Shown here in pieces: positions 1 to 64,000 of a stretch of 64,000 nt of DNA. This stretch comes from Kaistia granuli DSM 23481 (lineage in GTDB: Bacteria > Pseudomonadota > Alphaproteobacteria > Rhizobiales > Kaistiaceae). A model generated the notes under the pieces. That model was given only the letters and a program-made list of their open reading frames with translations, did not search any database and was not told the DNA's origin. Position 1 is the first letter of the stretch. Every line of letters starts with the position of its first letter. The stretch spans positions 1 through 64,000 of the forward strand of contig NZ_AQYH01000006.1 in NCBI RefSeq assembly GCF_000380505.1, written 5' to 3'. The translations under genes and the position numbers were made by a program.

Positions 1-72
1 GACCGTTTCCTTGGCGACGTCGATGCCGAGGATGCGCGGCACCGTCTCGACGGCTGGGCTGGGTGATGGCAT
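1..72 (-). CDS. IS110-family transposase, N-terminal fragment (cut by window edge)
   Basis: Only the first 24 codons are inside the window; the rest lies to the left. The fragment reads from an ATG at 72 and contains GIDVAKETV. In IS110/IS1111 recombinases the start of the RuvC-like DEDD domain has the form G-[IVL]-D-[VT]-[AS]-K, with the Asp as the first catalytic acid. These enzymes move a circular intermediate without terminal inverted repeats and, in the IS110 group, are guided by a bridge RNA encoded upstream of the gene. Whether the gene is intact cannot be judged here. The family assignment rests on a short motif, but the motif is characteristic and the long structured leader agrees with it. 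Confidence 0.75.
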   Translation of the reverse strand, partial: MPSPSPAVETVPRILGIDVAKETV

Positions 73-88
73 GGTTTGTCCTGGCTTC

Positions 89-285
89 GGATTGTCTGCG
101 GGCTCGCGGGAACGCGGCCCCATCAAGTCAACAAGCAAGCGAAGCCGGTCCACCGCCGGACCCAGATGACGACGGGCAGGCGCCCGATCCCGGGACGGTC
201 TCGGCCATGGACGCGGGTTTCGGGATGGCCGTTTCGAAACCCGCAACCGGCCCAAACCATCTAGCAAATTCCAAACAGACAATCC
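89..285 (-). ncRNA. Candidate IS110 bridge RNA in the transposase leader
   Basis: This noncoding stretch lies directly upstream of the transposase start. Read on the minus strand it is closed by a perfect 10-bp pairing between 276-285 and 89-98 (GGATTGTCTG with CAGACAATCC). Inside are a perfect 10-bp stem (235-244 with 213-222) enclosing a 12-nt loop, and a 5-bp hairpin (158-162 with 147-151) with a 6-nt loop. IS110-group elements are known to carry a structured bridge RNA of roughly this length in this position, with internal loops that pair to target and donor DNA. The structure is seen by eye only; expression, loop complementarity and the exact RNA ends are inferred. Confidence 0.45.
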
Positions 286-380
286 CGGGCTTGACCCGGG
301 ATCCATTCAGCCGAACGGTTGAGGGTGCGCATTCCCCAAATCCCGGCGGAATGGATCCCTGCCTTTCGCGGGGATGACGG
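281..380. repeat. Degenerate palindromic intergenic repeat
   Basis: The right part (350-380) contains TGGATCCC followed by GGGATGACGG and closely resembles the right arm of the perfect inverted-repeat element at 21538-21678. The left part contains a local palindrome (CCCGGG-CTTGA-CCCGGG within 284-300), and the decamers at 298-307 and 350-359 are inverted copies. It is therefore a diverged member of the same repeat family. The rest of the gap to 447 shows no gene. Confidence 0.6.
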
Positions 381-447
381 CAGTTTATCGGCACGGACCG
401 AGGCCCATATGGAGCCGGCCCAAGCGCCCCGGAGACGCCCCGCCTCC

Positions 448-2748
448 CTACGCCTTCTTCTTCACCACCAGGAGCGTCAGCGCGTTGATCGTCACCAGCA
501 CGGTGGCGCCGGTGTCGGCGAGGATGGCAGGCCACAGGCCGGTGATCCCGACGATCGTCGTCACCAGGAACACCGCCTTGAGGCCGAGGGCGATGACGAT
601 GTTCTGATGAATATTCCGCATCGTCCGCCGCGCCAGCCGGATCAACCGGGCGACATCGCCGACATTGTTGTTGAGGATCGCCGCATCGGCGGTCTCCAGC
701 GCCACGTCGGTGCCGCCGCCCATGGCGATGCCGACATCCGCAGCGGCGAGCGCCGGCGCGTCGTTGATGCCGTCGCCGACCTTGGCGACCTTGGCTCCGC
801 CGGCCTGCAATTCGCGGATGATGCGCTGCTTATCCTGCGGCAACAGTTCGGCCCGGACCTCGATGCCGAGATCGCCGCCGACCGCCTTTGCCGCCCGCGC
901 ATTGTCGCCGGTCAGCATGATCGGCGCGACATCGAGCGCCTTCAGCTCGGCAAGACCTTCCCTGGCGTCGGCACGAGGCCCGTCGCGCATGGCGATAATG
1001 CCTGTGATCGCGCCATTGACGAGCAGAACGGAGACGCTCTTGCCCTCGCCGCCGAGTGCGGCGATCGTCGCTTCCTGTTCGACCGTCAGCGGCGTGATCT
1101 CGGCAGCGGCGGCGGCCGAGCCCAACAGCAGGGCATCGGCTCCGACCTTGCCGGTCATGCCCTTGCCGGCGACGGCGGCGATTTCCTGCGCAACGATCGT
1201 CGGCGCCGCCATGTCCGTTGCCTTGCCGAGAATGGCGCGGGCGAGCGGATGGTTCGAGCCGGTCTCGAGCGAGGCGGCGAGCGCGATCACCTCGGCTTCC
1301 GTGCGGCCATAGCCGACGACGTCGCTGACCACCGGGCGGCCGAGCGTCAGCGTTCCGGTCTTGTCAAAGGCGACGCGGTTGATGCCGGCCAGCGTCTCCA
1401 GGACGGAGCCGCCCTTCATCAACAGGCCCTGGCGCGCGCCGGCGGCGAGGCCGGCCGCGATCGCGGCGGGCGTCGAGATCACCAGCGCGCAGGGGCAACC
1501 GATCAGCAGGATGGCGAGGCCCTTGTAGATCCACTCGCCCCAGTCGCCGCCGAAAGCGAGCGGCGGTACAATCGCCACCAGCGCGCCGACGACAAGCACG
1601 GCCGGCGTGTACCAGCGCGAGAAGCGATCGATGAAACGCTCGGTCGGCGCCTTGGCCTCCTGCGCTTCCTCCACCAGACGGACGATACGGGCGATCGTGT
1701 TGTCGGAAGCGACCGCCGTCACCTCGACGCGGATGACGCCGTCGGCGTTGATCGTGCCGGCGAAGACCGTGTCGCCGACGCCCTTGCGCTTCGGCACGCT
1801 CTCGCCGGTGACGGGAGCCTCGTCGATGGCGCTCTCGCCCCCGAGGATGAGGCCATCTGCGGCGATACGGTCGCCGGGACGGATCTGGATGATCGAGCCG
1901 AGCTGCAGGTCGGCGGCGGCAACCTCGCGCGTACCGCCCGCCTCCTCGACCCGCGCCGTCTCGGGCAACAGGGTCGCGAGACCACGGATGCTGGAACGGG
2001 CCCGGCGGGCCGCGACACCTTCCAGCAATTCGCCGATCAGGAACAGGAAGACGACCATCGCCGCTTCCTCGGCAGCGCCGATGATCACCGCGCCGACGGC
2101 GGCGATCGTCATCAGCGTCTCGATCGAGAACGGCGTGCCGTAGCGCGCCGCCATGAAAGCGCGCCGGGCGATCGGCACGAGGCCGAACAGCATGGCGATG
2201 GCGAAGGTGATCGGCTTCGTCTCCGGGAAGAGATGCGAAACCAGGAAGGCGACGACGATCGCGGCGCCGGCGGCGAACGTCAGCCGCGCCTTCTTCGACT
2301 GCCACCAGGCGCCATCATCCTCGCCGACGTCATGGCTGTGCAGGTCGATTTTTGGCGCAGCGGCGGCGACCGGCGCGGCAGGCGAATGGCCGTGATCGTG
2401 GTCATGATCGTGAGAACCGTGATCATGGCTGTGGCCGTGGTGATGGGCGCCATGATCATGGTCATGCCCCCCGCATGCATCGTGGTCATGCTCCTGCGGC
2501 GCAGGCGCCGGCGCGACAGGAGCCGCGCGGGCCGCGAGCGGCGCGATCCCATAGCCGAGCTTGGCGACGATCTTCTGGATCGGATCCGCCGGATCCAACG
2601 CCTCGCCGCGCCGCACCGTCATCGTGCCGGCGGACACCGAGACCGAGACATCCTCGACGCCATCGATTCGGCGCACAGCCGTATCGATCTTCTGCGCGCA
2701 GGAAGCGCAGTCCATCCCGGTGATGCGGTAGCGGTCCTGAATGCCCAT
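448..2748 (-). CDS. zntA: Zn2+/Cd2+/Pb2+-exporting P1B-type ATPase
   Basis: This inner-membrane pump uses ATP to export soft divalent metals. It begins with a heavy-metal-associated domain (GMDCASC, Cys14 and Cys17). A very His- and Asp-rich linker at about residues 85-130 probably also binds metal. Then come the P-type ATPase blocks: the transmembrane CPC motif near residue 417, which with Ser/Thr neighbours is typical of ZntA-type rather than copper pumps; the phosphorylation site DKTGTLT near 463; and GDGINDAPA near 657. At 766 residues the length is normal. The gene diverges from a MerR-type regulator across a promoter with the long spacer typical of MerR targets, which implies metal-induced expression. 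Zinc/cadmium is favoured over cobalt, but the substrate is inferred. Confidence 0.92.
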   Translation of the reverse strand: MGIQDRYRITGMDCASCAQKIDTAVRRIDGVEDVSVSVSAGTMTVRRGEALDPADPIQKIVAKLGYGIAPLAARAAPVAPAPAPQEHDHDACGGHDHDHGAHHHGHSHDHGSHDHDHDHGHSPAAPVAAAAPKIDLHSHDVGEDDGAWWQSKKARLTFAAGAAIVVAFLVSHLFPETKPITFAIAMLFGLVPIARRAFMAARYGTPFSIETLMTIAAVGAVIIGAAEEAAMVVFLFLIGELLEGVAARRARSSIRGLATLLPETARVEEAGGTREVAAADLQLGSIIQIRPGDRIAADGLILGGESAIDEAPVTGESVPKRKGVGDTVFAGTINADGVIRVEVTAVASDNTIARIVRLVEEAQEAKAPTERFIDRFSRWYTPAVLVVGALVAIVPPLAFGGDWGEWIYKGLAILLIGCPCALVISTPAAIAAGLAAGARQGLLMKGGSVLETLAGINRVAFDKTGTLTLGRPVVSDVVGYGRTEAEVIALAASLETGSNHPLARAILGKATDMAAPTIVAQEIAAVAGKGMTGKVGADALLLGSAAAAAEITPLTVEQEATIAALGGEGKSVSVLLVNGAITGIIAMRDGPRADAREGLAELKALDVAPIMLTGDNARAAKAVGGDLGIEVRAELLPQDKQRIIRELQAGGAKVAKVGDGINDAPALAAADVGIAMGGGTDVALETADAAILNNNVGDVARLIRLARRTMRNIHQNIVIALGLKAVFLVTTIVGITGLWPAILADTGATVLVTINALTLLVVKKKA

Positions 2749-2803
2749 GATCAGCTCTCGAATTCGGCCTCGTGGAGAAAGGCTCTTGTGCGGTTCGAGG
2801 GAG

Positions 2804-2834
2804 AGCCTACATGCTCTAGCGACTAGAGGATCAA
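2804..2834 (-). promoter_or_regulatory. MerR-type zntA promoter with palindromic operator
   Basis: On the minus strand a -35 TTGATC (2829-2834) is followed by a 19-bp spacer and a -10 TAGGCT (2804-2809). The spacer holds a perfect dyad, CTCTAG-N3-CTAGAG (2814-2828). A 19- to 20-bp spacer carrying the operator is the hallmark of promoters activated by DNA distortion by MerR-family proteins. The regulator gene starts 18 bases beyond the dyad on the other strand, so the site could also autoregulate it. Confidence 0.8.
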
Positions 2835-2846
2835 GAGGGTAATTCG

Positions 2847-3272
2847 ATGAGCCGGACGGTTCCCATTGGCACGGTTTCGCGCGAGACCGGCATCAAGGTT
2901 CCCACCATTCGCTATTATGAGGAGGTCGGTCTGCTGCCGTCGCCGGTGCGCACCGACAGCAACCGGAGGAGCTATGACGCGGCGGCCGTGCAGCGTTTGC
3001 GCTTCATCCGCCATGCGCGCGAGCTGGGCTTCGAGGTCGAGGCGATCCGCCAGCTGCTGACGCTTTCCGACCAGCCGGACCGTTCCTGCGCCGAGGTTGA
3101 TGTCATCGCCCGCAGCCATCTGGCCGAGATCGACGAGAAGATCGCGCGCCTGACGGCGCTGCGCTCCGAGGTTCAGCGCATGGTCGACGAGGGCGCGCAC
3201 GGCCGGGTCGCCGAATGCCGCGTCATCGAGGTGCTCGGCGACCATGCGACTTGCCTGCACGAGACGCATTAA
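2847..3272 (+). CDS. MerR-family heavy-metal-responsive regulator (ZntR/CadR-like)
   Basis: This 141-residue protein has the MerR winged helix-turn-helix at the N terminus (IGTVSRETGIKVPTIRYYE, residues 7-25) and a dimerisation helix around residues 80-115. Cysteines at 81, 124 and 136 and a His-rich tail (HATCLHETH) fit the three-Cys pattern used by CadR/PbrR/ZntR proteins to bind Zn, Cd or Pb. The start is supported by an AAGAGGG ribosome site eight bases upstream. It is divergent from the efflux ATPase and presumably activates it through the dyad at 2814-2828. Which metal is preferred cannot be decided from sequence. Confidence 0.9.
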   Translation: MSRTVPIGTVSRETGIKVPTIRYYEEVGLLPSPVRTDSNRRSYDAAAVQRLRFIRHARELGFEVEAIRQLLTLSDQPDRSCAEVDVIARSHLAEIDEKIARLTALRSEVQRMVDEGAHGRVAECRVIEVLGDHATCLHETH

Positions 3273-3350
3273 GGGTCCGGGCCTACCTTAAGGTGATCGG
3301 GCCGCCGCGCGACCGCAGCTCGGCGGCTGACGATTGCGCGGCGCCTGAAC

Positions 3351-3380
3351 GCATGTTCCGGGCTGACACCCGGAACATGC
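3351..3380. terminator. Perfect 12-bp hairpin between convergent genes
   Basis: Two perfect 12-base arms (3351-3362 and 3369-3380) enclose a 6-base loop. The hairpin lies between the end of the MerR gene and the end of the oppositely oriented lactonase gene, so it can serve both. Neither side has a T run, so its use as an intrinsic terminator is likely but not certain. Confidence 0.6.
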
Positions 3381-3396
3381 AGTTGGCTATAAAGAC

Positions 3397-4323
3397 CTAC
3401 TTCGCCGCCGGACGCTTGGCGCCCTGGGTGTTGAGGTAGACGGAATAGAGGCTCGTCGTGCCGCAGATGTAGAGCCGGTTGCGCTTGCGGGCGCCGAACT
3501 CGACGTTCGCCACGACCTCGGGGATCCTGATCTTGCCGATCAGGACGCCGTCCGGCGCATAGCAGTTCACGCCGTCGCCGGCCGAACTCCAGATGTTGCC
3601 GTGGATGTCGACGCGGAAGCCGTCGAACAGGCCGAAATCGCTGGTGGCGAAGGTCCGGCCGGCGCCGACCGACTTGCCGTCCGCCGCGACCGGATAGGCG
3701 CGGATGTCGGGCGAACAATCGGCCACGTGGGTCGCGCCGGTGTCGGCGACATAGAGGATCGACTCGTCCGGCGAGAAGGCCAGGCCGTTCGGGCGCACCA
3801 TGTCCGTGATGACGGCGGTGACGGCGCCGGTGGCGGGATCGATGCGATAGACGTTGCAGGCGCCAATCTCGCTTTCGGCCTTGTCACCCTCATATTCGCC
3901 GTCGATGCCGTAGCTCGGATCGGTGAACCAGACCGAGCCGTCCGACTTGACGACGGCGTCGTTGGGCGAGTTCAGCTTCTTGCCCTCGAAGCTGTCGGCG
4001 AGAACCTTGCGCGAGCCGTCGTGCTCGATGCGGGTCACGGCGCGGCCGCGATGCTCGCAGGCGATCAGGCGCCCCTCGAGGTCGACGGTGTGGCCGTTCT
4101 GGTTGTTGCAGGGCGTGGCGAAGACGGAAACGGAGCCGTCCGTCTCGTCATAGCGCATCAGCCTGTCGTTCGGGATATCCGACCAGATCAGATACTTGCC
4201 GGCCGGGAAATAGGCGGGACCTTCCGCCCAGCGGCAGCCCTCGGCCAGCTTCTCGACATGGACGTTCCCCATCGCCAGGCGCCGGAATCGATCGTCGTAA
4301 ACCACGTAATCCTTGGTGAGCAT
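3397..4323 (-). CDS. SMP-30/gluconolactonase-family lactonase
   Basis: This predicted six-bladed beta-propeller enzyme hydrolyses sugar lactones with a bound divalent metal. The N-terminal AEGPAYFPAGKYLIWSD block carries the metal-binding Glu. The central NSPNDAVVKSDGSVWFTDPSYG and the later GLAFSPDESILYVADT and GLFDGFRVD blocks supply the conserved Asn and Asp residues. The start at 4323 (MLTKDYV) is chosen because GAGGAGGGG lies just upstream; an in-frame start at 4392 would add 23 atypical residues. The resulting 308 residues match the family. No sugar-catabolism operon surrounds it, so the physiological lactone is unknown. Confidence 0.85.
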   Translation of the reverse strand: MLTKDYVVYDDRFRRLAMGNVHVEKLAEGCRWAEGPAYFPAGKYLIWSDIPNDRLMRYDETDGSVSVFATPCNNQNGHTVDLEGRLIACEHRGRAVTRIEHDGSRKVLADSFEGKKLNSPNDAVVKSDGSVWFTDPSYGIDGEYEGDKAESEIGACNVYRIDPATGAVTAVITDMVRPNGLAFSPDESILYVADTGATHVADCSPDIRAYPVAADGKSVGAGRTFATSDFGLFDGFRVDIHGNIWSSAGDGVNCYAPDGVLIGKIRIPEVVANVEFGARKRNRLYICGTTSLYSVYLNTQGAKRPAAK

Positions 4324-4512
4324 GTCCCCTCCTCGAAAGTGCTCAAGTCTTCGAATGACGACGGAGCATAGGCCAACGAACCTTTGCCGCAAGAGCTCGC
4401 GGGCAGGCCGCGGTTCCTTATCCCTGCATAGACAGACTGTTCACCGGGGGATGGCTTTCCAAAAGCACTCAGGCAGCCGACATATGCTGCAGTGCAAATG
4501 AAGGAGGTCGTC

Positions 4513-5130
4513 ATGACCAAGGTTCTCGTTCTCTACTATTCCGCCTATGGCCACATCGAGAAGATGGCAGAAGCCGTGGCGGAGGGCGCCCGCTCCACCG
4601 GCGCCAAGGTCGACATCAAGCGCGTGCCCGAGCTGGTACCCGACGACGTCGCCAGGGCTTCGTACTACAAGATGGACCAGGCCGCCCCGATCGCCACCCC
4701 CGCCGATCTCGAAAACTACGACGCCATCATCGTCGGCGCCGGCACCCGCTTCGGTACCGTCGCCTCGCAGATGCGCAATTTCTGGGACCAGACCGGCGGT
4801 CTGTGGGCCCAGGGCAAGCTGGTCGGCAAGGTTGGCTCGATGTTCACCTCGACGGCGACGCAGCATGGCGGCCAGGAGTCGACCATCCTCGGCTTCCTCC
4901 CGACCTTCCTGCATCACGGCCTCGCCTATGTCGGCCTGCCCTACGCCTTCCAGGGCCAGACGGGTGTTGAAGAAGTGAAGGGCGGCTCGCCCTACGGCGC
5001 CTCGACGATCACCGATGGCGACGGCAGCCGCCAGCCTTCGGCGATCGAGCTCGAAGCCGCCCGCTACCAGGGCGCCCATGTTGCGACGATCGCTGCCAAG
5101 GTCGCCGGCAAGGTGCTTGAGCCCGCATAA
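4513..5130 (+). CDS. wrbA: NAD(P)H:quinone oxidoreductase, WrbA type
   Basis: This flavodoxin-like FMN enzyme reduces quinones by two electrons and limits redox cycling. The FMN phosphate loop is [11 protein letters not shown] near the N terminus. The WrbA-typical [22 protein letters not shown] block and the [11 protein letters not shown] segment follow. It has 205 residues, close to other WrbA proteins. The ATG at 4513 is preceded by AAGGAGGTCGTC, a near-perfect ribosome site. The gene is single and is followed by a strong terminator, so it is probably transcribed alone. Confidence 0.93.
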
Positions 5131-5176
5131 TCGGCGAGCCGTCGCCGCGCCCCCCTTCAGACGTGGCGCGCTCCCG

Positions 5177-5206
5177 AAACGCCCCGGCCTCGGCCGGGGC
5201 GTTTTC
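5177..5206 (+). terminator. Rho-independent terminator of wrbA
   Basis: Arms AAACGCCCCGGCC (5177-5189) and GGCCGGGGCGTTT (5192-5204) form a very GC-rich hairpin that runs directly into a short T tract. It starts 46 bases after the wrbA stop codon. Confidence 0.85.
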
Positions 5207-5273
5207 ATGTCGGCACGGGACTTTGATCGCGTCGGCGCTTGAACCGCCCGCCCGATCCCGCTAGCTCAGGGGC

Positions 5274-6185
5274 ATGAGTTCCATCGCATTCGAGCGGGAT
5301 TTCGATCCCGCCCATGGTCGCGCCGTTCCGATCGGCGACACGGTAAGGCGGATGACCGCGCCCAATGGCGGGCCGTTCACCTTCCACGGCACCAACAGCT
5401 ACATCGTCGGCCGCGGGACGGTGGCGATCATCGATCCCGGGCCCGACGACCCCGCCCACATCGAGGCGCTGCTCGAGGCGACCCGGGGCGAGGTGGTCAG
5501 CCATATCCTCGTCACCCACACCCATCGCGACCATTCGCCCGGAGCGGCGCTTTTGAAGGCGCGCACCGGCGCGACGTTGCTCGGCGAGGGTCCGCACCGG
5601 CTGGCCCGTCCGCTGGCGCTCGGCGAGATCCACATGCTCGACGCCAGCGGCGACATGGACTTCATGCCGGATCGGCGCCTCGTCGACGGCGAGCGGGTCG
5701 ACGGTGGCGGCTGGGCGCTGACGGCGATCGCCACGCCCGGTCACGCCGCCAACCATCTCGCCTTCGCGCTGGAGGGCAGCCCCCTGCTCTTTTCCGGCGA
5801 TCACGTCATGAAATGGGCAACCACCATCGTCGCCCCGCCCGATGGCGCGATGACGGACTACATGGCTTCGCTCGACCGCCTGGGCGACCGGCCGGAGACG
5901 ATCTACCTGCCCGGCCATGGCGGCCCAGTCGAGGACGCCCCGGCCTTCGTCCGCGCCCTGAAGGCGCACCGGCGGATGCGCGAAGCGGCCATCGTCGAAC
6001 GCATCGCGCGCGGCGACCGCACGATCTCCGACATCGTCACCGCGATCTATCGCGACACGCCGCAGGCCCTGCACGGCGCCGCCGCCCTCTCCGTGCTCGC
6101 CCATCTCGAAGATCTGGTCGGACGAGACAGGCTGATCGCGCCGGAAGGCGTGACGCTGTCCGGCCGTTTCGAACCGGTCGCCTGA
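5274..6185 (+). CDS. MBL-fold metallo-hydrolase (LACTB2-like)
   Basis: The protein has the metallo-beta-lactamase fold with the dinuclear metal motif THTHRDHSPG at about residues 81-90, a later metal His in TPGHAANH, GDHVMKW, and a final LPGHGGP block. The C-terminal 70 residues (HRRMREAAIVERIARGDRTISDIVTAIY) form the small helical domain found in LACTB2-type proteins, several of which are nucleases or thioester hydrolases. The length of 303 residues fits. Its substrate cannot be read from the sequence. It is convergent with the DUF1499 gene. Confidence 0.85.
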   Translation: MSSIAFERDFDPAHGRAVPIGDTVRRMTAPNGGPFTFHGTNSYIVGRGTVAIIDPGPDDPAHIEALLEATRGEVVSHILVTHTHRDHSPGAALLKARTGATLLGEGPHRLARPLALGEIHMLDASGDMDFMPDRRLVDGERVDGGGWALTAIATPGHAANHLAFALEGSPLLFSGDHVMKWATTIVAPPDGAMTDYMASLDRLGDRPETIYLPGHGGPVEDAPAFVRALKAHRRMREAAIVERIARGDRTISDIVTAIYRDTPQALHGAAALSVLAHLEDLVGRDRLIAPEGVTLSGRFEPVA

Positions 6186-6196
6186 GCCAGATCCCG

Positions 6197-7021
6197 TCAG
6201 CGCGCCTTGGGCGATACGGGCGGCAGCGGCGGCAGCACAGCCTCGGGCTCGACCGTTTCCTCGGATTCGGTGACGCCCTGCAGCGCGGTGTCGAGATCGG
6301 CGAAGAAGGCGCGGATCCGGCGGGCATTGTCGCCGAGATCATGGGCGCCGATGCGCGAGGCCGAGCGCATGTCGACCAGCGTTCCGTCGTCATCGGCAAG
6401 AATGCGGATCGAGACATCGACGGGCATCGAGAGAACCAGCGTCTTGGCCGTCGCCTCGATGCTGGCGTCGGCATCTTCCGGATCCGGCGCATCGCTGAAG
6501 ACCAGGCGCCAACCGCGCGCCTCGGCCAGCTTCATCGCTTCGGTGAAGACACGCTCCGGCGAAACCGGATAGTGGCGGGCGACGATATCGGGATAGGCCT
6601 TGGCCTGTTCGGCCCGGTCGACGGCGTCCGGGAGCGGCCGGGCGGCCGCAGCGGGATCGGTGAAACCCGGCGGATCCTGCGTGTCGGTGGAAACATCGGA
6701 AAGCCGTGGCAGGCGGACCATCTCGGCCACCACGAAGGCCGGCATGGCGAGAATGACGAGCGCCAGCAACGATCCGGCGAGCGCCGGGCCGAAGCCGCGG
6801 AGGCCCTCGCGCCAGATGTCGCGCATGGCCAGCCCGCCGAGAACGAGCGCCAGCATGGCCAGCGCCCAGGCGATGGCGATCACCACGAAGAAGGGGACCG
6901 TCTCGATCTGGTCGAGGCGGTGCATCACGCCGGCGACGACCAGCAGCGGGATCGGCAGCAGCGCGAGCCGCAGCGACCAGTTGGCCGTACCGGCCTCGCG
7001 CTCGTACGGACGCGCGGTCAT
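6197..7021 (-). CDS. DUF1499 domain membrane protein
   Basis: The N-terminal third has three predicted transmembrane helices (about residues 17-36, 43-64 and 80-102). The soluble remainder carries the DUF1499 pattern: YPDIVARHYPVSPERVF, the GWRL segment, and a DDGTLVDMRSASRIGAHDLGDNARRIRAFFADL C-terminal block. DUF1499 proteins are widespread in Hyphomicrobiales and lack an established function. The gene stands alone between convergent and divergent neighbours. The N-terminal start is the only reasonable ATG before the first membrane helix. Confidence 0.85.
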   Translation of the reverse strand: MTARPYEREAGTANWSLRLALLPIPLLVVAGVMHRLDQIETVPFFVVIAIAWALAMLALVLGGLAMRDIWREGLRGFGPALAGSLLALVILAMPAFVVAEMVRLPRLSDVSTDTQDPPGFTDPAAAARPLPDAVDRAEQAKAYPDIVARHYPVSPERVFTEAMKLAEARGWRLVFSDAPDPEDADASIEATAKTLVLSMPVDVSIRILADDDGTLVDMRSASRIGAHDLGDNARRIRAFFADLDTALQGVTESEETVEPEAVLPPLPPVSPKAR

Positions 7022-7145
7022 GCTCTCTCTCCGCAGCCACGCTGTGAGGAAGGGGAAGCGGCCAGTCTATCGCAGCTCACGCGCATTCCTACCTGTTCCT
7101 CACCTGCAACAACCCGACATGAAAATTGACAATGACATCCGCATC

Positions 7146-7162
7146 TTAACGGCTTGGTAAAC
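7146..7162 (+). promoter_or_regulatory. Possible CtrA box
   Basis: TTAA-N7-GTAAAC differs by one base from the CtrA consensus TTAA-N7-TTAA. It sits about 30 bases upstream of the ATG chosen for the small gene at 7190, and a TTGACA hexamer lies at 7126-7131. A single near-match can occur by chance. Confidence 0.25.
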
Positions 7163-7189
7163 CACGAATCCGCCATACTTGAATTTCAT

Positions 7190-7447
7190 ATGCGCATCCC
7201 CGACGGCCAGCAGGCGAAGATCAGTACGGCTTTCGGCGGAAATGCTCAGGATTTCGAGACTATCATGACCCATGAGAAGCACCCGACCTTCCGTTCCAAG
7301 GCTCAACGTGAGCAGGAACAGGATCTGCAGGCCAAGTATGGTGAACTCGGCAACCCCGAGCTCGTCGCGGCGATCCTGCAGAAGAAGAAGCTCGAGCAGC
7401 AGCAGGCCCAGATGCAGGCCACGCTGATCCCGAGCGAGCGGGACTGA
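7190..7447 (+). CDS. Small hypothetical protein, charged and helical
   Basis: I do not recognise a family. From the ATG at 7190 the product is 85 residues, and a TTG at 7154 in the same frame would add 12. The sequence is soluble, rich in Gln, Lys and Glu, and ends in a probable amphipathic helix (KKKLEQQQAQMQ). It contains no Cys and no signal peptide. No clear ribosome site precedes either start. An antisense reading frame exists (7100-7684) but has a Leu/Arg-skewed composition typical of a shadow. A hairpin follows the stop codon, which supports the plus-strand gene. Confidence 0.55.
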   Translation: MRIPDGQQAKISTAFGGNAQDFETIMTHEKHPTFRSKAQREQEQDLQAKYGELGNPELVAAILQKKKLEQQQAQMQATLIPSERD

Positions 7448-7453
7448 CCCGCG

Positions 7454-7478
7454 CGTCGGCCTGAACGGCCGGCCGACG
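7454..7478 (+). terminator. Hairpin after the small gene
   Basis: Arms CGTCGGCC (7454-7461) and GGCCGACG (7471-7478) enclose nine bases, seven bases after the stop codon. There is no T tract. The remaining bases to 7744 show no convincing gene. Confidence 0.45.
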
Positions 7479-7744
7479 ATCCCATCGAGGGCGACGGCGG
7501 AAGCGACTCCGCCGGTTCCCGAATCCAGGGATGATCCAGGTCTATGATGAGGGTTCATCATGGCTTCGGTCGTGCTCGCCAAGGCGGGCTTGCCAGAGTC
7601 GGCGGGGTCCCTAGCCCCTGCGCCGCCGAAGGCTTTGCAGCCCTCCCCCTCTTCCGATCCGGCTGATCGCCGGCCTCGCGGCATCGCGGGCCTAATCGGG
7701 CTGAAACAGATCGGCGAAGCCTCTGAGACGCCTGCCTTTTTGGC

Positions 7745-8374
7745 TCAGGCAAGGGCCTGCCACAGCAGCGACGCCGCGATCGCGAACATCACCAGGCCAA
7801 TCACAACGTCGAGAATCCGCCAGGCGATCGGCCTGGCGAAGACAGGCGCCAGCAGCCTTGCGCCAAACCCCAGCGAATAGAACCAGACGCCGGACGCCAC
7901 CATGGCGCCGAGGCCAAAGGCGATCCGCGCCTCGCCCGCATGACGGGCGGACAGGGATCCGAGCAGGACGACCGTATCGAGATAGACGTGCGGATTGAGG
8001 AAAGTCAGCGCGGCGACCGTCGCCAAGGCCGGGCCGAGCCGGATTTCGGCGGAGCCCGAGGCGGTAAGGGCTTCCAAGTGGAAGGCGCGCCGGATCGCCA
8101 TCGCACCATAGGCGGTCAGGAACGCCGCGCCCGCGAGCGTCACGACGAACAGCACGCGCGGCGCCGCCTGCACGACCGTGCCCAGCCCACCGACGCCGGC
8201 CGCGATCAGCATAGCATCCGCCAGGAAGCAGAAGGTGGTGATCGGGAACACATGATTCCGGGTCAACCCCTGCCGGAGCACGAAGGCGTTCTGCGCTCCG
8301 ATCGCGACGATGAGACTGGCCCCGAGGAAGAAACCTTCGACCGCGGGCAACAAAAGTTCAATCATGCTTAACAA
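7745..8374 (-). CDS. LysE/ArgO-family amino acid exporter
   Basis: This 209-residue inner-membrane protein has about six hydrophobic segments and the LysE signature near the N terminus (GASLIVAIGAQNAFVLRQG). A FLNPHVYLDTVVLLG block follows near residue 130, which is the ArgO/LysE hallmark. The family exports lysine, arginine or canavanine out of the cytoplasm. No LysG/ArgP-type regulator lies next to it, which is unusual because the pair is often divergent, so control is unknown. An internal ATG three codons downstream is an equally possible start. Confidence 0.9.
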   Translation of the reverse strand: MLSMIELLLPAVEGFFLGASLIVAIGAQNAFVLRQGLTRNHVFPITTFCFLADAMLIAAGVGGLGTVVQAAPRVLFVVTLAGAAFLTAYGAMAIRRAFHLEALTASGSAEIRLGPALATVAALTFLNPHVYLDTVVLLGSLSARHAGEARIAFGLGAMVASGVWFYSLGFGARLLAPVFARPIAWRILDVVIGLVMFAIAASLLWQALA

Positions 8375-8468
8375 TTTCCGAACGGAGAATGGCGGGGCGT
8401 TGTCGCGCCACGTTTAGGCGACACCCCGGACTTCGTCATCTGGAATGCATCGCCGCTGGGCGGCGCGT

Positions 8469-9218
8469 TCAGAAGAGCTTCAGCTGGTCGTCCTCGGGCG
8501 GAGGTTTCTTCGGCGCCGCCGGAGCCTTCGCCATAGCCGCCTGTGCATTCAGGACGCTGCGCGCCTGGATCGAAGGATCATCATTGCGAAAGCTGTTGAC
8601 GCCGGCGCCGATCGGGATCGGCTCGAAAGTGCCATCAGGCGCCGGCAGCAGCACACGCCCGGCCCCCTCTCCCCGTCCAGCATCGAGCCCGAGCCAGAGA
8701 TCATACTGGTCGCGCCCGACCACCACCGGCATGCGCTCGTGGATTGGCGCCAGTTCACGGTTCGCCGCCGTGGTCAGGATCGTCGCCGTGTCGATGATGT
8801 TGCCCTGGTCATCCGCCCATTCGTCCCAGAGACCGGCGAAAGCGATGACGCCGCCGCTTGCCGGCTGCAGGTAGAAAGGCTGCTTCTTGCCGTCGGGACC
8901 CTTCTGCCATTCATAGAAGCCGGTCGCCGGGATCAGGCAGCGGCGATGACGATAGGCGCCGCGAAAGGCCGGCTTGTCGGCGGCCGTCTCCGAGCGCGCA
9001 TTGAAGAGCAGCGGCATGGCCGACAGGTCCTTGGTCCAGGACGGAATGAGCCCCCAGCGCACCAGCGCCGGCCGGCGTTGCCCCCGCTCGGCCCGCACGA
9101 TCAGGATCGGCTGCGTCGGCGCGATGTTGTAGCGCGGCGGAAACCACTCGATGCGGATCATCGAGAATTCGGCTTCGACATCCTCCTTCGGCACCGCCAG
9201 CGCGTAGCGTCCACACAT
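8469..9218 (-). CDS. SRAP-family abasic-site protein (YedK/HMCES-like)
   Basis: This protein caps abasic sites in single-stranded DNA by forming a thiazolidine link through its N-terminal Cys. The start must be at 9218, because the sequence MCGRYAL places the catalytic Cys at position 2 after Met removal; an upstream in-frame ATG at 9236 would block this. Other SRAP hallmarks are YNIAPTQ (active-site Asn), the central NARSET block, CLIPATGFYEW (catalytic Glu) and a C-terminal HERMPVV (catalytic His). The length of 249 residues includes a proline/alanine-rich tail. No LexA box was identified. Confidence 0.92.
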   Translation of the reverse strand: MCGRYALAVPKEDVEAEFSMIRIEWFPPRYNIAPTQPILIVRAERGQRRPALVRWGLIPSWTKDLSAMPLLFNARSETAADKPAFRGAYRHRRCLIPATGFYEWQKGPDGKKQPFYLQPASGGVIAFAGLWDEWADDQGNIIDTATILTTAANRELAPIHERMPVVVGRDQYDLWLGLDAGRGEGAGRVLLPAPDGTFEPIPIGAGVNSFRNDDPSIQARSVLNAQAAMAKAPAAPKKPPPEDDQLKLF

Positions 9219-9357
9219 CCGATTGCTCCAACTCAAGCCGCCGCGGCCATTTGGTAAAGACTTCGTAAGGAAGCGCCGCTAACGATCAGCACCCTATCAT
9301 CTAATTCGCCGCGCTTCTGCGGTGGCGGGCACGCCATCGCATGCTGGGAGACGATGC

Positions 9358-9747
9358 ATGCTGTTCGAGCCGGCGCCGCCGGAAAGCAAATATCTGAATC
9401 ACGCCGAGGATTTGGCGCTGCTTCTTGAGACTTTGCCGCACCGGCTCGACCTCGTCGACGGCGTCCTCGCTTGGCGACCCGAGCCCAGACGGCCGGTGCT
9501 GCCTGGCCCGGCCGACCATCGCGCCCGCCGGCGGCTGGACGATCTGGCGACGCGGCTAGATCGCCAGGCCGCCGCCGCCCAGGATGCCGTGCGCGAGGCG
9601 GTGCGAACCGGAAAGCTCGAGCTGCTCTGGCCGATCGCCTCGGTCGTCGGCAAGGAATTTCGGCCCATCATCGCCGAGGCGCGCGACGCCATCGCCGAGC
9701 CAAGGCCGCAGGAAGAACGCCATGTCGAGCTCGTCCGCGTCGCCTGA
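9358..9747 (+). CDS. Hypothetical protein overlapping the Nudix gene
   Basis: I recognise no family. The 129-residue product is soluble, acidic at its N terminus ([12 protein letters not shown]) and Arg/Ala-rich in the middle, consistent with a long helix ([24 protein letters not shown]). Its last 26 bases overlap the start of the Nudix gene in another frame, an arrangement that suggests translational coupling. No strong ribosome site precedes the ATG at 9358. Minus-strand frames cover the same interval but have skewed compositions. Confidence 0.55.
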
Positions 9748-10165
9748 CCTTCCCAGTTCCAAGCCCGCCGGTCCCGTCCTCGGCGTCAGCGTCGCCGTCT
9801 GGCGCGACGGGAAGGTGCTGCTCGTCCAGCGCGGCCACGCCCCCTGGCGCGGCGCCTGGTCGCTGCCCGGCGGGCGGGTCGAATGGGGCGAAACGCTGCC
9901 CGCCGCTGCCGCCAGGGAACTGCGCGAGGAGACGGGGCTCATTCTCGGCACCCCGCGCCTCGTCGATGCGCTCGACGCCATCGACCATCCGGCCGGCGGC
10001 CCCGTGCGCGGGCACTATGTCATCGTCGTCTTCACCGCGACCGCCGAGGGCACCCCGAAGGCGGCTTCCGACGCCGCGGACGCCGCCTGGTTCACCATCG
10101 ACCAGCTCGACGGGCTGGAGACGACGCCGGAGCTGAAGCGCATCATCCTCCTGACCGCGCCATGA
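9722..10165 (+). CDS. Nudix hydrolase
   Basis: This 147-residue enzyme of the Nudix superfamily cleaves nucleoside diphosphates linked to another moiety. The full Nudix box GX5EX7REUXEEXGU is present from GGRVEWGE through RELREETGL, so the Mg-binding glutamates are intact. The upstream [11 protein letters not shown] and the C-terminal [14 protein letters not shown] segments are typical of ADP-ribose pyrophosphatase or MutT-like members. The start overlaps the previous gene by 26 bases. Substrate is unassigned. Confidence 0.88.
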
Positions 10166-10250
10166 GCGCCCGTCCTTCCCGCTTGCGACAGCGAGCGAGG
10201 CAAACGATGATCCCCCGGCACGGACAGGCGAGGAATTGGATCGGGTGGGC

Positions 10251-10670
10251 ATGACGACCGGTGGAACGCCCCGACGGAGGCACCGCGCCCGCTGGCGGGT
10301 AATGGTTGCCCTCGGGCTGGCGCTCGTCGCCGCGCCCTTCCCCGCCTCGGCCCAGACGGCGGCCGGCGATCCCGCCTATGAAGCGCAATTGCAGCGCCTG
10401 GCCGAGATTCTCGGCGCGCTGCACTATCTCCGGCCGCTCTGCGGCGCCGAGGAGCCGTCAGTCTGGCGCGACCAGATGGACCAGATCCTGGAGGCCGAGG
10501 CGCCGACGCCGGAACGCCGAGCGCGCCTCGCCTCGCAGTTCAACCACGGCTTCGCCAGTTTCGCCTCCGTCTATCGCGCCTGCACGCCGGCTGCGCTGAC
10601 GGCGGTCGATCGCTACATGGCGGAGGGAACCCGCCTCACCCGCGACATCACGGCTCGTTACGGACGCTGA
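10251..10670 (+). CDS. TIGR02301-type exported protein
   Basis: This small exported protein belongs to a family restricted mainly to Hyphomicrobiales. After a basic N-terminal segment comes a hydrophobic stretch (VALGLALVAAPFPASAQ) ending in a plausible signal peptidase site. The mature part contains the conserved LGALHYLRPLCG motif, a second Cys near the end (YRACTPAA) and a YMAEGTRLTRDI helix; the two cysteines probably form a disulfide. The ATG at 10251 follows GGGTGGG; a TTG at 10236 is the alternative. Function is unknown. Confidence 0.8.
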   Translation: MTTGGTPRRRHRARWRVMVALGLALVAAPFPASAQTAAGDPAYEAQLQRLAEILGALHYLRPLCGAEEPSVWRDQMDQILEAEAPTPERRARLASQFNHGFASFASVYRACTPAALTAVDRYMAEGTRLTRDITARYGR

Positions 10671-10707
10671 AAATTCCGCGCCGCCGTTAACCAAAACCGT
10701 CGAATTG

Positions 10708-10724
10708 TTATCGTCAAGTTAACC
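10708..10724 (+). promoter_or_regulatory. Candidate CtrA-binding box
   Basis: TTAT-N7-TTAACC matches the CtrA consensus TTAA-N7-TTAACC with one mismatch. A second half-site, TTAACC, lies at 10687-10692. Both are in the intergenic region about 100 bases before the small gene at 10825. CtrA is the cell-cycle regulator of alphaproteobacteria; binding here is inferred. Confidence 0.35.
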
Positions 10725-10824
10725 CCTTCTTCAGGATCCCGGCCCCTCGGCCGCCACCCATGCTACCCTGCGGACAGGGCGATTCGATTTCTGCCCACAT
10801 GCGACGCGGCAAGAAGGCGACCCG

Positions 10825-11073
10825 ATGGAACACGATCACGACGAGATCGAAATTGCGGAACAGAAGCGCGCGGCGCTCGCCTATCTGACAGAGGCCTGGG
10901 ACGAAGCGATCGCCGAGGGCATCGAGCCCGACATCCTCGCCCATGCCGCCCTGTTCGCCGCGCTTTCCGACCTGATCGACACCTATGGCGAGGACGCCGT
11001 CGCCGATCTCGCCGTCTCGCTGCCGGACCGGGTCCGCCGCGGCGAATTCACGTTGCAGCGCACGATCCAGTAA
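10825..11073 (+). CDS. Small conserved-type hypothetical protein
   Basis: The product is 82 residues, acidic and mostly helical (QKRAALAYLTEAWDEAIAEG, then DILAHAALFAALSDLIDTYGEDAVADL). It has no signal peptide, no membrane segment and no Cys, and resembles a small cytoplasmic helical-bundle protein. I do not recognise a named domain. AAGAAGG precedes the ATG at a suitable distance. A possible CtrA box lies about 100 bases upstream. Confidence 0.7.
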   Translation: MEHDHDEIEIAEQKRAALAYLTEAWDEAIAEGIEPDILAHAALFAALSDLIDTYGEDAVADLAVSLPDRVRRGEFTLQRTIQ

Positions 11074-11205
11074 CGCAGCGTCTCCTTTGCCGGACGCCGG
11101 AAGCCTCGCAGCGATGACGCTGGCGAGGTTTTATTGTGCCCGGCCGGCGCTTGGCCGCTGCCGGCCTGTCAGCTAAGACTGGCGGACAGATTCTCGGAGG
11201 CAGGC

Positions 11206-11886
11206 ATGCTTGGGCGTTGGACGGTTGCTGGAATCGCGGTCGCGATGACGATGGTCGGGACGGCTCCGTCCCACGCGCTCGTGGCCGGCGAGAGCAAATC
11301 CGTGCCGACGCAGAGCATCATCATCCAGCCTGATCCGGTCGATGACGACAGCCTCGACGGGGCCGACGACGCCGAACAGGCCGCCGCCCCTGCCAAGATC
11401 TCGCCGGACGAGCCACTGCCGGTGATCGAGTATGACGTCTCGAAGCTGCCCGATCCGGTGAAGCGCCTGCGCGAAAAGCTGCTCGAAGCGGCCAAGACCG
11501 GCGACATCCAGCAGCTGAAGCCGATCATCGACGCCAACCGCGCGCCACCCAATCTCGGCGCCGACGCCAACCAGGACAAGGATCCGATCGCCTTCCTGAA
11601 GTCGCTCTCCGGCGACGAGGACGGCCGCGAGATCCTGGCGATTCTGAGCGAAGTGCTGGATGCCGGCTATGTGCATGTCGATGTCGGCACGCCGCAGGAA
11701 GCCTATATCTGGCCCTATTTCGCGCGCTATCCGATCAATGCGCTGACGCCGCCGCAGATGGTCGAGCTGTTCCGCCTCCTCACCTCCTCCGACTATGACG
11801 AGATGAAGAGCTTCGGCGCCTACCTGTTCTATCGCGTCGGCATCGCACCGGACGGCACCTGGACCTATTTCGAAGCCGGCGACTGA
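11206..11886 (+). CDS. Exported hypothetical protein
   Basis: The 226-residue product starts with a clear signal peptide (GIAVAMTMVGTAPSHALVAG), and the ATG at 11206 is preceded by GGAGG. A low-complexity acidic linker follows (PDPVDDDSLDGADDAEQAAAP), then a folded region with ISPDEPLPVIEYDVSKLPDPVKRLREKLLEAAKTGDI and a C-terminal block rich in aromatic residues (YIWPYFARYPINALTPPQMVELFRLLTSSDY). It is probably periplasmic. I recall similar unnamed proteins in Hyphomicrobiales but cannot name a domain or function. Confidence 0.75.
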   Translation: MLGRWTVAGIAVAMTMVGTAPSHALVAGESKSVPTQSIIIQPDPVDDDSLDGADDAEQAAAPAKISPDEPLPVIEYDVSKLPDPVKRLREKLLEAAKTGDIQQLKPIIDANRAPPNLGADANQDKDPIAFLKSLSGDEDGREILAILSEVLDAGYVHVDVGTPQEAYIWPYFARYPINALTPPQMVELFRLLTSSDYDEMKSFGAYLFYRVGIAPDGTWTYFEAGD

Positions 11887-11951
11887 ACCACCCCGACTTG
11901 ACCAAACCACTTGTTCATGATCTGTTCTCCGCATCCAACGGAGGAACGGTC

Positions 11952-12362
11952 ATGACGGGCGAGTCTTTTCACCGCGGTCGACTTATCGACCACGTCCAGC
12001 TTGTTGTTAGCGACTATGAGGCCAGCCGCCGTTTCTACGCGGCGGTGCTCGAAGTGCTGGAGATCCCCATGGTCTCCGCCGAGGGCTATTTCTTCGCGGA
12101 CGACCTCTTCGTCAGCGGCGGCTCGCCATTGACCGGTCGCTGCCATCTCGCCTTCCAGGCCAAGGATCCGGCGACGGTCGACGCCTTTTACGCCGCCGGC
12201 CTCGCCGCGGGCGGTCGTGACAATGGCGCGCCGGGTCCGCGCGATTATCATCCCAACTACTACGCGGCGTTCCTGATCGATCCGGACGGCAACAACATCG
12301 AGGCCGTCAATCACGGCCCGGCGAAGCGATCGGCGGAATCGGTCGTCATCGAAGCGATCTGA
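11952..12362 (+). CDS. VOC-family protein (glyoxalase/extradiol dioxygenase fold)
   Basis: This 136-residue single-module protein has the vicinal oxygen chelate fold. The first metal-ligand strand is DHVQLVVSDYEASRRFYAAVL, and the C-terminal half carries YYAAFLIDPDGNNIEAVNH with the Glu that usually closes the metal site. Family members include glyoxalases, dioxygenases and resistance proteins; nothing indicates which applies. The ATG at 11952 follows GGAGGAA, so the upstream in-frame start at 11898 was rejected. Confidence 0.88.
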   Translation: MTGESFHRGRLIDHVQLVVSDYEASRRFYAAVLEVLEIPMVSAEGYFFADDLFVSGGSPLTGRCHLAFQAKDPATVDAFYAAGLAAGGRDNGAPGPRDYHPNYYAAFLIDPDGNNIEAVNHGPAKRSAESVVIEAI

Positions 12363-12369
12363 TCGCCGC

Positions 12370-12399
12370 GAATTCGCCGGTCGAGACGCGGGCGAATTC
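12370..12399. terminator. Hairpin between convergent genes
   Basis: Arms GAATTCGCC (12370-12378) and GGCGAATTC (12391-12399) enclose twelve bases between the VOC gene and the end of the dihydroorotase gene. There is no T run, so terminator function is tentative. Confidence 0.4.
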
Positions 12400-12476
12400 G
12401 ATCGGCCCGGCAGCAATACGGGCGGCCGCGCCGCGCTATCCGCAGGAGCGACCGCCCGATGTCCGTGGAGTTCGCC

Positions 12477-13811
12477 TTAGGCCGGGCGCAGCGTCTCGAG
12501 AAAGCGGATCGGCTCGCCGATGGAGGGTTCGGTGATCTCGCCGTCCCACATGACGCGACGACCGCGCACGACCGTGCCGACTGGCCAGCCGATGACGCGC
12601 TTGCCGTCATAGGGCGTCCAGCCGGCGCGCGACGCGATCCACGAATTGGTGATCGTCTCGCGGCGCTTCATGTCGACGATGGTGAGATCGGCGTCGTATC
12701 CGACGGCGATGCGGCCCTTGCGGGCCATGCCGAAGATGCGCGCCGGGCCTGCCGAGGTCAGGTCGGCCAGCCGCTCCAGCGTCAGCCGGCCGGCATTGAC
12801 GTGATCGAGCATGATCGGCACCAGCGTCTGCACGCCGGTCATGCCGGAGGGCGAGGACGGATAGGGCGCAGCCTTCTCTTCCAGCGTATGCGGCGCGTGA
12901 TCGGAACCGAGAACGTCGATGATCCCCTGCGAGATACCCTTCCAGACGCCGGTGCGATGGCGGGCGTCGCGGATCGGCGGGTTCATCTGCAGGAGCGTGC
13001 CGAGCCGCGCATAGTCGTCGGCCGACAGCGTCAGGTGATGCGGCGTCGCCTCGGCGGTGGCGACATCCTTGTGCAGGGCCAGGTAGTCGATTTCCTCGGC
13101 GGTCGAGATATGCAGCACGTGGATGCGCGCGCCGGTGCGGCGAGCGATCGACACCAGGCGCTCGGTCGCCTGCATGGCGGCGATCTCGTCGCGCCAGACC
13201 GGATGCGACGACGGATCGCCCGGGACCCGCAGCGACTTGCGCGATTCGAGGCGCATCTCGTCTTCGGAGTGGAAGGCGGCGCGACGGCGCGTCTTCGACA
13301 GGATGGCGGCGATGCCCTCGTCGTCGGGAACCAGCAGGTCGCCGGTCGAGGAGCCGATGAAGACCTTGATGCCGGCGGCGCCCGGAAGGCGCTCGAGATC
13401 CGGAATGTCCGCGACATTGTCGCGGGTGCCGCCGACCCAGAAGGCAAAGTCGCAATGCATGCGGTGGGTGCCGCGGCGGATCTTGTCGGCGAGCGCGTCG
13501 GCGTTCGTCGTCGTCGGCTTGGTGTTCGGCATTTCGAAGACGCCGGTCACGCCGCCGAGCACGGCGCCGCGCGATCCGGTCTCGAGATCTTCCTTCTGCT
13601 CGGCGCCCGGCTCGCGGAAATGCACCTGCGTGTCGACGACGCCCGGCAGAATATGCAGGCCGGTGCAGTCGATCACCTTGCCGGCGCGGCGCGGGTCGAC
13701 GTCGCCGATGGCGGCGATTCGTCCGTCGCGGACCGCGATGTCATGCGTTCCCGTGCCGTCCTGATTGACGACCGTTCCGTTCCGAAAGAGAAACTCGTAG
13801 GTTTCCGTCAT
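12477..13811 (-). CDS. Dihydroorotase-type cyclic amidohydrolase
   Basis: The enzyme belongs to the amidohydrolase superfamily, type I dihydroorotase branch, and would interconvert carbamoyl-aspartate and dihydroorotate in pyrimidine synthesis. DTQVHFREPG near residue 60 supplies the HxH metal motif, HVLHIST a further metal His, and LGSDHAPH the catalytic Asp. At 444 residues it fits this class. The gene is not next to pyrB, and related enzymes include allantoinase and hydantoinase, so the reaction is likely but not proved. It is divergent from the YgfZ gene. Confidence 0.85.
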   Translation of the reverse strand: MTETYEFLFRNGTVVNQDGTGTHDIAVRDGRIAAIGDVDPRRAGKVIDCTGLHILPGVVDTQVHFREPGAEQKEDLETGSRGAVLGGVTGVFEMPNTKPTTTNADALADKIRRGTHRMHCDFAFWVGGTRDNVADIPDLERLPGAAGIKVFIGSSTGDLLVPDDEGIAAILSKTRRRAAFHSEDEMRLESRKSLRVPGDPSSHPVWRDEIAAMQATERLVSIARRTGARIHVLHISTAEEIDYLALHKDVATAEATPHHLTLSADDYARLGTLLQMNPPIRDARHRTGVWKGISQGIIDVLGSDHAPHTLEEKAAPYPSSPSGMTGVQTLVPIMLDHVNAGRLTLERLADLTSAGPARIFGMARKGRIAVGYDADLTIVDMKRRETITNSWIASRAGWTPYDGKRVIGWPVGTVVRGRRVMWDGEITEPSIGEPIRFLETLRPA

Positions 13812-13921
13812 GGCCGCCCTCCCCAGTGCATACCCGATCCGACGAAGCCTGAAGACGGATCGCGAGCACCGGCTTAAGGAAGGTGAGCCAACTTCACAAG
13901 CGCGTCCAATGCATGGGAACC

Positions 13922-14830
13922 ATGTCTATGCGTAATGGGTCATACGCCCAACTTGCCGATCGCGGCGCCGTCTTCATCGGCGGCGCGGAGGCGGAATCGT
14001 TCCTCCAGAACATCGTCACGACCGACATGGCGGCGATCGACGCCACGGGCGCCGGCTTCGGCGCGTTGCTGTCGCCGCAAGGCAAGATCCTGTTCGATTT
14101 CCTCATCCTGAAGGTGGAGGACGGCTATCTGTTCGACCTGCCGCGCGCGCTGGCTGCCGATTTCCAGAAGCGGATGACGCTGTATCGCCTCCGCGCCAAG
14201 GTCGAGATCGCCAACCGGAGCGAGAGCGACGCCGTCTACGCGTTCTGGAACAGCGACACGCCGCCAGTCCTTCCCGGCCCGGTCGCGCGCGATCCGCGCC
14301 TGGCCGCGCTCGGCTTTCGCGCCATCCTGCCGGTCGGGACACCGATTGCCGTCGCCGGCTATGAAGCGGCGACGGAGGCGGATTATCACGCCTGGCGCAC
14401 CGGCCTGACGGTGCCGGAGGGCGGCCGCGACTTTTCCTTTGGCGACGCCTTCCCGCATGACGTCGACATGGACGATCTCGGCGGGCTGGATTTCCGCAAA
14501 GGCTGCTATGTCGGCCAGGAGATCGTCTCGCGCATGGAACATCGCGGCACGGCGCGCCGGCGCGCCGTCGCGGTGACCAGCGCCGCGCCGCTGCCGCCGG
14601 CCGGCAGTTCGATCGAGGCGGACGGCAAGCCGATCGGCACGCTGGGCGGTTCGTTCGGTACCGACACGGGCACCGCCGGCATCGGGCTGATCCGGCTCGA
14701 CCGCGCCAAGAGCGCCCTCGACCAGGGCATCGCCGTCACGTCCGGGGGCGTTCCGCTCGCCATCGCGCTGCCGCCCTTCGCCCGCTTCGACTGGCCGGGC
14801 GACGGCGAGGATGGAGACGGCGCGGCATGA
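13922..14830 (+). CDS. ygfZ: YgfZ/GcvT-like tetrahydrofolate-dependent Fe-S protein
   Basis: This protein resembles the T-protein of glycine cleavage and supports repair or maturation of Fe-S enzymes using tetrahydrofolate. The diagnostic motif GLDFRKGCYVGQE is complete, including the conserved Cys, at about two thirds of the length. The N terminus has LADRGAVFIGGAEAESFLQN. The start is uncertain: GTG at 13883 and ATGs at 13913, 13922 and 13928 share the frame; I prefer 13922 because a GGGA lies just upstream. The stop overlaps the next start by four bases (ATGA), indicating coupled translation with the HD gene. Confidence 0.87.
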   Translation: MSMRNGSYAQLADRGAVFIGGAEAESFLQNIVTTDMAAIDATGAGFGALLSPQGKILFDFLILKVEDGYLFDLPRALAADFQKRMTLYRLRAKVEIANRSESDAVYAFWNSDTPPVLPGPVARDPRLAALGFRAILPVGTPIAVAGYEAATEADYHAWRTGLTVPEGGRDFSFGDAFPHDVDMDDLGGLDFRKGCYVGQEIVSRMEHRGTARRRAVAVTSAAPLPPAGSSIEADGKPIGTLGGSFGTDTGTAGIGLIRLDRAKSALDQGIAVTSGGVPLAIALPPFARFDWPGDGEDGDGAA

Positions 14831-15450
14831 ACGCGAAATCTCCGCGCCCGCGCGTCTGGCAGCGCATGCTGTCCGGCCGCCGGCTCGATCTCGCCGACCC
14901 CTCCCCCTTCGACATCGAGATCAGCGATATCGCGCATGGCCTCGCCCGGGTCGCGCGCTGGAACGGCCAAACCAGCGGCGCGCATGCCTTCTCGGTCGCG
15001 CAGCATTCGGTGCTGGTCGAACAGATCGCCGCCCTGGCCAAGCCGTCGATGAGCGAGGCGGACCGCCTCGCAGCCCTTCTGCACGACGCGCCGGAATATG
15101 TCGTCGGCGACATGATCTCGCCCTTCAAGGCGCTGGTCGGCGGCGAGTACAAGGTGGTCGAGGCCCGGCTGCAGGCGGCGATCCACCTGCGTTTCGGCCT
15201 GCCTGCGGAACGTCCGGCCGCGCTGACCGACGCGATCAAGGCGGCCGACAGGGTCGCCGCCTTCTTCGAGGCGACAGGGCTTGCCGGCTTCACCGAGGCG
15301 GAAGCGGCGAAATTCTTCGGCCGGCCGCGCGGCATCCTGCGCACACAGCTGGCGCTGGAACCCTGGCCGACGGCGGAGGCGCAGCGGATTTTCCTGGAGC
15401 GCTTCGACGCCCTCGCCGGCACCATGGCGGCAAGCGCCGTTTCGGCGTGA
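14827..15450 (+). CDS. HD-domain metal-dependent phosphohydrolase (YfbR-like)
   Basis: The 207-residue protein carries the HD pattern: VAQHSVLVEQ (first His), LLHDAPEYVVGDMISPFK (His-Asp pair and the E-Y-x-x-G-D stretch), and AIKAADRVAAFFE (last Asp). The EYVVGDMISPFK segment resembles 5'-deoxynucleotidase YfbR, suggesting action on nucleoside monophosphates. The gene is translationally coupled to ygfZ by a four-base overlap. Confidence 0.82.
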   Translation: MNAKSPRPRVWQRMLSGRRLDLADPSPFDIEISDIAHGLARVARWNGQTSGAHAFSVAQHSVLVEQIAALAKPSMSEADRLAALLHDAPEYVVGDMISPFKALVGGEYKVVEARLQAAIHLRFGLPAERPAALTDAIKAADRVAAFFEATGLAGFTEAEAAKFFGRPRGILRTQLALEPWPTAEAQRIFLERFDALAGTMAASAVSA

Positions 15451-15581
15451 CCCGGCCGCCTCGAACCACTACATAAGCCTGCCGGGAGCCCGCCCGCCGC
15501 TCCCCCGAAATGCCGCGACGACGATTTCATTTCCGATGTCGGCCGCGAACCGCACACCGAGAAGGTGCAAGGAGAACAACA

Positions 15582-16103
15582 ATGTCCCGCATTCACGTCT
15601 GCTCACTGTCCCGCATCGGCGCCACCGTCGCCCAGACCGGCGCCAGCCACCTCGTCACCCTGATCAATGCCGGTACCCCGGTCGAGCGCCCGGTGGCGAT
15701 CCCGGAAGAGCGGCACCTTTTCCTGGCCTTCAACGACATTCTCGAGCCGATGGATGGCATGACGCCGCCGGCCGAGGAACATGTCACGGCGCTGCTCGAT
15801 TTCGTCGAGAGCTGGAAGCCGGAGAAGCCGATCGTCATCCACTGCTTCGCCGGCATCAGCCGTTCGACGGCAGCCGCCTTCATCACCGTCTGCGCCCTGC
15901 GCCCCGAGCGCGACGAGGCGGAGATCGCGGCGCTGATCCGCACCGGCTCGCCCTCGGCCACGCCGAACCTGCGCCTGGTCCGCCTGGCCGACGAGGTGCT
16001 CGGCCGCCGCGGCCGCATGGTCAGCGCCATCGAGTCGATCGGTCGTGGCCGCGACGCTTTCGAAGGACATCCCTTCGCACTGGATCTGGACGGCATTCGC
16101 TAG
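15582..16103 (+). CDS. Tyrosine phosphatase-family protein
   Basis: This 173-residue protein contains the Cys-based phosphatase loop HCFAGISRST (HCx5RS), with nucleophilic Cys and Arg in place, at about residues 87-96. Upstream LAFNDI provides a plausible general-acid Asp. The small single-domain form is common in Hyphomicrobiales; its substrate is unknown. The ATG at 15582 follows AAGGAGAACAACA, whereas the upstream in-frame start has no ribosome site. Confidence 0.85.
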   Translation: MSRIHVCSLSRIGATVAQTGASHLVTLINAGTPVERPVAIPEERHLFLAFNDILEPMDGMTPPAEEHVTALLDFVESWKPEKPIVIHCFAGISRSTAAAFITVCALRPERDEAEIAALIRTGSPSATPNLRLVRLADEVLGRRGRMVSAIESIGRGRDAFEGHPFALDLDGIR

Positions 16104-16200
16104 GGCTTCCGGGGCCCGGGCGAAAGGCCGCATGGCTTGACCCGCTGCGGTGCAACGCGCAATGAGAGCGCCACGGCACGCAGAAAACTGGAAGAAAACC

Positions 16201-16458
16201 ATGTCCGACAAGACTGACAACGCGACAGATCCCGACTTCGACGATTTCGAAGGCGACCATTTCCAGGTGACCATCACCGTGGATGTGATCGCGAGCAATG
16301 CGACCGAGGCCGCGATGCTCGCCTACTGGTCGCTGAACGACGAACTGCCCGACACCTTCGAAGTGAAGGACGAAGAGGGCAATTCCGAAGAAGTCACCCT
16401 GACGGAAGAACAGAAGGAAGAGGCTCTCCTCGACGAGCTCTCCATCGACGTTCTCTGA
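16201..16458 (+). CDS. Small acidic hypothetical protein
   Basis: The product has 85 residues and an exceptional share of Asp and Glu (DPDFDDFEGDHF near the start and EEVTLTEEQKEEALLDEL at the end). The middle contains VTITVDVIASNATEAAMLAYWSLNDELPDTF, which looks like a compact alpha/beta core. There is no signal peptide. I do not recognise a domain. A GGAAGAAAACC ribosome site precedes the ATG, and a strong hairpin follows the stop, so it is probably a monocistronic real gene. Confidence 0.7.
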   Translation: MSDKTDNATDPDFDDFEGDHFQVTITVDVIASNATEAAMLAYWSLNDELPDTFEVKDEEGNSEEVTLTEEQKEEALLDELSIDVL

Positions 16459-16467
16459 ACCGATCGA

Positions 16468-16491
16468 GTGTCGGCCCCCTGGGGCCGACAC
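16468..16491 (+). terminator. GC-rich hairpin after the acidic small gene
   Basis: Arms GTGTCGGCCCC (16468-16478) and GGGGCCGACAC (16481-16491) form an 11-bp perfect inverted repeat nine bases after the stop codon. No T tract follows. Confidence 0.6.
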
Positions 16492-16572
16492 CAGACTCGG
16501 CCGCCGCGGCCGCAGGGTTGGCGCCGTCGCGGCGATCGGCCATTGTCGCGGCGCCTTCGAAGGCCGAACCGC

Positions 16573-17145
16573 ATGAATTTCGAGTGCCTGCCACTCCCGC
16601 TTGCGACAGACCGTCTATCGCTTCGACCGTTCGTGGCGACGGATTTCACCGCCTATGCCGCCTACCACTCGCTTCCCGAGGTCTACCGCTATCTCTATGC
16701 CGCCCCGCCGGTCGGCGAGACCCTGCGGAAGCAGTTTGATGATGGGCTCTCCGCGCCGTTCAGCGCCGATGGCGATGCCTTCCGGCTGGCAGTCCTATCG
16801 ATCGACGACAATGCCGTGATCGGCGAGACGATTCTGAAGATGGCCAGCCGGGCGGCCCTGCAAGGTGAAGTGGGCTACATCTTCAATCCCGTCTTCGCCG
16901 GGAAGGGCTATGCCACCGAGGCCGTCGCTTCGACGATCGACTTCGGCTTCTCCCATTTTGGCTTCCACCGGATCTTCGCGCGGCTCGATGCGGCCAATCA
17001 GGGATCCATCGGCGTGGTCGAACGTCTCGGCCTGCGGCGCGAGGCGCATCTCGTGCAGAATGACCGTTTCAACGGCGCGTGGGGCGACGAATACATCTAT
17101 GCGGTGCTGGCCTCGGAGTGGCGCCGGAGATCCGCCTTCGCCTGA
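16573..17145 (+). CDS. GNAT-family N-acetyltransferase (RimJ/RimL type)
   Basis: This 190-residue acetyl-CoA transferase has the LATDRLSLRPFVATDF opening, an EVGYIFNPVFAGKGYATEAV block (the acetyl-CoA pyrophosphate loop) and FARLDAANQGSIGVVERLGLRREAH, the pattern of RimJ/RimL-like acetyltransferases that modify N termini or small molecules. The ATG at 16573 is at the normal distance from the first strand; the open frame upstream to 16468 overlaps the hairpin and is not coding-like. Substrate unknown. Confidence 0.88.
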   Translation: MNFECLPLPLATDRLSLRPFVATDFTAYAAYHSLPEVYRYLYAAPPVGETLRKQFDDGLSAPFSADGDAFRLAVLSIDDNAVIGETILKMASRAALQGEVGYIFNPVFAGKGYATEAVASTIDFGFSHFGFHRIFARLDAANQGSIGVVERLGLRREAHLVQNDRFNGAWGDEYIYAVLASEWRRRSAFA

Positions 17146-17292
17146 TGCGACCGGGCATCGGCACCCAGCGCCAATCGACGCAGCGCCACAGCTTCCAGTA
17201 TGTTTCAACATTTTCGTGTTGCAGCGCACTAAGCGCTTGATCTAGCTAGTTGTCGCGCCGGCTTCTGCCGGTTGCCGCGGGAGCGTGCGCAG

Positions 17293-19959
<2,667 letters not shown>

Positions 19960-20008
19960 GCCATTCCCCTCCCCCTGCCTTGTGCTCCCGCCTCGGCCTG
20001 CCGGGCCG

Positions 20009-20029
20009 TTAACCGACTTTCAAGGTTAA
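20009..20029. promoter_or_regulatory. Inverted TTAACC pair upstream of the cell wall hydrolase
   Basis: TTAACC (20009-20014) and GGTTAA (20024-20029) are separated by nine bases. Each resembles a CtrA half-site, but the spacing and orientation differ from the consensus, so the bound protein, if any, is unknown. Confidence 0.25.
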
Positions 20030-20105
20030 TGCCGCAGATTCAAGCCACGTGACCAGCAAACCACACTGGTCGGTGTTGTTCCGTGCGCGTGGAGTTGCGT
20101 CCCTC

Positions 20106-21443
20106 ATGGCTGGTCTCGAGCGGTCTCCGACGACGGCAATGACATCCCGCGCCCATCTCGGCCGCGACCCTCGCCTCGTTCTCCGCAAGCGCCGCGCCAA
20201 GCCCTCCTTCCATCGCATCGCGCTGCTTTCCGGCCTGATCGCCGGCGGCTTTCTCGCCCTCTCGTCGACGACGGTGGCGCTGCAGGATGTCGCCAGCACC
20301 CATGGCAAGGACATGCCGGTGCAGCAGCGCTGGCTGGCGCGGCTGGTGCCGACGCCGAAGGGCGAGGCCTATCTGCCGGCCTTCGTGTCGACGCCGCCGA
20401 CTACCCACGTCGCCGCCGAGGCGATCAGCGACGGCCTGATCATCGAGCCGGTACTCGACGTCATGAAGACCGGTCTCGTCTCGGCGCCCGAATTCATTCC
20501 GCCCAAGGTCAATCGCGGCGGCAAGCGCGACATCACGGTCGCGCTGCGCAAGCCCGAGCCGGTGCGCGCGGCCGCTCACTTCACCGCCGGCACCCTCAAA
20601 TCGGCCAAGCTTCAGGACGTCTTCTCCAGCGCCAACGCCGTGCCGAAGATGGCCTTCATGACGGCGCAGGACATCGCCAAGCCCGATGGCGCGCTGCGAT
20701 ACGCCTCGAAGGAGGCCGTATCCGCCGGCACCGGCTCCGGGGACGCCGTGGCAAAGCCGGTCGTGACGCTGGCCTCGATCGCGCCGATCCCCCGCCGCAA
20801 CGAACTCGCCCGCGCCGCCGGCAAGACCGGGGCGAAGAGCGCCAAGGGTTCGGACAATGTCGCCAGCGGCAGCGCCGTCGCCTCCGCCTATGCGCCGGCC
20901 GATATCGACAAGTCGATGAGCGCGCCGTTCCAGGCGCTGCTGGGCAAGCCGATGGGCGCGACGTCGATCGGCAAGGACGGCAAGCCCGACCATTGGTGGG
21001 TCATGAACAAGATCCCCAACAACGCCCGCTCCGCCACCGAGCAGAAATGCCTGGCGACCGCGATCTATTTCGAGGCGCGCGGCGAGCCGATGAAGGGCGA
21101 ACTGGCCGTCGCCCAGGTCGTCATCAACCGCCTGAAGAACCCCGCCTATCCGAACACCGTCTGCGGCGTCGTCTACCAGAACAAGAACATGCGCAACGCC
21201 TGCCAGTTCTCGTTCGCCTGCGACGGCATCCCCGACCGGATCACCGACATGGAGTCGTGGAAGCGGGCGCAGATGCTGGCGAAGCGCGTGCTCAACGAGG
21301 ACAATTGGTGGAACGCCGACGTCGGTTCGTCGACGCATTACCACGCAACCTATGTGAAGCCGCGCTGGGCCAGGACGATGAAGAAGATGCAGAAGCTCGG
21401 CCACCACGTCTTCTACAAGACCTATGGCGGCGGCTGGATCTGA
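20106..21443 (+). CDS. SleB/CwlJ-type cell wall hydrolase (Hydrolase_2)
   Basis: This is a membrane-anchored or exported peptidoglycan hydrolase. A basic N terminus precedes a hydrophobic segment (IALLSGLIAGGFLAL). A long Ala/Pro/Lys-rich linker of about 270 residues follows. The C-terminal 140 residues form the Hydrolase_2 domain: CLATAIYFEARGEP with the catalytic-type Glu, AVAQVVINRL, CGVVYQ, CQFSFACDG and a THYHATYV block. The start is uncertain; GTG at 20049, ATG at 20106 and ATG at 20139 share the frame. An inverted TTAACC/GGTTAA pair at 20009-20029 lies upstream. Confidence 0.85.
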   Translation: MAGLERSPTTAMTSRAHLGRDPRLVLRKRRAKPSFHRIALLSGLIAGGFLALSSTTVALQDVASTHGKDMPVQQRWLARLVPTPKGEAYLPAFVSTPPTTHVAAEAISDGLIIEPVLDVMKTGLVSAPEFIPPKVNRGGKRDITVALRKPEPVRAAAHFTAGTLKSAKLQDVFSSANAVPKMAFMTAQDIAKPDGALRYASKEAVSAGTGSGDAVAKPVVTLASIAPIPRRNELARAAGKTGAKSAKGSDNVASGSAVASAYAPADIDKSMSAPFQALLGKPMGATSIGKDGKPDHWWVMNKIPNNARSATEQKCLATAIYFEARGEPMKGELAVAQVVINRLKNPAYPNTVCGVVYQNKNMRNACQFSFACDGIPDRITDMESWKRAQMLAKRVLNEDNWWNADVGSSTHYHATYVKPRWARTMKKMQKLGHHVFYKTYGGGWI

Positions 21444-21465
21444 GGCGCGAGGCCTGATGCTGACG

Positions 21466-21492
21466 GAACCCGTCCGAGACAGGTCCGGGTTC
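21466..21492 (+). terminator. Possible terminator of the cell wall hydrolase gene
   Basis: Arms GAACCCG (21466-21472) and CGGGTTC (21486-21492) with a 13-base loop lie 23 bases after the stop codon and are followed by two T residues. Confidence 0.45.
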
Positions 21493-21537
21493 TTGGCGCG
21501 ACCCCGGATGGGTTCGTAGTCCCGGACATTCCGCCCC

Positions 21538-21678
21538 CCGTCATCCCGGCGAAGGCCGGGATCCATCGATCCGCAAGGCTGGGCTCTTGGGTCGAAGACG
21601 CCGATCCGCCACGTGCACCACTCAGCCACAGCTCCGCTGATGCCAAAAGGTGGATCCCGGCCTTCGCCGGGATGACGG
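21538..21678. repeat. Inverted-repeat intergenic element, 141 bp
   Basis: Perfect 28-base inverted arms (21538-21565 and 21651-21678), beginning CCGTCATCCCGGCG and containing GGGATCC, bound an 85-base centre. The gap 21444-21804 holds no gene: it contains this element and, to its right, a stretch of imperfect GTGACG-containing direct repeats (about 21700-21765). Elements with this arm sequence are widespread between genes in alphaproteobacteria. A degenerate relative occurs at 281-380. Confidence 0.8.
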
Positions 21679-21804
21679 CGAGCGCGAGGCAACGTCGCGT
21701 GGGTGACGTCACGCGTGCTCCGACGGAGAGCGTGGGTGACGAGAGCGTCGGTGACGGAGAGCGAGGGGCGACGGAAGCGTGGTGCATACAAGCCTCGAAG
21801 CCCC

Positions 21805-22794
21805 CTACCCGATCTCCACGACGATCCTTCCCCGGACCTTGCCGTCGACGATCTGGCGCGCCGCGTCGAGCACGTCGTCAAAGGCGATGCGCCGGGTCAT
21901 CGCCTCGAGCTTCACCCGGTCGAGGTCGCGGTCGAGCCGGTCCCATACGGCGACCCGGACGGGCTTCGGCACATAGACCGAATCGATGCCGTAAAGCGTC
22001 ACGCCGCGCAGGATGAACGGCGCCACCGTGGTCGGCAGCTCCAGGCCGCCGGCGAGGCCGCAGGCTGCCACCGCGCCATCATAGCGGATCATGGAGAGGA
22101 TATTGGCGAGCGTCTGGCCACCGACGACGTCGATCGCGCCGATCCAGCGCTCACGCGCCAGGGGCCTGCCCTCGCCTTCCAGTTCGGAGCGCGCGATCAC
22201 CTCCGCCGCCCCCAGCCCCTTCAGATAGGCTGCCTCCTCCGGTCGCCCCGTCGAGGCGACGACGTGGTAGCCAAGACCGGCAAGCAGCGCGACCGCGATC
22301 GAGCCGACGCCGCCGGCCGCCCCCGTGACGAGAATCGGCCCGCCGGCCGGGCCGATGCCATGCCGCTCCAGCGCCATCACCGCCATCATCGCCGTATAGC
22401 CGGCCGTGCCGATCGCCATGCCTTCGTCCGGCGAGAAGCCGGAGGGCAGGGAGATCAGCCAGTCGCTCTTCCAGCGGGCACGCTCGGCCCAGGCGCCCAG
22501 ATGCAGTTCGCCGACGCCCCAGCCATTCAGCAGCACCCGGTCGCCCGGCTTCAAGCCCGGCGCCAGCGACTGTTCGACGATGCCGACGCCGTCGACGCCC
22601 GGCACCATCGGAAACCGCCGCACCACCGGCGCCCGGCCGGTGATGGCGAGGCCATCCTTGTAGTTGACCGTCGAGCGCTCGATGCGAACGGTGACGTCGC
22701 CCTCCATCAGATCCGCGTCGGTCAGAGTCTCGAAGCCCACCGATTGCGCTCCGCTCGCGTCCTTGCGGATCAGGACGGCCTTGAAGCCGGGCAT
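21805..22794 (-). CDS. acuI: MDR-family acrylyl-CoA reductase-like oxidoreductase (AcuI/YhdH)
   Basis: This NADPH-dependent medium-chain reductase is zinc-free. It shows [22 protein letters not shown], the nucleotide-binding [21 protein letters not shown] and the STGRPEE segment that recognises NADPH phosphate. The LNGWGVGE block is typical of AcuI, which reduces toxic acryloyl-CoA to propionyl-CoA. It has 329 residues from the ATG at 22794, preceded by GAGGAG at seven bases; the ATG two codons earlier is too close to that site. No DMSP or 3-hydroxypropionate genes are nearby, so a general quinone- or enoyl-reductase role remains possible. Confidence 0.85.
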
Positions 22795-23045
22795 GGTCAT
22801 TCTCCTCGCGGTTCGTTCGTCAAAGCAGTGCCGACCGGATCATAGGAAGTCGACGGCGGCTCGATAAGGCCGAACCGTCGATCGATAGCTGTGCCACGTT
22901 GCCGAAGGCTCCCGGACGGGCCGTTTCCGCCCCCCTTCCTCCGGTCACCGGGCCACGCTTCCTTGACCGGGCGGGCGCCGCGCGATTAGGGTGCGCCGCC
23001 TTCGCGTCGCATCACGCACGCGTCCGAATTTCTCAAGGTTTGCCG

Positions 23046-23954
23046 GTGTTCGACACGCTTCCTCCGCACATGCGCCCCGACCGGTCCTTCCAGGGCCTGA
23101 TCCTGACGCTGCAGCGCTTCTGGGCCGATTATGGCTGCGCGATCCTGCAGCCCTACGACATGGAAGTGGGCGCCGGTACCTCGCATCCCTCGACCATGCT
23201 GCGATCGCTCGGTCCGAAGCCGTGGAAGGCCGCCTATGTGCAGCCCTCGCGCCGGCCGAAGGACGGCCGCTATGGCGAGAACCCGAACCGGCTGCAGCAC
23301 TATTACCAGTTCCAGGTCATCCTGAAGCCGAACCCGCCCAACCTGCAGGAGCTCTATCTCGACTCGCTGCGCGCCATCGGCATCAACATGGCGCTGCATG
23401 ACGTGCGCTTCGTCGAGGACGACTGGGAGAACCCGACGCTCGGCGCCTGGGGCCTCGGCTGGGAATGCTGGTGCGACGGCATGGAAGTGTCGCAGTTCAC
23501 CTATTTCCAGCAGGTTGCCGGCATCGAGTGCAATCCGGTCTCGGGCGAACTCACCTACGGGCTCGAGCGCCTCGCCATGTATGTGCAGGGCGTCGAGAAC
23601 GTCTACGACCTGAACTTCAACGGCCGCGAGGGCGACGAGAAGGTCACCTATGGCGACGTCTTCAAGCAGGCCGAGCAGGAATATTCGAGGCACAATTTCG
23701 AGTATGCCGACACGGAGATCCTGTTCCGCCGCTTCGCGGATTGCGAACGGGAATGCCAGGCGCTGCTCGCCGCCGGCGGCATGGTGCTGCCGGCCTATGA
23801 CCAGTGCCTCAAGGCAGGCCACGCCTTCAACCTGCTCGATGCGCGCGGCGTGATCTCCGTCACCGAGCGCCAGAGCTACATCCTGCGCGTCCGCGAACTG
23901 GCCAAGGCCTGCGGCGCCGCCTGGCTCGAAACCCCGGCCGGGGGAAAAGAATAA
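23046..23954 (+). CDS. glyQ: Glycine--tRNA ligase, alpha subunit
   Basis: This is the catalytic subunit of the bacterial alpha2beta2 glycyl-tRNA synthetase, charging tRNA-Gly. It has [33 protein letters not shown] (motif 2 region) and a [19 protein letters not shown] block. I start at the GTG (23046), which follows AAGG by seven bases and gives [17 protein letters not shown]; the ATG at 23070 is the alternative. The stop abuts the glyS ATG directly, so the two subunits are translationally coupled. It closes the plus-strand side of the conserved ispB-trmN6-sppA-gly neighbourhood. Confidence 0.95.
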
Positions 23955-26165
23955 ATGCCCGATCTTCTGCTTGAACTCTTCTCTGAGGAAATCCCCGCCC
24001 GCATGCAGCGCAAGGCGGCGGAGGATCTGAAGAAGCTCGTCACCGACGCGCTCGTCGAGGCCGGCCTGCATTACGAGGGCGCCAAGGCGTTCTCGACGCC
24101 GCGCCGCCTGGCGCTGACCGTCAACGGCATCCCGACCCATTCGGCCGCGACCCGCGAAGACCGCAAGGGCCCGAAGGTCGGAGCGCCCGACGCCGCCATC
24201 CAGGGATTCCTTCGCGGCGCTGGACTTACTTCGCTGGATCAGGCGCATGTCCATTCGGATCCGAAGAAGGGCGATTTCTACGTCGCCCATATCGAGAAGC
24301 CGGGCAGCGACACCAAGGACGTGATCGCGGCCGCAATCCCCGCCATCATCCGAGCCTTCCCCTGGCCGAAATCCATGCATTGGGGCTCGGGCAAGCTGCA
24401 ATGGGTGCGGCCGCTGCAGTCGATCGTCTGCACCTTCGGCCCGGAGACGGAAGAGCCGGAAGTCATCGATTTCGAGATCGACGGCATCCGTTCCGGCAAC
24501 GTCACCTATGGCCATCGCTTCATCGCGCCGAGCGCGATTTCCGTGAAGCGCTTCGACGACTATGTCGAGAAGCTCGACAATGCCTCCGTCGTGCTCGACG
24601 CCGACCGCCGCAAGGACATCATCCTGCATGACGCGCGCGACCGGGTGTTCGCGCTCGGGCTGGAGCTGGTCGAGGACGAGGGCCTGCTCGAGGAGGTCTC
24701 GGGCCTGGTCGAATGGCCGGTCGTGCTGGTCGGCACCTTCGAGGAAGATTTCCTGGCGATCCCGCCGGAAGTGATCCGCGCCACCATCCGCGCCAACCAG
24801 AAGTGCTTCGTCGTCCGCAGGCCGGGCACCACCGAGCTCGCCAACCGCTTCGTGCTCGTCTCGAACATCGAGGCGATCGACGGCGGCGAGGCGATCACGG
24901 CCGGCAACAGCCGCGTCATCCGCGCCCGCCTGTCCGACGCCAAGTTCTTCTACGACACCGATCTGAAGACCCGTCTCGAGGACCGGCTGCCGAAGTTCGA
25001 GCAGATCGTCTTCCACGAGAAGCTCGGCACGCAGGCAGAACGCATTCTGCGCCTGCAGAAGCTCGCCGCGGCGATCGCGCCGCTGGTCGGCGCCGATGTC
25101 GACAAGGCGCGGCGTGCGGCGCTGCTCGCCAAGACCGACCTCGTCACCGAGGTCGTCGGCGAGTTTCCGGAAGTCCAGGGCCTGATGGGCAAGTACTACG
25201 CCATAGCCCAGGGCGAGGACGGCTCGGTCGCTACCGCGATCGAGGATCACTACAAGCCGCAGGGCCCGGGCGACCGCGTGCCGACCGATCCCGTCGCGAT
25301 CGCCGTGGCGCTCGCCGACAAGCTCGACACGCTGACCGGCTTCTGGGCGATCGACGAGAAGCCGACCGGCAGCAAGGACCCCTATGCGCTGCGGCGCGCA
25401 GCACTCGGCATCATCCGCATCGCGCTCTCGATCGATGCCAAGCTGTCGCTGAACGCGGCCATCGCCAAGGCGATCGCCGGCTACAACGACCAGACCGAAG
25501 CCGAAGCGCTCACCGCCTACGAGACGGAGCAGAGCACCGTCTCGACCGAGGACGTCGACGGCGAGCAGGATCTCGACAACGCGCTGGAGAGCTTCGGCCG
25601 CCGGCTGCGCCGCGATCTCGACGCCAAGACGCCGGCGATCACTGCCGACCTGATCGCCTTCTTCGCCGACCGGCTGAAGGTGCAGTTGCGCGACCAGGGC
25701 GCCCGGCACGACCTCGTCGACGCCGTGTTCGCGCTCGGCAACCAGGACGACCTGCTGCTGATCGCCCGTCGCGTCGAGGCGCTCGGTCAGTTCCTCGATA
25801 CCGAGGACGGCAAGAACCTGCTCGCCGGCTATCGCCGCGCCGCCAACATCCTCAAGGCCGAGGAAAAGAAGGGCGACAGCTTCGATGGCGCGGTGGATGC
25901 CTCGCATCTGCTGGTTTCGGAGGAGCGCACGCTGCATGTGGCCGTCGCCACGGCGCGCGCCGAAGCCGAGGCCGCCGTTGCGCGCGAGGACTATGAAGGC
26001 GCGATTTCGGCGCTGGCCCGCCTGCGCGCGCCGGTCGATGCGTTCTTCGACAAGGTGCTGGTCAATGCCGAGGAGCCGGAAGTCCGCGCCAACCGGCTCC
26101 GGATGCTGAACGCCATCCGCAGCGCGACGCTGGCGGTTGCGGATTTCTCCAAGGTCAGCGGCTGA
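23955..26165 (+). CDS. glyS: Glycine--tRNA ligase, beta subunit
   Basis: The 736-residue beta subunit binds tRNA and is needed for aminoacylation with GlyQ. It opens with the classical [15 protein letters not shown]. The centre contains an HD-like domain region ([29 protein letters not shown], then [12 protein letters not shown]), and the C terminus carries the anticodon-binding DALR-type region ([29 protein letters not shown]). The ATG follows the glyQ stop with no gap. The length is within the family range; no frameshift is apparent. Confidence 0.96.
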
Positions 26166-26181
26166 TCGCGCCAGTGCACGC

Positions 26182-26199
26182 GGTCACAGGCCTGTGACC
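26182..26199. promoter_or_regulatory. Perfect 18-bp palindrome after glyS
   Basis: GGTCACAGG followed by CCTGTGACC starts 17 bases after the glyS stop. The absence of a loop argues against an efficient terminator hairpin and makes it look more like a dimeric protein site. Its role is unknown. Confidence 0.4.
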
Positions 26200-26362
26200 C
26201 GCTTCATACGATCGGACGACGGCGTGGGACATGGTGCCCATGCCGTCGACCGGGACTAGGCCCGGAGCGAATTCCGAACACCGGATCGCCTGAGGCGCGC
26301 GGACGACATGACGTCGCTCCGGGATCGCGTCGCCATCGATGGCAAGCTCGGAGGAGCCCATC

Positions 26363-26752
26363 ATGACGACCCAGACCTCTCGTGCCGCAAAGTCGAAACG
26401 CATTTCCTTCACCCTGGCGGCCTTCGCCGTCGCGTCCCTGTTCATCGCCGACATCGCTCCGGCAGTCGCCCAGCAGGCAGCGCCGTCGCGCACGCCCTCG
26501 TCGACGGTTCCCGGCGGGCCGGATGGCGGCAATGGGGGTGGTGGCGGCATGCGGTCGATCGCCTGCGGCGAATATGGCTATGCCAACATGCCGTCCGGCT
26601 GCCTGACCCAGGCGATGTCCTGCATCTGCCCGAACGACAGCGACCCGAACTATCGGGCGCCATCCAGCTGCGAGGGAATTCAGCGCAATGTCCGGCGCGC
26701 CGCCGAGCGGCAATGCGCCATCCACACCGGCGCGATGCGCCGCGTGTTGTAG
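26363..26752 (+). CDS. Exported hypothetical protein with four to five Cys
   Basis: The 129-residue product has a signal peptide (FTLAAFAVASLFIADIAPAVAQ), then a Gly-rich flexible segment (PGGPDGGNGGGGG) and a small Cys-containing domain: SIACGEYG, SGCLTQ, MSCICPND, SSCEGI and RQCAIH. Such spacing suggests disulfide bonds in the periplasm. I do not recognise the family. The ATG at 26363 follows GGAGGAGCCCATC. No operon partner is evident. Confidence 0.72.
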   Translation: MTTQTSRAAKSKRISFTLAAFAVASLFIADIAPAVAQQAAPSRTPSSTVPGGPDGGNGGGGGMRSIACGEYGYANMPSGCLTQAMSCICPNDSDPNYRAPSSCEGIQRNVRRAAERQCAIHTGAMRRVL

Positions 26753-26799
26753 CCGGGACGCGGAGCACGCGTCCCCTCTTCCGGTAGTGAAAGCGGCCG

Positions 26800-26988
26800 T
26801 CAGCGGTCGCTGGGGCGATAGATGCCTGTCACGGGATCCTGAACGAGCGTCGCCATCGGCCGGTTCGCCATGGCACGCTCGGCCTCCCGCAGCCGAACCG
26901 CGACGCGCTCGCGCGTCTTGATCAGGGTCCGGGCGGCGACAACACCCAGCGTACCCAGCAGCGCCAGCATCAGAACCTGAGGCATCAT
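26800..26988 (-). CDS. Small single-span membrane protein
   Basis: The product is 62 residues from an ATG preceded by AAGGATGAA. An N-terminal hydrophobic helix (VLMLALLGTLGVVAA) is followed by a basic, charged helix (IKTRERVAVRLREAERAMA) and a short tail VQDPVTGIYRPSDR. It resembles the short membrane proteins often found between sppA and glyQ in Hyphomicrobiales. It is transcribed in the same direction as sppA, 73 bases downstream, and may be in its operon. Function unknown. Confidence 0.68.
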   Translation of the reverse strand: MMPQVLMLALLGTLGVVAARTLIKTRERVAVRLREAERAMANRPMATLVQDPVTGIYRPSDR

Positions 26989-27061
26989 TTCATCCTTCCC
27001 TGTCGAGCCGGCGGCTCGTCCGATCCAATTGCCTGAACACCGACGACGGATCGGCCCGCGA

Positions 27062-27934
27062 CTAGAGCCCGTACCGAGCCCAATGCGCGCGTTCTTCCAG
27101 CGTGGAGACCGCACCTTCCACCATATTGGCCGCAATCGCGGCGGAGGCAAGGCCACCGGGGCCGCCACCGCCGAACCGCGCCAACACGCCGCGCTTCGGC
27201 GCGATCAGCGCCATCCGCATCTTGTCGCCGAAACGGCCGCGCAAATAGGAGCGCAGATCGCCGATCCGGTCGACCAGGCCGAGCTCCAGCCCCCGCGTCC
27301 CCGACCAGAAGGCACCGGAGAACAGCGTCGGATCATCCGCCAGCCGCTCGCCGCGCCGCGACCGCACCAGGTCGATGAACATGTCGTGCACATCGCGCTG
27401 CAGCGACTTCAAGTGCTGGATGTCGCTTTCCTTCTCCGGCTTGAAGGGATCGAGCATCGCCTTGCTCTCGCCAGCGGTATAGACGCGGCGCTCGACGCCG
27501 ATCTTCTCGATCAGCTTCTCGAAGCCAAAGCCGGCCGAAACGACGCCGATCGAGCCGACGACCGAGCTCTGGTCGGCGATGATGACGTCGCCAGCCAGCG
27601 CGATCATGTAGCCGCCGGAAGCCGCGACATCCTCGACCCCGATGATCACTTCCTTCTTGTTCTCTTCGGCGAGCGCGCGGATACGCTTGAAGATCTGATG
27701 CGACTGGACCGGCGAGCCGCCGGGCGAGTTGATCAGGATGGCCACCACCGGCGCCTGCTTGTTGGCGAAGGCGCGGTTCAGCTGCGCGGCGACACCGGCA
27801 AGTGTCATGCCGGTTCGAAGAGGCGACACCGCGCCGATCACGCCGGACAGGCGCACGACGGGAATGACGATCTCCCCCTTGCGGAAACGCGCCGGAAGCA
27901 GCTTGAGGAAGGATTGCTTGAGGTCCTGGATCAC
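27062..27934 (-). CDS. sppA: S49-family serine peptidase (SppA-like)
   Basis: This short single-domain SppA-type peptidase of 290 residues degrades signal peptides or other membrane-associated peptides. It shows PVVRLSGVIG, LINSPGGSPVQSHQIF, EDVAASGGYMIALAGD with the nucleophile at Ser106, SSVVGSIGVV, and TAGESKAMLDPF with the likely general base Lys158, matching the Ser-Lys dyad of Bacillus SppA. I start at GTG 27934; the TTG at 27979 would overlap trmN6 further. The N terminus lacks a clear transmembrane helix. It follows trmN6 in a minus-strand operon. Confidence 0.88.
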   Translation of the reverse strand: MIQDLKQSFLKLLPARFRKGEIVIPVVRLSGVIGAVSPLRTGMTLAGVAAQLNRAFANKQAPVVAILINSPGGSPVQSHQIFKRIRALAEENKKEVIIGVEDVAASGGYMIALAGDVIIADQSSVVGSIGVVSAGFGFEKLIEKIGVERRVYTAGESKAMLDPFKPEKESDIQHLKSLQRDVHDMFIDLVRSRRGERLADDPTLFSGAFWSGTRGLELGLVDRIGDLRSYLRGRFGDKMRMALIAPKRGVLARFGGGGPGGLASAAIAANMVEGAVSTLEERAHWARYGL

Positions 27935-27939
27935 GGTGA

Positions 27940-28779
27940 TCAAACCTTCATGAGGGGATCGGCAGTGGTCTCGCCCCAACCGGGGTCGGACCAGACGGGA
28001 TGGATGTCGGCGAGCGAGGCGCCGTCGCGCAGGATGGCCGCGACGCCGGGAAGGAACGGGGAGCCGGAACCGCCATGCAGGACCAGGCCCGGCAACAGGC
28101 GCATCGCTCCCCGGCTCGCCTTGACGCCGCGCACCAGCACGCGGGTCGCCGGCTCGGCGGAACGGGGATGCAGCGGCAGGACGGCGAGCGCGCCGAAGCG
28201 GCCGTCACAGGCGGCGAGAATGGCCGGCAGTCGATCGGCAGGCAGGATCGCTGCCAGCGTGCCCTGCGAACGGACGAGCGCGGCGGCGGCGCGAAACCAG
28301 TCGTCCAGCCCGCCATCGGCGAGCACATGGGCGCGAGCGCGAAAATCGTCCGGCGAGGCGCGGACGCGGCCGCGGTCGTGAAAGGGCGGGTTCATCAGCG
28401 CGTGATCGAAGCTTTCGGGTATCAGGCCGGCCGCCTTGCGGGTTTCGCCGGCGAGCAGATCCGCGACGACGACATCGACCCTCGCCGCGAAGGCGGCATT
28501 GGCCGGCCGCTCCAGCGCCGAGCGCGCGCAAGCGGCGAGATCGGCCTCGCGCTCGACCAGCACGATATGCGCCCGAGCTGCGCGCGCCGCCAGGGCAAGC
28601 CCGGCGACACCGGCCCCGGCGCCGAGATCGACGACGCGGCCCCGGACGCTAGGACCAAGGGACGCGGCCAGGATGACGGCGTCGAGGCCCGAACGATGAT
28701 GCCCGCGCGCCGGCTGGACCGCTTCCACCCGGCCGCCGAGGAACGCATCGATCGTCGTCTCGAGGCCTGTGTCGAGCAT
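27940..28779 (-). CDS. trmN6: tRNA1(Val) (adenine37-N6)-methyltransferase-like protein
   Basis: This class I SAM-dependent methyltransferase (279 residues) has motif I VVDLGAGAGVAGLALA, motif II IVLVERE, and the catalytic NPPF in ALMNPPFHDRG, typical of N6-adenine methylases of the YfiC/TrmN6 group. QPARGHHRSGLDAVILAA near the N terminus matches the family. It lies four bases after the DUF2007 gene and six bases before sppA, so the three are probably cotranscribed. Whether tRNA-Val A37 is the true target is inferred from the family. Confidence 0.87.
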   Translation of the reverse strand: MLDTGLETTIDAFLGGRVEAVQPARGHHRSGLDAVILAASLGPSVRGRVVDLGAGAGVAGLALAARAARAHIVLVEREADLAACARSALERPANAAFAARVDVVVADLLAGETRKAAGLIPESFDHALMNPPFHDRGRVRASPDDFRARAHVLADGGLDDWFRAAAALVRSQGTLAAILPADRLPAILAACDGRFGALAVLPLHPRSAEPATRVLVRGVKASRGAMRLLPGLVLHGGSGSPFLPGVAAILRDGASLADIHPVWSDPGWGETTADPLMKV

Positions 28780-28782
28780 CGC

Positions 28783-29010
28783 CTAGGACTCCTCCGGCAG
28801 TTCGCCGCCAATGCCCGCATCGGTCAGAAGCTTGCGCGCATCCTGGATCTCGTCGGCAAGCACCAGGATGCGCCGCGGCAGCACGCCGAGCGACCCTTCC
28901 ATGACACTCATGTTCTGATCGACGACCAGATGTTCAATGCCGGCGTCCTTCAGGAGTGCCTCGACGAAGGAAATCATGACGATGTCGTTGGTGCGGATGA
29001 GCTCTTCCAT
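28783..29010 (-). CDS. DUF2007 domain protein
   Basis: The 75-residue protein consists of one DUF2007 domain: MEELIRTNDIVMISFVEALLKDAGIEHLVVDQNMS, then GVLPRRILVLADEIQDARKLL. DUF2007 is a small PII-like fold proposed to act in signal transduction, without a proven ligand. It is the first gene of the minus-strand block DUF2007-trmN6-sppA and diverges from the polyprenyl synthase gene, the standard arrangement in the order. Confidence 0.9.
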   Translation of the reverse strand: MEELIRTNDIVMISFVEALLKDAGIEHLVVDQNMSVMEGSLGVLPRRILVLADEIQDARKLLTDAGIGGELPEES

Positions 29011-29237
29011 ATCCCCTCAAGGGCGGTTGCGGACGATGATCGGTGCGGTCGAGCCTAAGGCCGGGCGGGCGCGGCGGCAATGATGCGCGGAGTACCGCGC
29101 CGGGAATCATCGCAACGCAGCAATAAAGTGCCCCGTCGGCGCCGTCAGGGCCGTTCTGAGCCATCGTGTCACTTGTTCCGATCCCCCCGGCCCCCTATTG
29201 TCGCCCGCGAAACAGAGGCGAACCGGGAGCGTTGCCC

Positions 29238-30257
29238 GTGGGATTGGTAGTTCCGCTCGACGAGAGCAAGAAGAAGGGCGCAGCCCGGATCGAGCCTCTC
29301 GTCGCGCTTGTATCGGCCGACATGGAACGGGTGAACCAGATCATCCTTTCCAAGGCCGGATCCGATGTCGAGATGATCCCCGAGGTCGCCCAGCATCTGA
29401 TCTCTTCGGGCGGCAAGCGGCTGCGGCCCATGCTGACGCTCGCCGCGGCGCGCATGTCGGGCTATGAGGGCGATGGCCATGTGAAGCTCGCCGCCAGCGT
29501 CGAGTTCATGCATACGGCCACCCTGCTGCATGACGACGTGGTCGACGAGAGCGAGCTCCGGCGCGGCAAGCTGGCCGCGCGCATGCTCTGGGGCAACCAG
29601 GCCAGCGTATTGGTCGGCGATTTCCTGCTCGGCCAGGCCTTCCGCATGATGGTCGAGGTCGGCTCCATCGACGCGCTCGACGTCCTGTCGACGGCCGCCA
29701 CCGTGATCGCCGAAGGCGAGGTCATGCAGCTTTCGGCCGCCAAGAACATGGCGACGACGGAAGAGGAATATCTGGCCGTCATCAAGGCAAAGACCGCGGC
29801 GCTGTTCGCCGCCGCCGCCGAGGTCGGACCGATCATCGCCGACAATGACAAGGTTCGCCGCGAGGCGTTCAGCGATTACGGCACCTATCTCGGCCTCGCC
29901 TTCCAGCTGATCGACGACGCGCTCGACTATGGCGGCAATTCCGCCGATCTCGGCAAGAAGGTCGGCGACGATTTCCGCGAGGGAAAGATCACGCTCCCCG
30001 TCGTGCTTGCCTACCGGCGCGGCTCGGAGAGCGAGCGCGCCTTCTGGCAACGCACGCTGGAAAAGGCCGATATTCAGGACGGCGACCTTGATAAGGCGAT
30101 CGCCATCCTGCGCTCGCACCGGACGATCGAGGATACGATCGAACGCGCGCGCCAGTTCGGCGAGACCGCCCGCCAGGCGCTCGACGTGTTCCCGGATACG
30201 CCCTGGAAGGAAGCGCTGCTGGAAGTCATCGACTTTTGCATCGAGCGGGCGCACTGA
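29238..30257 (+). CDS. ispB: Polyprenyl (octaprenyl/decaprenyl) diphosphate synthase
   Basis: This trans-isoprenyl diphosphate synthase makes the side chain of ubiquinone. The first Asp-rich motif is LLHDDVVDES (residues 97-106) and the second is FQLIDDALDYGG; ISSGGKRLRPML forms the isopentenyl-diphosphate site. The start is a GTG at 29238, giving MGLVVPLDES, preceded by GGGAG; the longer frame from 29166 reads through non-coding-like sequence. At 339 residues it is normal. Decaprenyl product (Q10) is expected for this order but chain length cannot be read from the motif with certainty. Confidence 0.93.
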   Translation: MGLVVPLDESKKKGAARIEPLVALVSADMERVNQIILSKAGSDVEMIPEVAQHLISSGGKRLRPMLTLAAARMSGYEGDGHVKLAASVEFMHTATLLHDDVVDESELRRGKLAARMLWGNQASVLVGDFLLGQAFRMMVEVGSIDALDVLSTAATVIAEGEVMQLSAAKNMATTEEEYLAVIKAKTAALFAAAAEVGPIIADNDKVRREAFSDYGTYLGLAFQLIDDALDYGGNSADLGKKVGDDFREGKITLPVVLAYRRGSESERAFWQRTLEKADIQDGDLDKAIAILRSHRTIEDTIERARQFGETARQALDVFPDTPWKEALLEVIDFCIERAH

Positions 30258-30409
30258 TAGTCCGACCTGCGGAGGCGCCAGCGGCCCTCCCGCAGACGCA
30301 TCGCTTCGGCCGGAGGCCAGCTTGCGGGGTGGTCCTAAAAGCGCCATCCTCTTTGCCCAGCCTCGGAACCGAGGTTCTATACCAACCCACGGTATCAGAC
30401 AGGATTCCG

Positions 30410-32380
30410 ATGCACCGCACGCTGACATCGCTCGTCCGACCGCTTCGCTCCGTGGCGGTCTGTTTCGCATTGCTGGCCAGCACCAGCCTGATGGCCGGCG
30501 CCGCGGCTCAGGCCGAGACGTCGATCTCGGACCTTCTGGACGACGCCATGCCGACCCTGACGGGCAGCTATCTGGCGGCGCTGAGCGCGACCAATGCGCA
30601 GGACTATGATTCAGCGGTCCTCTTCTTCGAGGAGGCCCTGAGCCAGGATCCGGAAAATCCGATCCTGCTGGAGCGCACCTTCACGCTGCTTCTGGCGAAT
30701 GGCGAGATCGAGCGCGCGATCCCGCTGGCCGAAGAGCTGGTCAAGCTCAACCCCGACAACCGGATCGGACGGCTGGCGCTGGGCGTGAAGGCCCTCAAGG
30801 CCAAGAAATACGCCGAGGCCGGCAAGCAGTTCGGCCAGGGCGACCGGGGTCCCCTCGCCAACATCTCGTCCGGCCTGATGTCGGCCTGGGCGGCGGAAGG
30901 CCAGGGCCAGACCGACGCGGCGCTGAAGATCGTCGACACGCTGCAGGGCCCCGAGTGGTACTCGGTGTTCAAGAACTTCAACATCGCGCTGATCAACGCC
31001 AATGCGGGCCGCACCGACGCGGCGCTGGCGGCGATCACCAAGGCCTATGAGGCCGAGGGCGGTTCGATGCGCGTCGCCGAGGCCTATGCCCGGATGATGG
31101 CGCGGGCCGGCAAGACCGAAGAGGCGAAGAAGGCCCTCGAAAGCTTCACCAAGAACAGCGTTGGCCATCCGGTCATCGCCGCGCTGCTGGCCGAGGTCAA
31201 TGCCGGCAAGAAGCCGGCGCCGCTCGTGCGCAATCCGCAGGAAGGCGCCGCCGAGGTGCTCTATGGCCTCGGTTCGGCGCTCGGCGGCGAGAATGGCGGT
31301 TCCGACCTCGCTACCCTCTATTTGCGGCTGGCGCTCTTCCTGCAGCCCAAGAACGAACTCGTGCTGATGGCGCTCGGCGACCTGACGCAGAATGCCCAGC
31401 GTTTCGAGCGCTCGATCCCGATCTTCGAGCAGGTGTCGAAGTCGTCGCCGCTGCGGCGCAACGCCGAACTGCAGATCGCGCTCAGCTATGATGCGATCGG
31501 CAAGCATGACGACGCCGCGAAGCGGCTGAAGCGCCTGATCGCCGCCAATCCGCACGACATCGACGCGCTGACCACGCTCGCCACCATCCACCGCACCGGC
31601 AAGCGTTATGCCGAGGCGGCCGCCATGTACACCAAGGCGGTCAACTCGATCACCGACGACCATGCGCGCAACTGGCTGATCTATTTCTTCCGCGGCATCG
31701 CCTATGAGCGCGCCAAGCAGTGGTCGAAGGCCGAACCCGACTTCCTGAAGGCCCTGGAGATCACCCCGGACGAGCCGCAGGTGCTGAACTATCTCGGCTA
31801 CAGCTGGATCGATCGCGGCCTCAATCTCGACCGCGCGACGGAGATGATCAAGAAGGCGGTCGAGCTGCGGCCGAACGACGGCTACATCGTCGACAGCCTC
31901 GGCTGGGCCTACTACAAGCTCGGCAAATACGAGGAGGCCGTCGGCCAGCTCGAACGCGCCATCTCGCTGAAAGCAGACGACGCCACCATCAACGATCACC
32001 TCGGCGACGCCTACTGGAAGGTGGGACGCAAGCTCGAGGCGACGTTCCAGTGGGCGCATGCGCGCGACCTGAACCCGGAGCCGGCCGACAAGGAGCGCAT
32101 CCTGGCCAAGCTCGCCAAGGGCCTCGACAAGGTCGAGGAGACGCAGGTCGCCTCGGCCTCGACGGATACCGCCACCGACGGCAGCGCCGGCAATCCGGCG
32201 ACGGGCGAGCAGTTCACGATCGAGGCTGGCGACAGCCTTTGGAAGGTCGCGCTCAAGGTCTATGGCGACGGCGAGCTCTACAGCCGGCTGATCGACGCCA
32301 ACCGCGACAAGCTGCGCAACCCGAACAACATTCGTCCGGGCCTCGTCATCGACATTCCGAAGCTCGACACGGCGCAGTGA
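30410..32380 (+). CDS. TPR-repeat protein with C-terminal LysM domain
   Basis: The 656-residue protein begins with a signal peptide (VCFALLASTSLMAGAAAQAE). Most of the rest is tetratricopeptide repeats, clearest at PQVLNYLGYSWIDRG, GYIVDSLGWAYYKLGKYEEAV and ATINDHLGDAYWKVGRKLEA. After a Ser/Thr/Ala linker comes a LysM module (FTIEAGDSLWKVALKVYG to NIRPGLVIDIP, residues about 601-651), predicted to bind peptidoglycan. TPR proteins upstream of ispE are common in alphaproteobacteria; the LysM tail is less usual. Its stop overlaps the ispE GTG. CCTCGG-AA-CCGAGG (30361-30374) lies in the promoter region. Confidence 0.87.
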   Translation: MHRTLTSLVRPLRSVAVCFALLASTSLMAGAAAQAETSISDLLDDAMPTLTGSYLAALSATNAQDYDSAVLFFEEALSQDPENPILLERTFTLLLANGEIERAIPLAEELVKLNPDNRIGRLALGVKALKAKKYAEAGKQFGQGDRGPLANISSGLMSAWAAEGQGQTDAALKIVDTLQGPEWYSVFKNFNIALINANAGRTDAALAAITKAYEAEGGSMRVAEAYARMMARAGKTEEAKKALESFTKNSVGHPVIAALLAEVNAGKKPAPLVRNPQEGAAEVLYGLGSALGGENGGSDLATLYLRLALFLQPKNELVLMALGDLTQNAQRFERSIPIFEQVSKSSPLRRNAELQIALSYDAIGKHDDAAKRLKRLIAANPHDIDALTTLATIHRTGKRYAEAAAMYTKAVNSITDDHARNWLIYFFRGIAYERAKQWSKAEPDFLKALEITPDEPQVLNYLGYSWIDRGLNLDRATEMIKKAVELRPNDGYIVDSLGWAYYKLGKYEEAVGQLERAISLKADDATINDHLGDAYWKVGRKLEATFQWAHARDLNPEPADKERILAKLAKGLDKVEETQVASASTDTATDGSAGNPATGEQFTIEAGDSLWKVALKVYGDGELYSRLIDANRDKLRNPNNIRPGLVIDIPKLDTAQ

Positions 32381-33297
32381 CCAAGACGATCGGCAAAGCG
32401 CGCGACGCCGCTCCCGGCGTCGTGCTTGGCGCCGAGTTCGCCCCGGCGAAGATCAACCTCGCCTTGCACGTGACCGGCCGACGGGCCGACGGCTACCACA
32501 CGCTCGACAGCCTCGTCGTATTCGCCGCCATCGGCGACACGATCGAAGCCACGACCGCCCCTCGCGATGCCGCGCCGACGCTCGAGATCGACGGCCCGTT
32601 CTCGGATGGGCTCGACGCCGGGCCGGACAATCTCGTCCTGCGCGCCGTGCGGGCGCATGCGGCGATGGGCGGCCATGTCGAAGGCCTTCATCTGCGGCTC
32701 GACAAGCAGCTTCCGGTCGCCTCCGGCATCGGCGGCGGCTCGGCCGACGCCGCGGCGACGCTGCGGCTGCTGGCGCGCCTCGCGCCCCTTCCCTCTGCGT
32801 CCACGGACCGGCAAGGAGCCGTCGCGGCCACCCTCGGCGCCGACGTGCCGATGTGCCTGCGCTCGACGCCGCTGCGCGCCACCGGCATCGGCGAGGTGCT
32901 GACCGCCGTCGCCGGCGTGCCACGGCTGCCGATGGTGCTGGTCAATCCGCGCGTCGCCGTTTCGACGCCGGCCGTGTTCCGGCGGCTCGACCGCGCCGAC
33001 AATTCCGGCCTGCCCGCATTGCCGTCCGCCTTCGCCGATGCCGGCGCGCTGGCCGCATGGCTGCGCGCGACCCGCAACGATCTGGAAGCGCCCGCCATCG
33101 CCGCCCTCCCCGTCATCGCCAAACTCGTCGCCGCCGTCGGCGCCACGGAGCACTGCCTGCTGGCCCGGATGTCCGGTTCCGGCGCTACCGTCTTCGGCCT
33201 GTTCCCGGACGATGCAAGCACCGCCCGCGCCGCCGAACGCCTCGCCGCGGCGCATCCCGAGTGGTGGATCGTCGCGACCCACTCAGCCGGCAGCTAG
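32377..33297 (+). CDS. ispE: 4-diphosphocytidyl-2-C-methyl-D-erythritol kinase
   Basis: This GHMP kinase phosphorylates CDP-methylerythritol in the MEP pathway of isoprenoid synthesis. It shows FAPAKINLALHVTGRRADGYH (substrate Lys), LPVASGIGGGSADAAATLR (the GHMP ATP loop with catalytic residues) and the C-terminal ARMSGSGATVFGLF. The GTG at 32377 overlaps the TGA of the TPR gene by two bases, so translation is coupled. It has 306 residues. It is near another isoprenoid gene (polyprenyl synthase) two genes upstream. Confidence 0.95.
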   Translation: MTKTIGKARDAAPGVVLGAEFAPAKINLALHVTGRRADGYHTLDSLVVFAAIGDTIEATTAPRDAAPTLEIDGPFSDGLDAGPDNLVLRAVRAHAAMGGHVEGLHLRLDKQLPVASGIGGGSADAAATLRLLARLAPLPSASTDRQGAVAATLGADVPMCLRSTPLRATGIGEVLTAVAGVPRLPMVLVNPRVAVSTPAVFRRLDRADNSGLPALPSAFADAGALAAWLRATRNDLEAPAIAALPVIAKLVAAVGATEHCLLARMSGSGATVFGLFPDDASTARAAERLAAAHPEWWIVATHSAGS

Positions 33298-33368
33298 CCC
33301 GCTTTCCTCCCGGCCCGGCACGGACTATGTCTCGACTAGCGACATCTAGCAGGACGAGGACATCCGCC

Positions 33369-33923
33369 ATGGCCGCCACCGACGAGAGCCTGCCCTTCAT
33401 CCCCGTTCGCTTCGCCGTGCTCGCGGTCTCCGACACTCGCTCGCTCGAGGATGACCGCTCCGGCAGGACCCTGGCCGAGCGCATCGAGGGGGCCGGCCAT
33501 GTCCTGGCCGAGCGCGCCATCGTTCCCGACGACGTCGAGGAGATCCGCACCATCGTCTCGTGCTGGATCGACGATGACGGCATCGACGCCATCATCACCA
33601 CCGGCGGCACCGGCTTCACCGGCCGCGACGTCACGCCCGAGGCCATCGAGCCACTGTTCGAAAAGCGCATGGACGGCTTTTCGGCCGTCTTCCATCGCCT
33701 GAGCTACGACAAGATCGGCACCTCGACGGTGCAGTCGCGCGCGACGGCGGGCGTCGCCAACGCGACGTTCATCTTCGTGATTCCGGGATCGCCTGGCGCC
33801 TGCAAGGATGCCTGGGACGGCATCATCCAGGTGCAGTTCGACTATCGCAGCCGGCCGTGCAACTTCGTCGAGATCATGCCGCGCCTCGACGAGCATCTGA
33901 AGCGGGGCAAGCTGAAGGCCTGA
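33369..33923 (+). CDS. moaB: Molybdopterin adenylyltransferase, MoaB type
   Basis: This MogA/MoaB-like protein of 184 residues adenylates molybdopterin before molybdenum insertion. It contains FAVLAVSDTRSLEDDRSG, the nucleotide loop TTGGTGFTGRDVTPEAIEPL, and PGSPGACKDAWDGII near the end. The ATG follows AGGACGAGGACATCCGCC. No other molybdenum cofactor gene is present; in the order it often sits by itself next to ispE, as here. Confidence 0.92.
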   Translation: MAATDESLPFIPVRFAVLAVSDTRSLEDDRSGRTLAERIEGAGHVLAERAIVPDDVEEIRTIVSCWIDDDGIDAIITTGGTGFTGRDVTPEAIEPLFEKRMDGFSAVFHRLSYDKIGTSTVQSRATAGVANATFIFVIPGSPGACKDAWDGIIQVQFDYRSRPCNFVEIMPRLDEHLKRGKLKA

Positions 33924-33926
33924 GGA

Positions 33927-34517
33927 TCAGGCGCCGGCGCCGCGCGAAATGGCGCGCGCCCGCAGGAAGGAAAGCCGGCCCCTGCCAATGCGACGGCCGA
34001 GATCGCTCTCGGCGAGCCGGGCTCCGCCGCGGTGGCCGCCGACGGCGCGATAGAGGCTCGACGGGACGAGAAGGCCCTGCTCCGGCAGCGGCGCCGCCAG
34101 CAGCTTGGCGCGCAGCACGGCGACCAGTTCCCGCAGGCGCGACTGCCAGCCGAAGCCGGCATGGGCGAGCCGGAACGAGGCCGCCCGCGACGCGCTGCCC
34201 GCCATCGCCAGCCGATCGATGAAATCGCGCGCCTCGCGCTGCCAACCCGCTTCGAGCATCACGTCGGGCGACAGGAACAACAGCCAGTCCGAGCGCGCCA
34301 TTGCGGCCCCCTTGGCCAAATCGGCGCCCCGCTCGCCGACGCCTTCGACGATCTTGCAACCGGCCGCGTCGGCGACGGCGATCGTGCCGTCGGTCGAGCC
34401 GCTGTCGACGACGATCACCTCGCGCACCATGCCGTCGGCCGCGGCCGGAACGAGCGCCGCCAGCGCATGCGCCAGCGCCAGCTCGTCATTGCGGGTTGAA
34501 AGGATCACGCTGATCAT
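33927..34517 (-). CDS. Family 2 glycosyltransferase
   Basis: This small GT-A protein of 196 residues begins MISVILSTRNDELALAHALAAL, with the nucleotide-sugar strand EVIVVDSGSTDGTIAVAD and LSPDVMLEAGW in the place of the DxD region. It lacks transmembrane helices and is shorter than most GT2 enzymes, resembling the short TIGR04283-like group. The acceptor is unknown and no polysaccharide genes are adjacent. It is convergent with moaB and divergent from the radical SAM gene. Confidence 0.8.
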   Translation of the reverse strand: MISVILSTRNDELALAHALAALVPAAADGMVREVIVVDSGSTDGTIAVADAAGCKIVEGVGERGADLAKGAAMARSDWLLFLSPDVMLEAGWQREARDFIDRLAMAGSASRAASFRLAHAGFGWQSRLRELVAVLRAKLLAAPLPEQGLLVPSSLYRAVGGHRGGARLAESDLGRRIGRGRLSFLRARAISRGAGA

Positions 34518-34617
34518 TCCTTCGATCTTAGCGACAATTTTTGCGACTGCGAGATGAAACAGGCGGGACGTTCCGTCGCAACGTCATGTGTTCTTGTTTT
34601 GTTCTCGAAAGGCGCGT

Positions 34618-35769
34618 ATGAGTCTTGGCATGTCGCTCGCACGCTCCCTCCCCCCGCATCTCGACCCGCTGCTGCTGCAGACGGACCCGGCACTTGCCGC
34701 GTCGATCGATCCTGACCGTCGACGCGGCCGCGGCGCCCAGAGCAACAGCTCTGGGCGCTTTGAGCGCTTCCAGTCGATCCCGTTCGACGATGGCTGGCAG
34801 ACGCTGGACGAGCTGCCGCCGTTCAAGACGGAAGTGCAGCCGGAAAAGGCACGGACGATCATCACGCGCAACGATTCGCCCGATCTCGCCTTCGACCGGT
34901 CGATCAATCCGTATCGCGGCTGCGAGCATGGCTGCTCCTACTGCTTCGCCCGGCCGACGCACGCCTATATGGGCTTGTCGCCCGGCCTCGATTTCGAATC
35001 GAAGCTTTTCTACAAGCCGGACGCCGCGAAACTTCTCGAGAAGGAGCTTTCCGATCCGGCCTACAAGCCGCGCACGATCGCCATCGGCACCAATACCGAT
35101 CCCTACCAGCCGATCGAGCGCCAGCACCGCATGATGCGCGACATCCTGGAAGTGCTCGACCGGTTCAACCACCCGGTCGGCATCGTCACGAAGTCGGCCC
35201 TGGTGCTGCGCGACGTCGACATTCTCAGCCGCATGGCCGAACGCGGGCTCGCCAAGGTGGCGCTGTCGATCACCACCCTCGACCGCAAGCTGGCGCGCGA
35301 CATGGAGCCACGCGCCGCGACGCCGGGCCGCCGGCTCGATGCGCTGCGGGGTCTCGCCGATGCCGGCGTCCCGGTCGGCGTGCTGGTCGCCCCCATCATT
35401 CCGGCGCTCAACGATGCCGAGATCGAGCGCATTCTCGACGCGGCGGCGGCGGCCGGCGCCACCGAGGCCGGCTATGTCCTGCTGCGCCTGCCGCTCGAAG
35501 TCAGCGAGATCTTCAAGGAGTGGCTGCTGCGTCACTACCCCGGCCGCTTCCGGCATGTACTTTCGGTGCTGCGATCGATGCGCGGCGGCAAGGACTATGA
35601 TTCGACCTTCGGCAAGCGGCAGCGCGGCGAAGGTCCCTATGCCTGGCAGATCGGCCGCCGCTTCGAGATCGCGGCGCAGCGGCTCGAGCTCAACCGGCGC
35701 AATCTCAAGCTCCGCACCGACCTGTTTTCCCCACCCGTTCGCCAGCCGGCCCAGCTCAGCCTGTTCTAG
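34618..35769 (+). CDS. PA0069-family radical SAM protein
   Basis: The 383-residue enzyme has an N-terminal NRRFER-like region (SSGRFERFQSIPFDDGW) and a radical SAM cluster motif GCEHGCSYCFARPTHAYMG, with the CX3CX2C cysteines at about residues 103-110. NTDPYQPIE and SITTLD blocks follow. It resembles SplB-like radical SAM proteins of the PA0069 group, whose substrate is not established. The start at 34618 has GAAAGG upstream; 34588 and 34630 are alternatives. The stop codon TAG is exactly the left target-site copy of a MITE, but the protein itself is not altered. Confidence 0.9.
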   Translation: MSLGMSLARSLPPHLDPLLLQTDPALAASIDPDRRRGRGAQSNSSGRFERFQSIPFDDGWQTLDELPPFKTEVQPEKARTIITRNDSPDLAFDRSINPYRGCEHGCSYCFARPTHAYMGLSPGLDFESKLFYKPDAAKLLEKELSDPAYKPRTIAIGTNTDPYQPIERQHRMMRDILEVLDRFNHPVGIVTKSALVLRDVDILSRMAERGLAKVALSITTLDRKLARDMEPRAATPGRRLDALRGLADAGVPVGVLVAPIIPALNDAEIERILDAAAAAGATEAGYVLLRLPLEVSEIFKEWLLRHYPGRFRHVLSVLRSMRGGKDYDSTFGKRQRGEGPYAWQIGRRFEIAAQRLELNRRNLKLRTDLFSPPVRQPAQLSLF

Positions 35770-36029
35770 GGCCCGTACTCCATTGGAAACGAGGCAGCGC
35801 TTGATGGAAGCCGGGTCAGTTCCAGGAGATGATGGCGACGTTGGGCCTCACCCAACGAGACGGCAGCGACGCCGAAATGGCCCGGTTTCGGTCAAGCCCT
35901 CCGGGTTGGGCGAAAATCATGCGCCAGTGCGTCGCCGATCCGCGCCGATGGATAGCCATCGCTGTGGTCGGCTCCTGCCTGCGCAGGATTTTGGCCCAAA
36001 GCTGCCCCATTTCCAATGGAGTACGGACC
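35770..36029. mobile_element. MITE-like element with CTAG target duplication
   Basis: Terminal inverted repeats of 20 bases (35770-35789 and 36010-36029) match with one difference; the similarity continues inward with a few mismatches to about 29 bases. The element is flanked by CTAG on both sides (35766-35769 and 36030-36033), a four-base YTAR duplication as used by IS5-family transposases. At 260 bp it carries no transposase, so it must be moved in trans. It occupies most of the 35770-36145 gap; the rest shows no gene. Confidence 0.85.
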
Positions 36030-36145
36030 CTAGCCCGGCAGCCGCCGGAACGCTTCTGTGCTAACAAGGAGGGATCTGGCGCGCATGTGGCAGGCGCCCG
36101 GCGCCGGCATCGCATGCCGCTCCCCTGCTGCGATCGGAGTGCAAA

Positions 36146-36895
36146 TTGGCGGATCAACTTCCCGGAGCCACAGCGAAGCTCGCTTTGCTGATCGACGCCG
36201 ACAATGTTCGGGCCGACTTCCTGCCGATCATCATCCGCGAGGCCTCGACCATCGGCCGCGTCGTGATTCGTCGTGTCTACGGCCATTTCGCCTCCAGCGC
36301 GATGAACCAGTGGCAGCCGCTGCTGCATTCCCATGCTCTGACGCCCGTGCATGTGCCGCCGGCCGCAGTCGGCAAGAACGCCACCGACATGAAGCTCGCC
36401 ATCGAGGCGATGGACATGCTGCACGAGAAGGGGCTGGACGGCTTCTGCATAGCCTCCAGCGACAGCGATTTCACCACGCTCGCGAGCCGCATCCGCGAGG
36501 ACGGTCTCGCCGTCTATGGCTTCGGCGAGCAGAAATCGACCAAGCCCTATGTCGCCGCCTGCGACCGCTTCTTCTATTGCGACCTGCTGCTGGCGGAAGA
36601 GCGCCAGACCGGCGGTCCGGCCAAGACGGCGAGCAAGGCCCCCGCGAAGTCGGCGCCGCGCTTGCCGCGCGACGAGATCTTCGCGGCGATCGAGGACGTG
36701 TCGGGCGACGACGGCTGGGCGCATCTCGGGCCGGTCGGCACCATCCTGTTCAAGCGCATGCCGGATTTCGACCCGCGCAATTTCGGCTTCCGCAAGCTGG
36801 TCGACCTAATGGAGACCGTGGCCGGCGTCGAGGTCAAGCGGGTCGATCTGGAGGCCGGCGGCAAGGCCGTGATGATCCGGCTGAAGGTCAAGTAG
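36146..36895 (+). CDS. NYN-domain RNase-like protein (LabA/DUF88)
   Basis: The 249-residue protein has an N-terminal NYN (PIN-like) nuclease domain: LALLIDADNVRADF, GKNATDMKLAIEAMDML and GFCIASSDSDFTTLASRI, which provide the conserved acidic residues. The C-terminal part (PRDEIFAAIEDVSGDDGWAHLG, then DPRNFGFRKLVDLME) matches an OST-HTH/LOTUS-like winged helix that binds RNA. The best start is TTG at 36146, with GGAG seven bases upstream, giving LADQLPG. An RNA-cleaving role is likely from domains; the target is unknown. Confidence 0.85.
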   Translation: MADQLPGATAKLALLIDADNVRADFLPIIIREASTIGRVVIRRVYGHFASSAMNQWQPLLHSHALTPVHVPPAAVGKNATDMKLAIEAMDMLHEKGLDGFCIASSDSDFTTLASRIREDGLAVYGFGEQKSTKPYVAACDRFFYCDLLLAEERQTGGPAKTASKAPAKSAPRLPRDEIFAAIEDVSGDDGWAHLGPVGTILFKRMPDFDPRNFGFRKLVDLMETVAGVEVKRVDLEAGGKAVMIRLKVK

Positions 36896-36996
36896 CCGAT
36901 CCGCTGCGTCCCAAAAGCAACGTCGCCGGATAAAGACAATCTCGGCCTTGTGCAGCTTCCGCTACGTTCACTAGAACGGGACGACAGCATTCATTC

Positions 36997-37797
36997 ATGA
37001 GGGTCGCCGTGCTCAAGGCCGCACAGTCCGAACTCGACTATCTGGTCAGCCACATCGCCCAGGCCGTGCGCTCGGCCGCGTCGTTCGACGATCCGTTCTA
37101 TCATCTGGTCCTCGACGGCATTTTTCCGCACGACATCTACGCCGAGATGCAGGAGCTGATGCCGTCGGCCAACCATTTCCGCGCCCTGGCAGGGCGCGGA
37201 AATGTCAACATCCGTACCGATGGCAGCGCGACCCGCGTCAAGGTGGACCTGTTCCCGGAATATCTGCGCCACCTTGAGGGCCGGCGGAAGGCGATCTGGA
37301 ACCTGGTCGGCGCCGCGCTCTGCGCGGAGCCGGTGCGCGACGCCTTCGTCGCGCGGCTGGAGCCGGGCCTGAAGCGCCGCTTCGGCAATGCCTACAAGCC
37401 GAGCGACTTCTTCCCGATCCCGATGCTGACCCGCGACACGTCCGGCTATCGCATCCCCGAGCACACCGATACGCGCTGGAAGGGCATTACCGTCCAGCTC
37501 TATCTGCCGCGCGACGAGCAGTTGAACGGCGTCGGCACCGTATTCTCCTCGCGCGAGCCCGAGGGCGGCTTCACGCGCGTCAAGCAGATGGATTTCGTGC
37601 CGAACCACGGCTACGCCTTCGCCGTCGGCGACAACACCTGGCATTCGGTCGACCCAACCGGCGTTCTGCCGACCTCGCGCGACAGCATCCTGCACACCTA
37701 TTTCGTCGACCAGACCGCCTTCGAGAAGGCCCGTAACCGCGGCAAGCGCGTCGGCAACTTCCTGAAGAACGAATTCCGCCAGCTCGTCGGCAGCTGA
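36997..37797 (+). CDS. Fe(II)/2-oxoglutarate-dependent oxygenase
   Basis: The 266-residue protein shows the facial triad of 2OG oxygenases: PEHTDTRWKGITVQLYLP contains His-x-Asp, NTWHSVDP the distal His, and TSRDSILHTYF the 2OG-binding Arg. The N-terminal half (FYHLVLDGIFPHDIYAEMQELMP) resembles prolyl-hydroxylase-type members. Substrate is unknown. It stands alone between the NYN gene and rnhB, with about 100 bases upstream. Confidence 0.82.
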   Translation: MRVAVLKAAQSELDYLVSHIAQAVRSAASFDDPFYHLVLDGIFPHDIYAEMQELMPSANHFRALAGRGNVNIRTDGSATRVKVDLFPEYLRHLEGRRKAIWNLVGAALCAEPVRDAFVARLEPGLKRRFGNAYKPSDFFPIPMLTRDTSGYRIPEHTDTRWKGITVQLYLPRDEQLNGVGTVFSSREPEGGFTRVKQMDFVPNHGYAFAVGDNTWHSVDPTGVLPTSRDSILHTYFVDQTAFEKARNRGKRVGNFLKNEFRQLVGS

Positions 37798-37911
37798 GCT
37801 CGACCCGTCTCGCGGCACGCCAACGGATCGCGGCGGATCAAACCGCCGCACCCACTTCGAAAGCGGCGCTTGCCGCTTGCAATCAGCAGGCCGGTCGGGG
37901 ATTTTCCGGCC

Positions 37912-38631
37912 ATGGCACGCCGCACCGCAAACGAATCGCCGCTCCTGTTCGAGCTCCCGCCCGTCCCCACCGACGCGATCGAGCGACGGCTGCGCCGAAG
38001 CGGCCTGAAGGCGATCGCCGGCGTCGACGAGGCCGGCCGCGGGCCGCTGGCCGGGCCGGTGGTGGCTGCCGCCGTCATCCTCGATCCGAAGAACATTCCG
38101 GACGGGCTGAACGATTCCAAGAAATTGACGGCGCCGGCGCGCGAGGCGCTGTTCGAGCAGATCATGGCATCGGCGCATGTCTCGGTCGTCGCCGCCTCGG
38201 TGCTTCGGATCGACACCACCGACATCCGCCAGGCGACGCTGTGGGCGATGACGCGCGCCATCGCCGGCCTGCCCCATGCGCCGGATCTCGCCATCATCGA
38301 CGGCAACGACGTGCCCCCCGCCCTCGCCTGCCGGGGCGAGGCCTATGTGAAGGGCGACGCCCGCTCGGTCTCGATCGCCGCCGCCTCGATCATCGCCAAG
38401 GTGACGCGCGATCGCATGATGGTACGAGCCGCGGCGCATTTCCCAAATTACGGCTTCGAGCGCCACATGGGTTACGGCACTGCCATTCACATGGCCGCGC
38501 TGACGACGCTTGGCGCCTGCCCGCTGCATCGGTCCAGCTTCGCGCCGATCCGGGCGCTGCGCACAAACGAAAACGCCGCCGGCAGAGCCGACGGCGTCAT
38601 TTTTCCGATCGAGGAAATCCTCGTCGACTGA
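37912..38631 (+). CDS. rnhB: Ribonuclease HII
   Basis: This endonuclease cleaves RNA in RNA/DNA hybrids and single ribonucleotides in DNA. It has [17 protein letters not shown] (Asp and Glu metal ligands), [15 protein letters not shown] (third Asp) and [10 protein letters not shown]. The chosen ATG at 37912 gives 239 residues; the upstream ATG in the same frame has no ribosome site. It is convergent with atpF, six bases apart, and its last codons contain the hairpin that probably terminates the atp operon. Confidence 0.94.
38573..38604 (-). terminator. Bidirectional terminator-like hairpin inside the rnhB 3' end
   Basis: Two 11-base arms with one mismatch (38573-38583 and 38587-38597) enclose AGA. 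On the minus strand the stem is followed by GTTTTCGTTT; on the plus strand TTTTT follows at 38600-38604. It lies 34 bases beyond the atpF stop codon in the direction of atp transcription, so it is best placed to end the atp operon although it is within rnhB coding sequence. Confidence 0.65.
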
Positions 38632-38637
38632 ACCGGC

Positions 38638-39123
38638 CTAGTTGAGGCGGTTCTTGACGTCGGCGATCGAGGCGGCCACCAGATCGGCACCAGCCTTGCC
38701 CGCGAGCTTGGCCGAGAGGATCTTCTCTGCGGCAGCAATCGAGACATCGGCGGAAAGCGCCTTCACTTCCTGCAGAGCCTGGTGCTCGGCCTGGGTGATC
38801 TTGTCCTCGGCCATCTTGGTGCGGCGCGTGACGTAATCTTCCATGTCGGCTTTTGCCACCTCGGCCAGGGCAACCGCTTCGCGGCGGGCCTTGTCGATGA
38901 TGGTCTGTGCTTCGGTCTCGGCGTCGCGAGCCCGCTTCTGATAGTCAGCAAGCAGCGCGGCGGCTTCCTCACGAAGGCGCTTGGCTTCGTCGAGGTCCTT
39001 GGCGATGCTTTCGGAGCGGGCGTCGAGCGCCTTGCCGATCTTGGTGTGCACGCCGACATAGACGAGCAACACGAAGAAGAGGATCAGGCCGACAAGGGCG
39101 AAAAAGGAGGCATCGATTGGCAT
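38638..39123 (-). CDS. atpF: ATP synthase Fo subunit b
   Basis: The peripheral stalk subunit of 161 residues has one N-terminal membrane helix (FFALVGLILFFVLLVYVGV) followed by a long charged coiled coil to the C terminus. It is the last gene of atpI-B-E-F'-F. The paired b and b' genes are characteristic of alphaproteobacteria and form a heterodimeric stalk linking Fo to F1. The F1 genes are elsewhere, as usual in Hyphomicrobiales. Confidence 0.95.
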   Translation of the reverse strand: MPIDASFFALVGLILFFVLLVYVGVHTKIGKALDARSESIAKDLDEAKRLREEAAALLADYQKRARDAETEAQTIIDKARREAVALAEVAKADMEDYVTRRTKMAEDKITQAEHQALQEVKALSADVSIAAAEKILSAKLAGKAGADLVAASIADVKNRLN

Positions 39124-39137
39124 AGGTCGCTCGCCCC

Positions 39138-39749
39138 TTACTTCGTCGCCACGGCGGAGACGGCCTTGGCCACCTCGTCCGGGCTCGGTTGATGTCCGCT
39201 CAGCGCGGCGACGACAGCAGCTGCCGTCTCCTCGGCGATGGCGTTGACGTCGCCAAGAGCCTTGGCCTTGATTTCGCCGATACGGCCTTCGGCCGCCTCG
39301 AGCTTCGCGGCGAGCGAGGCTTCGATGTCGGCACGCTGCTTGGTAGCAGCAGCCTTGGCCTCGTCCGTGCTGGCCTGGGCAATGGCATGAGCCGCGCTCT
39401 TCGCATCCGCGAGAGCCTTCTCATAAGTGCCGAGAGCCTTGTCGGACTCGATACGAAGACGCTGGGCTTCTTCCAGATCACCGGCGATCCGCTGTGCACG
39501 GCCTTCGACGATCGTGCTCAGACGCGGCACCAGAACCCGCTTCATCAGCAGATAGAGCAAGCCGAAGAAGACGACATACCAAAGGATCTGCGACGGGAAT
39601 TTCTGCGTATCGAAGGGCGGGAAAGGTGCCTTCCCCCCTGCCTCGTGCCCGACCTCGGTATGTGTCTCAGTCGGCGCCGGCGGAACGTCGGCAGAAGCCG
39701 GCGCGGGCGCGGCATCTTCGGCGTGGGCAGGCGAGATGAACCAAGTCAT
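39138..39749 (-). CDS. atpF': ATP synthase Fo subunit b'
   Basis: This second stalk subunit of 203 residues starts at ATG 39749 (MTWFISPAHAEDAAP). The N-terminal extension is Ala/Pro/Glu-rich and contains a possible cleavage-like AHAED; an internal membrane helix (ILWYVVFFGLLYLLM) and a long Ala/Glu/Lys coiled coil follow. It is separated from atpF by 14 bases. The longer frame starting at 39803 is less likely because it extends into the atpE spacer. Confidence 0.93.
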   Translation of the reverse strand: MTWFISPAHAEDAAPAPASADVPPAPTETHTEVGHEAGGKAPFPPFDTQKFPSQILWYVVFFGLLYLLMKRVLVPRLSTIVEGRAQRIAGDLEEAQRLRIESDKALGTYEKALADAKSAAHAIAQASTDEAKAAATKQRADIEASLAAKLEAAEGRIGEIKAKALGDVNAIAEETAAAVVAALSGHQPSPDEVAKAVSAVATK

Positions 39750-39842
39750 CGAAGACCCCAGATCGTAGAACAAAACACATGCGACGGCACGAGGCCGCCG
39801 CATGAGGCTTCACCCGGCCGCCTTGCGGCGGCCTTGAAGGGA

Positions 39843-40070
39843 TCAGACCACGAAGAGCAGGAGCAGCGCGACCAGCAGCGAGAAGATGCCGAGTGCTTCC
39901 GTCACGGCGAAGCCGAGGATCAGGCGGCCGAACTGGCCATCAGCAGCCGACGGGTTGCGCAGGGCGCCCGACAGGTAGTTCGAGAAGATGTTGCCGAGGG
40001 CGAGAGCCGTTCCGGCCATGCCGAAGCAGGCAAGACCAGCACCGATGAACTTTGCAGCTTCCGCTTCCAT
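39843..40070 (-). CDS. atpE: ATP synthase Fo subunit c
   Basis: This 75-residue proteolipid of two transmembrane helices joined by a polar loop (RNPSAADGQ) forms the rotor ring. The ion-carrying carboxylate is Glu58 in FAVTEALGIF. The GxGxG-like helix AALALGN region is close to other alphaproteobacterial c subunits, which pump protons. It lies between atpB and atpF'. Confidence 0.96.
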   Translation of the reverse strand: MEAEAAKFIGAGLACFGMAGTALALGNIFSNYLSGALRNPSAADGQFGRLILGFAVTEALGIFSLLVALLLLFVV

Positions 40071-40133
40071 TTTAATGCTCCTTGAAGACGTAATTTCGGG
40101 TTGGAAGGACGTGTAACTTCGCCGACCTGCTGA

Positions 40134-40886
40134 TCAATGCCCGGGATGGAGGGCGTCGTTCAGATACATGCAGGTAAGGACCGTGAAGATGTAGGCCTGG
40201 AGGAATGCGACCAGGAATTCGAGGGCCGTGAGGCCGACCGTCATGACCAGCGGCAGGATCGCTCCACCGACGCCGATCGCGCCGAGACTGGCCATGCTCG
40301 CCACAAAGCCGGCAAACACCTTCAGGGTGATGTGGCCGGCAAGCATGTTGCCGAAGAGACGAACCGAGAGGCTGATCGGACGCGAGAGGAACGAGATGAC
40401 CTCGATCGCGGAAACCAGCGGCACGACGGCCATCGGGACGCCGCTCGGCACGAACAGGCCGAGGAAGCCGAAGCCGTGCTTGGCGAAGCCGTAGCCGACC
40501 ACCGTCAGCATCACCGTCATCGACAACAGGAAAGTGATGATGATCTGGCTCGTCGCCGTCATGAAATAGGGGAACATTCCGAAGAAGTTCGCCACCAGGA
40601 TGAACATGAAGAGCGAGAAGACCAGGGGGAAGAAGCGCATCCCCTCCTTGCCCGTGCTCGACCGGAGCGTGCCGGCGACGAATTCGTAGGCGAGTTCCGC
40701 AACCGACTGCAGGCGGCCGGGGATCAGGCTGTTCTTCGCGGTCGCGAGGTAGAGGAAGCCGGCGACGATCGCCACCGTAGCACCCATCGCAAAGGCGGAG
40801 TTGGTGAAATGGAACTCCGTGTCCCCGATCGTGCCGATCTGGAAGAATTCCTGGATGTGAAACTGATGGATCGGATCGTTAGCCAC
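40134..40886 (-). CDS. atpB: ATP synthase Fo subunit a
   Basis: The 250-residue integral membrane subunit forms the proton half-channels next to the c ring. It shows about five to six helices, the conserved [14 protein letters not shown] segment with the essential Arg, and a C-terminal [21 protein letters not shown] helix. The start [15 protein letters not shown] matches the family. It is 55 bases downstream of atpI. Confidence 0.96.
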
Positions 40887-40941
40887 CGAGCCCGCCTTCT
40901 TCGCCTGAGTCTGACCGAGGCCTATGCCACGACCTTAAAAC

Positions 40942-41337
40942 TTACTTCGCCCGTTTGCCCTTGGACGACACCTGCCGCGCCTCGGGCTGTGCAACCTTGC
41001 CGACCGATCGCAGGACGTTAAGAACACCTGCGACGAACCCGAGCAAGAGGAGAATGATCATTCCCCACGGTGACGTGCCCAGCCAATAGTCGAACAACCA
41101 GCCGAGACCGGCGCCGACGATCACACCCGAGACGAACTCGCTGACCACCCGCAAGGCCACGCTCATACCCTGAGCATTGACGCGCGCGGAGGGATCATCC
41201 GCTTCCGCCCGTCTTGCCTCGCCATGTGCCTTGTCGAGCTTCTGACTGAGCGCACGCAACCTTTCGGACAACGCAGCTTCGTCCTCGGCCATCCGCCTGA
41301 TCTTCTCTCCGTCACCCGGCGAACCCGTGTCGCTCAT
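40942..41337 (-). CDS. atpI: AtpI/AtpZ-type ATP synthase assembly protein
   Basis: This 131-residue first gene of the operon encodes a small membrane protein that assists c-ring assembly. After a charged N terminus that could form a coil (RLRALSQKLDKAHGEARRAEAD), two transmembrane segments follow (residues about 65-85 and 90-112), separated by YWLGTSPWG. The tail is basic. It is preceded by a strong sigma70-like promoter. Confidence 0.92.
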   Translation of the reverse strand: MSDTGSPGDGEKIRRMAEDEAALSERLRALSQKLDKAHGEARRAEADDPSARVNAQGMSVALRVVSEFVSGVIVGAGLGWLFDYWLGTSPWGMIILLLLGFVAGVLNVLRSVGKVAQPEARQVSSKGKRAK

Positions 41338-41403
41338 CGCGTCATCCCTGCCAAGTGACGGTAAAGCCTCTCAAAGCCTCATGCCGCCCCCGAAACCGCG
41401 CGC

Positions 41404-41432
41404 ACCATAGTGAGGCCTCCCCACTGTGTCAA
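41404..41432 (-). promoter_or_regulatory. Sigma70-type promoter of the atp operon
   Basis: On the minus strand, TTGACA (41427-41432) and TATGGT (41404-41409) are separated by exactly 17 bases. This predicts transcription from about 41397 and a leader of about 60 bases before atpI. Confidence 0.7.
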
Positions 41433-41567
41433 GAAGCCGTGAACGCATCATAACTACTTGATTTTATTAGAGTTTACGTGAGCGGAAGTGAGACATTTTG
41501 GCCAAATGGGCGAATCCTTGACGAGCACGGCGTTCACAGCGCCCGGCCGTCATGCGACAACAGGGCC

Positions 41568-42074
41568 ATGAGCGACAGCAAGAACAGTAAGGTCAATCGC
41601 GGCCCCCGGTCCATCGGCGCGCTGATCGGCAGCGTGATCGCCCCTGTCTGCGCCAAGCGCGGCTTCGCGACGGCGGACCTGATCTCGGCCTGGGCCGATA
41701 TCGTCGGTCCCCGCTACGCCACCACGACGCTGCCGGAAAAGCTGACCTGGCCCCGCCGCGACCAGGCGAACGCGCCGGGGGGTGCGACACTGGTGATCCG
41801 TGTCGATTCGGGCATGGCTATCTATCTCCAGCACGAGACGGGCGTGCTGCTCGATCGAATCAACGGCTTCCTCGGCTTCGGCGCCGTGGCGCAATTGAAG
41901 ATCGTGCAGGGGGTCGTTTCGCGTCCGGCGCCCCGGATCGTGGCGCCGCCGCCGCTGACGAAGGTCGAGGAGGAAGAGGTCGCCTCGACCGTCGCCTCGG
42001 TGGAAAGCGATGGGTTGCGCGAGGCCCTCGCACGGCTCGGCCGCGGGGTCTATGGTTCCGCCAGACGGCCGTGA
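41568..42074 (+). CDS. dciA: DciA-type DUF721 protein (replicative helicase loader)
   Basis: The 168-residue DUF721 protein is the ancestral bacterial helicase operator that interacts with DnaB. The core is APVCAKRGFATADLISAWADIVGPRYA, followed by TLVIRVDSGMAIYLQHETGVLLDRINGFLG. A Pro-rich and acidic linker and a short C-terminal helix (LREALARLGRGVYG) complete it. The ATG at 41568 is favoured over the in-frame start at 41478. It precedes dsbA and smc, a conserved order. It is divergent from atpI. Confidence 0.88.
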   Translation: MSDSKNSKVNRGPRSIGALIGSVIAPVCAKRGFATADLISAWADIVGPRYATTTLPEKLTWPRRDQANAPGGATLVIRVDSGMAIYLQHETGVLLDRINGFLGFGAVAQLKIVQGVVSRPAPRIVAPPPLTKVEEEEVASTVASVESDGLREALARLGRGVYGSARRP

Positions 42075-42186
42075 GGTCGGGCGGGCTGACAATCGCCGCA
42101 ATTGGTCGGATAAGTTTCGCGCAAAGCGTGTCAATCGCTCCGCCGTTCCCCAAGGGGCCGCGCGGCGCCCAAGGAGAACAGGAACC

Positions 42187-42825
42187 GTGACGTTCAATCG
42201 CAGACAGTTTCTCGGCCAGGTCGGAGCCGGCTCGCTTGCCGTCGGCGCACTCGCAATGCTGCCGGGCGCCGCTCACGCCGCCGGCGAGACGGTTGATGTC
42301 GCGGAGCTGCTGAAGCCCGGCCCGCTCGGCGACAACCAGCTCGGCGATCCGAAGGCCGCGACCAGCGTGGTCGAGTACATGTCGCTGACATGCTCGCACT
42401 GCAAGCATTTCCACGACACCACCTGGAAGCCCTTCCGCGAGAAGTATGTCGACACCAACAAGGTGAACTTCATCCTGCGCGATTTCCCGCTGGATCCGCT
42501 GGCGACGGCGGCGATCATGCTGTGCCATGCCGCCCCCAACAACAACTTCTTCCCGATGGTCGACCTGCTGTTCGCCCATCAGGAAAAGTGGGCGTTCGTC
42601 GAGGATCCCGTCAGCGCGCTGCTGGCGCTGTCCAAGCAGGTCGGTTTTACACAGGAGACTTTCGAGCTGACCTTGAAAAACCAGGCTCTGCTCGATGGTG
42701 TCAACGCGGTGAAGGAGCGTGGGGCGACCGTGTTCGGCGTCAACTCCACCCCGACCTTCTTTATCAACGGGGCCAGGCATCCGGGTGCACTCACGTTCGA
42801 GGAAATGGAAAAGCTGCTGGCGTAA
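42187..42825 (+). CDS. DsbA-family thiol:disulfide oxidoreductase with Tat-like signal
   Basis: This exported thioredoxin-fold protein of 212 residues forms disulfides in the periplasm. The N terminus NRRQFLGQVGAGSLAVGALA has a twin Arg followed by a hydrophobic stretch, resembling a Tat rather than a Sec signal. The active site is Cys69-x-x-Cys72 in LTCSHCKHF, and the cis-Pro loop is NSTPTFFING. The GTG at 42187 is preceded by AAGGAGAACAGGAACC. It lies between dciA and smc. Likely clients include the Cys-rich exported proteins in this window, an inference. Confidence 0.88.
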   Translation: MTFNRRQFLGQVGAGSLAVGALAMLPGAAHAAGETVDVAELLKPGPLGDNQLGDPKAATSVVEYMSLTCSHCKHFHDTTWKPFREKYVDTNKVNFILRDFPLDPLATAAIMLCHAAPNNNFFPMVDLLFAHQEKWAFVEDPVSALLALSKQVGFTQETFELTLKNQALLDGVNAVKERGATVFGVNSTPTFFINGARHPGALTFEEMEKLLA

Positions 42826-42909
42826 CCACGCCGGCTTCCAGCCGACCGGCATCGTGACGGCGCGCCCGCGCCGCCACGGACCGGGCCTCCATTCCCTGTC
42901 ACCGGATTC

Positions 42910-42929
42910 CCCTCCCCCGCGGGGGAGGG
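42910..42929 (+). terminator. Strong hairpin between dsbA and smc
   Basis: Arms CCCTCCCCC (42910-42918) and GGGGGAGGG (42921-42929) are followed by TTCATC. It lies 84 bases after the dsbA stop and 43 before smc, and could end dsbA transcripts or attenuate smc. Confidence 0.5.
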
Positions 42930-42972
42930 TTCATCGCATGTCTCTTCGTCTCTCCAGCGCCGGTTCCGCGTC

Positions 42973-45900
42973 ATGAAATTCACGCGGCTCCGCGTTCACG
43001 GCTTCAAATCCTTCGTCGAGGGAACGGACTTCCTGATCGAGCCGGGGCTGACCGGCGTGGTCGGGCCGAACGGCTGCGGCAAGTCGAACCTCGTCGAGGC
43101 GCTGCGCTGGGTGATGGGCGAGAGCTCGTACAAGAACATGCGCGCGTCCGGCATGGACGACGTCATCTTCGCCGGCAGCGGCAAGCGCCCTGCCCGCAAC
43201 ATGGCCGAAGTGACGCTGGTCGTCGACAATCATGACCACAAGGCCCCCGCCGCCTTCAACGATGCCGACGTGCTGGAAGTCACACGCCGGATCGAGCGGG
43301 AATCGGGCTCCGTCTACAAGATCAACGGCAAGGACGTGCGCGCCCGCGACGTCCAGCTGCTGTTCGCCGACGCTTCGACCGGCGCCCGTTCGCCCGCCAT
43401 GGTCGGCCAGGGTCGGATCGGCGAGCTGATCTCGGCCAAGCCGCAGGCGCGCCGCGCGGTGCTCGAGGAAGCGGCCGGCATCTCCGGACTCTATTCCCGC
43501 CGCAACGAGGCGGAGCTGCGCCTGCGCGCCGCCGAGCAGAATCTCGAACGGCTCGAGGACGTGCTGTCCGAGCTCGAGAGCCAGCTCGAGGCGCTGCGGC
43601 GCCAGGCCCGCCAGGCCAACCGCTATCGCAATCTCTCCGCCGACATCCGCAAGACCGAGGCGACCGTCCTCTATCTGCGCATGCTCGCCTCAGCGGTTCA
43701 GATGCGGGATGCGGAGGCCGCGTTGCAGGCTGCCGGCGAGACGGTGGTCGCGCGCAGCGAAGCGCAGGCCAAGGCCGCCCGCGACCAGGCGGTCGCGGCC
43801 AGCGTCCTGCCCGGGCTGCGCGAGGCGGAAGCTGCCGCCGCGGCCGGGCTGCAGCGCATGACGCTCGCCCGCGACGCGCTCGACAGCGACGAGCGGCGGA
43901 TGAAGGAACGGCTGGTCGACCTCGACCGCCGTCTGGCGCAATTGAATGAGGACATCCTGCGCGAACAGCGGATGGTGAGCGAGAACGCCGCCATCCTCGA
44001 AGGGCTGGACCGCGAGGAACAGATCCTGCGTCGCGACGAGACGGAAGCCGTCGGCCGGCAGGCGGAAGCGGACACCGCGCGCGGTCTCGCCGAAGCGAAG
44101 CTCGCCGAAACGGAGCGCAAGCTCGCCGAAGCGACGGCGGCGCACGCGGCGATCGCCGCGCGAAAATCGGAGCTCGAGCGCGCCCACCGCGAATCCGGCG
44201 AACGCACCGTGCGCGCACGCAACCAGCTCGCCGATGTCGACCGCGAGCTGATCGCGCTCGTGCGCCAGATCGCCGAACTGCCGGGCGTCGCGCCCGCGCA
44301 GGAAGCGGTATCCGCCGGCGAAGCGGCCGTCGCGACCGCCGAGGAAAAGGCGCTCGCGGCCGAGCGGCAATCGGCGCTCGCCCGCGACGCCGAGACTAGC
44401 GCCCGCGCGCCGCTGGCCGAGGCCGAGCGCGCGCTATCCGGCATCGAGACGGAAGCGCGGACTCTCGCCAAGATTCTCGGTTCCGGCGCGCCGGCCGGCA
44501 AGCGGCCGCCTCTGCTCGACACGCTGACGGTCGCCAAGGGCTATGAGGCGGCGCTGGCCGCGGCGTTCGGTGATGCGCTCGACGCGTCCGACGATGGCGC
44601 CATGGCCGCGCATTGGCGCGGCGTCGCACCGCTCGGCGACGATCCCCAACTTCCCGCCGGCGCCCAACCGCTGGCGGCGAAGGTCAAGGCACCGGACCTT
44701 CTGGCGCGGGCGCTCGCCCAGACCGGCCTCGTGGCGCGCGACCAGGGCCAGGCGCTGCAGCCACAGCTCCGCACCGGGCAACTGCTCGTTTCGCGCGAGG
44801 GCGATCTCTGGCGCTGGGACGGCTATGTCGCCACCGCCGAGGCGCCGACGGCCGCCGCGATGCGGCTTGCCAACCGCAACCGGCTGGCGGAACTGGAAGA
44901 AGCCGCGATCGGCGCCCGCGCCCGCGTCGCCGAACAGCAGTCCATCCTGGCGCAGACAGCCCTCGCCGCCCGCGCGGCGCAGGAGCAGGAACGGCTGGCA
45001 CGCGACGCCGGCCGCGCTGCCCAGCGCACGCTCGACGAAGCGCGCAGCCGCCTCGCCACGGTGGAACGCGAGGCGGGCCGCCTGACCAGCCGGCGCGGAG
45101 CGCTGGAGGAATCGCGCGAGCGCATGGCTGCGAGCGTCTCCGAGACCGACGCGCAACGCATCGAGGCAGAGACAGCGCTGGCCGCCGCCGCCGATCCGCT
45201 CGCCGCGCAGCAGGACGTCATGATCCTGCGCGGCGCCGTCGCCGAGGAGCGCGGCGCGCTCTCCGAAGCTCGCGCTGCGGCCGACGGCCTGACCCGCGAG
45301 ACCGATATCCGCCGTCGCCGGCTCGCGGCAATCGCGGCCGAGCGGCAGAACTGGCAGGAGCGCGCCACCAACGCCGACAGCCAGATCCGCATTCTCGCCA
45401 GCCGACGCAGCGAGATCGAGACGGAGCGGAGCGGCCTTGCCGACGCTCCGGCCGAGATCGAGCAGAAGCGCCGCACGCTGCTCTCCGAGATCACCAAGGC
45501 GGAGGCCGGCAAGCGCGACGCCGCCGACGCGCTCGGCCAGGCCGAGGCGACGCTGGTCGCCTACGACAGGGCGTCGCAGGATGCCATGACGGCCTTGTCC
45601 GAGGCGCGCGAACAGCGCGGACGTGGCGAGGAACGGCTGAAGGCGACGCAGGAACGCCGGCTCGAGATCGAGGCGCGCATCCTCGAAATTCTCGACTGTG
45701 CGCCGCATGAAGTGGTGCAGCTCGCCGAGATCGATCCCTCGGCGCCGATGCCGGATCTCGGCCAGCTGGAAACCCGGCTCGACCGGTTGCGGCAGGAACG
45801 CGAGAAGCTCGGCGGGGTCAATCTGCGCGCCGACGACGAGGCCGTCGAGGTGGCAGCCCGGCGCGAGGCGCTGATCAAGGACCGCGACGACTTGATCGAG

Positions 45901-46434
45901 GCGATCCGCCGGCTGCGGCAGGGCATCGCCAGCCTCAACCGCGAGGGCCGCGAACGGCTGCTCGCCGCCTTCGACGTCGTGAACGGTCATTTCCAGCGCC
46001 TGTTCACGCATCTGTTCGGCGGCGGCGCGGCCGAGCTGCAGCTGACCGAATCGGACGATCCGCTCGAAGCGGGGCTCGAGATCATGGCGAGCCCGCCCGG
46101 CAAGAAGCAGCAGCCGATGACGCTGCTTTCCGGCGGCGAGCAGGCGCTGACGGCGCTGGCGCTGATCTTCGGCGTGTTCCTGACCAATCCGGCGCCGATC
46201 TGCGTGCTCGACGAGGTCGACGCGCCGCTCGATGACCATAATGTCGAGCGCTTCTGCAATCTGCTCGACGAGATGGCCCGGACGACCGACACGCGCTTCG
46301 TGACGATCACCCACAATCCGATCACCATGGCGCGGATGAACCGCCTGTTCGGCGTGACGATGGGCGAGCGCGGTGTCAGCCAGCTGGTGTCCGTCGACCT
46401 GGAGACGGCCGAGCAATATCGCGAGGCGGGCTGA
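42973..46434 (+). CDS. smc: Chromosome segregation protein SMC
   Basis: This condensin ATPase of 1153 residues organises and separates chromosomes with ScpA and ScpB. The N-terminal head has the Walker A motif GPNGCGKSN (residues 32-40). Two long Ala/Glu/Arg coiled coils flank a central hinge at roughly residues 500-640. The C-terminal head carries the ABC signature LLSGGEQALTALAL (around 1052) and Walker B CVLDEVDAPLDD. It is full length without frameshift. Gene order dciA-dsbA-smc is conserved in the order. Confidence 0.97.
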   Translation: MKFTRLRVHGFKSFVEGTDFLIEPGLTGVVGPNGCGKSNLVEALRWVMGESSYKNMRASGMDDVIFAGSGKRPARNMAEVTLVVDNHDHKAPAAFNDADVLEVTRRIERESGSVYKINGKDVRARDVQLLFADASTGARSPAMVGQGRIGELISAKPQARRAVLEEAAGISGLYSRRNEAELRLRAAEQNLERLEDVLSELESQLEALRRQARQANRYRNLSADIRKTEATVLYLRMLASAVQMRDAEAALQAAGETVVARSEAQAKAARDQAVAASVLPGLREAEAAAAAGLQRMTLARDALDSDERRMKERLVDLDRRLAQLNEDILREQRMVSENAAILEGLDREEQILRRDETEAVGRQAEADTARGLAEAKLAETERKLAEATAAHAAIAARKSELERAHRESGERTVRARNQLADVDRELIALVRQIAELPGVAPAQEAVSAGEAAVATAEEKALAAERQSALARDAETSARAPLAEAERALSGIETEARTLAKILGSGAPAGKRPPLLDTLTVAKGYEAALAAAFGDALDASDDGAMAAHWRGVAPLGDDPQLPAGAQPLAAKVKAPDLLARALAQTGLVARDQGQALQPQLRTGQLLVSREGDLWRWDGYVATAEAPTAAAMRLANRNRLAELEEAAIGARARVAEQQSILAQTALAARAAQEQERLARDAGRAAQRTLDEARSRLATVEREAGRLTSRRGALEESRERMAASVSETDAQRIEAETALAAAADPLAAQQDVMILRGAVAEERGALSEARAAADGLTRETDIRRRRLAAIAAERQNWQERATNADSQIRILASRRSEIETERSGLADAPAEIEQKRRTLLSEITKAEAGKRDAADALGQAEATLVAYDRASQDAMTALSEAREQRGRGEERLKATQERRLEIEARILEILDCAPHEVVQLAEIDPSAPMPDLGQLETRLDRLRQEREKLGGVNLRADDEAVEVAARREALIKDRDDLIEAIRRLRQGIASLNREGRERLLAAFDVVNGHFQRLFTHLFGGGAAELQLTESDDPLEAGLEIMASPPGKKQQPMTLLSGGEQALTALALIFGVFLTNPAPICVLDEVDAPLDDHNVERFCNLLDEMARTTDTRFVTITHNPITMARMNRLFGVTMGERGVSQLVSVDLETAEQYREAG

Positions 46435-46462
46435 GCGCCTCGTCCACCACGCCAAGGACGCG

Positions 46463-47278
46463 TCAGCCCGGCTTCTGCGCCTGGAACACCAGCGATTTCA
46501 CCGGCATGTGTCCGGGATCCGGACCGAACTTGCGGTGCAGCATCTCGGTCGTCGCCTCGACCAGGCGATCGGGATCGACGCCGCCGCGCGCACGGATCTC
46601 GGCGATGGCCGGATTGCCGTAGATCAGCCCGTCGGCGAAGGCATGCGCGTTCGGGATCGTGACCTGGCGCGAAACTTCCGTCACCTCGATATCGGTGAAG
46701 CCGGCGGCCGACAGCGAGGCTCGGATCGGCTCGGCATCGTGACAGGAGAACGGCACGAGGTAGAATTGCGGCGGATCGTCGGGGAAGAAGCTACCGACGA
46801 TGTCATGCGCGATCCGGCCGTACGGATTGTCGTCATGCGATCCCCAGACATTGAAGAGATAGTGGCCGCCAGGCTCCAGAACGCGGAAGACCTCGCGGTT
46901 GCAGCGATCCTTGTCGGGAAAGAACATGACGCCGAACTGGCAGACGACCGCGTCGAACGATTCGTCCCGGAACGGCAGCACCATGGCGTCGGCGGTCTGG
47001 AATTCGACCGGCTCGCCCGGGCGGAACTTCAGCTGCGCCCGTTCCAGCATCGGGGCGTTCAGATCGGTGGCGGTGAGGCGCACGCTGGCGGGCAGGATGT
47101 CGCGCAGGCGGCGGGTGAGGATGCCCGTGCCGGCCGCGATTTCCAGTACCAGCGCCGGGTTGCAGCTCTCGACGCGGCGGGCGAGATCCACCGCCGCATC
47201 GACGAAAATGACGGGGCCGAGTCCCTGATCATAGTGCTCGGGGATGTTGCCGACGAAACGCGCGACTTCGCTGCCCAT
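46463..47278 (-). CDS. Class I SAM-dependent methyltransferase
   Basis: The 271-residue methyltransferase of the UbiE/Methyltransf_11/25 type has motif I VLEIAAGTGILTRRL, an acidic strand 2 (LTATDLNAPMLE), VEFQTADAMVLPF and FDAVVCQFGVMFFPDK. The remainder has an FRVLEPGGHYLFNVW strand. Its substrate is a small molecule by family but otherwise unknown. The start is ATG 47278 (MGSEVARF); the upstream frame to 47401 is not coding-like. It interrupts the usual smc region and is divergent from the ABC-F gene. Confidence 0.85.
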   Translation of the reverse strand: MGSEVARFVGNIPEHYDQGLGPVIFVDAAVDLARRVESCNPALVLEIAAGTGILTRRLRDILPASVRLTATDLNAPMLERAQLKFRPGEPVEFQTADAMVLPFRDESFDAVVCQFGVMFFPDKDRCNREVFRVLEPGGHYLFNVWGSHDDNPYGRIAHDIVGSFFPDDPPQFYLVPFSCHDAEPIRASLSAAGFTDIEVTEVSRQVTIPNAHAFADGLIYGNPAIAEIRARGGVDPDRLVEATTEMLHRKFGPDPGHMPVKSLVFQAQKPG

Positions 47279-47408
47279 GATCACCCTCGGTTGTTGCTTA
47301 GGGAAATAGGCGGCGGCGCCACGGCGGCAATGGCTCCCTGATTCGGACTTGCGTTCAGGCCGCGAGCCACTATCTTGCGGCCACCGACAGGACAGGAGCA
47401 TCCCGACG

Positions 47409-47438
47409 ATGAAGCATCAGGCCAACGTGACGGCGTAA
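47409..47438 (+). CDS. Possible leader peptide of nine codons before the ABC-F gene
   Basis: ATG at 47409 opens a frame encoding MKHQANVTA and a TAA stop. An AGGAG lies ten bases upstream. The stop codon is the loop of a perfect 6-bp hairpin (ACGGCG-TAA-CGCCGT, 47430-47444), and a second hairpin (47458-47480, core AGGCC-AGT-GGCCT) follows before the main gene. Such leaders often control ABC-F resistance genes by ribosome stalling. This is a pattern only; no expression evidence exists. Confidence 0.35.
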   Translation: MKHQANVTA

Positions 47439-47503
47439 CGCCGTACCCGCCTGTTCCGGCGCCAGGCCAGTGGCCTCGCCATGCTCCATCTTCCGGTATT
47501 TCC

Positions 47504-49108
47504 ATGTCTCTTCGCGCCGCCATGCCGCTCGTGGCCTTGCATGACGTGTCGTTCGCGACATCAGACGGCCGCCCCCTCCTCGACCGTATCGACCTCGCCT
47601 TCGGCAGCGAGCGCACCGGCCTTGTCGGCCGCAATGGCATCGGCAAGTCGACGCTCCTCAGCATCATAGCCGGCGAGGTCCCGCCGGCGGCGGGATCCGT
47701 CGATCGCGCCGGCCGGATCGGCCTGTTGCGGCAGAGCGTGCGCGCGCCGATCGGCCAGACCGTCGCCGAAGCGCTCGGCATCGCCGCCGACCTGGCGCGG
47801 CTCGACCGTCTGGAGCGCGGTGAAGGCTCCGTCGAGGATGCCGCCGAAGCCGACTGGACGCTCGAATCGCGCCTCGGCGACGCGCTCGCGGCGATCGATC
47901 TCGAAGGGCTTGATCCAGCGCGCGACGCGGCGAGCCTCAGCGGCGGCCAGCGCACCCGCCTCGCCCTCGCCGCCCTCCTCCTCGACGAGCCCGACCTACT
48001 GCTGCTCGACGAGCCGACCAACAATCTCGACGCCGAAGGACGCGAGGCCGTTGCCCGCATCCTCGCCGGCTGGAAGAAGGGCGCGATCGTCGTCAGCCAC
48101 GACCGGGCGCTGCTCCGCGACATGGACCGCATCGTCGAGCTGTCAACGCTCGGCGCCCGGATCTATGGCGGCAATTACGACCTCTACGCCGAGCGGAAGG
48201 CAGCGGAACGCGCCAATGCGGCGCGGGAAGTCGAGCTTGCCAGGGGCGAGGCGAAGGCGACCGAGCGGCGCATCCAGGCGGCGGTAGAGCGCCAGCAGAA
48301 GCGCGACGGCCGCGGCGCCCGCAGCCGCGCCAAGGGCGACCAGCCGAAGATCCTGCTCGACGCCAAGCGCGACCGCAGCGAGCGGACCAGCGGCGCCATT
48401 GGCCAGCGCGCCGAGCGGCAGCGGCTGGCCGCCGCCGAGGCGCTCTCCAGCGCCGCGGCGGAACTCGAGCGGATCGAAACGCTGGGGATCAGCCTGCCGT
48501 CGACCGGCCTGCCGGCCGGGCGGATCGTGCTCGCCTTCGAAGCGGTCGGCTTTGCCTATCCGGGGCTGCCGGCGCTGATCGACGATTTCAGCCTGACCAT
48601 CACCGGGCCGGAGCGGGTCGCGCTGGTCGGGCCGAACGGCGCCGGCAAGTCGACCCTGCTGCGGCTCGCCAGCGGCGAGTGGCCACCGACCGCCGGAGAG
48701 GTCCAGCGCCCGGTCGCCTCGGCCATGCTCGACCAGGGCGTCGGACTGCTCGATCCTGCCTTGTCGATCCTGGAGAATTTCCGCCGCCTCAACCCGGACG
48801 CCAGCCTCAATCACGCCCACGCCATGCTGGCGCGCTTCCTCTACCGCAACCAGGCGGCGCTGAAGCCGGTCCATGCGCTATCGGGCGGCGAGATGCTGCG
48901 GGCCGGGCTCGCCTGCGTGCTCGGCGGCACGATGCCGCCCGGCCTGCTCATCCTCGACGAGCCGACCAACCATCTCGATCTCGATTCGATCGCGGCGATC
49001 GAGGCGGCGCTGCGCGACTTCGACGGAGCGCTTCTCGTTGCCAGCCACGATCCCGACTTCCTCGACGCGATCGGCATCACGCGGCGGATCGCCTTTCCGC
49101 TCGCCTGA
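47504..49108 (+). CDS. ABC-F family ATPase
   Basis: The 534-residue soluble protein has two ABC ATPase domains and no membrane segment. Domain 1 has Walker A GRNGIGKST, signature LSGGQRTRLALA and Walker B LLLLDEPTNNLD. Domain 2 has GPNGAGKST, a degenerate signature LSGGEMLRAGLA and LLILDEPTNHLD. Between them lies the basic interdomain linker (ARSRAKGDQPKILLDAKRDR), typical of ABC-F proteins acting at the ribosomal E site. The start could be 47504 or ATG 47522; neither has a good ribosome site. It may relieve stalled ribosomes or protect from an antibiotic. Confidence 0.9.
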   Translation: MSLRAAMPLVALHDVSFATSDGRPLLDRIDLAFGSERTGLVGRNGIGKSTLLSIIAGEVPPAAGSVDRAGRIGLLRQSVRAPIGQTVAEALGIAADLARLDRLERGEGSVEDAAEADWTLESRLGDALAAIDLEGLDPARDAASLSGGQRTRLALAALLLDEPDLLLLDEPTNNLDAEGREAVARILAGWKKGAIVVSHDRALLRDMDRIVELSTLGARIYGGNYDLYAERKAAERANAAREVELARGEAKATERRIQAAVERQQKRDGRGARSRAKGDQPKILLDAKRDRSERTSGAIGQRAERQRLAAAEALSSAAAELERIETLGISLPSTGLPAGRIVLAFEAVGFAYPGLPALIDDFSLTITGPERVALVGPNGAGKSTLLRLASGEWPPTAGEVQRPVASAMLDQGVGLLDPALSILENFRRLNPDASLNHAHAMLARFLYRNQAALKPVHALSGGEMLRAGLACVLGGTMPPGLLILDEPTNHLDLDSIAAIEAALRDFDGALLVASHDPDFLDAIGITRRIAFPLA

Positions 49109-49119
49109 AGCGTTGCCGC

Positions 49120-50034
49120 TCAGTCCCGGACGGGAGAGCCGAGCGCGTTGAGCGGGATCTTCAGATAGCGTCGGCCGTCGCTCTCGGGCGGCGGCAGCCG
49201 ACCGCCGGCGATGTTCACCTGCAGGGCATGCAGGATCAGCTTCGGCATCGGCAGCGTGGCGTCGCGCGCCCGGCGCAGCGCCACGAATTCGGCCTCGTTC
49301 TTCGCCTTGGCGAGGTGAATGTTTTCGGCCTTCTGTCGCGCCACCGTGCTTTCCCAGGCCGGCGGGCGGCCGTTCGGCATGTAGTCATGGCCCGTGAACA
49401 GTCTTGTCTCGTCCGGGAGAGTCAGGATGCGCTGGATCGTCGCCCACATGGCGGCCGGATCGCCGCCTGGAAAGTCGCAGCGCGCCGAGCCGAAATCCGG
49501 CATGAACAGCGTGTCGTGGATGAAGGCGGCATCACCGGCGACATAGGTGACCGAGGCGAGCGTATGGCCCGGCGAAAACAGCACGGCGACCTCCATCTCG
49601 CCGATGCGGAACCGGTCGCCATCGGCGAACAGGCGGTCCCATTGCGAGCCGTCGGCCGGGAAATGAGGCAGGTTGTAGAGCGCTTTCCAGAGCCGCTGGA
49701 CATCCGTCACCCGCGCGCCAATCGCGGTTGTGGCCCCTGTCCGCTCCTTGAGGTAATGGGCGGCCGACAAATGGTCGGCATGCGGATGGGTGTCGAGGAT
49801 CCACTCGACCCGCAGCCCCTCCGCCTCGACGAAGGAAAGCAGCGCATCTGCCGACGCGGTCGACGTTGTCGCCGATCTCTCGTCATAATCCAGAACGGGA
49901 TCGATCAACGCGCAGTGGCGGGTCGCCGGATCGGTCAGCACATACTGGATGCTGAACGTCTCGCGCTCGAAGAAGGCGTCGACCCGGGGCGACAGGATGG
50001 ACGGAGCGGAGACCGATTCGGCCGCATGCTTCAT
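49120..50034 (-). CDS. MBL-fold metallo-hydrolase, persulfide dioxygenase/Blh-like
   Basis: The 304-residue protein begins a metallo-beta-lactamase fold after MKHAAESVSAPSIL. Metal motifs are DTHPHADHLSA, SPGHTLASVTYV and ALFIHDTLFMPDFG-like and FTGHDYMPNGR. This set with LIDPVLDYD is that of the ETHE1-like persulfide dioxygenases and Blh proteins. The start 50034 is supported by GGAACC and avoids an atypical extension to 50130. No rhodanese or sulfur-regulator gene flanks it, so sulfide detoxification is a family-based guess. It is convergent with the ABC-F gene, 11 bases apart. Confidence 0.84.
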   Translation of the reverse strand: MKHAAESVSAPSILSPRVDAFFERETFSIQYVLTDPATRHCALIDPVLDYDERSATTSTASADALLSFVEAEGLRVEWILDTHPHADHLSAAHYLKERTGATTAIGARVTDVQRLWKALYNLPHFPADGSQWDRLFADGDRFRIGEMEVAVLFSPGHTLASVTYVAGDAAFIHDTLFMPDFGSARCDFPGGDPAAMWATIQRILTLPDETRLFTGHDYMPNGRPPAWESTVARQKAENIHLAKAKNEAEFVALRRARDATLPMPKLILHALQVNIAGGRLPPPESDGRRYLKIPLNALGSPVRD

Positions 50035-50222
50035 GATGGTTCCTGCTCCGGCATCCGATTCAGGCCGCCACGCGCGGCGGTGCATCTCCCGCGTGAAGGC
50101 GACGTTACGGAAACGGAAAACCGGACACAAGCTCGGCCTTTCCGCACGCCTGCGACCGTGACGGCCACAATCACGCTCTCGAAAAACTGGCGCCGACTGC
50201 GGCGTTCAACGACAATCGCCCC

Positions 50223-51314
50223 ATGATTCCGAGCCTCCCGCCTCCCCGCGCCGCCGATCTCCTGGCCTGGTACGATCGCCATGCCCGCCGCCTGCCGTGG
50301 CGGACACCGCCGGCGCAGCGCCGCGCCGGCGTGAAGCCCGATCCCTACCGGGTCTGGCTGTCCGAAATCATGCTGCAGCAAACCAATGTGACGACGGTGA
50401 AGCCCTATTTCGAGGCCTTCCTCGACCGCTGGCCGACAGTCGCCGATCTCGCCGCCGCGTCGACAGAGGACGTGATGAAGGCCTGGGCCGGGCTGGGCTA
50501 CTATTCGCGCGCCCGCAATCTGAAGGCCTGCGCCGACACGGTGGTGCGCGACCATGGCGGGCGCTTTCCGGAGAACGCCGCCGGCCTGCGCGACTTGCCC
50601 GGCATCGGCGCCTATACCTCGGCCGCCATCGCCTCGATCGCCCATGACGAACCGGCCGCCGTCGTCGACGGCAATGTCGAGCGGGTGCTGTCCAGGATCT
50701 TCGCGGTCGAGACGCCGCTTCCCGCCGCCAAGAAGGAGATCGGCGTCCTGCAGGCGGAGCTGACGCCGGCCAGGCGGGCGGGTGACTATGCGCAGGCGAT
50801 GATGGATCTCGGCGCCACGATCTGTTCGCCGAAGCGCCCGGCCTGTTCGCTCTGCCCTTGGGAGGCTTCGTGCCTCGCCCATGCGCGCGGCACCGAGGAG
50901 CTCTACCCCCGCAAGGCGGCCAAGACCGAGCGGCCGGAACGCGCCGGCGCCGCCTTCGTGGCGATCCGCGCCGATGGCGCGATCCTGCTGCGGAAACGCG
51001 CCGAGCGGGGATTGCTCGGCGGCATGACCGAGGTTCCAGGCTCCGACTGGATCGCCGGCCCGGCCCCCGCGCCGGGCTCCGCCGCCGCCCCGCTCGCGGC
51101 CGAATGGCAGCGCGTCGCCGCCCCGGTCGTGCACGTCTTCACCCATTTCCGCCTGACGCTCGACATCTGGCATGCCCGCCTGCCGGAGACGGAACCGGCC
51201 CCGGTCGGCGCCTGGTGGGCGAGCGCCGTGGAGTTGCCGCACGAAGCGCTGCCGAGCGTGATGAAGAAGGCGATCGAGGCCGCCGCGCCGGGGGCGACCC
51301 GCAAACGGAAATGA
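50223..51314 (+). CDS. mutY: A/G-specific adenine glycosylase
   Basis: This base excision enzyme removes adenine mispaired with 8-oxoguanine. The N-terminal half carries WLSEIMLQQT (catalytic Glu), the helix-hairpin-helix LPGIGAYTSAAIASIA and VVDGNVERV (catalytic Asp). The 4Fe-4S cluster loop CSPKRPACSLCPWEASC has the C-x6-C-x2-C-x5-C spacing. The C-terminal Nudix-like domain (GGMTEVPGSDW) recognises oxoG. At 363 residues it is intact. In related genomes it adjoins dciA-dsbA-smc; here several genes lie between. Confidence 0.95.
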   Translation: MIPSLPPPRAADLLAWYDRHARRLPWRTPPAQRRAGVKPDPYRVWLSEIMLQQTNVTTVKPYFEAFLDRWPTVADLAAASTEDVMKAWAGLGYYSRARNLKACADTVVRDHGGRFPENAAGLRDLPGIGAYTSAAIASIAHDEPAAVVDGNVERVLSRIFAVETPLPAAKKEIGVLQAELTPARRAGDYAQAMMDLGATICSPKRPACSLCPWEASCLAHARGTEELYPRKAAKTERPERAGAAFVAIRADGAILLRKRAERGLLGGMTEVPGSDWIAGPAPAPGSAAAPLAAEWQRVAAPVVHVFTHFRLTLDIWHARLPETEPAPVGAWWASAVELPHEALPSVMKKAIEAAAPGATRKRK

Positions 51315-51354
51315 CGGCGGGACCGCCCGCCGTCCTAGTTCGCCGCGCGCCGGA

Positions 51355-54213
51355 TTATTGCGGCGGCGGTTGCGGCGGTTGCGGCTGCAGTTTTTGCAGC
51401 TGTTCGCGCAGCCGGATCGGTGGCTTCTGCGGTGCGTCGCCCTTTTCCTGTTGTGCAGGGACGCACTGACCGCGACGCTGAACCGTGCCGTCCGGACAAT
51501 CCGGCGCCTTGCGCTGCGGCTCTGTCTGGCGCTGCGGCACCGGCTTGCGCTGGGGCTGCGCGTCGACGCAGCGGCCATTGCGCAGTCGCTGGTCCGGACC
51601 GCACTCCACCGGGGCCGGACGGACCGGCCGAGCCGGCTGCTCCGCCTTGACCGGCACGCAGCGACCGCCGCGCGAGATCGTGCCGTCCGGACAATCCCTC
51701 GTCTGCGGCCGGCGGATGTCGACGCAGCGACCATTGCGCAGCCGCTGGTCCGGCCCGCATTCGACCGGCTTCGGGCGAACCGGCTTGTCCGGCTGCTCGA
51801 CCTTGACCGGCACGCAGCGACCGCCGCGCGAGACCGTGCCGTCCGGACAATCCCTCGTCTGCGGCCGACCGGCATTGACGCACACACCATCGACGAGGCG
51901 TTGGCCGCGTCGGCATTCCGGCGTCTCGGGGCGAGGCCGGACCGGCGGCTCCCCAACCGCCACGCAGCGCCCGCCCTTGCGGACCTGCCCCTCCGGGCAA
52001 GGCGTGGCGATCGGGCGGCAGCGACCATTGTCGGCCCGCTCCTGGCCGCGCGGGCACGGCCGGGTTGGCGGCACGCAGCGGCCATTGTTGTCCCGCACCA
52101 GCGGTGGGCGGCACTCACCCTGCGGCGGCACGCAGCGGCCACTGTTGTCACGCACCAGCGGTGGGCGGCATTCGCCCTGCGGCGGCACGCAACGGCCATA
52201 GCGGTCCAGCCGCATCGGCGGACGACAGTTCTGCGGCGGGACACACCGTCCCCGGTCGTCGCGCAGCATCGGCGGACGGCAACCCTGGGGCGGCACGCAG
52301 CGGCCGTCGCGGGTCATGAACATGTCCGGCGGGCAGCGTTGCGGAATGCACTGGCCGCGAACGTAGATCTCGTCGCGCGGGCAGCCGCAATAACCGTTCG
52401 GCAGACGCACGAGATCGGATGGGCAGCGCCAGGGAATGCAGCGACCGTTGACGAAAGTCTCGTAGCGATCGCACAGCATCGGCGGCGGCAGGCACGCTCC
52501 GTTGACGCGGATCATGTCCGGCGGACAACCGACGGCGACGCAGTAGCCATTGCGAAAGCGGGTTCCCGGCGGGCAGCTCGGCGGCAGCAGGCAGGCGTCG
52601 CCGACGAGGAAGGTGCCGATGGGACAGCCGATGATGACGGGTGGAGGCGGCGGCAACGGCTCCGAGAAACGCGGTGGTGGTGGCGCGGCCGCGCGACGCG
52701 GCGGCACGCAGGGAAGCGTGGCGACGGCGCCCATGTGACCGGCGAAGGCGCTGTCGCCCGGCTGGTCATCATAGTCGACAAACCAGCTCCGGGTCGGCGG
52801 CGCGTTGGCCGGCAGCACGAGCTGGGTGTCGTTGCCCTGCAGGCCGTCGAGCGGATCGGCCTGCGGCGCGGCGCCGAGCAGAAGCTCGCCGGTCGACCAC
52901 AACGTCACCGCGCAGGCGTTCACCTGCATCCGGCCATTCGCATCATAGCCGCGCCCGAGCGCCACGCCGCCATTGCCGTTCTGGTAATCGGGCAGGATGC
53001 CGATCGCATATTCCTCCGGCACCGGCATCCAGAGCCCAGGTTCGGAATCCGGCCGCGTCTTCGGGCGGAAGCGCAGAACGCGGCTGCTGCCGCCTTCCGC
53101 GACATTGCGGAAATCATAGGCGCCGGTTGGCGGCGCTCGTTCGGCCGCATAGAGCAGGCCGCGATTGTCGAAGGCGATGGATGCGATCTCGATGCCGGGC
53201 GCGAGGGTCTCGACTGCGGTCTCGAACCGAGCATCGCCCGCGAAGGAGCCGTCCCGGTTGATGCCGACCGACCAGATTTCCGGGCCGGCGGCGACCGAAT
53301 AGAACAGGCGGCCGTTGCGGACCGCGAGCGCGAAGACCAGGCGTTCGGGATCGGCGAAGCCCCAGGTCGCCGGTTGCTCGGTATCGAAGGTCTGGCTGGC
53401 GATATCGACGCCGACAGGGGCGAACGGCACCTCCGGCAGGCCGTTGGCGGCGCGGCCATCGACGCCGTGGTCATAGTTGCCGCGATCGGTGCCATCGAGG
53501 CCAAGCCGGTGGATCCTGCCGGTGGCGCGATCGGCGACGAAGATCTGCTGACTGTCGGCGTCGAAGGCGAGACCGCCGAGCGATGCGGCGCCGTTGCCGC
53601 CCTCCTCGCCGATATTCGCGAAAAGCGCGACCTGCCCCGTCGTGCCATCGACCCGCCAGATCGAGGCGGGTCCGCCGCGCGGATCGGCGGCGCCGAACTG
53701 GTTCGGCAGGAACGTCGCGCCGGCGAGGCCGTGCAACAGCCGCTTCACCGGCCCGTTCGGCGCGTCGGCGAGGCCGATCGACAGCCCATAGGCTGAGGTC
53801 GCAGCGAGATAGAGGGAGGGCGCGGGTGCGTCGTCGAGCGCGACGCCGAACACCTGCCCGACCTGCCCGGCCGTAACGGAGAAAGACTTCGGCGCGTCGG
53901 AAATCGTCCCCTGCGGCCCGAGCCGCGACAGGTCGACGACGCGAGCCGACGGTCCGTCCGGCGGAATGACGAGATAATCGAGCGGATCGGCGCCGGCCGG
54001 TGCCGGGCCATCGGCCGTGCCGGAGAAGCCGGTCACCACCGCGTCCTCCGGGCCGACGATCGCCTGCTGGGCGCGGACATCGCCGGTGGACACCATGCCG
54101 GTCGCCGCGAACATCAGGAAGGCACCGATCCGGCGCCACGCTCCGCTTCGCGAACAACGAGATACCGGCCGAGCAACCGGTGCATGAGCCGCCAGAGCCG
54201 CGCGCATCTGCAT
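51355..54213 (-). CDS. Large exported protein: propeller-like region plus 19 Cys repeats
   Basis: The 952-residue product has a basic N terminus and a hydrophobic signal segment (FLMFAATGMVSTGDVRAQQ). Residues 50-480 contain repeated LYLAATSAYGLSIG, IFVADRATGRIHRLG, LLYAAERAP blocks suggesting an NHL/six-bladed propeller. A Pro-rich joint (APPPPRFSEPLPPPPP) leads to about 19 Cys-pair units of the form C[PRG]x8-11C[VIL]P, for example CPDGTISRGGRCVP. The tail is Gln/Pro-rich. The start at 54213 is supported by GGGAGGGACGAA. I know of no assigned function; adhesion, matrix or envelope roles are possible but unproved. It is convergent with mutY. Confidence 0.85.
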   Translation of the reverse strand: MQMRAALAAHAPVARPVSRCSRSGAWRRIGAFLMFAATGMVSTGDVRAQQAIVGPEDAVVTGFSGTADGPAPAGADPLDYLVIPPDGPSARVVDLSRLGPQGTISDAPKSFSVTAGQVGQVFGVALDDAPAPSLYLAATSAYGLSIGLADAPNGPVKRLLHGLAGATFLPNQFGAADPRGGPASIWRVDGTTGQVALFANIGEEGGNGAASLGGLAFDADSQQIFVADRATGRIHRLGLDGTDRGNYDHGVDGRAANGLPEVPFAPVGVDIASQTFDTEQPATWGFADPERLVFALAVRNGRLFYSVAAGPEIWSVGINRDGSFAGDARFETAVETLAPGIEIASIAFDNRGLLYAAERAPPTGAYDFRNVAEGGSSRVLRFRPKTRPDSEPGLWMPVPEEYAIGILPDYQNGNGGVALGRGYDANGRMQVNACAVTLWSTGELLLGAAPQADPLDGLQGNDTQLVLPANAPPTRSWFVDYDDQPGDSAFAGHMGAVATLPCVPPRRAAAPPPPRFSEPLPPPPPVIIGCPIGTFLVGDACLLPPSCPPGTRFRNGYCVAVGCPPDMIRVNGACLPPPMLCDRYETFVNGRCIPWRCPSDLVRLPNGYCGCPRDEIYVRGQCIPQRCPPDMFMTRDGRCVPPQGCRPPMLRDDRGRCVPPQNCRPPMRLDRYGRCVPPQGECRPPLVRDNSGRCVPPQGECRPPLVRDNNGRCVPPTRPCPRGQERADNGRCRPIATPCPEGQVRKGGRCVAVGEPPVRPRPETPECRRGQRLVDGVCVNAGRPQTRDCPDGTVSRGGRCVPVKVEQPDKPVRPKPVECGPDQRLRNGRCVDIRRPQTRDCPDGTISRGGRCVPVKAEQPARPVRPAPVECGPDQRLRNGRCVDAQPQRKPVPQRQTEPQRKAPDCPDGTVQRRGQCVPAQQEKGDAPQKPPIRLREQLQKLQPQPPQPPPQ
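51570..52195. repeat. Tandem coding repeats of 156 bp and 57 bp in the Cys-repeat gene
   Basis: Two nearly identical 156-bp units (52 residues each; the shared CCGGCACGCA lies at 51651 and again at 51807) plus a partial third copy are followed at about 52082-52195 by two 57-bp units (19 residues each; shared CGCACCAGCGGTGGGCGGCA at 52094 and 52151). The high base identity points to recent duplication inside the gene. Confidence 0.8.
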
Positions 54214-54454
54214 TTCGTCCCTCCCGGAACTTCTTTCCGTGGCGAGGCTGCGGCAAGGCCGAAACAGAAGAGCCGCAATCCAGGACACGAAGCGAGCTAA
54301 TCTTCTTTTGCCGAAATCTATCGCAAGGCAGATTTTCGGGCCAGCATGATCATTATGACGACATACGAAATTGTCAGTGACCGCCATCACATCGTCACGA
54401 TGATGTTGAGGCTCGGCCTATCCCACGTCGGCAGACCGCAAGGAGCATCGGGCC

Positions 54455-55096
54455 ATGAGCGAGATCCAGCACATCGTCTTCGACATCGGCAACGTGCTGT
54501 TGCGCTGGGATCCGGAGCTTCCGTTCCGGCGGCTGATACCGGACGCGGCCGAGCGGCGGCGTTTCCTCACCGAGATCTGCTCGCCAGACTGGAACCTGGA
54601 ACAGGACCGCGGCCGCAGCTGGCCGGATGCGGAAGCCGAGCGGATCGACCGCTTTCCCGAGCATGAAGCGATGATCCGCGCCTGGCGGGCGAACTGGCAC
54701 GAGATGATCCCAGGCTCGATCGAGGAGACGACGGTGATCCTCGACGAGCTGGTCTCCGCGGGTCAGGACGTCACAGCACTGACCAACTTCGCCGATGACA
54801 CCTTCGCCGAGGCGCTGGAGCGCTTTCCCTATCTGCGCCAGTTTCGAGGCGTCACGGTCTCCGGCCAGGTCGGACTGGTGAAGCCAGAACCGGAGATCTA
54901 CCGGCTGCACGCGGAGACCTTCGGCCTGACGCCGGCAGCGACGCTGTTCTTCGACGACACGGCCGTCAATGTCGAGGCCGCGCGCCAGGCCGGCTGGCAG
55001 GCGGAGCGCTTCGTCGATCCCGCGACGATGCGGGCCGACCTCGCCCGCCACGGCGTCACCGGTCACGACGCCGACAGCGTCTCGATGCGAGCCTGA
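54455..55096 (+). CDS. HAD-superfamily hydrolase (HAD-IA)
   Basis: The 213-residue protein has HAD motif I VFDIGNVLLRWD (nucleophile and acid Asp), motif II ALTNFADD, motif III VKPEPEIY (Lys) and motif IV FFDDTAVNV. The insert between motifs I and II is helical, as in subfamily IA variant 3 proteins near haloacid dehalogenase. Substrate is unknown. Related genomes often place such a gene beside mutY and ccrM, which agrees with its location. Confidence 0.88.
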   Translation: MSEIQHIVFDIGNVLLRWDPELPFRRLIPDAAERRRFLTEICSPDWNLEQDRGRSWPDAEAERIDRFPEHEAMIRAWRANWHEMIPGSIEETTVILDELVSAGQDVTALTNFADDTFAEALERFPYLRQFRGVTVSGQVGLVKPEPEIYRLHAETFGLTPAATLFFDDTAVNVEAARQAGWQAERFVDPATMRADLARHGVTGHDADSVSMRA

Positions 55097-55128
55097 ACTG
55101 CCGCTCGCGACGTTCGATACCGCCCGGC

Positions 55129-55168
55129 TTGACAGAGACCGTCATCATGTAACATTTATTGTTACATG
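55129..55168 (+). promoter_or_regulatory. Rrf2 promoter and palindromic operator covering the start codon
   Basis: A TTGACA -35 (55129-55134) precedes TAACAT (55150-55155) as a likely -10. A perfect inverted repeat, CATGTAACA-N5-TGTTACATG, occupies 55146-55168 and ends with the ATG of the Rrf2 gene. No ribosome site fits between, which suggests a leaderless or near-leaderless transcript repressed by Rrf2 bound across promoter and start codon. Confidence 0.6.
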
Positions 55169-55627
55169 AAACACGACAGCAGACTTTCGGGCGTGCTGCA
55201 CGTCCTCCTTCACATGATCGAAGCCGGCAAGCCGATCACCTCCGAGGGCCTGGCCGAGATGATGTCGACCCATCCGGTCGTCGTCAGGCGCATCATGGCC
55301 GGCCTGCGCGACGCGGGCTTCGTCCATTCCGAGAAGGGGCATGGCGGCGGCTGGACCGTCATCTGCGATCCCGCCTCGGTGACCCTCGACGACATCTACG
55401 CGGCGATCGGCTCGCCCCCCGTCTTCGCGCTCGGCCACCGGTCGGAGAATCCGGCATGCCTGGTCGAGCAGGCGGTCAACGCCTCGCTGGAGACGGCCTT
55501 CCGGGATGCCGAACAGCTGCTGCTTGAGCGTCTGCGCACGGTGACCCTCGCCGCGCTCGCCGCCGATTTCCATCAGCGCTACCTCGCCAAGCGCGGAACC
55601 AGGAAGGACATCAGCCATGCCGTATGA
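55166..55627 (+). CDS. Rrf2-family transcriptional regulator
   Basis: The 153-residue regulator has the Rrf2 winged helix: RLSGVLHVLLHMIEAGKPITSEGLAEMM, PVVVRRIMAGLRDAGFV, and the HGGGWTV wing, followed by LDDIYAAIGSPPVF. It has just two Cys (one in VICDP, one in NPACLVEQ), not the three needed for an IscR/NsrR-type cluster, so it is probably a YwnA-like sensor of thiol or electrophile stress. It overlaps the flavoprotein gene by 11 bases and likely represses the pair through the palindrome at its own start. Confidence 0.9.
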   Translation: MKHDSRLSGVLHVLLHMIEAGKPITSEGLAEMMSTHPVVVRRIMAGLRDAGFVHSEKGHGGGWTVICDPASVTLDDIYAAIGSPPVFALGHRSENPACLVEQAVNASLETAFRDAEQLLLERLRTVTLAALAADFHQRYLAKRGTRKDISHAV

Positions 55628-56525
55628 CGCCATCATCATCGGGGGCAGCTATGCCGGGCTTTCCGCGGCGATGCAGCTTGCCCGCGCCGGCCGCTCGGTC
55701 TGCGTCGTCGACAGCCACACGCCGCGCAACCGCTTCGCCGCCGCGTCGCACGGCTTCTTCGGCCAGGACGGCGCGGCGCCACGCGCCATGATCGCCGAGG
55801 CCCGTGACAAGCTCGCCGCCTATCCGACCGTCCATTTCGTCGACGGCTCGGCCATCCATGCCCATGCGGTCCCGGACGGCTTCGCTATTGATCTCGGCCA
55901 GGGCGACGCGCTCACGGCGGCCAAGCTGGTGCTGGCCTTCGGCGTCGTCGACGAGTTGCCCGACCTGCCCGGCCTCGCCGGCAAGTGGGGCAAATCGGTG
56001 CTGCACTGCCCGTATTGCCATGGCCATGAATTCCGGGGTCGGCGGCTCGGCGTTCTGAACGTCATGGAAAAATCGGTGCACCAGGCGCTGATGATCCCGG
56101 ACTGGGGACCGACCACCTTCTTCCTCCATGGCGGCGCGATGCCCGATGCCGAGACGCAGGACAAGCTGCGTCGCCGGAACGTCGCGATCGAACCGGCGAA
56201 GGTCGTGGCGCTGGAAGGAACGGAGACGGAGCTCACGGGCGTGCGGCTCGAAGATGGCCGCGTGGTCGAGCTCGACGCGATCTTCACCGGCTCGCGGACG
56301 CGGATGGCGAGCGCTATCGCCGAGCAACTCGGCTGCGCCTTCGACGAAGGCATGCTGGGGCCGGTGATCCGCACCGACGCCATGAAGATGACGACGGTGC
56401 CGGGCGTCTATGCCGCCGGCGACATCGCGCGCCAGATGCACAACGCCACTTTCGCCTCGGCGGACGGCGTGATGGCCGGAACGGCGCTGCACCAGGCGCT
56501 GATATTCGAACCGCTGGCGGCCTGA
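55617..56525 (+). CDS. NAD(P)/FAD-dependent oxidoreductase, thioredoxin reductase-like
   Basis: The 302-residue flavoprotein begins with the FAD Rossmann motif IIIGGSYAGLSAAMQLARAG. A CPYC motif in LHCPYCHGHEF occupies the thioredoxin reductase redox position, followed by a GRRLGVLN region in place of a strict GxGxxA NAD(P) motif. The second FAD motif is VYAAGDIAR. This branch is often paired with Rrf2 regulators and may reduce a low-molecular-weight thiol or act in redox defence. The pairing and overlap with Rrf2 mark a two-gene operon. Confidence 0.88.
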   Translation: MPYDAIIIGGSYAGLSAAMQLARAGRSVCVVDSHTPRNRFAAASHGFFGQDGAAPRAMIAEARDKLAAYPTVHFVDGSAIHAHAVPDGFAIDLGQGDALTAAKLVLAFGVVDELPDLPGLAGKWGKSVLHCPYCHGHEFRGRRLGVLNVMEKSVHQALMIPDWGPTTFFLHGGAMPDAETQDKLRRRNVAIEPAKVVALEGTETELTGVRLEDGRVVELDAIFTGSRTRMASAIAEQLGCAFDEGMLGPVIRTDAMKMTTVPGVYAAGDIARQMHNATFASADGVMAGTALHQALIFEPLAA

Positions 56526-56551
56526 GACGAGGCACGCCAGCGGCTTGTCAG

Positions 56552-56581
56552 GACACCGCGAAGCCGGGGCTTCGCGGTGTC
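56552..56581. terminator. Bidirectional hairpin between the flavoprotein gene and ccrM
   Basis: Perfect 14-base arms (56552-56565 and 56568-56581, GACACCGCGAAGCC and its complement) lie between two convergent stop codons. No T tract follows on either strand. Confidence 0.6.
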
Positions 56582-56584
56582 GGC

Positions 56585-57742
<1,158 letters not shown>

Positions 57743-57909
57743 CTATGGTTAGCGAACAGGGTGAAGGACCCGTTAGCAAGCATGGTTAATCAATTGTAAC
57801 CGCACCCGATTGCACGTTTTTTCGTGCCTTCGACATCGTTTTGCCGAAACTCTTGGGCTATGGTTTCGCCACGAAAGACCCGTCGCCGGGTCGCATCATC
57901 GGGGCCATC

Positions 57910-59355
57910 ATGATCCGCGGTTTCCTTGCCTTGCCGGCTGCGCTGGCTGTTCTTTGCGCCACCAGCGTCACGGTCCTGGCCGACGACGTGATGCTCGTCC
58001 TCGACGCTTCCGCCTCGATGGCGGGCAAACTCGGCCGCGACCGCAAGATCGACCTCGTGGCAGAGAGCGTGGCGGAGGCCGTGGCCGATTTCCCGACCAG
58101 CGCCCGCATCGGCATGCTGGCCTTCGGCGCCAAGAGCAAGACGAGCTGCACGGACGCCGCCGTCGTGGTGAAGCCGCAGCGTGACGGCAATGACGTCGTC
58201 GCGGCCGCCGCCGCCAAGCTGCTGCCGCGCGGCAAGGCGCCGCTGGCTGTCGCCGTCGAGCGCGCCGCCAACGCACTCGACTACAAGAGCGCCCGCGCCA
58301 CCGTCATCGTCTTCGTCGACAAGGTCGAGGCCTGCGACGCCAATCCCTGCGTGCTGGCGGAATCGTTGGCCGAACGCGCCAAGGACCTGACGGTCGAGGT
58401 GATCGGCCTCGGCCTCGAGGACAAGGAGATCGAACGGGTCGCCTGCCTCGCCGAAAAGACCGGCGGCAAGTTCATCAATGCCAAGGACGGCACCGATGTC
58501 GCCGGTGGCCTCGCCGCGGCGCTCGCCGCCGCCAAGGCGCCGCCGCCGAACCTGCCCTCCGCCCATATCGAGGCGCCGGCCAAGGTGGTCCAGTCCTCGG
58601 TGTTCGATGTCGCCTATGACGGTCCGAAGGCGAAGGGCGATCGCGTCCAGATCGTCTGGCCGGGACTGCCGGCCGGATCGGAAATCCGCAGCGTGCTCGT
58701 CGCCAAGGACGGCAAGCTGCGCAAGCTGCGCGCGCCGACCGAAGCCGGAACCTACGAGATTCGCTATTACCATCCGCAGCTCAACGTCGTGCTTGCGACG
58801 CAGTCGATCGAGGTCGAGGTCCGGCCGACCACGGTCCTCGTTGACGATCACGTCGGCGCCGGCGCACCGCTGAAGGTCAGCTGGTCCGGCCCGGCCGCCG
58901 CCAAGGACGAGATCCGGATCGCCCCGCTCGACGCTGCCGACAGCTCGAAGCTGGACGCAATTCCCGTCAACAAGGACGGCCGCGCCCTCACCTTCATCGC
59001 CCCGACAGCCCCCGGCCGCTACGAGGCGCGCTATCTCTCCGCTGCCGACGACGCGATCACCGCCAAGGCCACCTTCACGGTCGATCCGCCCAACGCCTCG
59101 ATCCAGGGCCCGGCGACCGCCAAGCCCGGCAGCCGGATCACCGTCGACTGGACCGGCCCCGCCGCCCGCTATGACGACATCGTCATCGCCCGCAGCGACA
59201 TGGCCGCCGGCGACCACGTCACCATGGCCCGGATCCGGCCCGACCGTTCGTCCGTCGCCATCGTCGTGCCGCAGGAAGCCGGCAGCTACGAACTGCGCTA
59301 CATCGCCGGCGACGGCACGGCGATCTTCGCCCGCGCGCCGCTGACGGTGCGCTAG
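57910..59355 (+). CDS. Exported VWA-domain protein with three C-terminal repeats
   Basis: The 481-residue protein has a signal peptide (GFLALPAALAVLCATSVTVLA) and then a von Willebrand factor A domain. The MIDAS start is VLDASASM, with further LLPRGKAPLAVAVERA and VIVFVDKVEAC. Residues about 225-480 form three tandem units of roughly 85 residues, each with a VxWxGP strand and an AGxYExRY end, likely Ig-like. Metal-dependent protein binding outside the cytoplasm is inferred. It is divergent from ccrM, and ATG 57910 gives the clean signal. Confidence 0.85.
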   Translation: MIRGFLALPAALAVLCATSVTVLADDVMLVLDASASMAGKLGRDRKIDLVAESVAEAVADFPTSARIGMLAFGAKSKTSCTDAAVVVKPQRDGNDVVAAAAAKLLPRGKAPLAVAVERAANALDYKSARATVIVFVDKVEACDANPCVLAESLAERAKDLTVEVIGLGLEDKEIERVACLAEKTGGKFINAKDGTDVAGGLAAALAAAKAPPPNLPSAHIEAPAKVVQSSVFDVAYDGPKAKGDRVQIVWPGLPAGSEIRSVLVAKDGKLRKLRAPTEAGTYEIRYYHPQLNVVLATQSIEVEVRPTTVLVDDHVGAGAPLKVSWSGPAAAKDEIRIAPLDAADSSKLDAIPVNKDGRALTFIAPTAPGRYEARYLSAADDAITAKATFTVDPPNASIQGPATAKPGSRITVDWTGPAARYDDIVIARSDMAAGDHVTMARIRPDRSSVAIVVPQEAGSYELRYIAGDGTAIFARAPLTVR

Positions 59356-59559
59356 CCGGACTCGACGGGCCGATCCCGGTCGGAAAGCGGCAGAACAGGC
59401 CAAGACAGTCCGCCCCTGATCTGGTAGAGAGCCCGCTTGGTTGGCGGGTTCGATCGTCTCCACCGATCGAGCCTGCTCTCATCGCACTTTTGCAACGCGC
59501 GATCTCTGCCCGGTCCATCCGGGCCCCCGGGATCCCGCAGACCGACCGGAAAGTCCTCC

Positions 59560-60240
59560 ATGCTTGTCCTTTTCGATTGCGACGGGGTGCTCGTCGATTC
59601 TGAAATCATCGCCTCGCGCGTCGATAGCGAGCGGCTCGCCGCCATCGGCTACGACATTTCGGTGCAGGAGATGTCGCATCGCTTCGCCGGCCTGACGTGG
59701 GAACGGATCGCCAAGCTGATCGAGGCCGATCTCGGTCACTCCCTGCCGGAAGGCTTCCATGCCGAGACCGACAAGGAACTGGACGAGCGGCTGGCCAAGG
59801 ACCTCCAGATCATCCCCGGCGTGCAGGAGATGCTCGACAAGCTGGATTACCAGCGCTGCATCTGCTCGAACTCCTCGCCGGAGCGGCTGAAGATCTCGCT
59901 GACCAAGACGAAGCTCTATGACCGCTTCCGCCCCTACATCTTCTCGGCCGTCGCCGTCCGCAACAAGCAGCCGAAGCCGTCGCCCGACGTCTTCCTGCAT
60001 GGCGCGGCCGAATTCGGCGTCGACCCGAAGGATTGCGTCGTCGTCGAGGATTCGACGCATGGCATCCACGGCGCCCGCGCCGCCGGCATGCGCGTCATCG
60101 GCTTCACCGGCGGTTCGCACTCCTGGCCCGGCCATGCCGACGCGCTGACCGCCGCCGGCGCCGTGACGGTGATCAACCGCATGGCCGACCTGCCGGCCAT
60201 GGTCGATGCGCTGGCCGCCTGGAACCCCGACGAGGACTGA
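59560..60240 (+). CDS. HAD-superfamily phosphatase-like protein (phosphoglycolate phosphatase/CbbY group)
   Basis: The 226-residue protein has motif I VLFDCDGVLVDSE with both Asp, motif II CSNSSPERL, motif III KQPKPSPDVFL and motif IV VVVEDSTHGIHGARAAGM. The alpha-helical cap places it in HAD-IA variant 3 with phosphoglycolate phosphatases, beta-phosphoglucomutases and hexitol phosphatases. The exact sugar phosphate is not known. The start at 59560 is at the usual distance from motif I; the frame upstream to 59437 is not coding-like. Confidence 0.88.
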   Translation: MLVLFDCDGVLVDSEIIASRVDSERLAAIGYDISVQEMSHRFAGLTWERIAKLIEADLGHSLPEGFHAETDKELDERLAKDLQIIPGVQEMLDKLDYQRCICSNSSPERLKISLTKTKLYDRFRPYIFSAVAVRNKQPKPSPDVFLHGAAEFGVDPKDCVVVEDSTHGIHGARAAGMRVIGFTGGSHSWPGHADALTAAGAVTVINRMADLPAMVDALAAWNPDED

Positions 60241-60256
60241 CCCTCGGAGCGCATCG

Positions 60257-60676
60257 ATGACGGTCCGGCTTCGCGCCCATCACCTCCTGTGCATGCTGAC
60301 CTATGTCGGCAAGGGCTACACGCCGGCGTTTTGCGCCAATTACGACCAGATCGCCGCGCGGCTGACGCGCGGCGAGGACATCCTCCTCATCGACGGGCCG
60401 GACGACGTCTGCGCGCCGCTGCTGCCGACCGAGGAGCCGCATTGCCACAATGAGAGCGTGCTGGAGCGTGACGCCGAGGCGGCCGCATCGGTGTCGGCCC
60501 TGCTCGAAACGCCCGTCGCGCCCGGCTTCCGCCTCTCGCTCGACGCCATGACGCTCGCCCGCTTCCGCGCCGCCTTCGCCGCCGGCACGACGCGCACGGC
60601 CTGCGGCGGCTGCGAATGGTCCGGCCTCTGCGACAGCGTCGCCGGCGGCGGCTATCAGGACACCCGTCTCGGGTAG
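60257..60676 (+). CDS. DUF1284 Cys-rich protein
   Basis: The 139-residue protein carries the DUF1284 pattern: RLRAHHLLCMLTYVGKGY at the N terminus, CAPLL and HCHNES in the middle and TACGGCEWSGLCDS at the end. The cysteines and histidines suggest a bound Fe-S cluster or zinc, as predicted for the family, with unknown function. The ATG at 60257 follows CGGAG. It lies 16 bases after the HAD gene and is probably cotranscribed with it. Confidence 0.88.
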   Translation: MTVRLRAHHLLCMLTYVGKGYTPAFCANYDQIAARLTRGEDILLIDGPDDVCAPLLPTEEPHCHNESVLERDAEAAASVSALLETPVAPGFRLSLDAMTLARFRAAFAAGTTRTACGGCEWSGLCDSVAGGGYQDTRLG

Positions 60677-60710
60677 TCGCCAGAAGGCTGTAAAGCTACA
60701 AAGCCCCACG

Positions 60711-60824
60711 CCCAACCCTCTCCCGCAAGCGGGCGAGGGCTTTTCGGCCGTGCGTGTCATGAGCGCGGACGCCCATCGTCAAACGCAGGCGAACTCCCTC
60801 TCCCGCTTGCGGGAGAGGGTTGGG
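60711..60824. repeat. Inverted-repeat intergenic element
   Basis: Perfect 23-base inverted arms (60711-60733 and 60802-60824, containing CCCTCTCCCGCAAGCGGG) bound a 68-base centre. It lies between the convergent DUF1284 and gcvPB genes, so it may terminate both. A sequence like this is common between genes in high-GC alphaproteobacteria. Confidence 0.7.
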
Positions 60825-60854
60825 GAGAGGGCCTAACCCCGGTCCAGCCTCCCC

Positions 60855-62435
60855 CTACTCCGCGGCGGCCGCCTCCACCCACGGTTCCGGCTTCTCCCAT
60901 TTGAGTTTTGGCGAACGCGCCGCGCGCGTCTCGTCGAGACGGCGGCGCGGGGCGAAGCGGGGCGCCTGCTGGAAGCGCTCGAGCTCGCCCGCCTTCGCCT
61001 TCATCACGAGATCGCGCAGCGTCGCGATGAAGAGGTCGAGCGAGGCCTTCGATTCCGATTCCGTCGGCTCGATCAGCATCGCCCCATGCACGACGAGCGG
61101 GAAATACATCGTCATCGGGTGATAGCCCTCGTCGATCATCGCCTTGGCGAAGTCGAGCGTCGTGACGCCCGTCCCCTCCAGGAACGTGTCGTCGAACAGC
61201 ACCTCGTGCATGCAGGTGCGGTCGCCGGAGGGCTGGCTCATCAGGTCGCGCAGGCCGGCGCGGACATAGTTGGCGTTGAGCACGGCATCTTCCGACGCCT
61301 GCTGCAGGCCGTCCGACCCATGCGACAACATGTAGGAAAGCGCCCGCACGAACATGCCCATCTGGCCATGAAAGGCGGTCATGCGGCCGAACGGCGTCTC
61401 GCCAGGCCGAAGCGCTTCCTCGGTCTCGACCAGGACCGGTCCGTCCGCCTCGATGCGGATGAAGGGCAGCGGCGCGAAGGCGGCGAGACGGGCAGAAAGC
61501 ACGACCGGCCCGGCGCCGGGTCCGCCGCCGCCATGCGGGGTGGAGAAGGTCTTGTGCAAGTTGATGTGCATGGCGTCGACGCCGAGCTCGCCGACCTTGG
61601 CCTTGCCGACGATGGCGTTGAAATTGGCGCCGTCGCAGTAGAAATAGGCGCCGGCCGCGTGGATGGCCGCGGCGATCTCGACCACGTCGCGCTCGAACAA
61701 TCCGCAGGTGTTCGGGTTGGTCAGCATGATCGCGGCGACGTCGGGCGACAGCAGCGCCTTGACCGCCGCCACGTCGACCGTGCCATCGGGCCGCGCCGGC
61801 ACGGTGACGACCTTGAAGCCGATCAGCGCTGCGGTGGCCGGATTGGTGCCATGCGCCGATTCCGGCACCAGCACGATGTTGCGCGTCTCGCCCTTGGCGG
61901 CGATGGCGGCCTTGATCGCCATCATGCCGCAGAGCTCGCCATGCGCGCCGGCCTTGGGCGACAGCGCGACCGACGTCATGCCGGTCATCTCGATCAGCCA
62001 GCGGCTGAGTTCGGTCATCAGCTCGACCGCGCCCTTGACGGTCGAGAGCGGCTGCAGCGGGTGCACGTCGCCGATGCCGGGCAGCCGCGCCATCCTCTCG
62101 TTCAGGCGCGGATTGTGCTTCATCGTGCAGGAGCCGAGCGGATAGAGGCCGCTGTCGATCGAGTAGTTCTTCTGGCTGAGCCGCACATAGTGGCGCATCG
62201 TCTCCGGCTCCGAGAGGCCGGGAAGATCGATCGGCAGCTTGCGCGCGAGCTTGCCGAGACGGGGCGCGAAATCCGCCGGCTCGTCGAGATCGACGCCGGT
62301 GACGTCGTGGCGTCCGACCTCGAACAGCAGCGCCTCCTCGATCTGCAGGGCGCGGTTGCCGGTGAAGGTATCGGGAATGGCCGAGGTCGCGGCGGTGGCG
62401 GCGACGGTGGGACGGCCCTGGCTGTTCATGCTCAT
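60855..62435 (-). CDS. gcvPB: Glycine dehydrogenase (decarboxylating), subunit 2
   Basis: This is the PLP-binding half of a split glycine decarboxylase P-protein (526 residues). The PLP Lys is in [16 protein letters not shown]. Other family blocks are [21 protein letters not shown] and [10 protein letters not shown]. The start codon overlaps the gcvPA stop by four bases. With subunit 1 it releases CO2 from glycine and loads the aminomethyl group on GcvH. A split P-protein is usual for many bacteria but not for all Hyphomicrobiales, several of which have a fused GcvP. Confidence 0.95.
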
Positions 62436-63775
62436 GCGAGCACCTCCGCGAGCGCGGCCACGAAGGCGGCGCGGTCTTCATCCGTGTTCACTTCGGTCGA
62501 GGCGACGAGCAGCAGGTCGGCGAGTTCGCTCTTGCCGGGCTCCAGCCTGGAGACCGGCACGCCGGCGAGTACGCCCTTCGCTGCCAGCTTCTCGACGAGA
62601 TCAGCGGCGTCGCCGGGAAGCCGGATGGTGAACTCGTTGAAGAACGAGTCATTCAAGAGGCTTACGCCCTTCAGCGCAGAAAGCGATTCAGCGAGTTTCA
62701 CGGCATTGGCGTGATTGATCCGCGCCAGTCGCGCCAGGCCCGTTTCGCCGAGCAGCGTCATATGGATCGTGAACGCCAGCGCGCAAAGCCCTGAATTCGT
62801 ACAGATATTCGACGTCGCCTTATCGCGGCGGATATGCTGCTCGCGGGTCGAGAGCGTCAGCACGAAGCCGCGCCTCCCCTCCGCATCGACCGTCTCGCCG
62901 CAGAGGCGGCCCGGCATCTGGCGGACGAATTTCTGCCGCGTCGCGAACAGGCCGACATAGGGCCCGCCGAAGGAGAGCGCGTTGCCGATCGACTGGCCCT
63001 CGCCGACGACGATGTCGGCGCCCTGCGCGCCCGGCGGCTCGATCAGGCCGAGCGAGACGACCTCGGTGAAGACGGCGATCAGCAGCGCGCCGACCTCATG
63101 CGCCTTCGCCGCGATCGGCGCGAGATCGATCAGATGGCCGTAGACGGAGGGCGACTGCACGACGACGCAGGAGGTGGTGGCGTCGATCGCGGCGAGGATG
63201 TCCTCGGTGCCACGGGGATCAGCCGGCAGCGACGTCACCGTATCGCCCGCCATCGGCGACAGCGACTCGACCACGGCGCGATAGTGCGGATGCAGCCCGC
63301 CGGACAGCACCGCCTTGTTGCGCTTGGTCAGCCGGTGCGCCATCAGCACCGCCTCGACGGTGGCCGTCGAGCCGTCATACATCGAGGCGTTCGCCACCTC
63401 CATGCCGGTCAGGTGCGCGATCTGGGTCTGGAACTCGAACAGGACCTGCAGCGTGCCCTGGGTGATTTCCGGCTGGTACGGCGTGTAGGAGGTCAGGAAC
63501 TCCGAACGCTGGATCAGGTGGTCGACCGTCGCCGGCACATGGTGCTTGTAGGCGCCGGCGCCGACGAAGAACGGCACCGACGAGGCCGCGACGTTCTGGG
63601 CGGAAAGGCGGCCGAGCGTGCGCTCGACCGACATCTCACCGGCTGCCTTCGGCAAATCGAGCCCGTGGACCCGGAGATCCCTAGGGATATCGGCGAAGAG
63701 ATCGTCGATCGAGCCGACGCCGATCTGGGCCAGCATGGCCTGCCGGTCGGTATCGGAATGGGGGAGATAGCGCAT
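62432..63775 (-). CDS. gcvPA: Glycine dehydrogenase (decarboxylating), subunit 1
   Basis: The N-terminal-type half of the P-protein has 447 residues. It begins [15 protein letters not shown], with [31 protein letters not shown] and [10 protein letters not shown] as typical blocks, and [13 protein letters not shown] near the end. It overlaps gcvPB by four bases and is 41 bases behind gcvH. Both subunits are intact and form the active heterotetramer. Confidence 0.95.
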
Positions 63776-63816
63776 CGGACTACCGTTCTGAGGTTTTTCG
63801 GGAGGACACGGTCGCG

Positions 63817-64000
63817 TCAGAGCGTCTCGACGAACGCCTTGTAGGCGGTCTCATCGAGCAGGTTTTCCAGCTCGCCGGGCTCGGTCAACGTGAGTTTCAT
63901 GAACCAGCCATCGCCCTCCGCCGCCTCGTTGATGGTGCCGGGGGCGTCAGCGAGCTTGGCGTTGACGGCGATGACGAGGCCGGAGACCGGCGCGTAGACA
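63817..64000 (-). CDS. gcvH: Glycine cleavage H protein, C-terminal part (cut by window edge)
   Basis: Only the last 61 codons lie inside the window; the N terminus with the lipoyl Lys is to the right. Visible are [25 protein letters not shown] and [10 protein letters not shown], the conserved C-terminal half of H protein that presents the lipoyl arm. It lies directly upstream of gcvPA in the order gcvH-gcvPA-gcvPB; gcvT is presumably beyond the edge. Confidence 0.93.

What the first reader, a model, noticed from the sequence alone, without database searches (positions are those of the whole stretch)
89..285. IS110 leader folds like a bridge RNA
The leader of the IS110-type transposase is closed by a perfect 10-bp stem spanning 197 bases and contains a 10-bp hairpin with a 12-base loop and a smaller hairpin. 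Bridge RNAs sit in this position in the IS110 group. The loop sequences could encode the donor and target of this particular element. Seen: inverted repeats. Known: IS110 bridge RNA location. Inferred: function.
Basis: partly seen in the sequence, partly recalled or inferred. Interest (0 to 1): 0.65.

Follow-up and report, generated by a model that had tools for sequence, protein, structure and literature searches.

The report
Bridge RNA of a REP-targeting IS110 element
The DNA in front of this jumping gene encodes a guide RNA of a known kind whose four short guide stretches match the element's own two ends and the repeated DNA site where its copies sit, so its target can be read directly from its sequence.

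Summary
The inverted repeats are real and lie where stated. The leader is, by sequence, an IS110-group bridge RNA on the minus strand at about window 251-82: a 5' stem-loop, a target-binding loop and a donor-binding loop. All four guides match DNA: CCCGGGAT and CGTCATC spell the target CCCGGGATGACG, an intergenic repeat; TGACTTGAT equals the element's right end; CAGACAAT complements its left end. Seven left and six right ends in this genome carry these junctions; 2 of 13 same-genus genomes keep the empty site. Eleven leaders show compensatory changes. Left target guides change with their own flank (109 of 140 matches against 60.6 permuted, 0 of 20000); right target and left donor guides do so too. 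Correction: the 10-bp 'closing stem' is most likely no RNA stem but the right donor guide, complementary to left-end DNA; its other arm includes two bases outside the element and lies upstream of the predicted transcription start. The guides lie in internal loops, not in the 12-base hairpin loop. Verdict: a well-supported new member of a known kind. RNA expression and activity are untested.

The parts
284..381 (-). left flank: REP-like intergenic repeat ending GGATCCCGGGTCAAGCCCGGG, the left half of the target site
   Evidence: 37 further matches in the own genome besides the 7 element copies, a few of them the same place on both strands; only 40 of 160 candidates were scored; arm CCCGGGAT with perfect opposite arm ATCCCGGG
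282..283 (-). AT core shared by target, left end and right end
   Evidence: compare ..GGAT|TGTCTG with ..CTTGAT|GACG in own copies and ..CAAT|TGTCTC with ..GTTGAT|GACG in relatives
264..281 (-). left end (right donor) TGTCTG and spacer of the predicted circle-junction promoter
   Evidence: TTGATT + 17 nt + TAGATG when right and left ends are abutted (read); inference
258..263 (-). predicted -10 box TAGATG of the junction promoter
   Evidence: read; its A is invariant in 11 of 11 aligned leaders
82..251 (-). bridge RNA (5' end predicted at about 251; 3' end uncertain)
   Evidence: covariance model R1 match 244-82 (this sequence is one of the 11 it was built from); start inferred from the promoter
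213..244 (-). 5' stem-loop, 10 bp with a 12-nt loop
   Evidence: change on both sides at 9 of 13 pairs
197..212 (-). target-binding loop, 5' outer arm
187..194 (-). left target guide CCCGGGAT
   Evidence: equals the left flank of own copies (8 of 8 bases in six copies, 7 of 8 in the C10 copy L007); covaries with own flank in relatives
172..185 (-). apical hairpin of the target-binding loop
165..171 (-). right target guide CGTCATC, complement of GATGACG
   Evidence: right flanks GATGACG in 5 of 6 and GATGACA in 1 of 6 own right ends; covaries in relatives
147..162 (-). target-binding loop, 3' outer arm
   Evidence: own arms pair at least as well as any other element's arm for 23 of 30 elements, ties counted
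133..136 (-). donor-binding loop, 5' closing arm GCTT (alternative longer stem GGCTTCG/CGAAGCC)
   Evidence: invariant in 11 of 11, hence not tested by covariation
122..130 (-). left donor guide TGACTTGAT
   Evidence: identical to the right end of 6 of 6 own right ends
99..121 (-). apical hairpin of the donor-binding loop
84..87 (-). donor-binding loop, 3' closing arm AAGC
1..72 (-). start of the IS110-type transposase (MPSPSPAVETVPRILGIDVAKETV...), cut by the contig end
   Evidence: extended to 41 codons by another copy; the C-terminal part on other contigs carries Transposase_20

Best explanation
This is the left end of an IS110-group insertion sequence that encodes its bridge RNA between the left end and the transposase gene. 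When the element excises as a circle, the joined ends (ACTTGAT|TGTCTG) form a promoter (TTGATT-17 nt-TAGATG) that drives an RNA of about 170 nt from near window 251. Its second stem-loop pairs with the genomic target CCCGGGATGACG in a REP-like repeat through CCCGGGAT (bottom strand) and CGTCATC (top strand). Its third stem-loop pairs with the circle junction through TGACTTGAT (right end) and CAGACAAT (left end). The recombinase exchanges strands at the shared AT core and inserts the element in one orientation. Shown here by sequence: architecture, guide matches, occupied and empty sites, covariation. Inferred from IS621: RNA expression, circle formation, catalysis and the order of steps.
For: Seven own-genome left ends and six right ends share exact junctions at CCGG-GAT-GAC. 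None of 20000 dinucleotide shuffles of the leader holds all four guides; singly they occur in 372, 280, 4 and 7 of 20000. Of 13 same-genus loci, 6 have the window's left-flank gene next to the right flank found on contig C10, and 2 of these hold the uninterrupted CCCGGGATGACGG. 34 exact 12-mers CCCGGGATGACG in the genome against 1 for the reversed control. Eleven leaders: 97.1% of cells paired, 13 of 28 pairs with changes on both sides, covariation score 0.465 against 0.127 shuffled and at most 0.123 for slid partners. Guides taken from the model alignment match their own left flank: 109 of 140 against 60.6, 0 of 20000; ten elements not used to build the model: 50 of 70 against 27.6, 0 of 20000. 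Right target guides match their own right flank: 114 of 119 against 96.8 permuted, 0 of 20000; left donor guides fit their own right ends: 140 of 170 against 124.8 permuted, 0 of 5000 (17 elements). Sister elements L098 and L102 differ in a guide base and, in the same way, in the matching flank base. The C-terminal part carries Pfam PF02371 and aligns to the IS621 transposase including its SG motif.
Against: No RNA-seq or activity data. The middle of the transposase was not found in this assembly (PF01548: no match in the own genome), so intactness is unknown. The own fold is only moderately more stable than shuffles (z -2.0, 6 of 200 as stable). The donor-loop closing stem never varies, so covariation does not test it. 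Some relatives fit poorly: left target guide 2 of 7 in L165 and in L170 (register shift), 4 of 7 in L150 and L037; left donor guides of L131, L150, L114 and L104 fit no or little better than shuffled guides singly (253, 182, 139 and 43 of 500 as good); L109's right flank fits the right target guide at 4 of 7; L107's right end shows no TTGAT. The left ends were placed by their best match to the right donor guide, so that match is not an independent test.
Confidence: 0.95

Rival explanations
1. The leader is one RNA domain closed by the 10-bp stem 89-98/276-285, for example a structured 5' leader that regulates the transposase.
For: The 10-bp repeat is perfect and the minimum-energy fold of 290-80 uses it (z -2.5). 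The 7-bp inner part is present in 11 of 11 leaders, though the leaders were cut out by searching for those very strings, so this is partly by construction.
Against: The two outer pairs lie in host DNA and are kept in only 6 and 5 of 11 relatives' rows. The predicted promoter is downstream of the arm. Guide-like matches of the same kind exist for three other stretches whose partners lie in target DNA or at the other end of the element and so cannot be an RNA stem of the leader.
Confidence: 0.04
2. An IS1111-type element with a downstream seekRNA, the leader being unrelated.
For: Same transposase superfamily.
Against: The RNA model matches upstream of the transposase, and in the own copies the right end has no non-coding DNA beyond the stop codon, whose last base is the first core base.
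Confidence: 0.01
3. A genuine bridge RNA of a dead element: guides preserved by recent spread, but transposase inactivated.
For: No full-length transposase was found in the assembly.
Against: Copies are nearly identical and open at both ends of the gene; contig breaks inside repeats explain the gap.
Confidence: 0.1

Closest known systems
IS621 (Escherichia coli, IS110 group) and its bridge RNA; Durrant et al. 2024, PMC11208160 (section 6 and passages seen)
   Same: RNA in the left end upstream of the recombinase; 5' stem-loop then target and donor loops; 5' side of each loop pairs with the bottom strand, 3' side with the top strand; promoter rebuilt by joining the ends; inserts in REP repeats; SG motif shared.
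   Different: AT core instead of CT; different guides; target CCCGGGATGACG; left donor made of the last codons and stop of the transposase gene (IS621's right end was not compared here).
ISRm19 of Sinorhizobium meliloti (IS110 family, 4 of 4 copies in REP); Tobes and Pareja 2006, PMC1525189 (passages seen)
   Same: Alphaproteobacterial IS110 element inserted in REP repeats.
   Different: Its sequence was not compared here; the 2006 paper predates the bridge RNA papers.
IS1111/IS110 seekRNA; PMC11187229 (passages seen)
   Same: RNA-guided target choice reading both strands; natural reprogramming reported.
   Different: IS1111 members have subterminal inverted repeats and a downstream non-coding region.

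Membership tests
IS110 group with bridge RNA | DEDD plus Transposase_20 recombinase | tested here: inconclusive
   C-terminal part of own element hits PF02371 (62 bits); own N-terminal piece gives no Pfam hit, being 24 residues, though it reads GIDVAK; relative L103 (66% over the C-terminus) has both domains
IS110 group with bridge RNA | non-coding RNA upstream of the recombinase in a long left end, short right end | tested here: met
[quoted passage not shown]
   the donor stem is invariant, so supported by folding and conservation only
IS110 group with bridge RNA | target loop matches left target and complements right target | tested here: met
IS110 group with bridge RNA | donor loop matches right end and complements left end | tested here: met
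IS110 group with bridge RNA | promoter formed at the circle junction | tested here: inconclusive
   TTGATT-17-TAGATG by sequence only
IS110 group with bridge RNA | RNA expressed, bound by the recombinase and needed for insertion | not testable with these tools
   needs experiment
IS1111 group | RNA downstream of the recombinase | tested here: not met
   right end reaches its core within the stop codon; RNA model matches upstream
IS1111 group | subterminal inverted repeats | not tested
   not searched for separately

The most novel reading that the evidence does not exclude
A lineage of IS110 elements scattered over alphaproteobacteria keeps its donor end fused to the transposase stop codon (the stop's last base is the first core base) and a nearly fixed right target guide (GATGACG/GATGACA), and follows different host repeat families by small changes of the left target guide: a natural series of retargeting steps visible between sister elements.
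Probability: 0.5. Interest if true: 0.5.

Novelty: new member of a known kind. Interest (0 to 1): 0.4.

Why it matters
Bridge RNAs are programmable recombination guides. This element and its relatives give readable sets of four guides with their occupied and, for this element, empty sites, including sister elements whose guides and targets differ at the same base.

Tried and rejected
Rfam release 15 gives no match in the window at gathering thresholds and none at E up to 1 in 1-500. The 24-residue N-terminal piece hit no Pfam family; the 41-residue piece found nothing outside the own genome among 397 order genomes and nothing in the plasmid collection. PF01548 in 397 genomes of the order gave 142 genomes with matches; of the 30 loci handed out none is close to this one by the N-terminal piece (best-scoring match 32% identity). 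DNA searches with the leader found no second carrier among the 28 genomes of the family, the 14 of the genus included; the few other matches were short. mafft-qinsi was not usable; a covariance model replaced it. In the class, 11 of 385 genomes, own included, match the model; of the ten others, L171 and L172 look like coding sequence. Short minus-strand matches are the palindromic first hairpin; none of these was used. For one search I used 28 of 50 rows of A3 (rows with left target and right donor loops of at least 10 nt); for, 20 of those 28 (5 dropped for an inexactly placed left end, 2 for a flank cut by the contig end, 1 duplicate); for, 30 of 50 rows, weak and closely related ones included; for, 17 elements (the 18 loci less two second copies, plus the own one). 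The idea that all relatives sit in palindromes was only partly borne out: 9 of 20 left flanks (L099 and L130, second copies, included) have an opposite arm with at most one mismatch. Print was searched only through, none of them worded for the lineage pattern; PMC8450116 and PMC11208158 were seen in search listings only.

Full report
Observation. Two perfect 10-bp pairs arise in 46 of 5000 dinucleotide shuffles, at least one in 153. The gene is on the minus strand, starts at 72 and leaves the window at 1, which is the end of contig C6.

The element. The leader occurs seven times in the genome, each copy cut by a contig end within the first codons of the transposase. All seven begin at the same point of an intergenic repeat..CCGGGAT|TGTCTGTTTGG; six have CCCGGGAT, the C10 copy TCCGGGAT. 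I fetched both ends of the 20 contigs (one reads N) and found six right ends: the transposase ends ..LLKPDATELT-stop and the DNA passes straight into the repeat, GAACTGACTTGAT|GAC. The stop codon overlaps the AT core, so the right end has no non-coding DNA. Of the six right flanks five read GATGACG and one GATGACA. In 6 of 13 same-genus loci the gene beside the window's left half lies next to the sequence at the start of contig C10, which links one left and one right end. Two of these 6 keep the uninterrupted repeat CCCGGGATGACGG; the other four have different sequence at that place; in the remaining seven the right flank was not found. The exact 12-mer CCCGGGATGACG occurs 34 times in the genome, its reversed control once.

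The RNA. Read on the minus strand, the leader holds in order CCCGGGAT (194-187), CGTCATC (171-165), TGACTTGAT (130-122) and CAGACAAT (98-91). These equal or complement the left target, right target, right end and left end; no shuffle of 20000 held all four. The arrangement is that published for IS621: first internal loop for target, second for donor, 5' side pairing with the bottom strand and 3' side with the top strand (PMC11208160, section 6). With the ends abutted, TTGATT-17 nt-TAGATG appears; by eye in the output, TTGATT with a hexamer beginning TA 17 nt later is seen in 7 of 11 elements, own included. IS621's RNA also starts from a promoter rebuilt by excision. The RNA would then start near 251 and exclude the 276-285 arm. 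This start is inferred.

Relatives. Twelve loci were read closely; ten of them (L131 left out as degenerate, L099 as a second copy) and this one make the eleven leaders aligned from left end to right donor guide. RNAalifold gives the 7-bp left-end pairing, the 5' stem-loop, the target stem and the apical hairpins, with changes on both sides in 14 of 32 pairs; the seven left-end pairs never vary, partly because the leaders were located by those strings. On the trimmed alignment the named structure has 97.1% paired cells, changes on both sides in 13 of 28 pairs, and a covariation score of 0.465 against 0.127 shuffled and at most 0.123 for slid partners. These changes lie in the 5' stem-loop (9 pairs), the target-loop stem (3) and its apical hairpin (1); the donor-loop helices hardly vary. 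An alignment-free test on 30 model matches, some weak (E up to 0.04) and some closely related, has each element's own arms pairing best, ties counted, in 23 of 30 for the target stem and 27 of 30 for the first hairpin, with 0 of 20000 permutations as good.

Guide-target covariation. Guides were cut from the model alignment without reference to the flanks, the left end was placed by best match to the right donor guide, and left target guide and flank were compared over seven positions: 109 of 140 matches for 20 elements against a permuted mean of 60.6; 83 of 105 against 44.7 for one per distinct guide; 50 of 70 against 27.6 for ten elements outside the model; 0 of 20000 each. Permutation ignores shared descent, so the sister pairs below carry separate weight. 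Examples are CCGGGAT/CCGGGAT (L098), GCGGGGAT/GCGGGGAT (L102), CCCTAGGAT/CCCTAGGAT (L119), CCTTAGGA/CCTTAGGA (L125) and CTCGC[A or G]AT in seven others, L143 among them though left out for its cut flank. L165 and L170 match poorly, the latter by a register shift. Right target guides match their own right flank at 114 of 119 positions against 96.8 permuted, 0 of 20000; TGTCATC goes with GATGACA in L098, L102 and L103, but not in L117 (GATGACG), and L109 fits at 4 of 7. L150 has another right target guide that matches at 7 of 7, L114 at 6 of 7. Left donor guides fit their own right ends with 140 of 170 against 124.8 permuted, 0 of 5000; singly the fit of L131, L150 and L114 is no better than that of shuffled guides, and L104's is borderline.

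Its 89-98 arm is the right donor guide with its neighbours; its 276-285 arm is flank, core and left end. The pairs outside the core are kept in 6 and 5 of 11 relatives' rows (L099 included). The isolated fold of 290-80 does use this pairing, so folding alone would mislead; this is the main result against my reading and is answered by inference from the promoter and from the outer pairs, not by an experiment.

Family. PF02371 is met by the own C-terminal part, which aligns to the IS621 and ISCro4 transposases in the PDB including the SG motif; that this serine is the catalytic one is recalled. Bridge RNA upstream and a short right end place it in the IS110 group, not IS1111. Insertion of IS110 elements into REP repeats is known (IS621; ISRm19 4 of 4, ISPpu9 7 of 7, PMC1525189 passages). 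The finding is therefore a new member of a known kind. The part that may be new is the lineage-level pattern: donor end fused to the stop codon, near-constant right guide, left guide changing with the host repeat. I saw no paper on it in the listings, which were not worded for it. The lineage is thinly spread: 11 of 385 class genomes, own included, match the model, two of them probably falsely.

Noticed in passing
L103:2115-2375: The first hairpin of this relative's bridge RNA is present twice in tandem (about 60-nt unit) between left end and target loop.
   Followed up: no
L116:2011-2377: The left end and first hairpin are duplicated in tandem in this Inquilinus copy, with an N nearby.
   Followed up: no
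L109:2755-2775: The right junction reads TTGATTGTGACG instead of TTGATGACG, three extra bases at the core.
   Followed up: no
L182:2843-3874: About 1 kb of other DNA sits between the ATPase gene and the empty repeat in this same-genus genome.
   Followed up: no
window 84-175: Two Agrobacterium tumefaciens plasmids (NZ_CP048553.1, NZ_CP048525.1) carry an unannotated stretch 76% identical to this part of the bridge RNA.
   Followed up: no
window 448-3272: Next to the element: a heavy-metal P-type ATPase gene with a histidine-rich stretch (448-2748) and a MerR-type regulator on the other strand (2847-3272); names from reading the translations, no family search run.
   Followed up: no
L168:1430-1640: A distant relative whose target loop holds GTCCATATAT and whose left flank reads GTCCATATAT (by eye), in a site without a clear palindrome.
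   Followed up: partly
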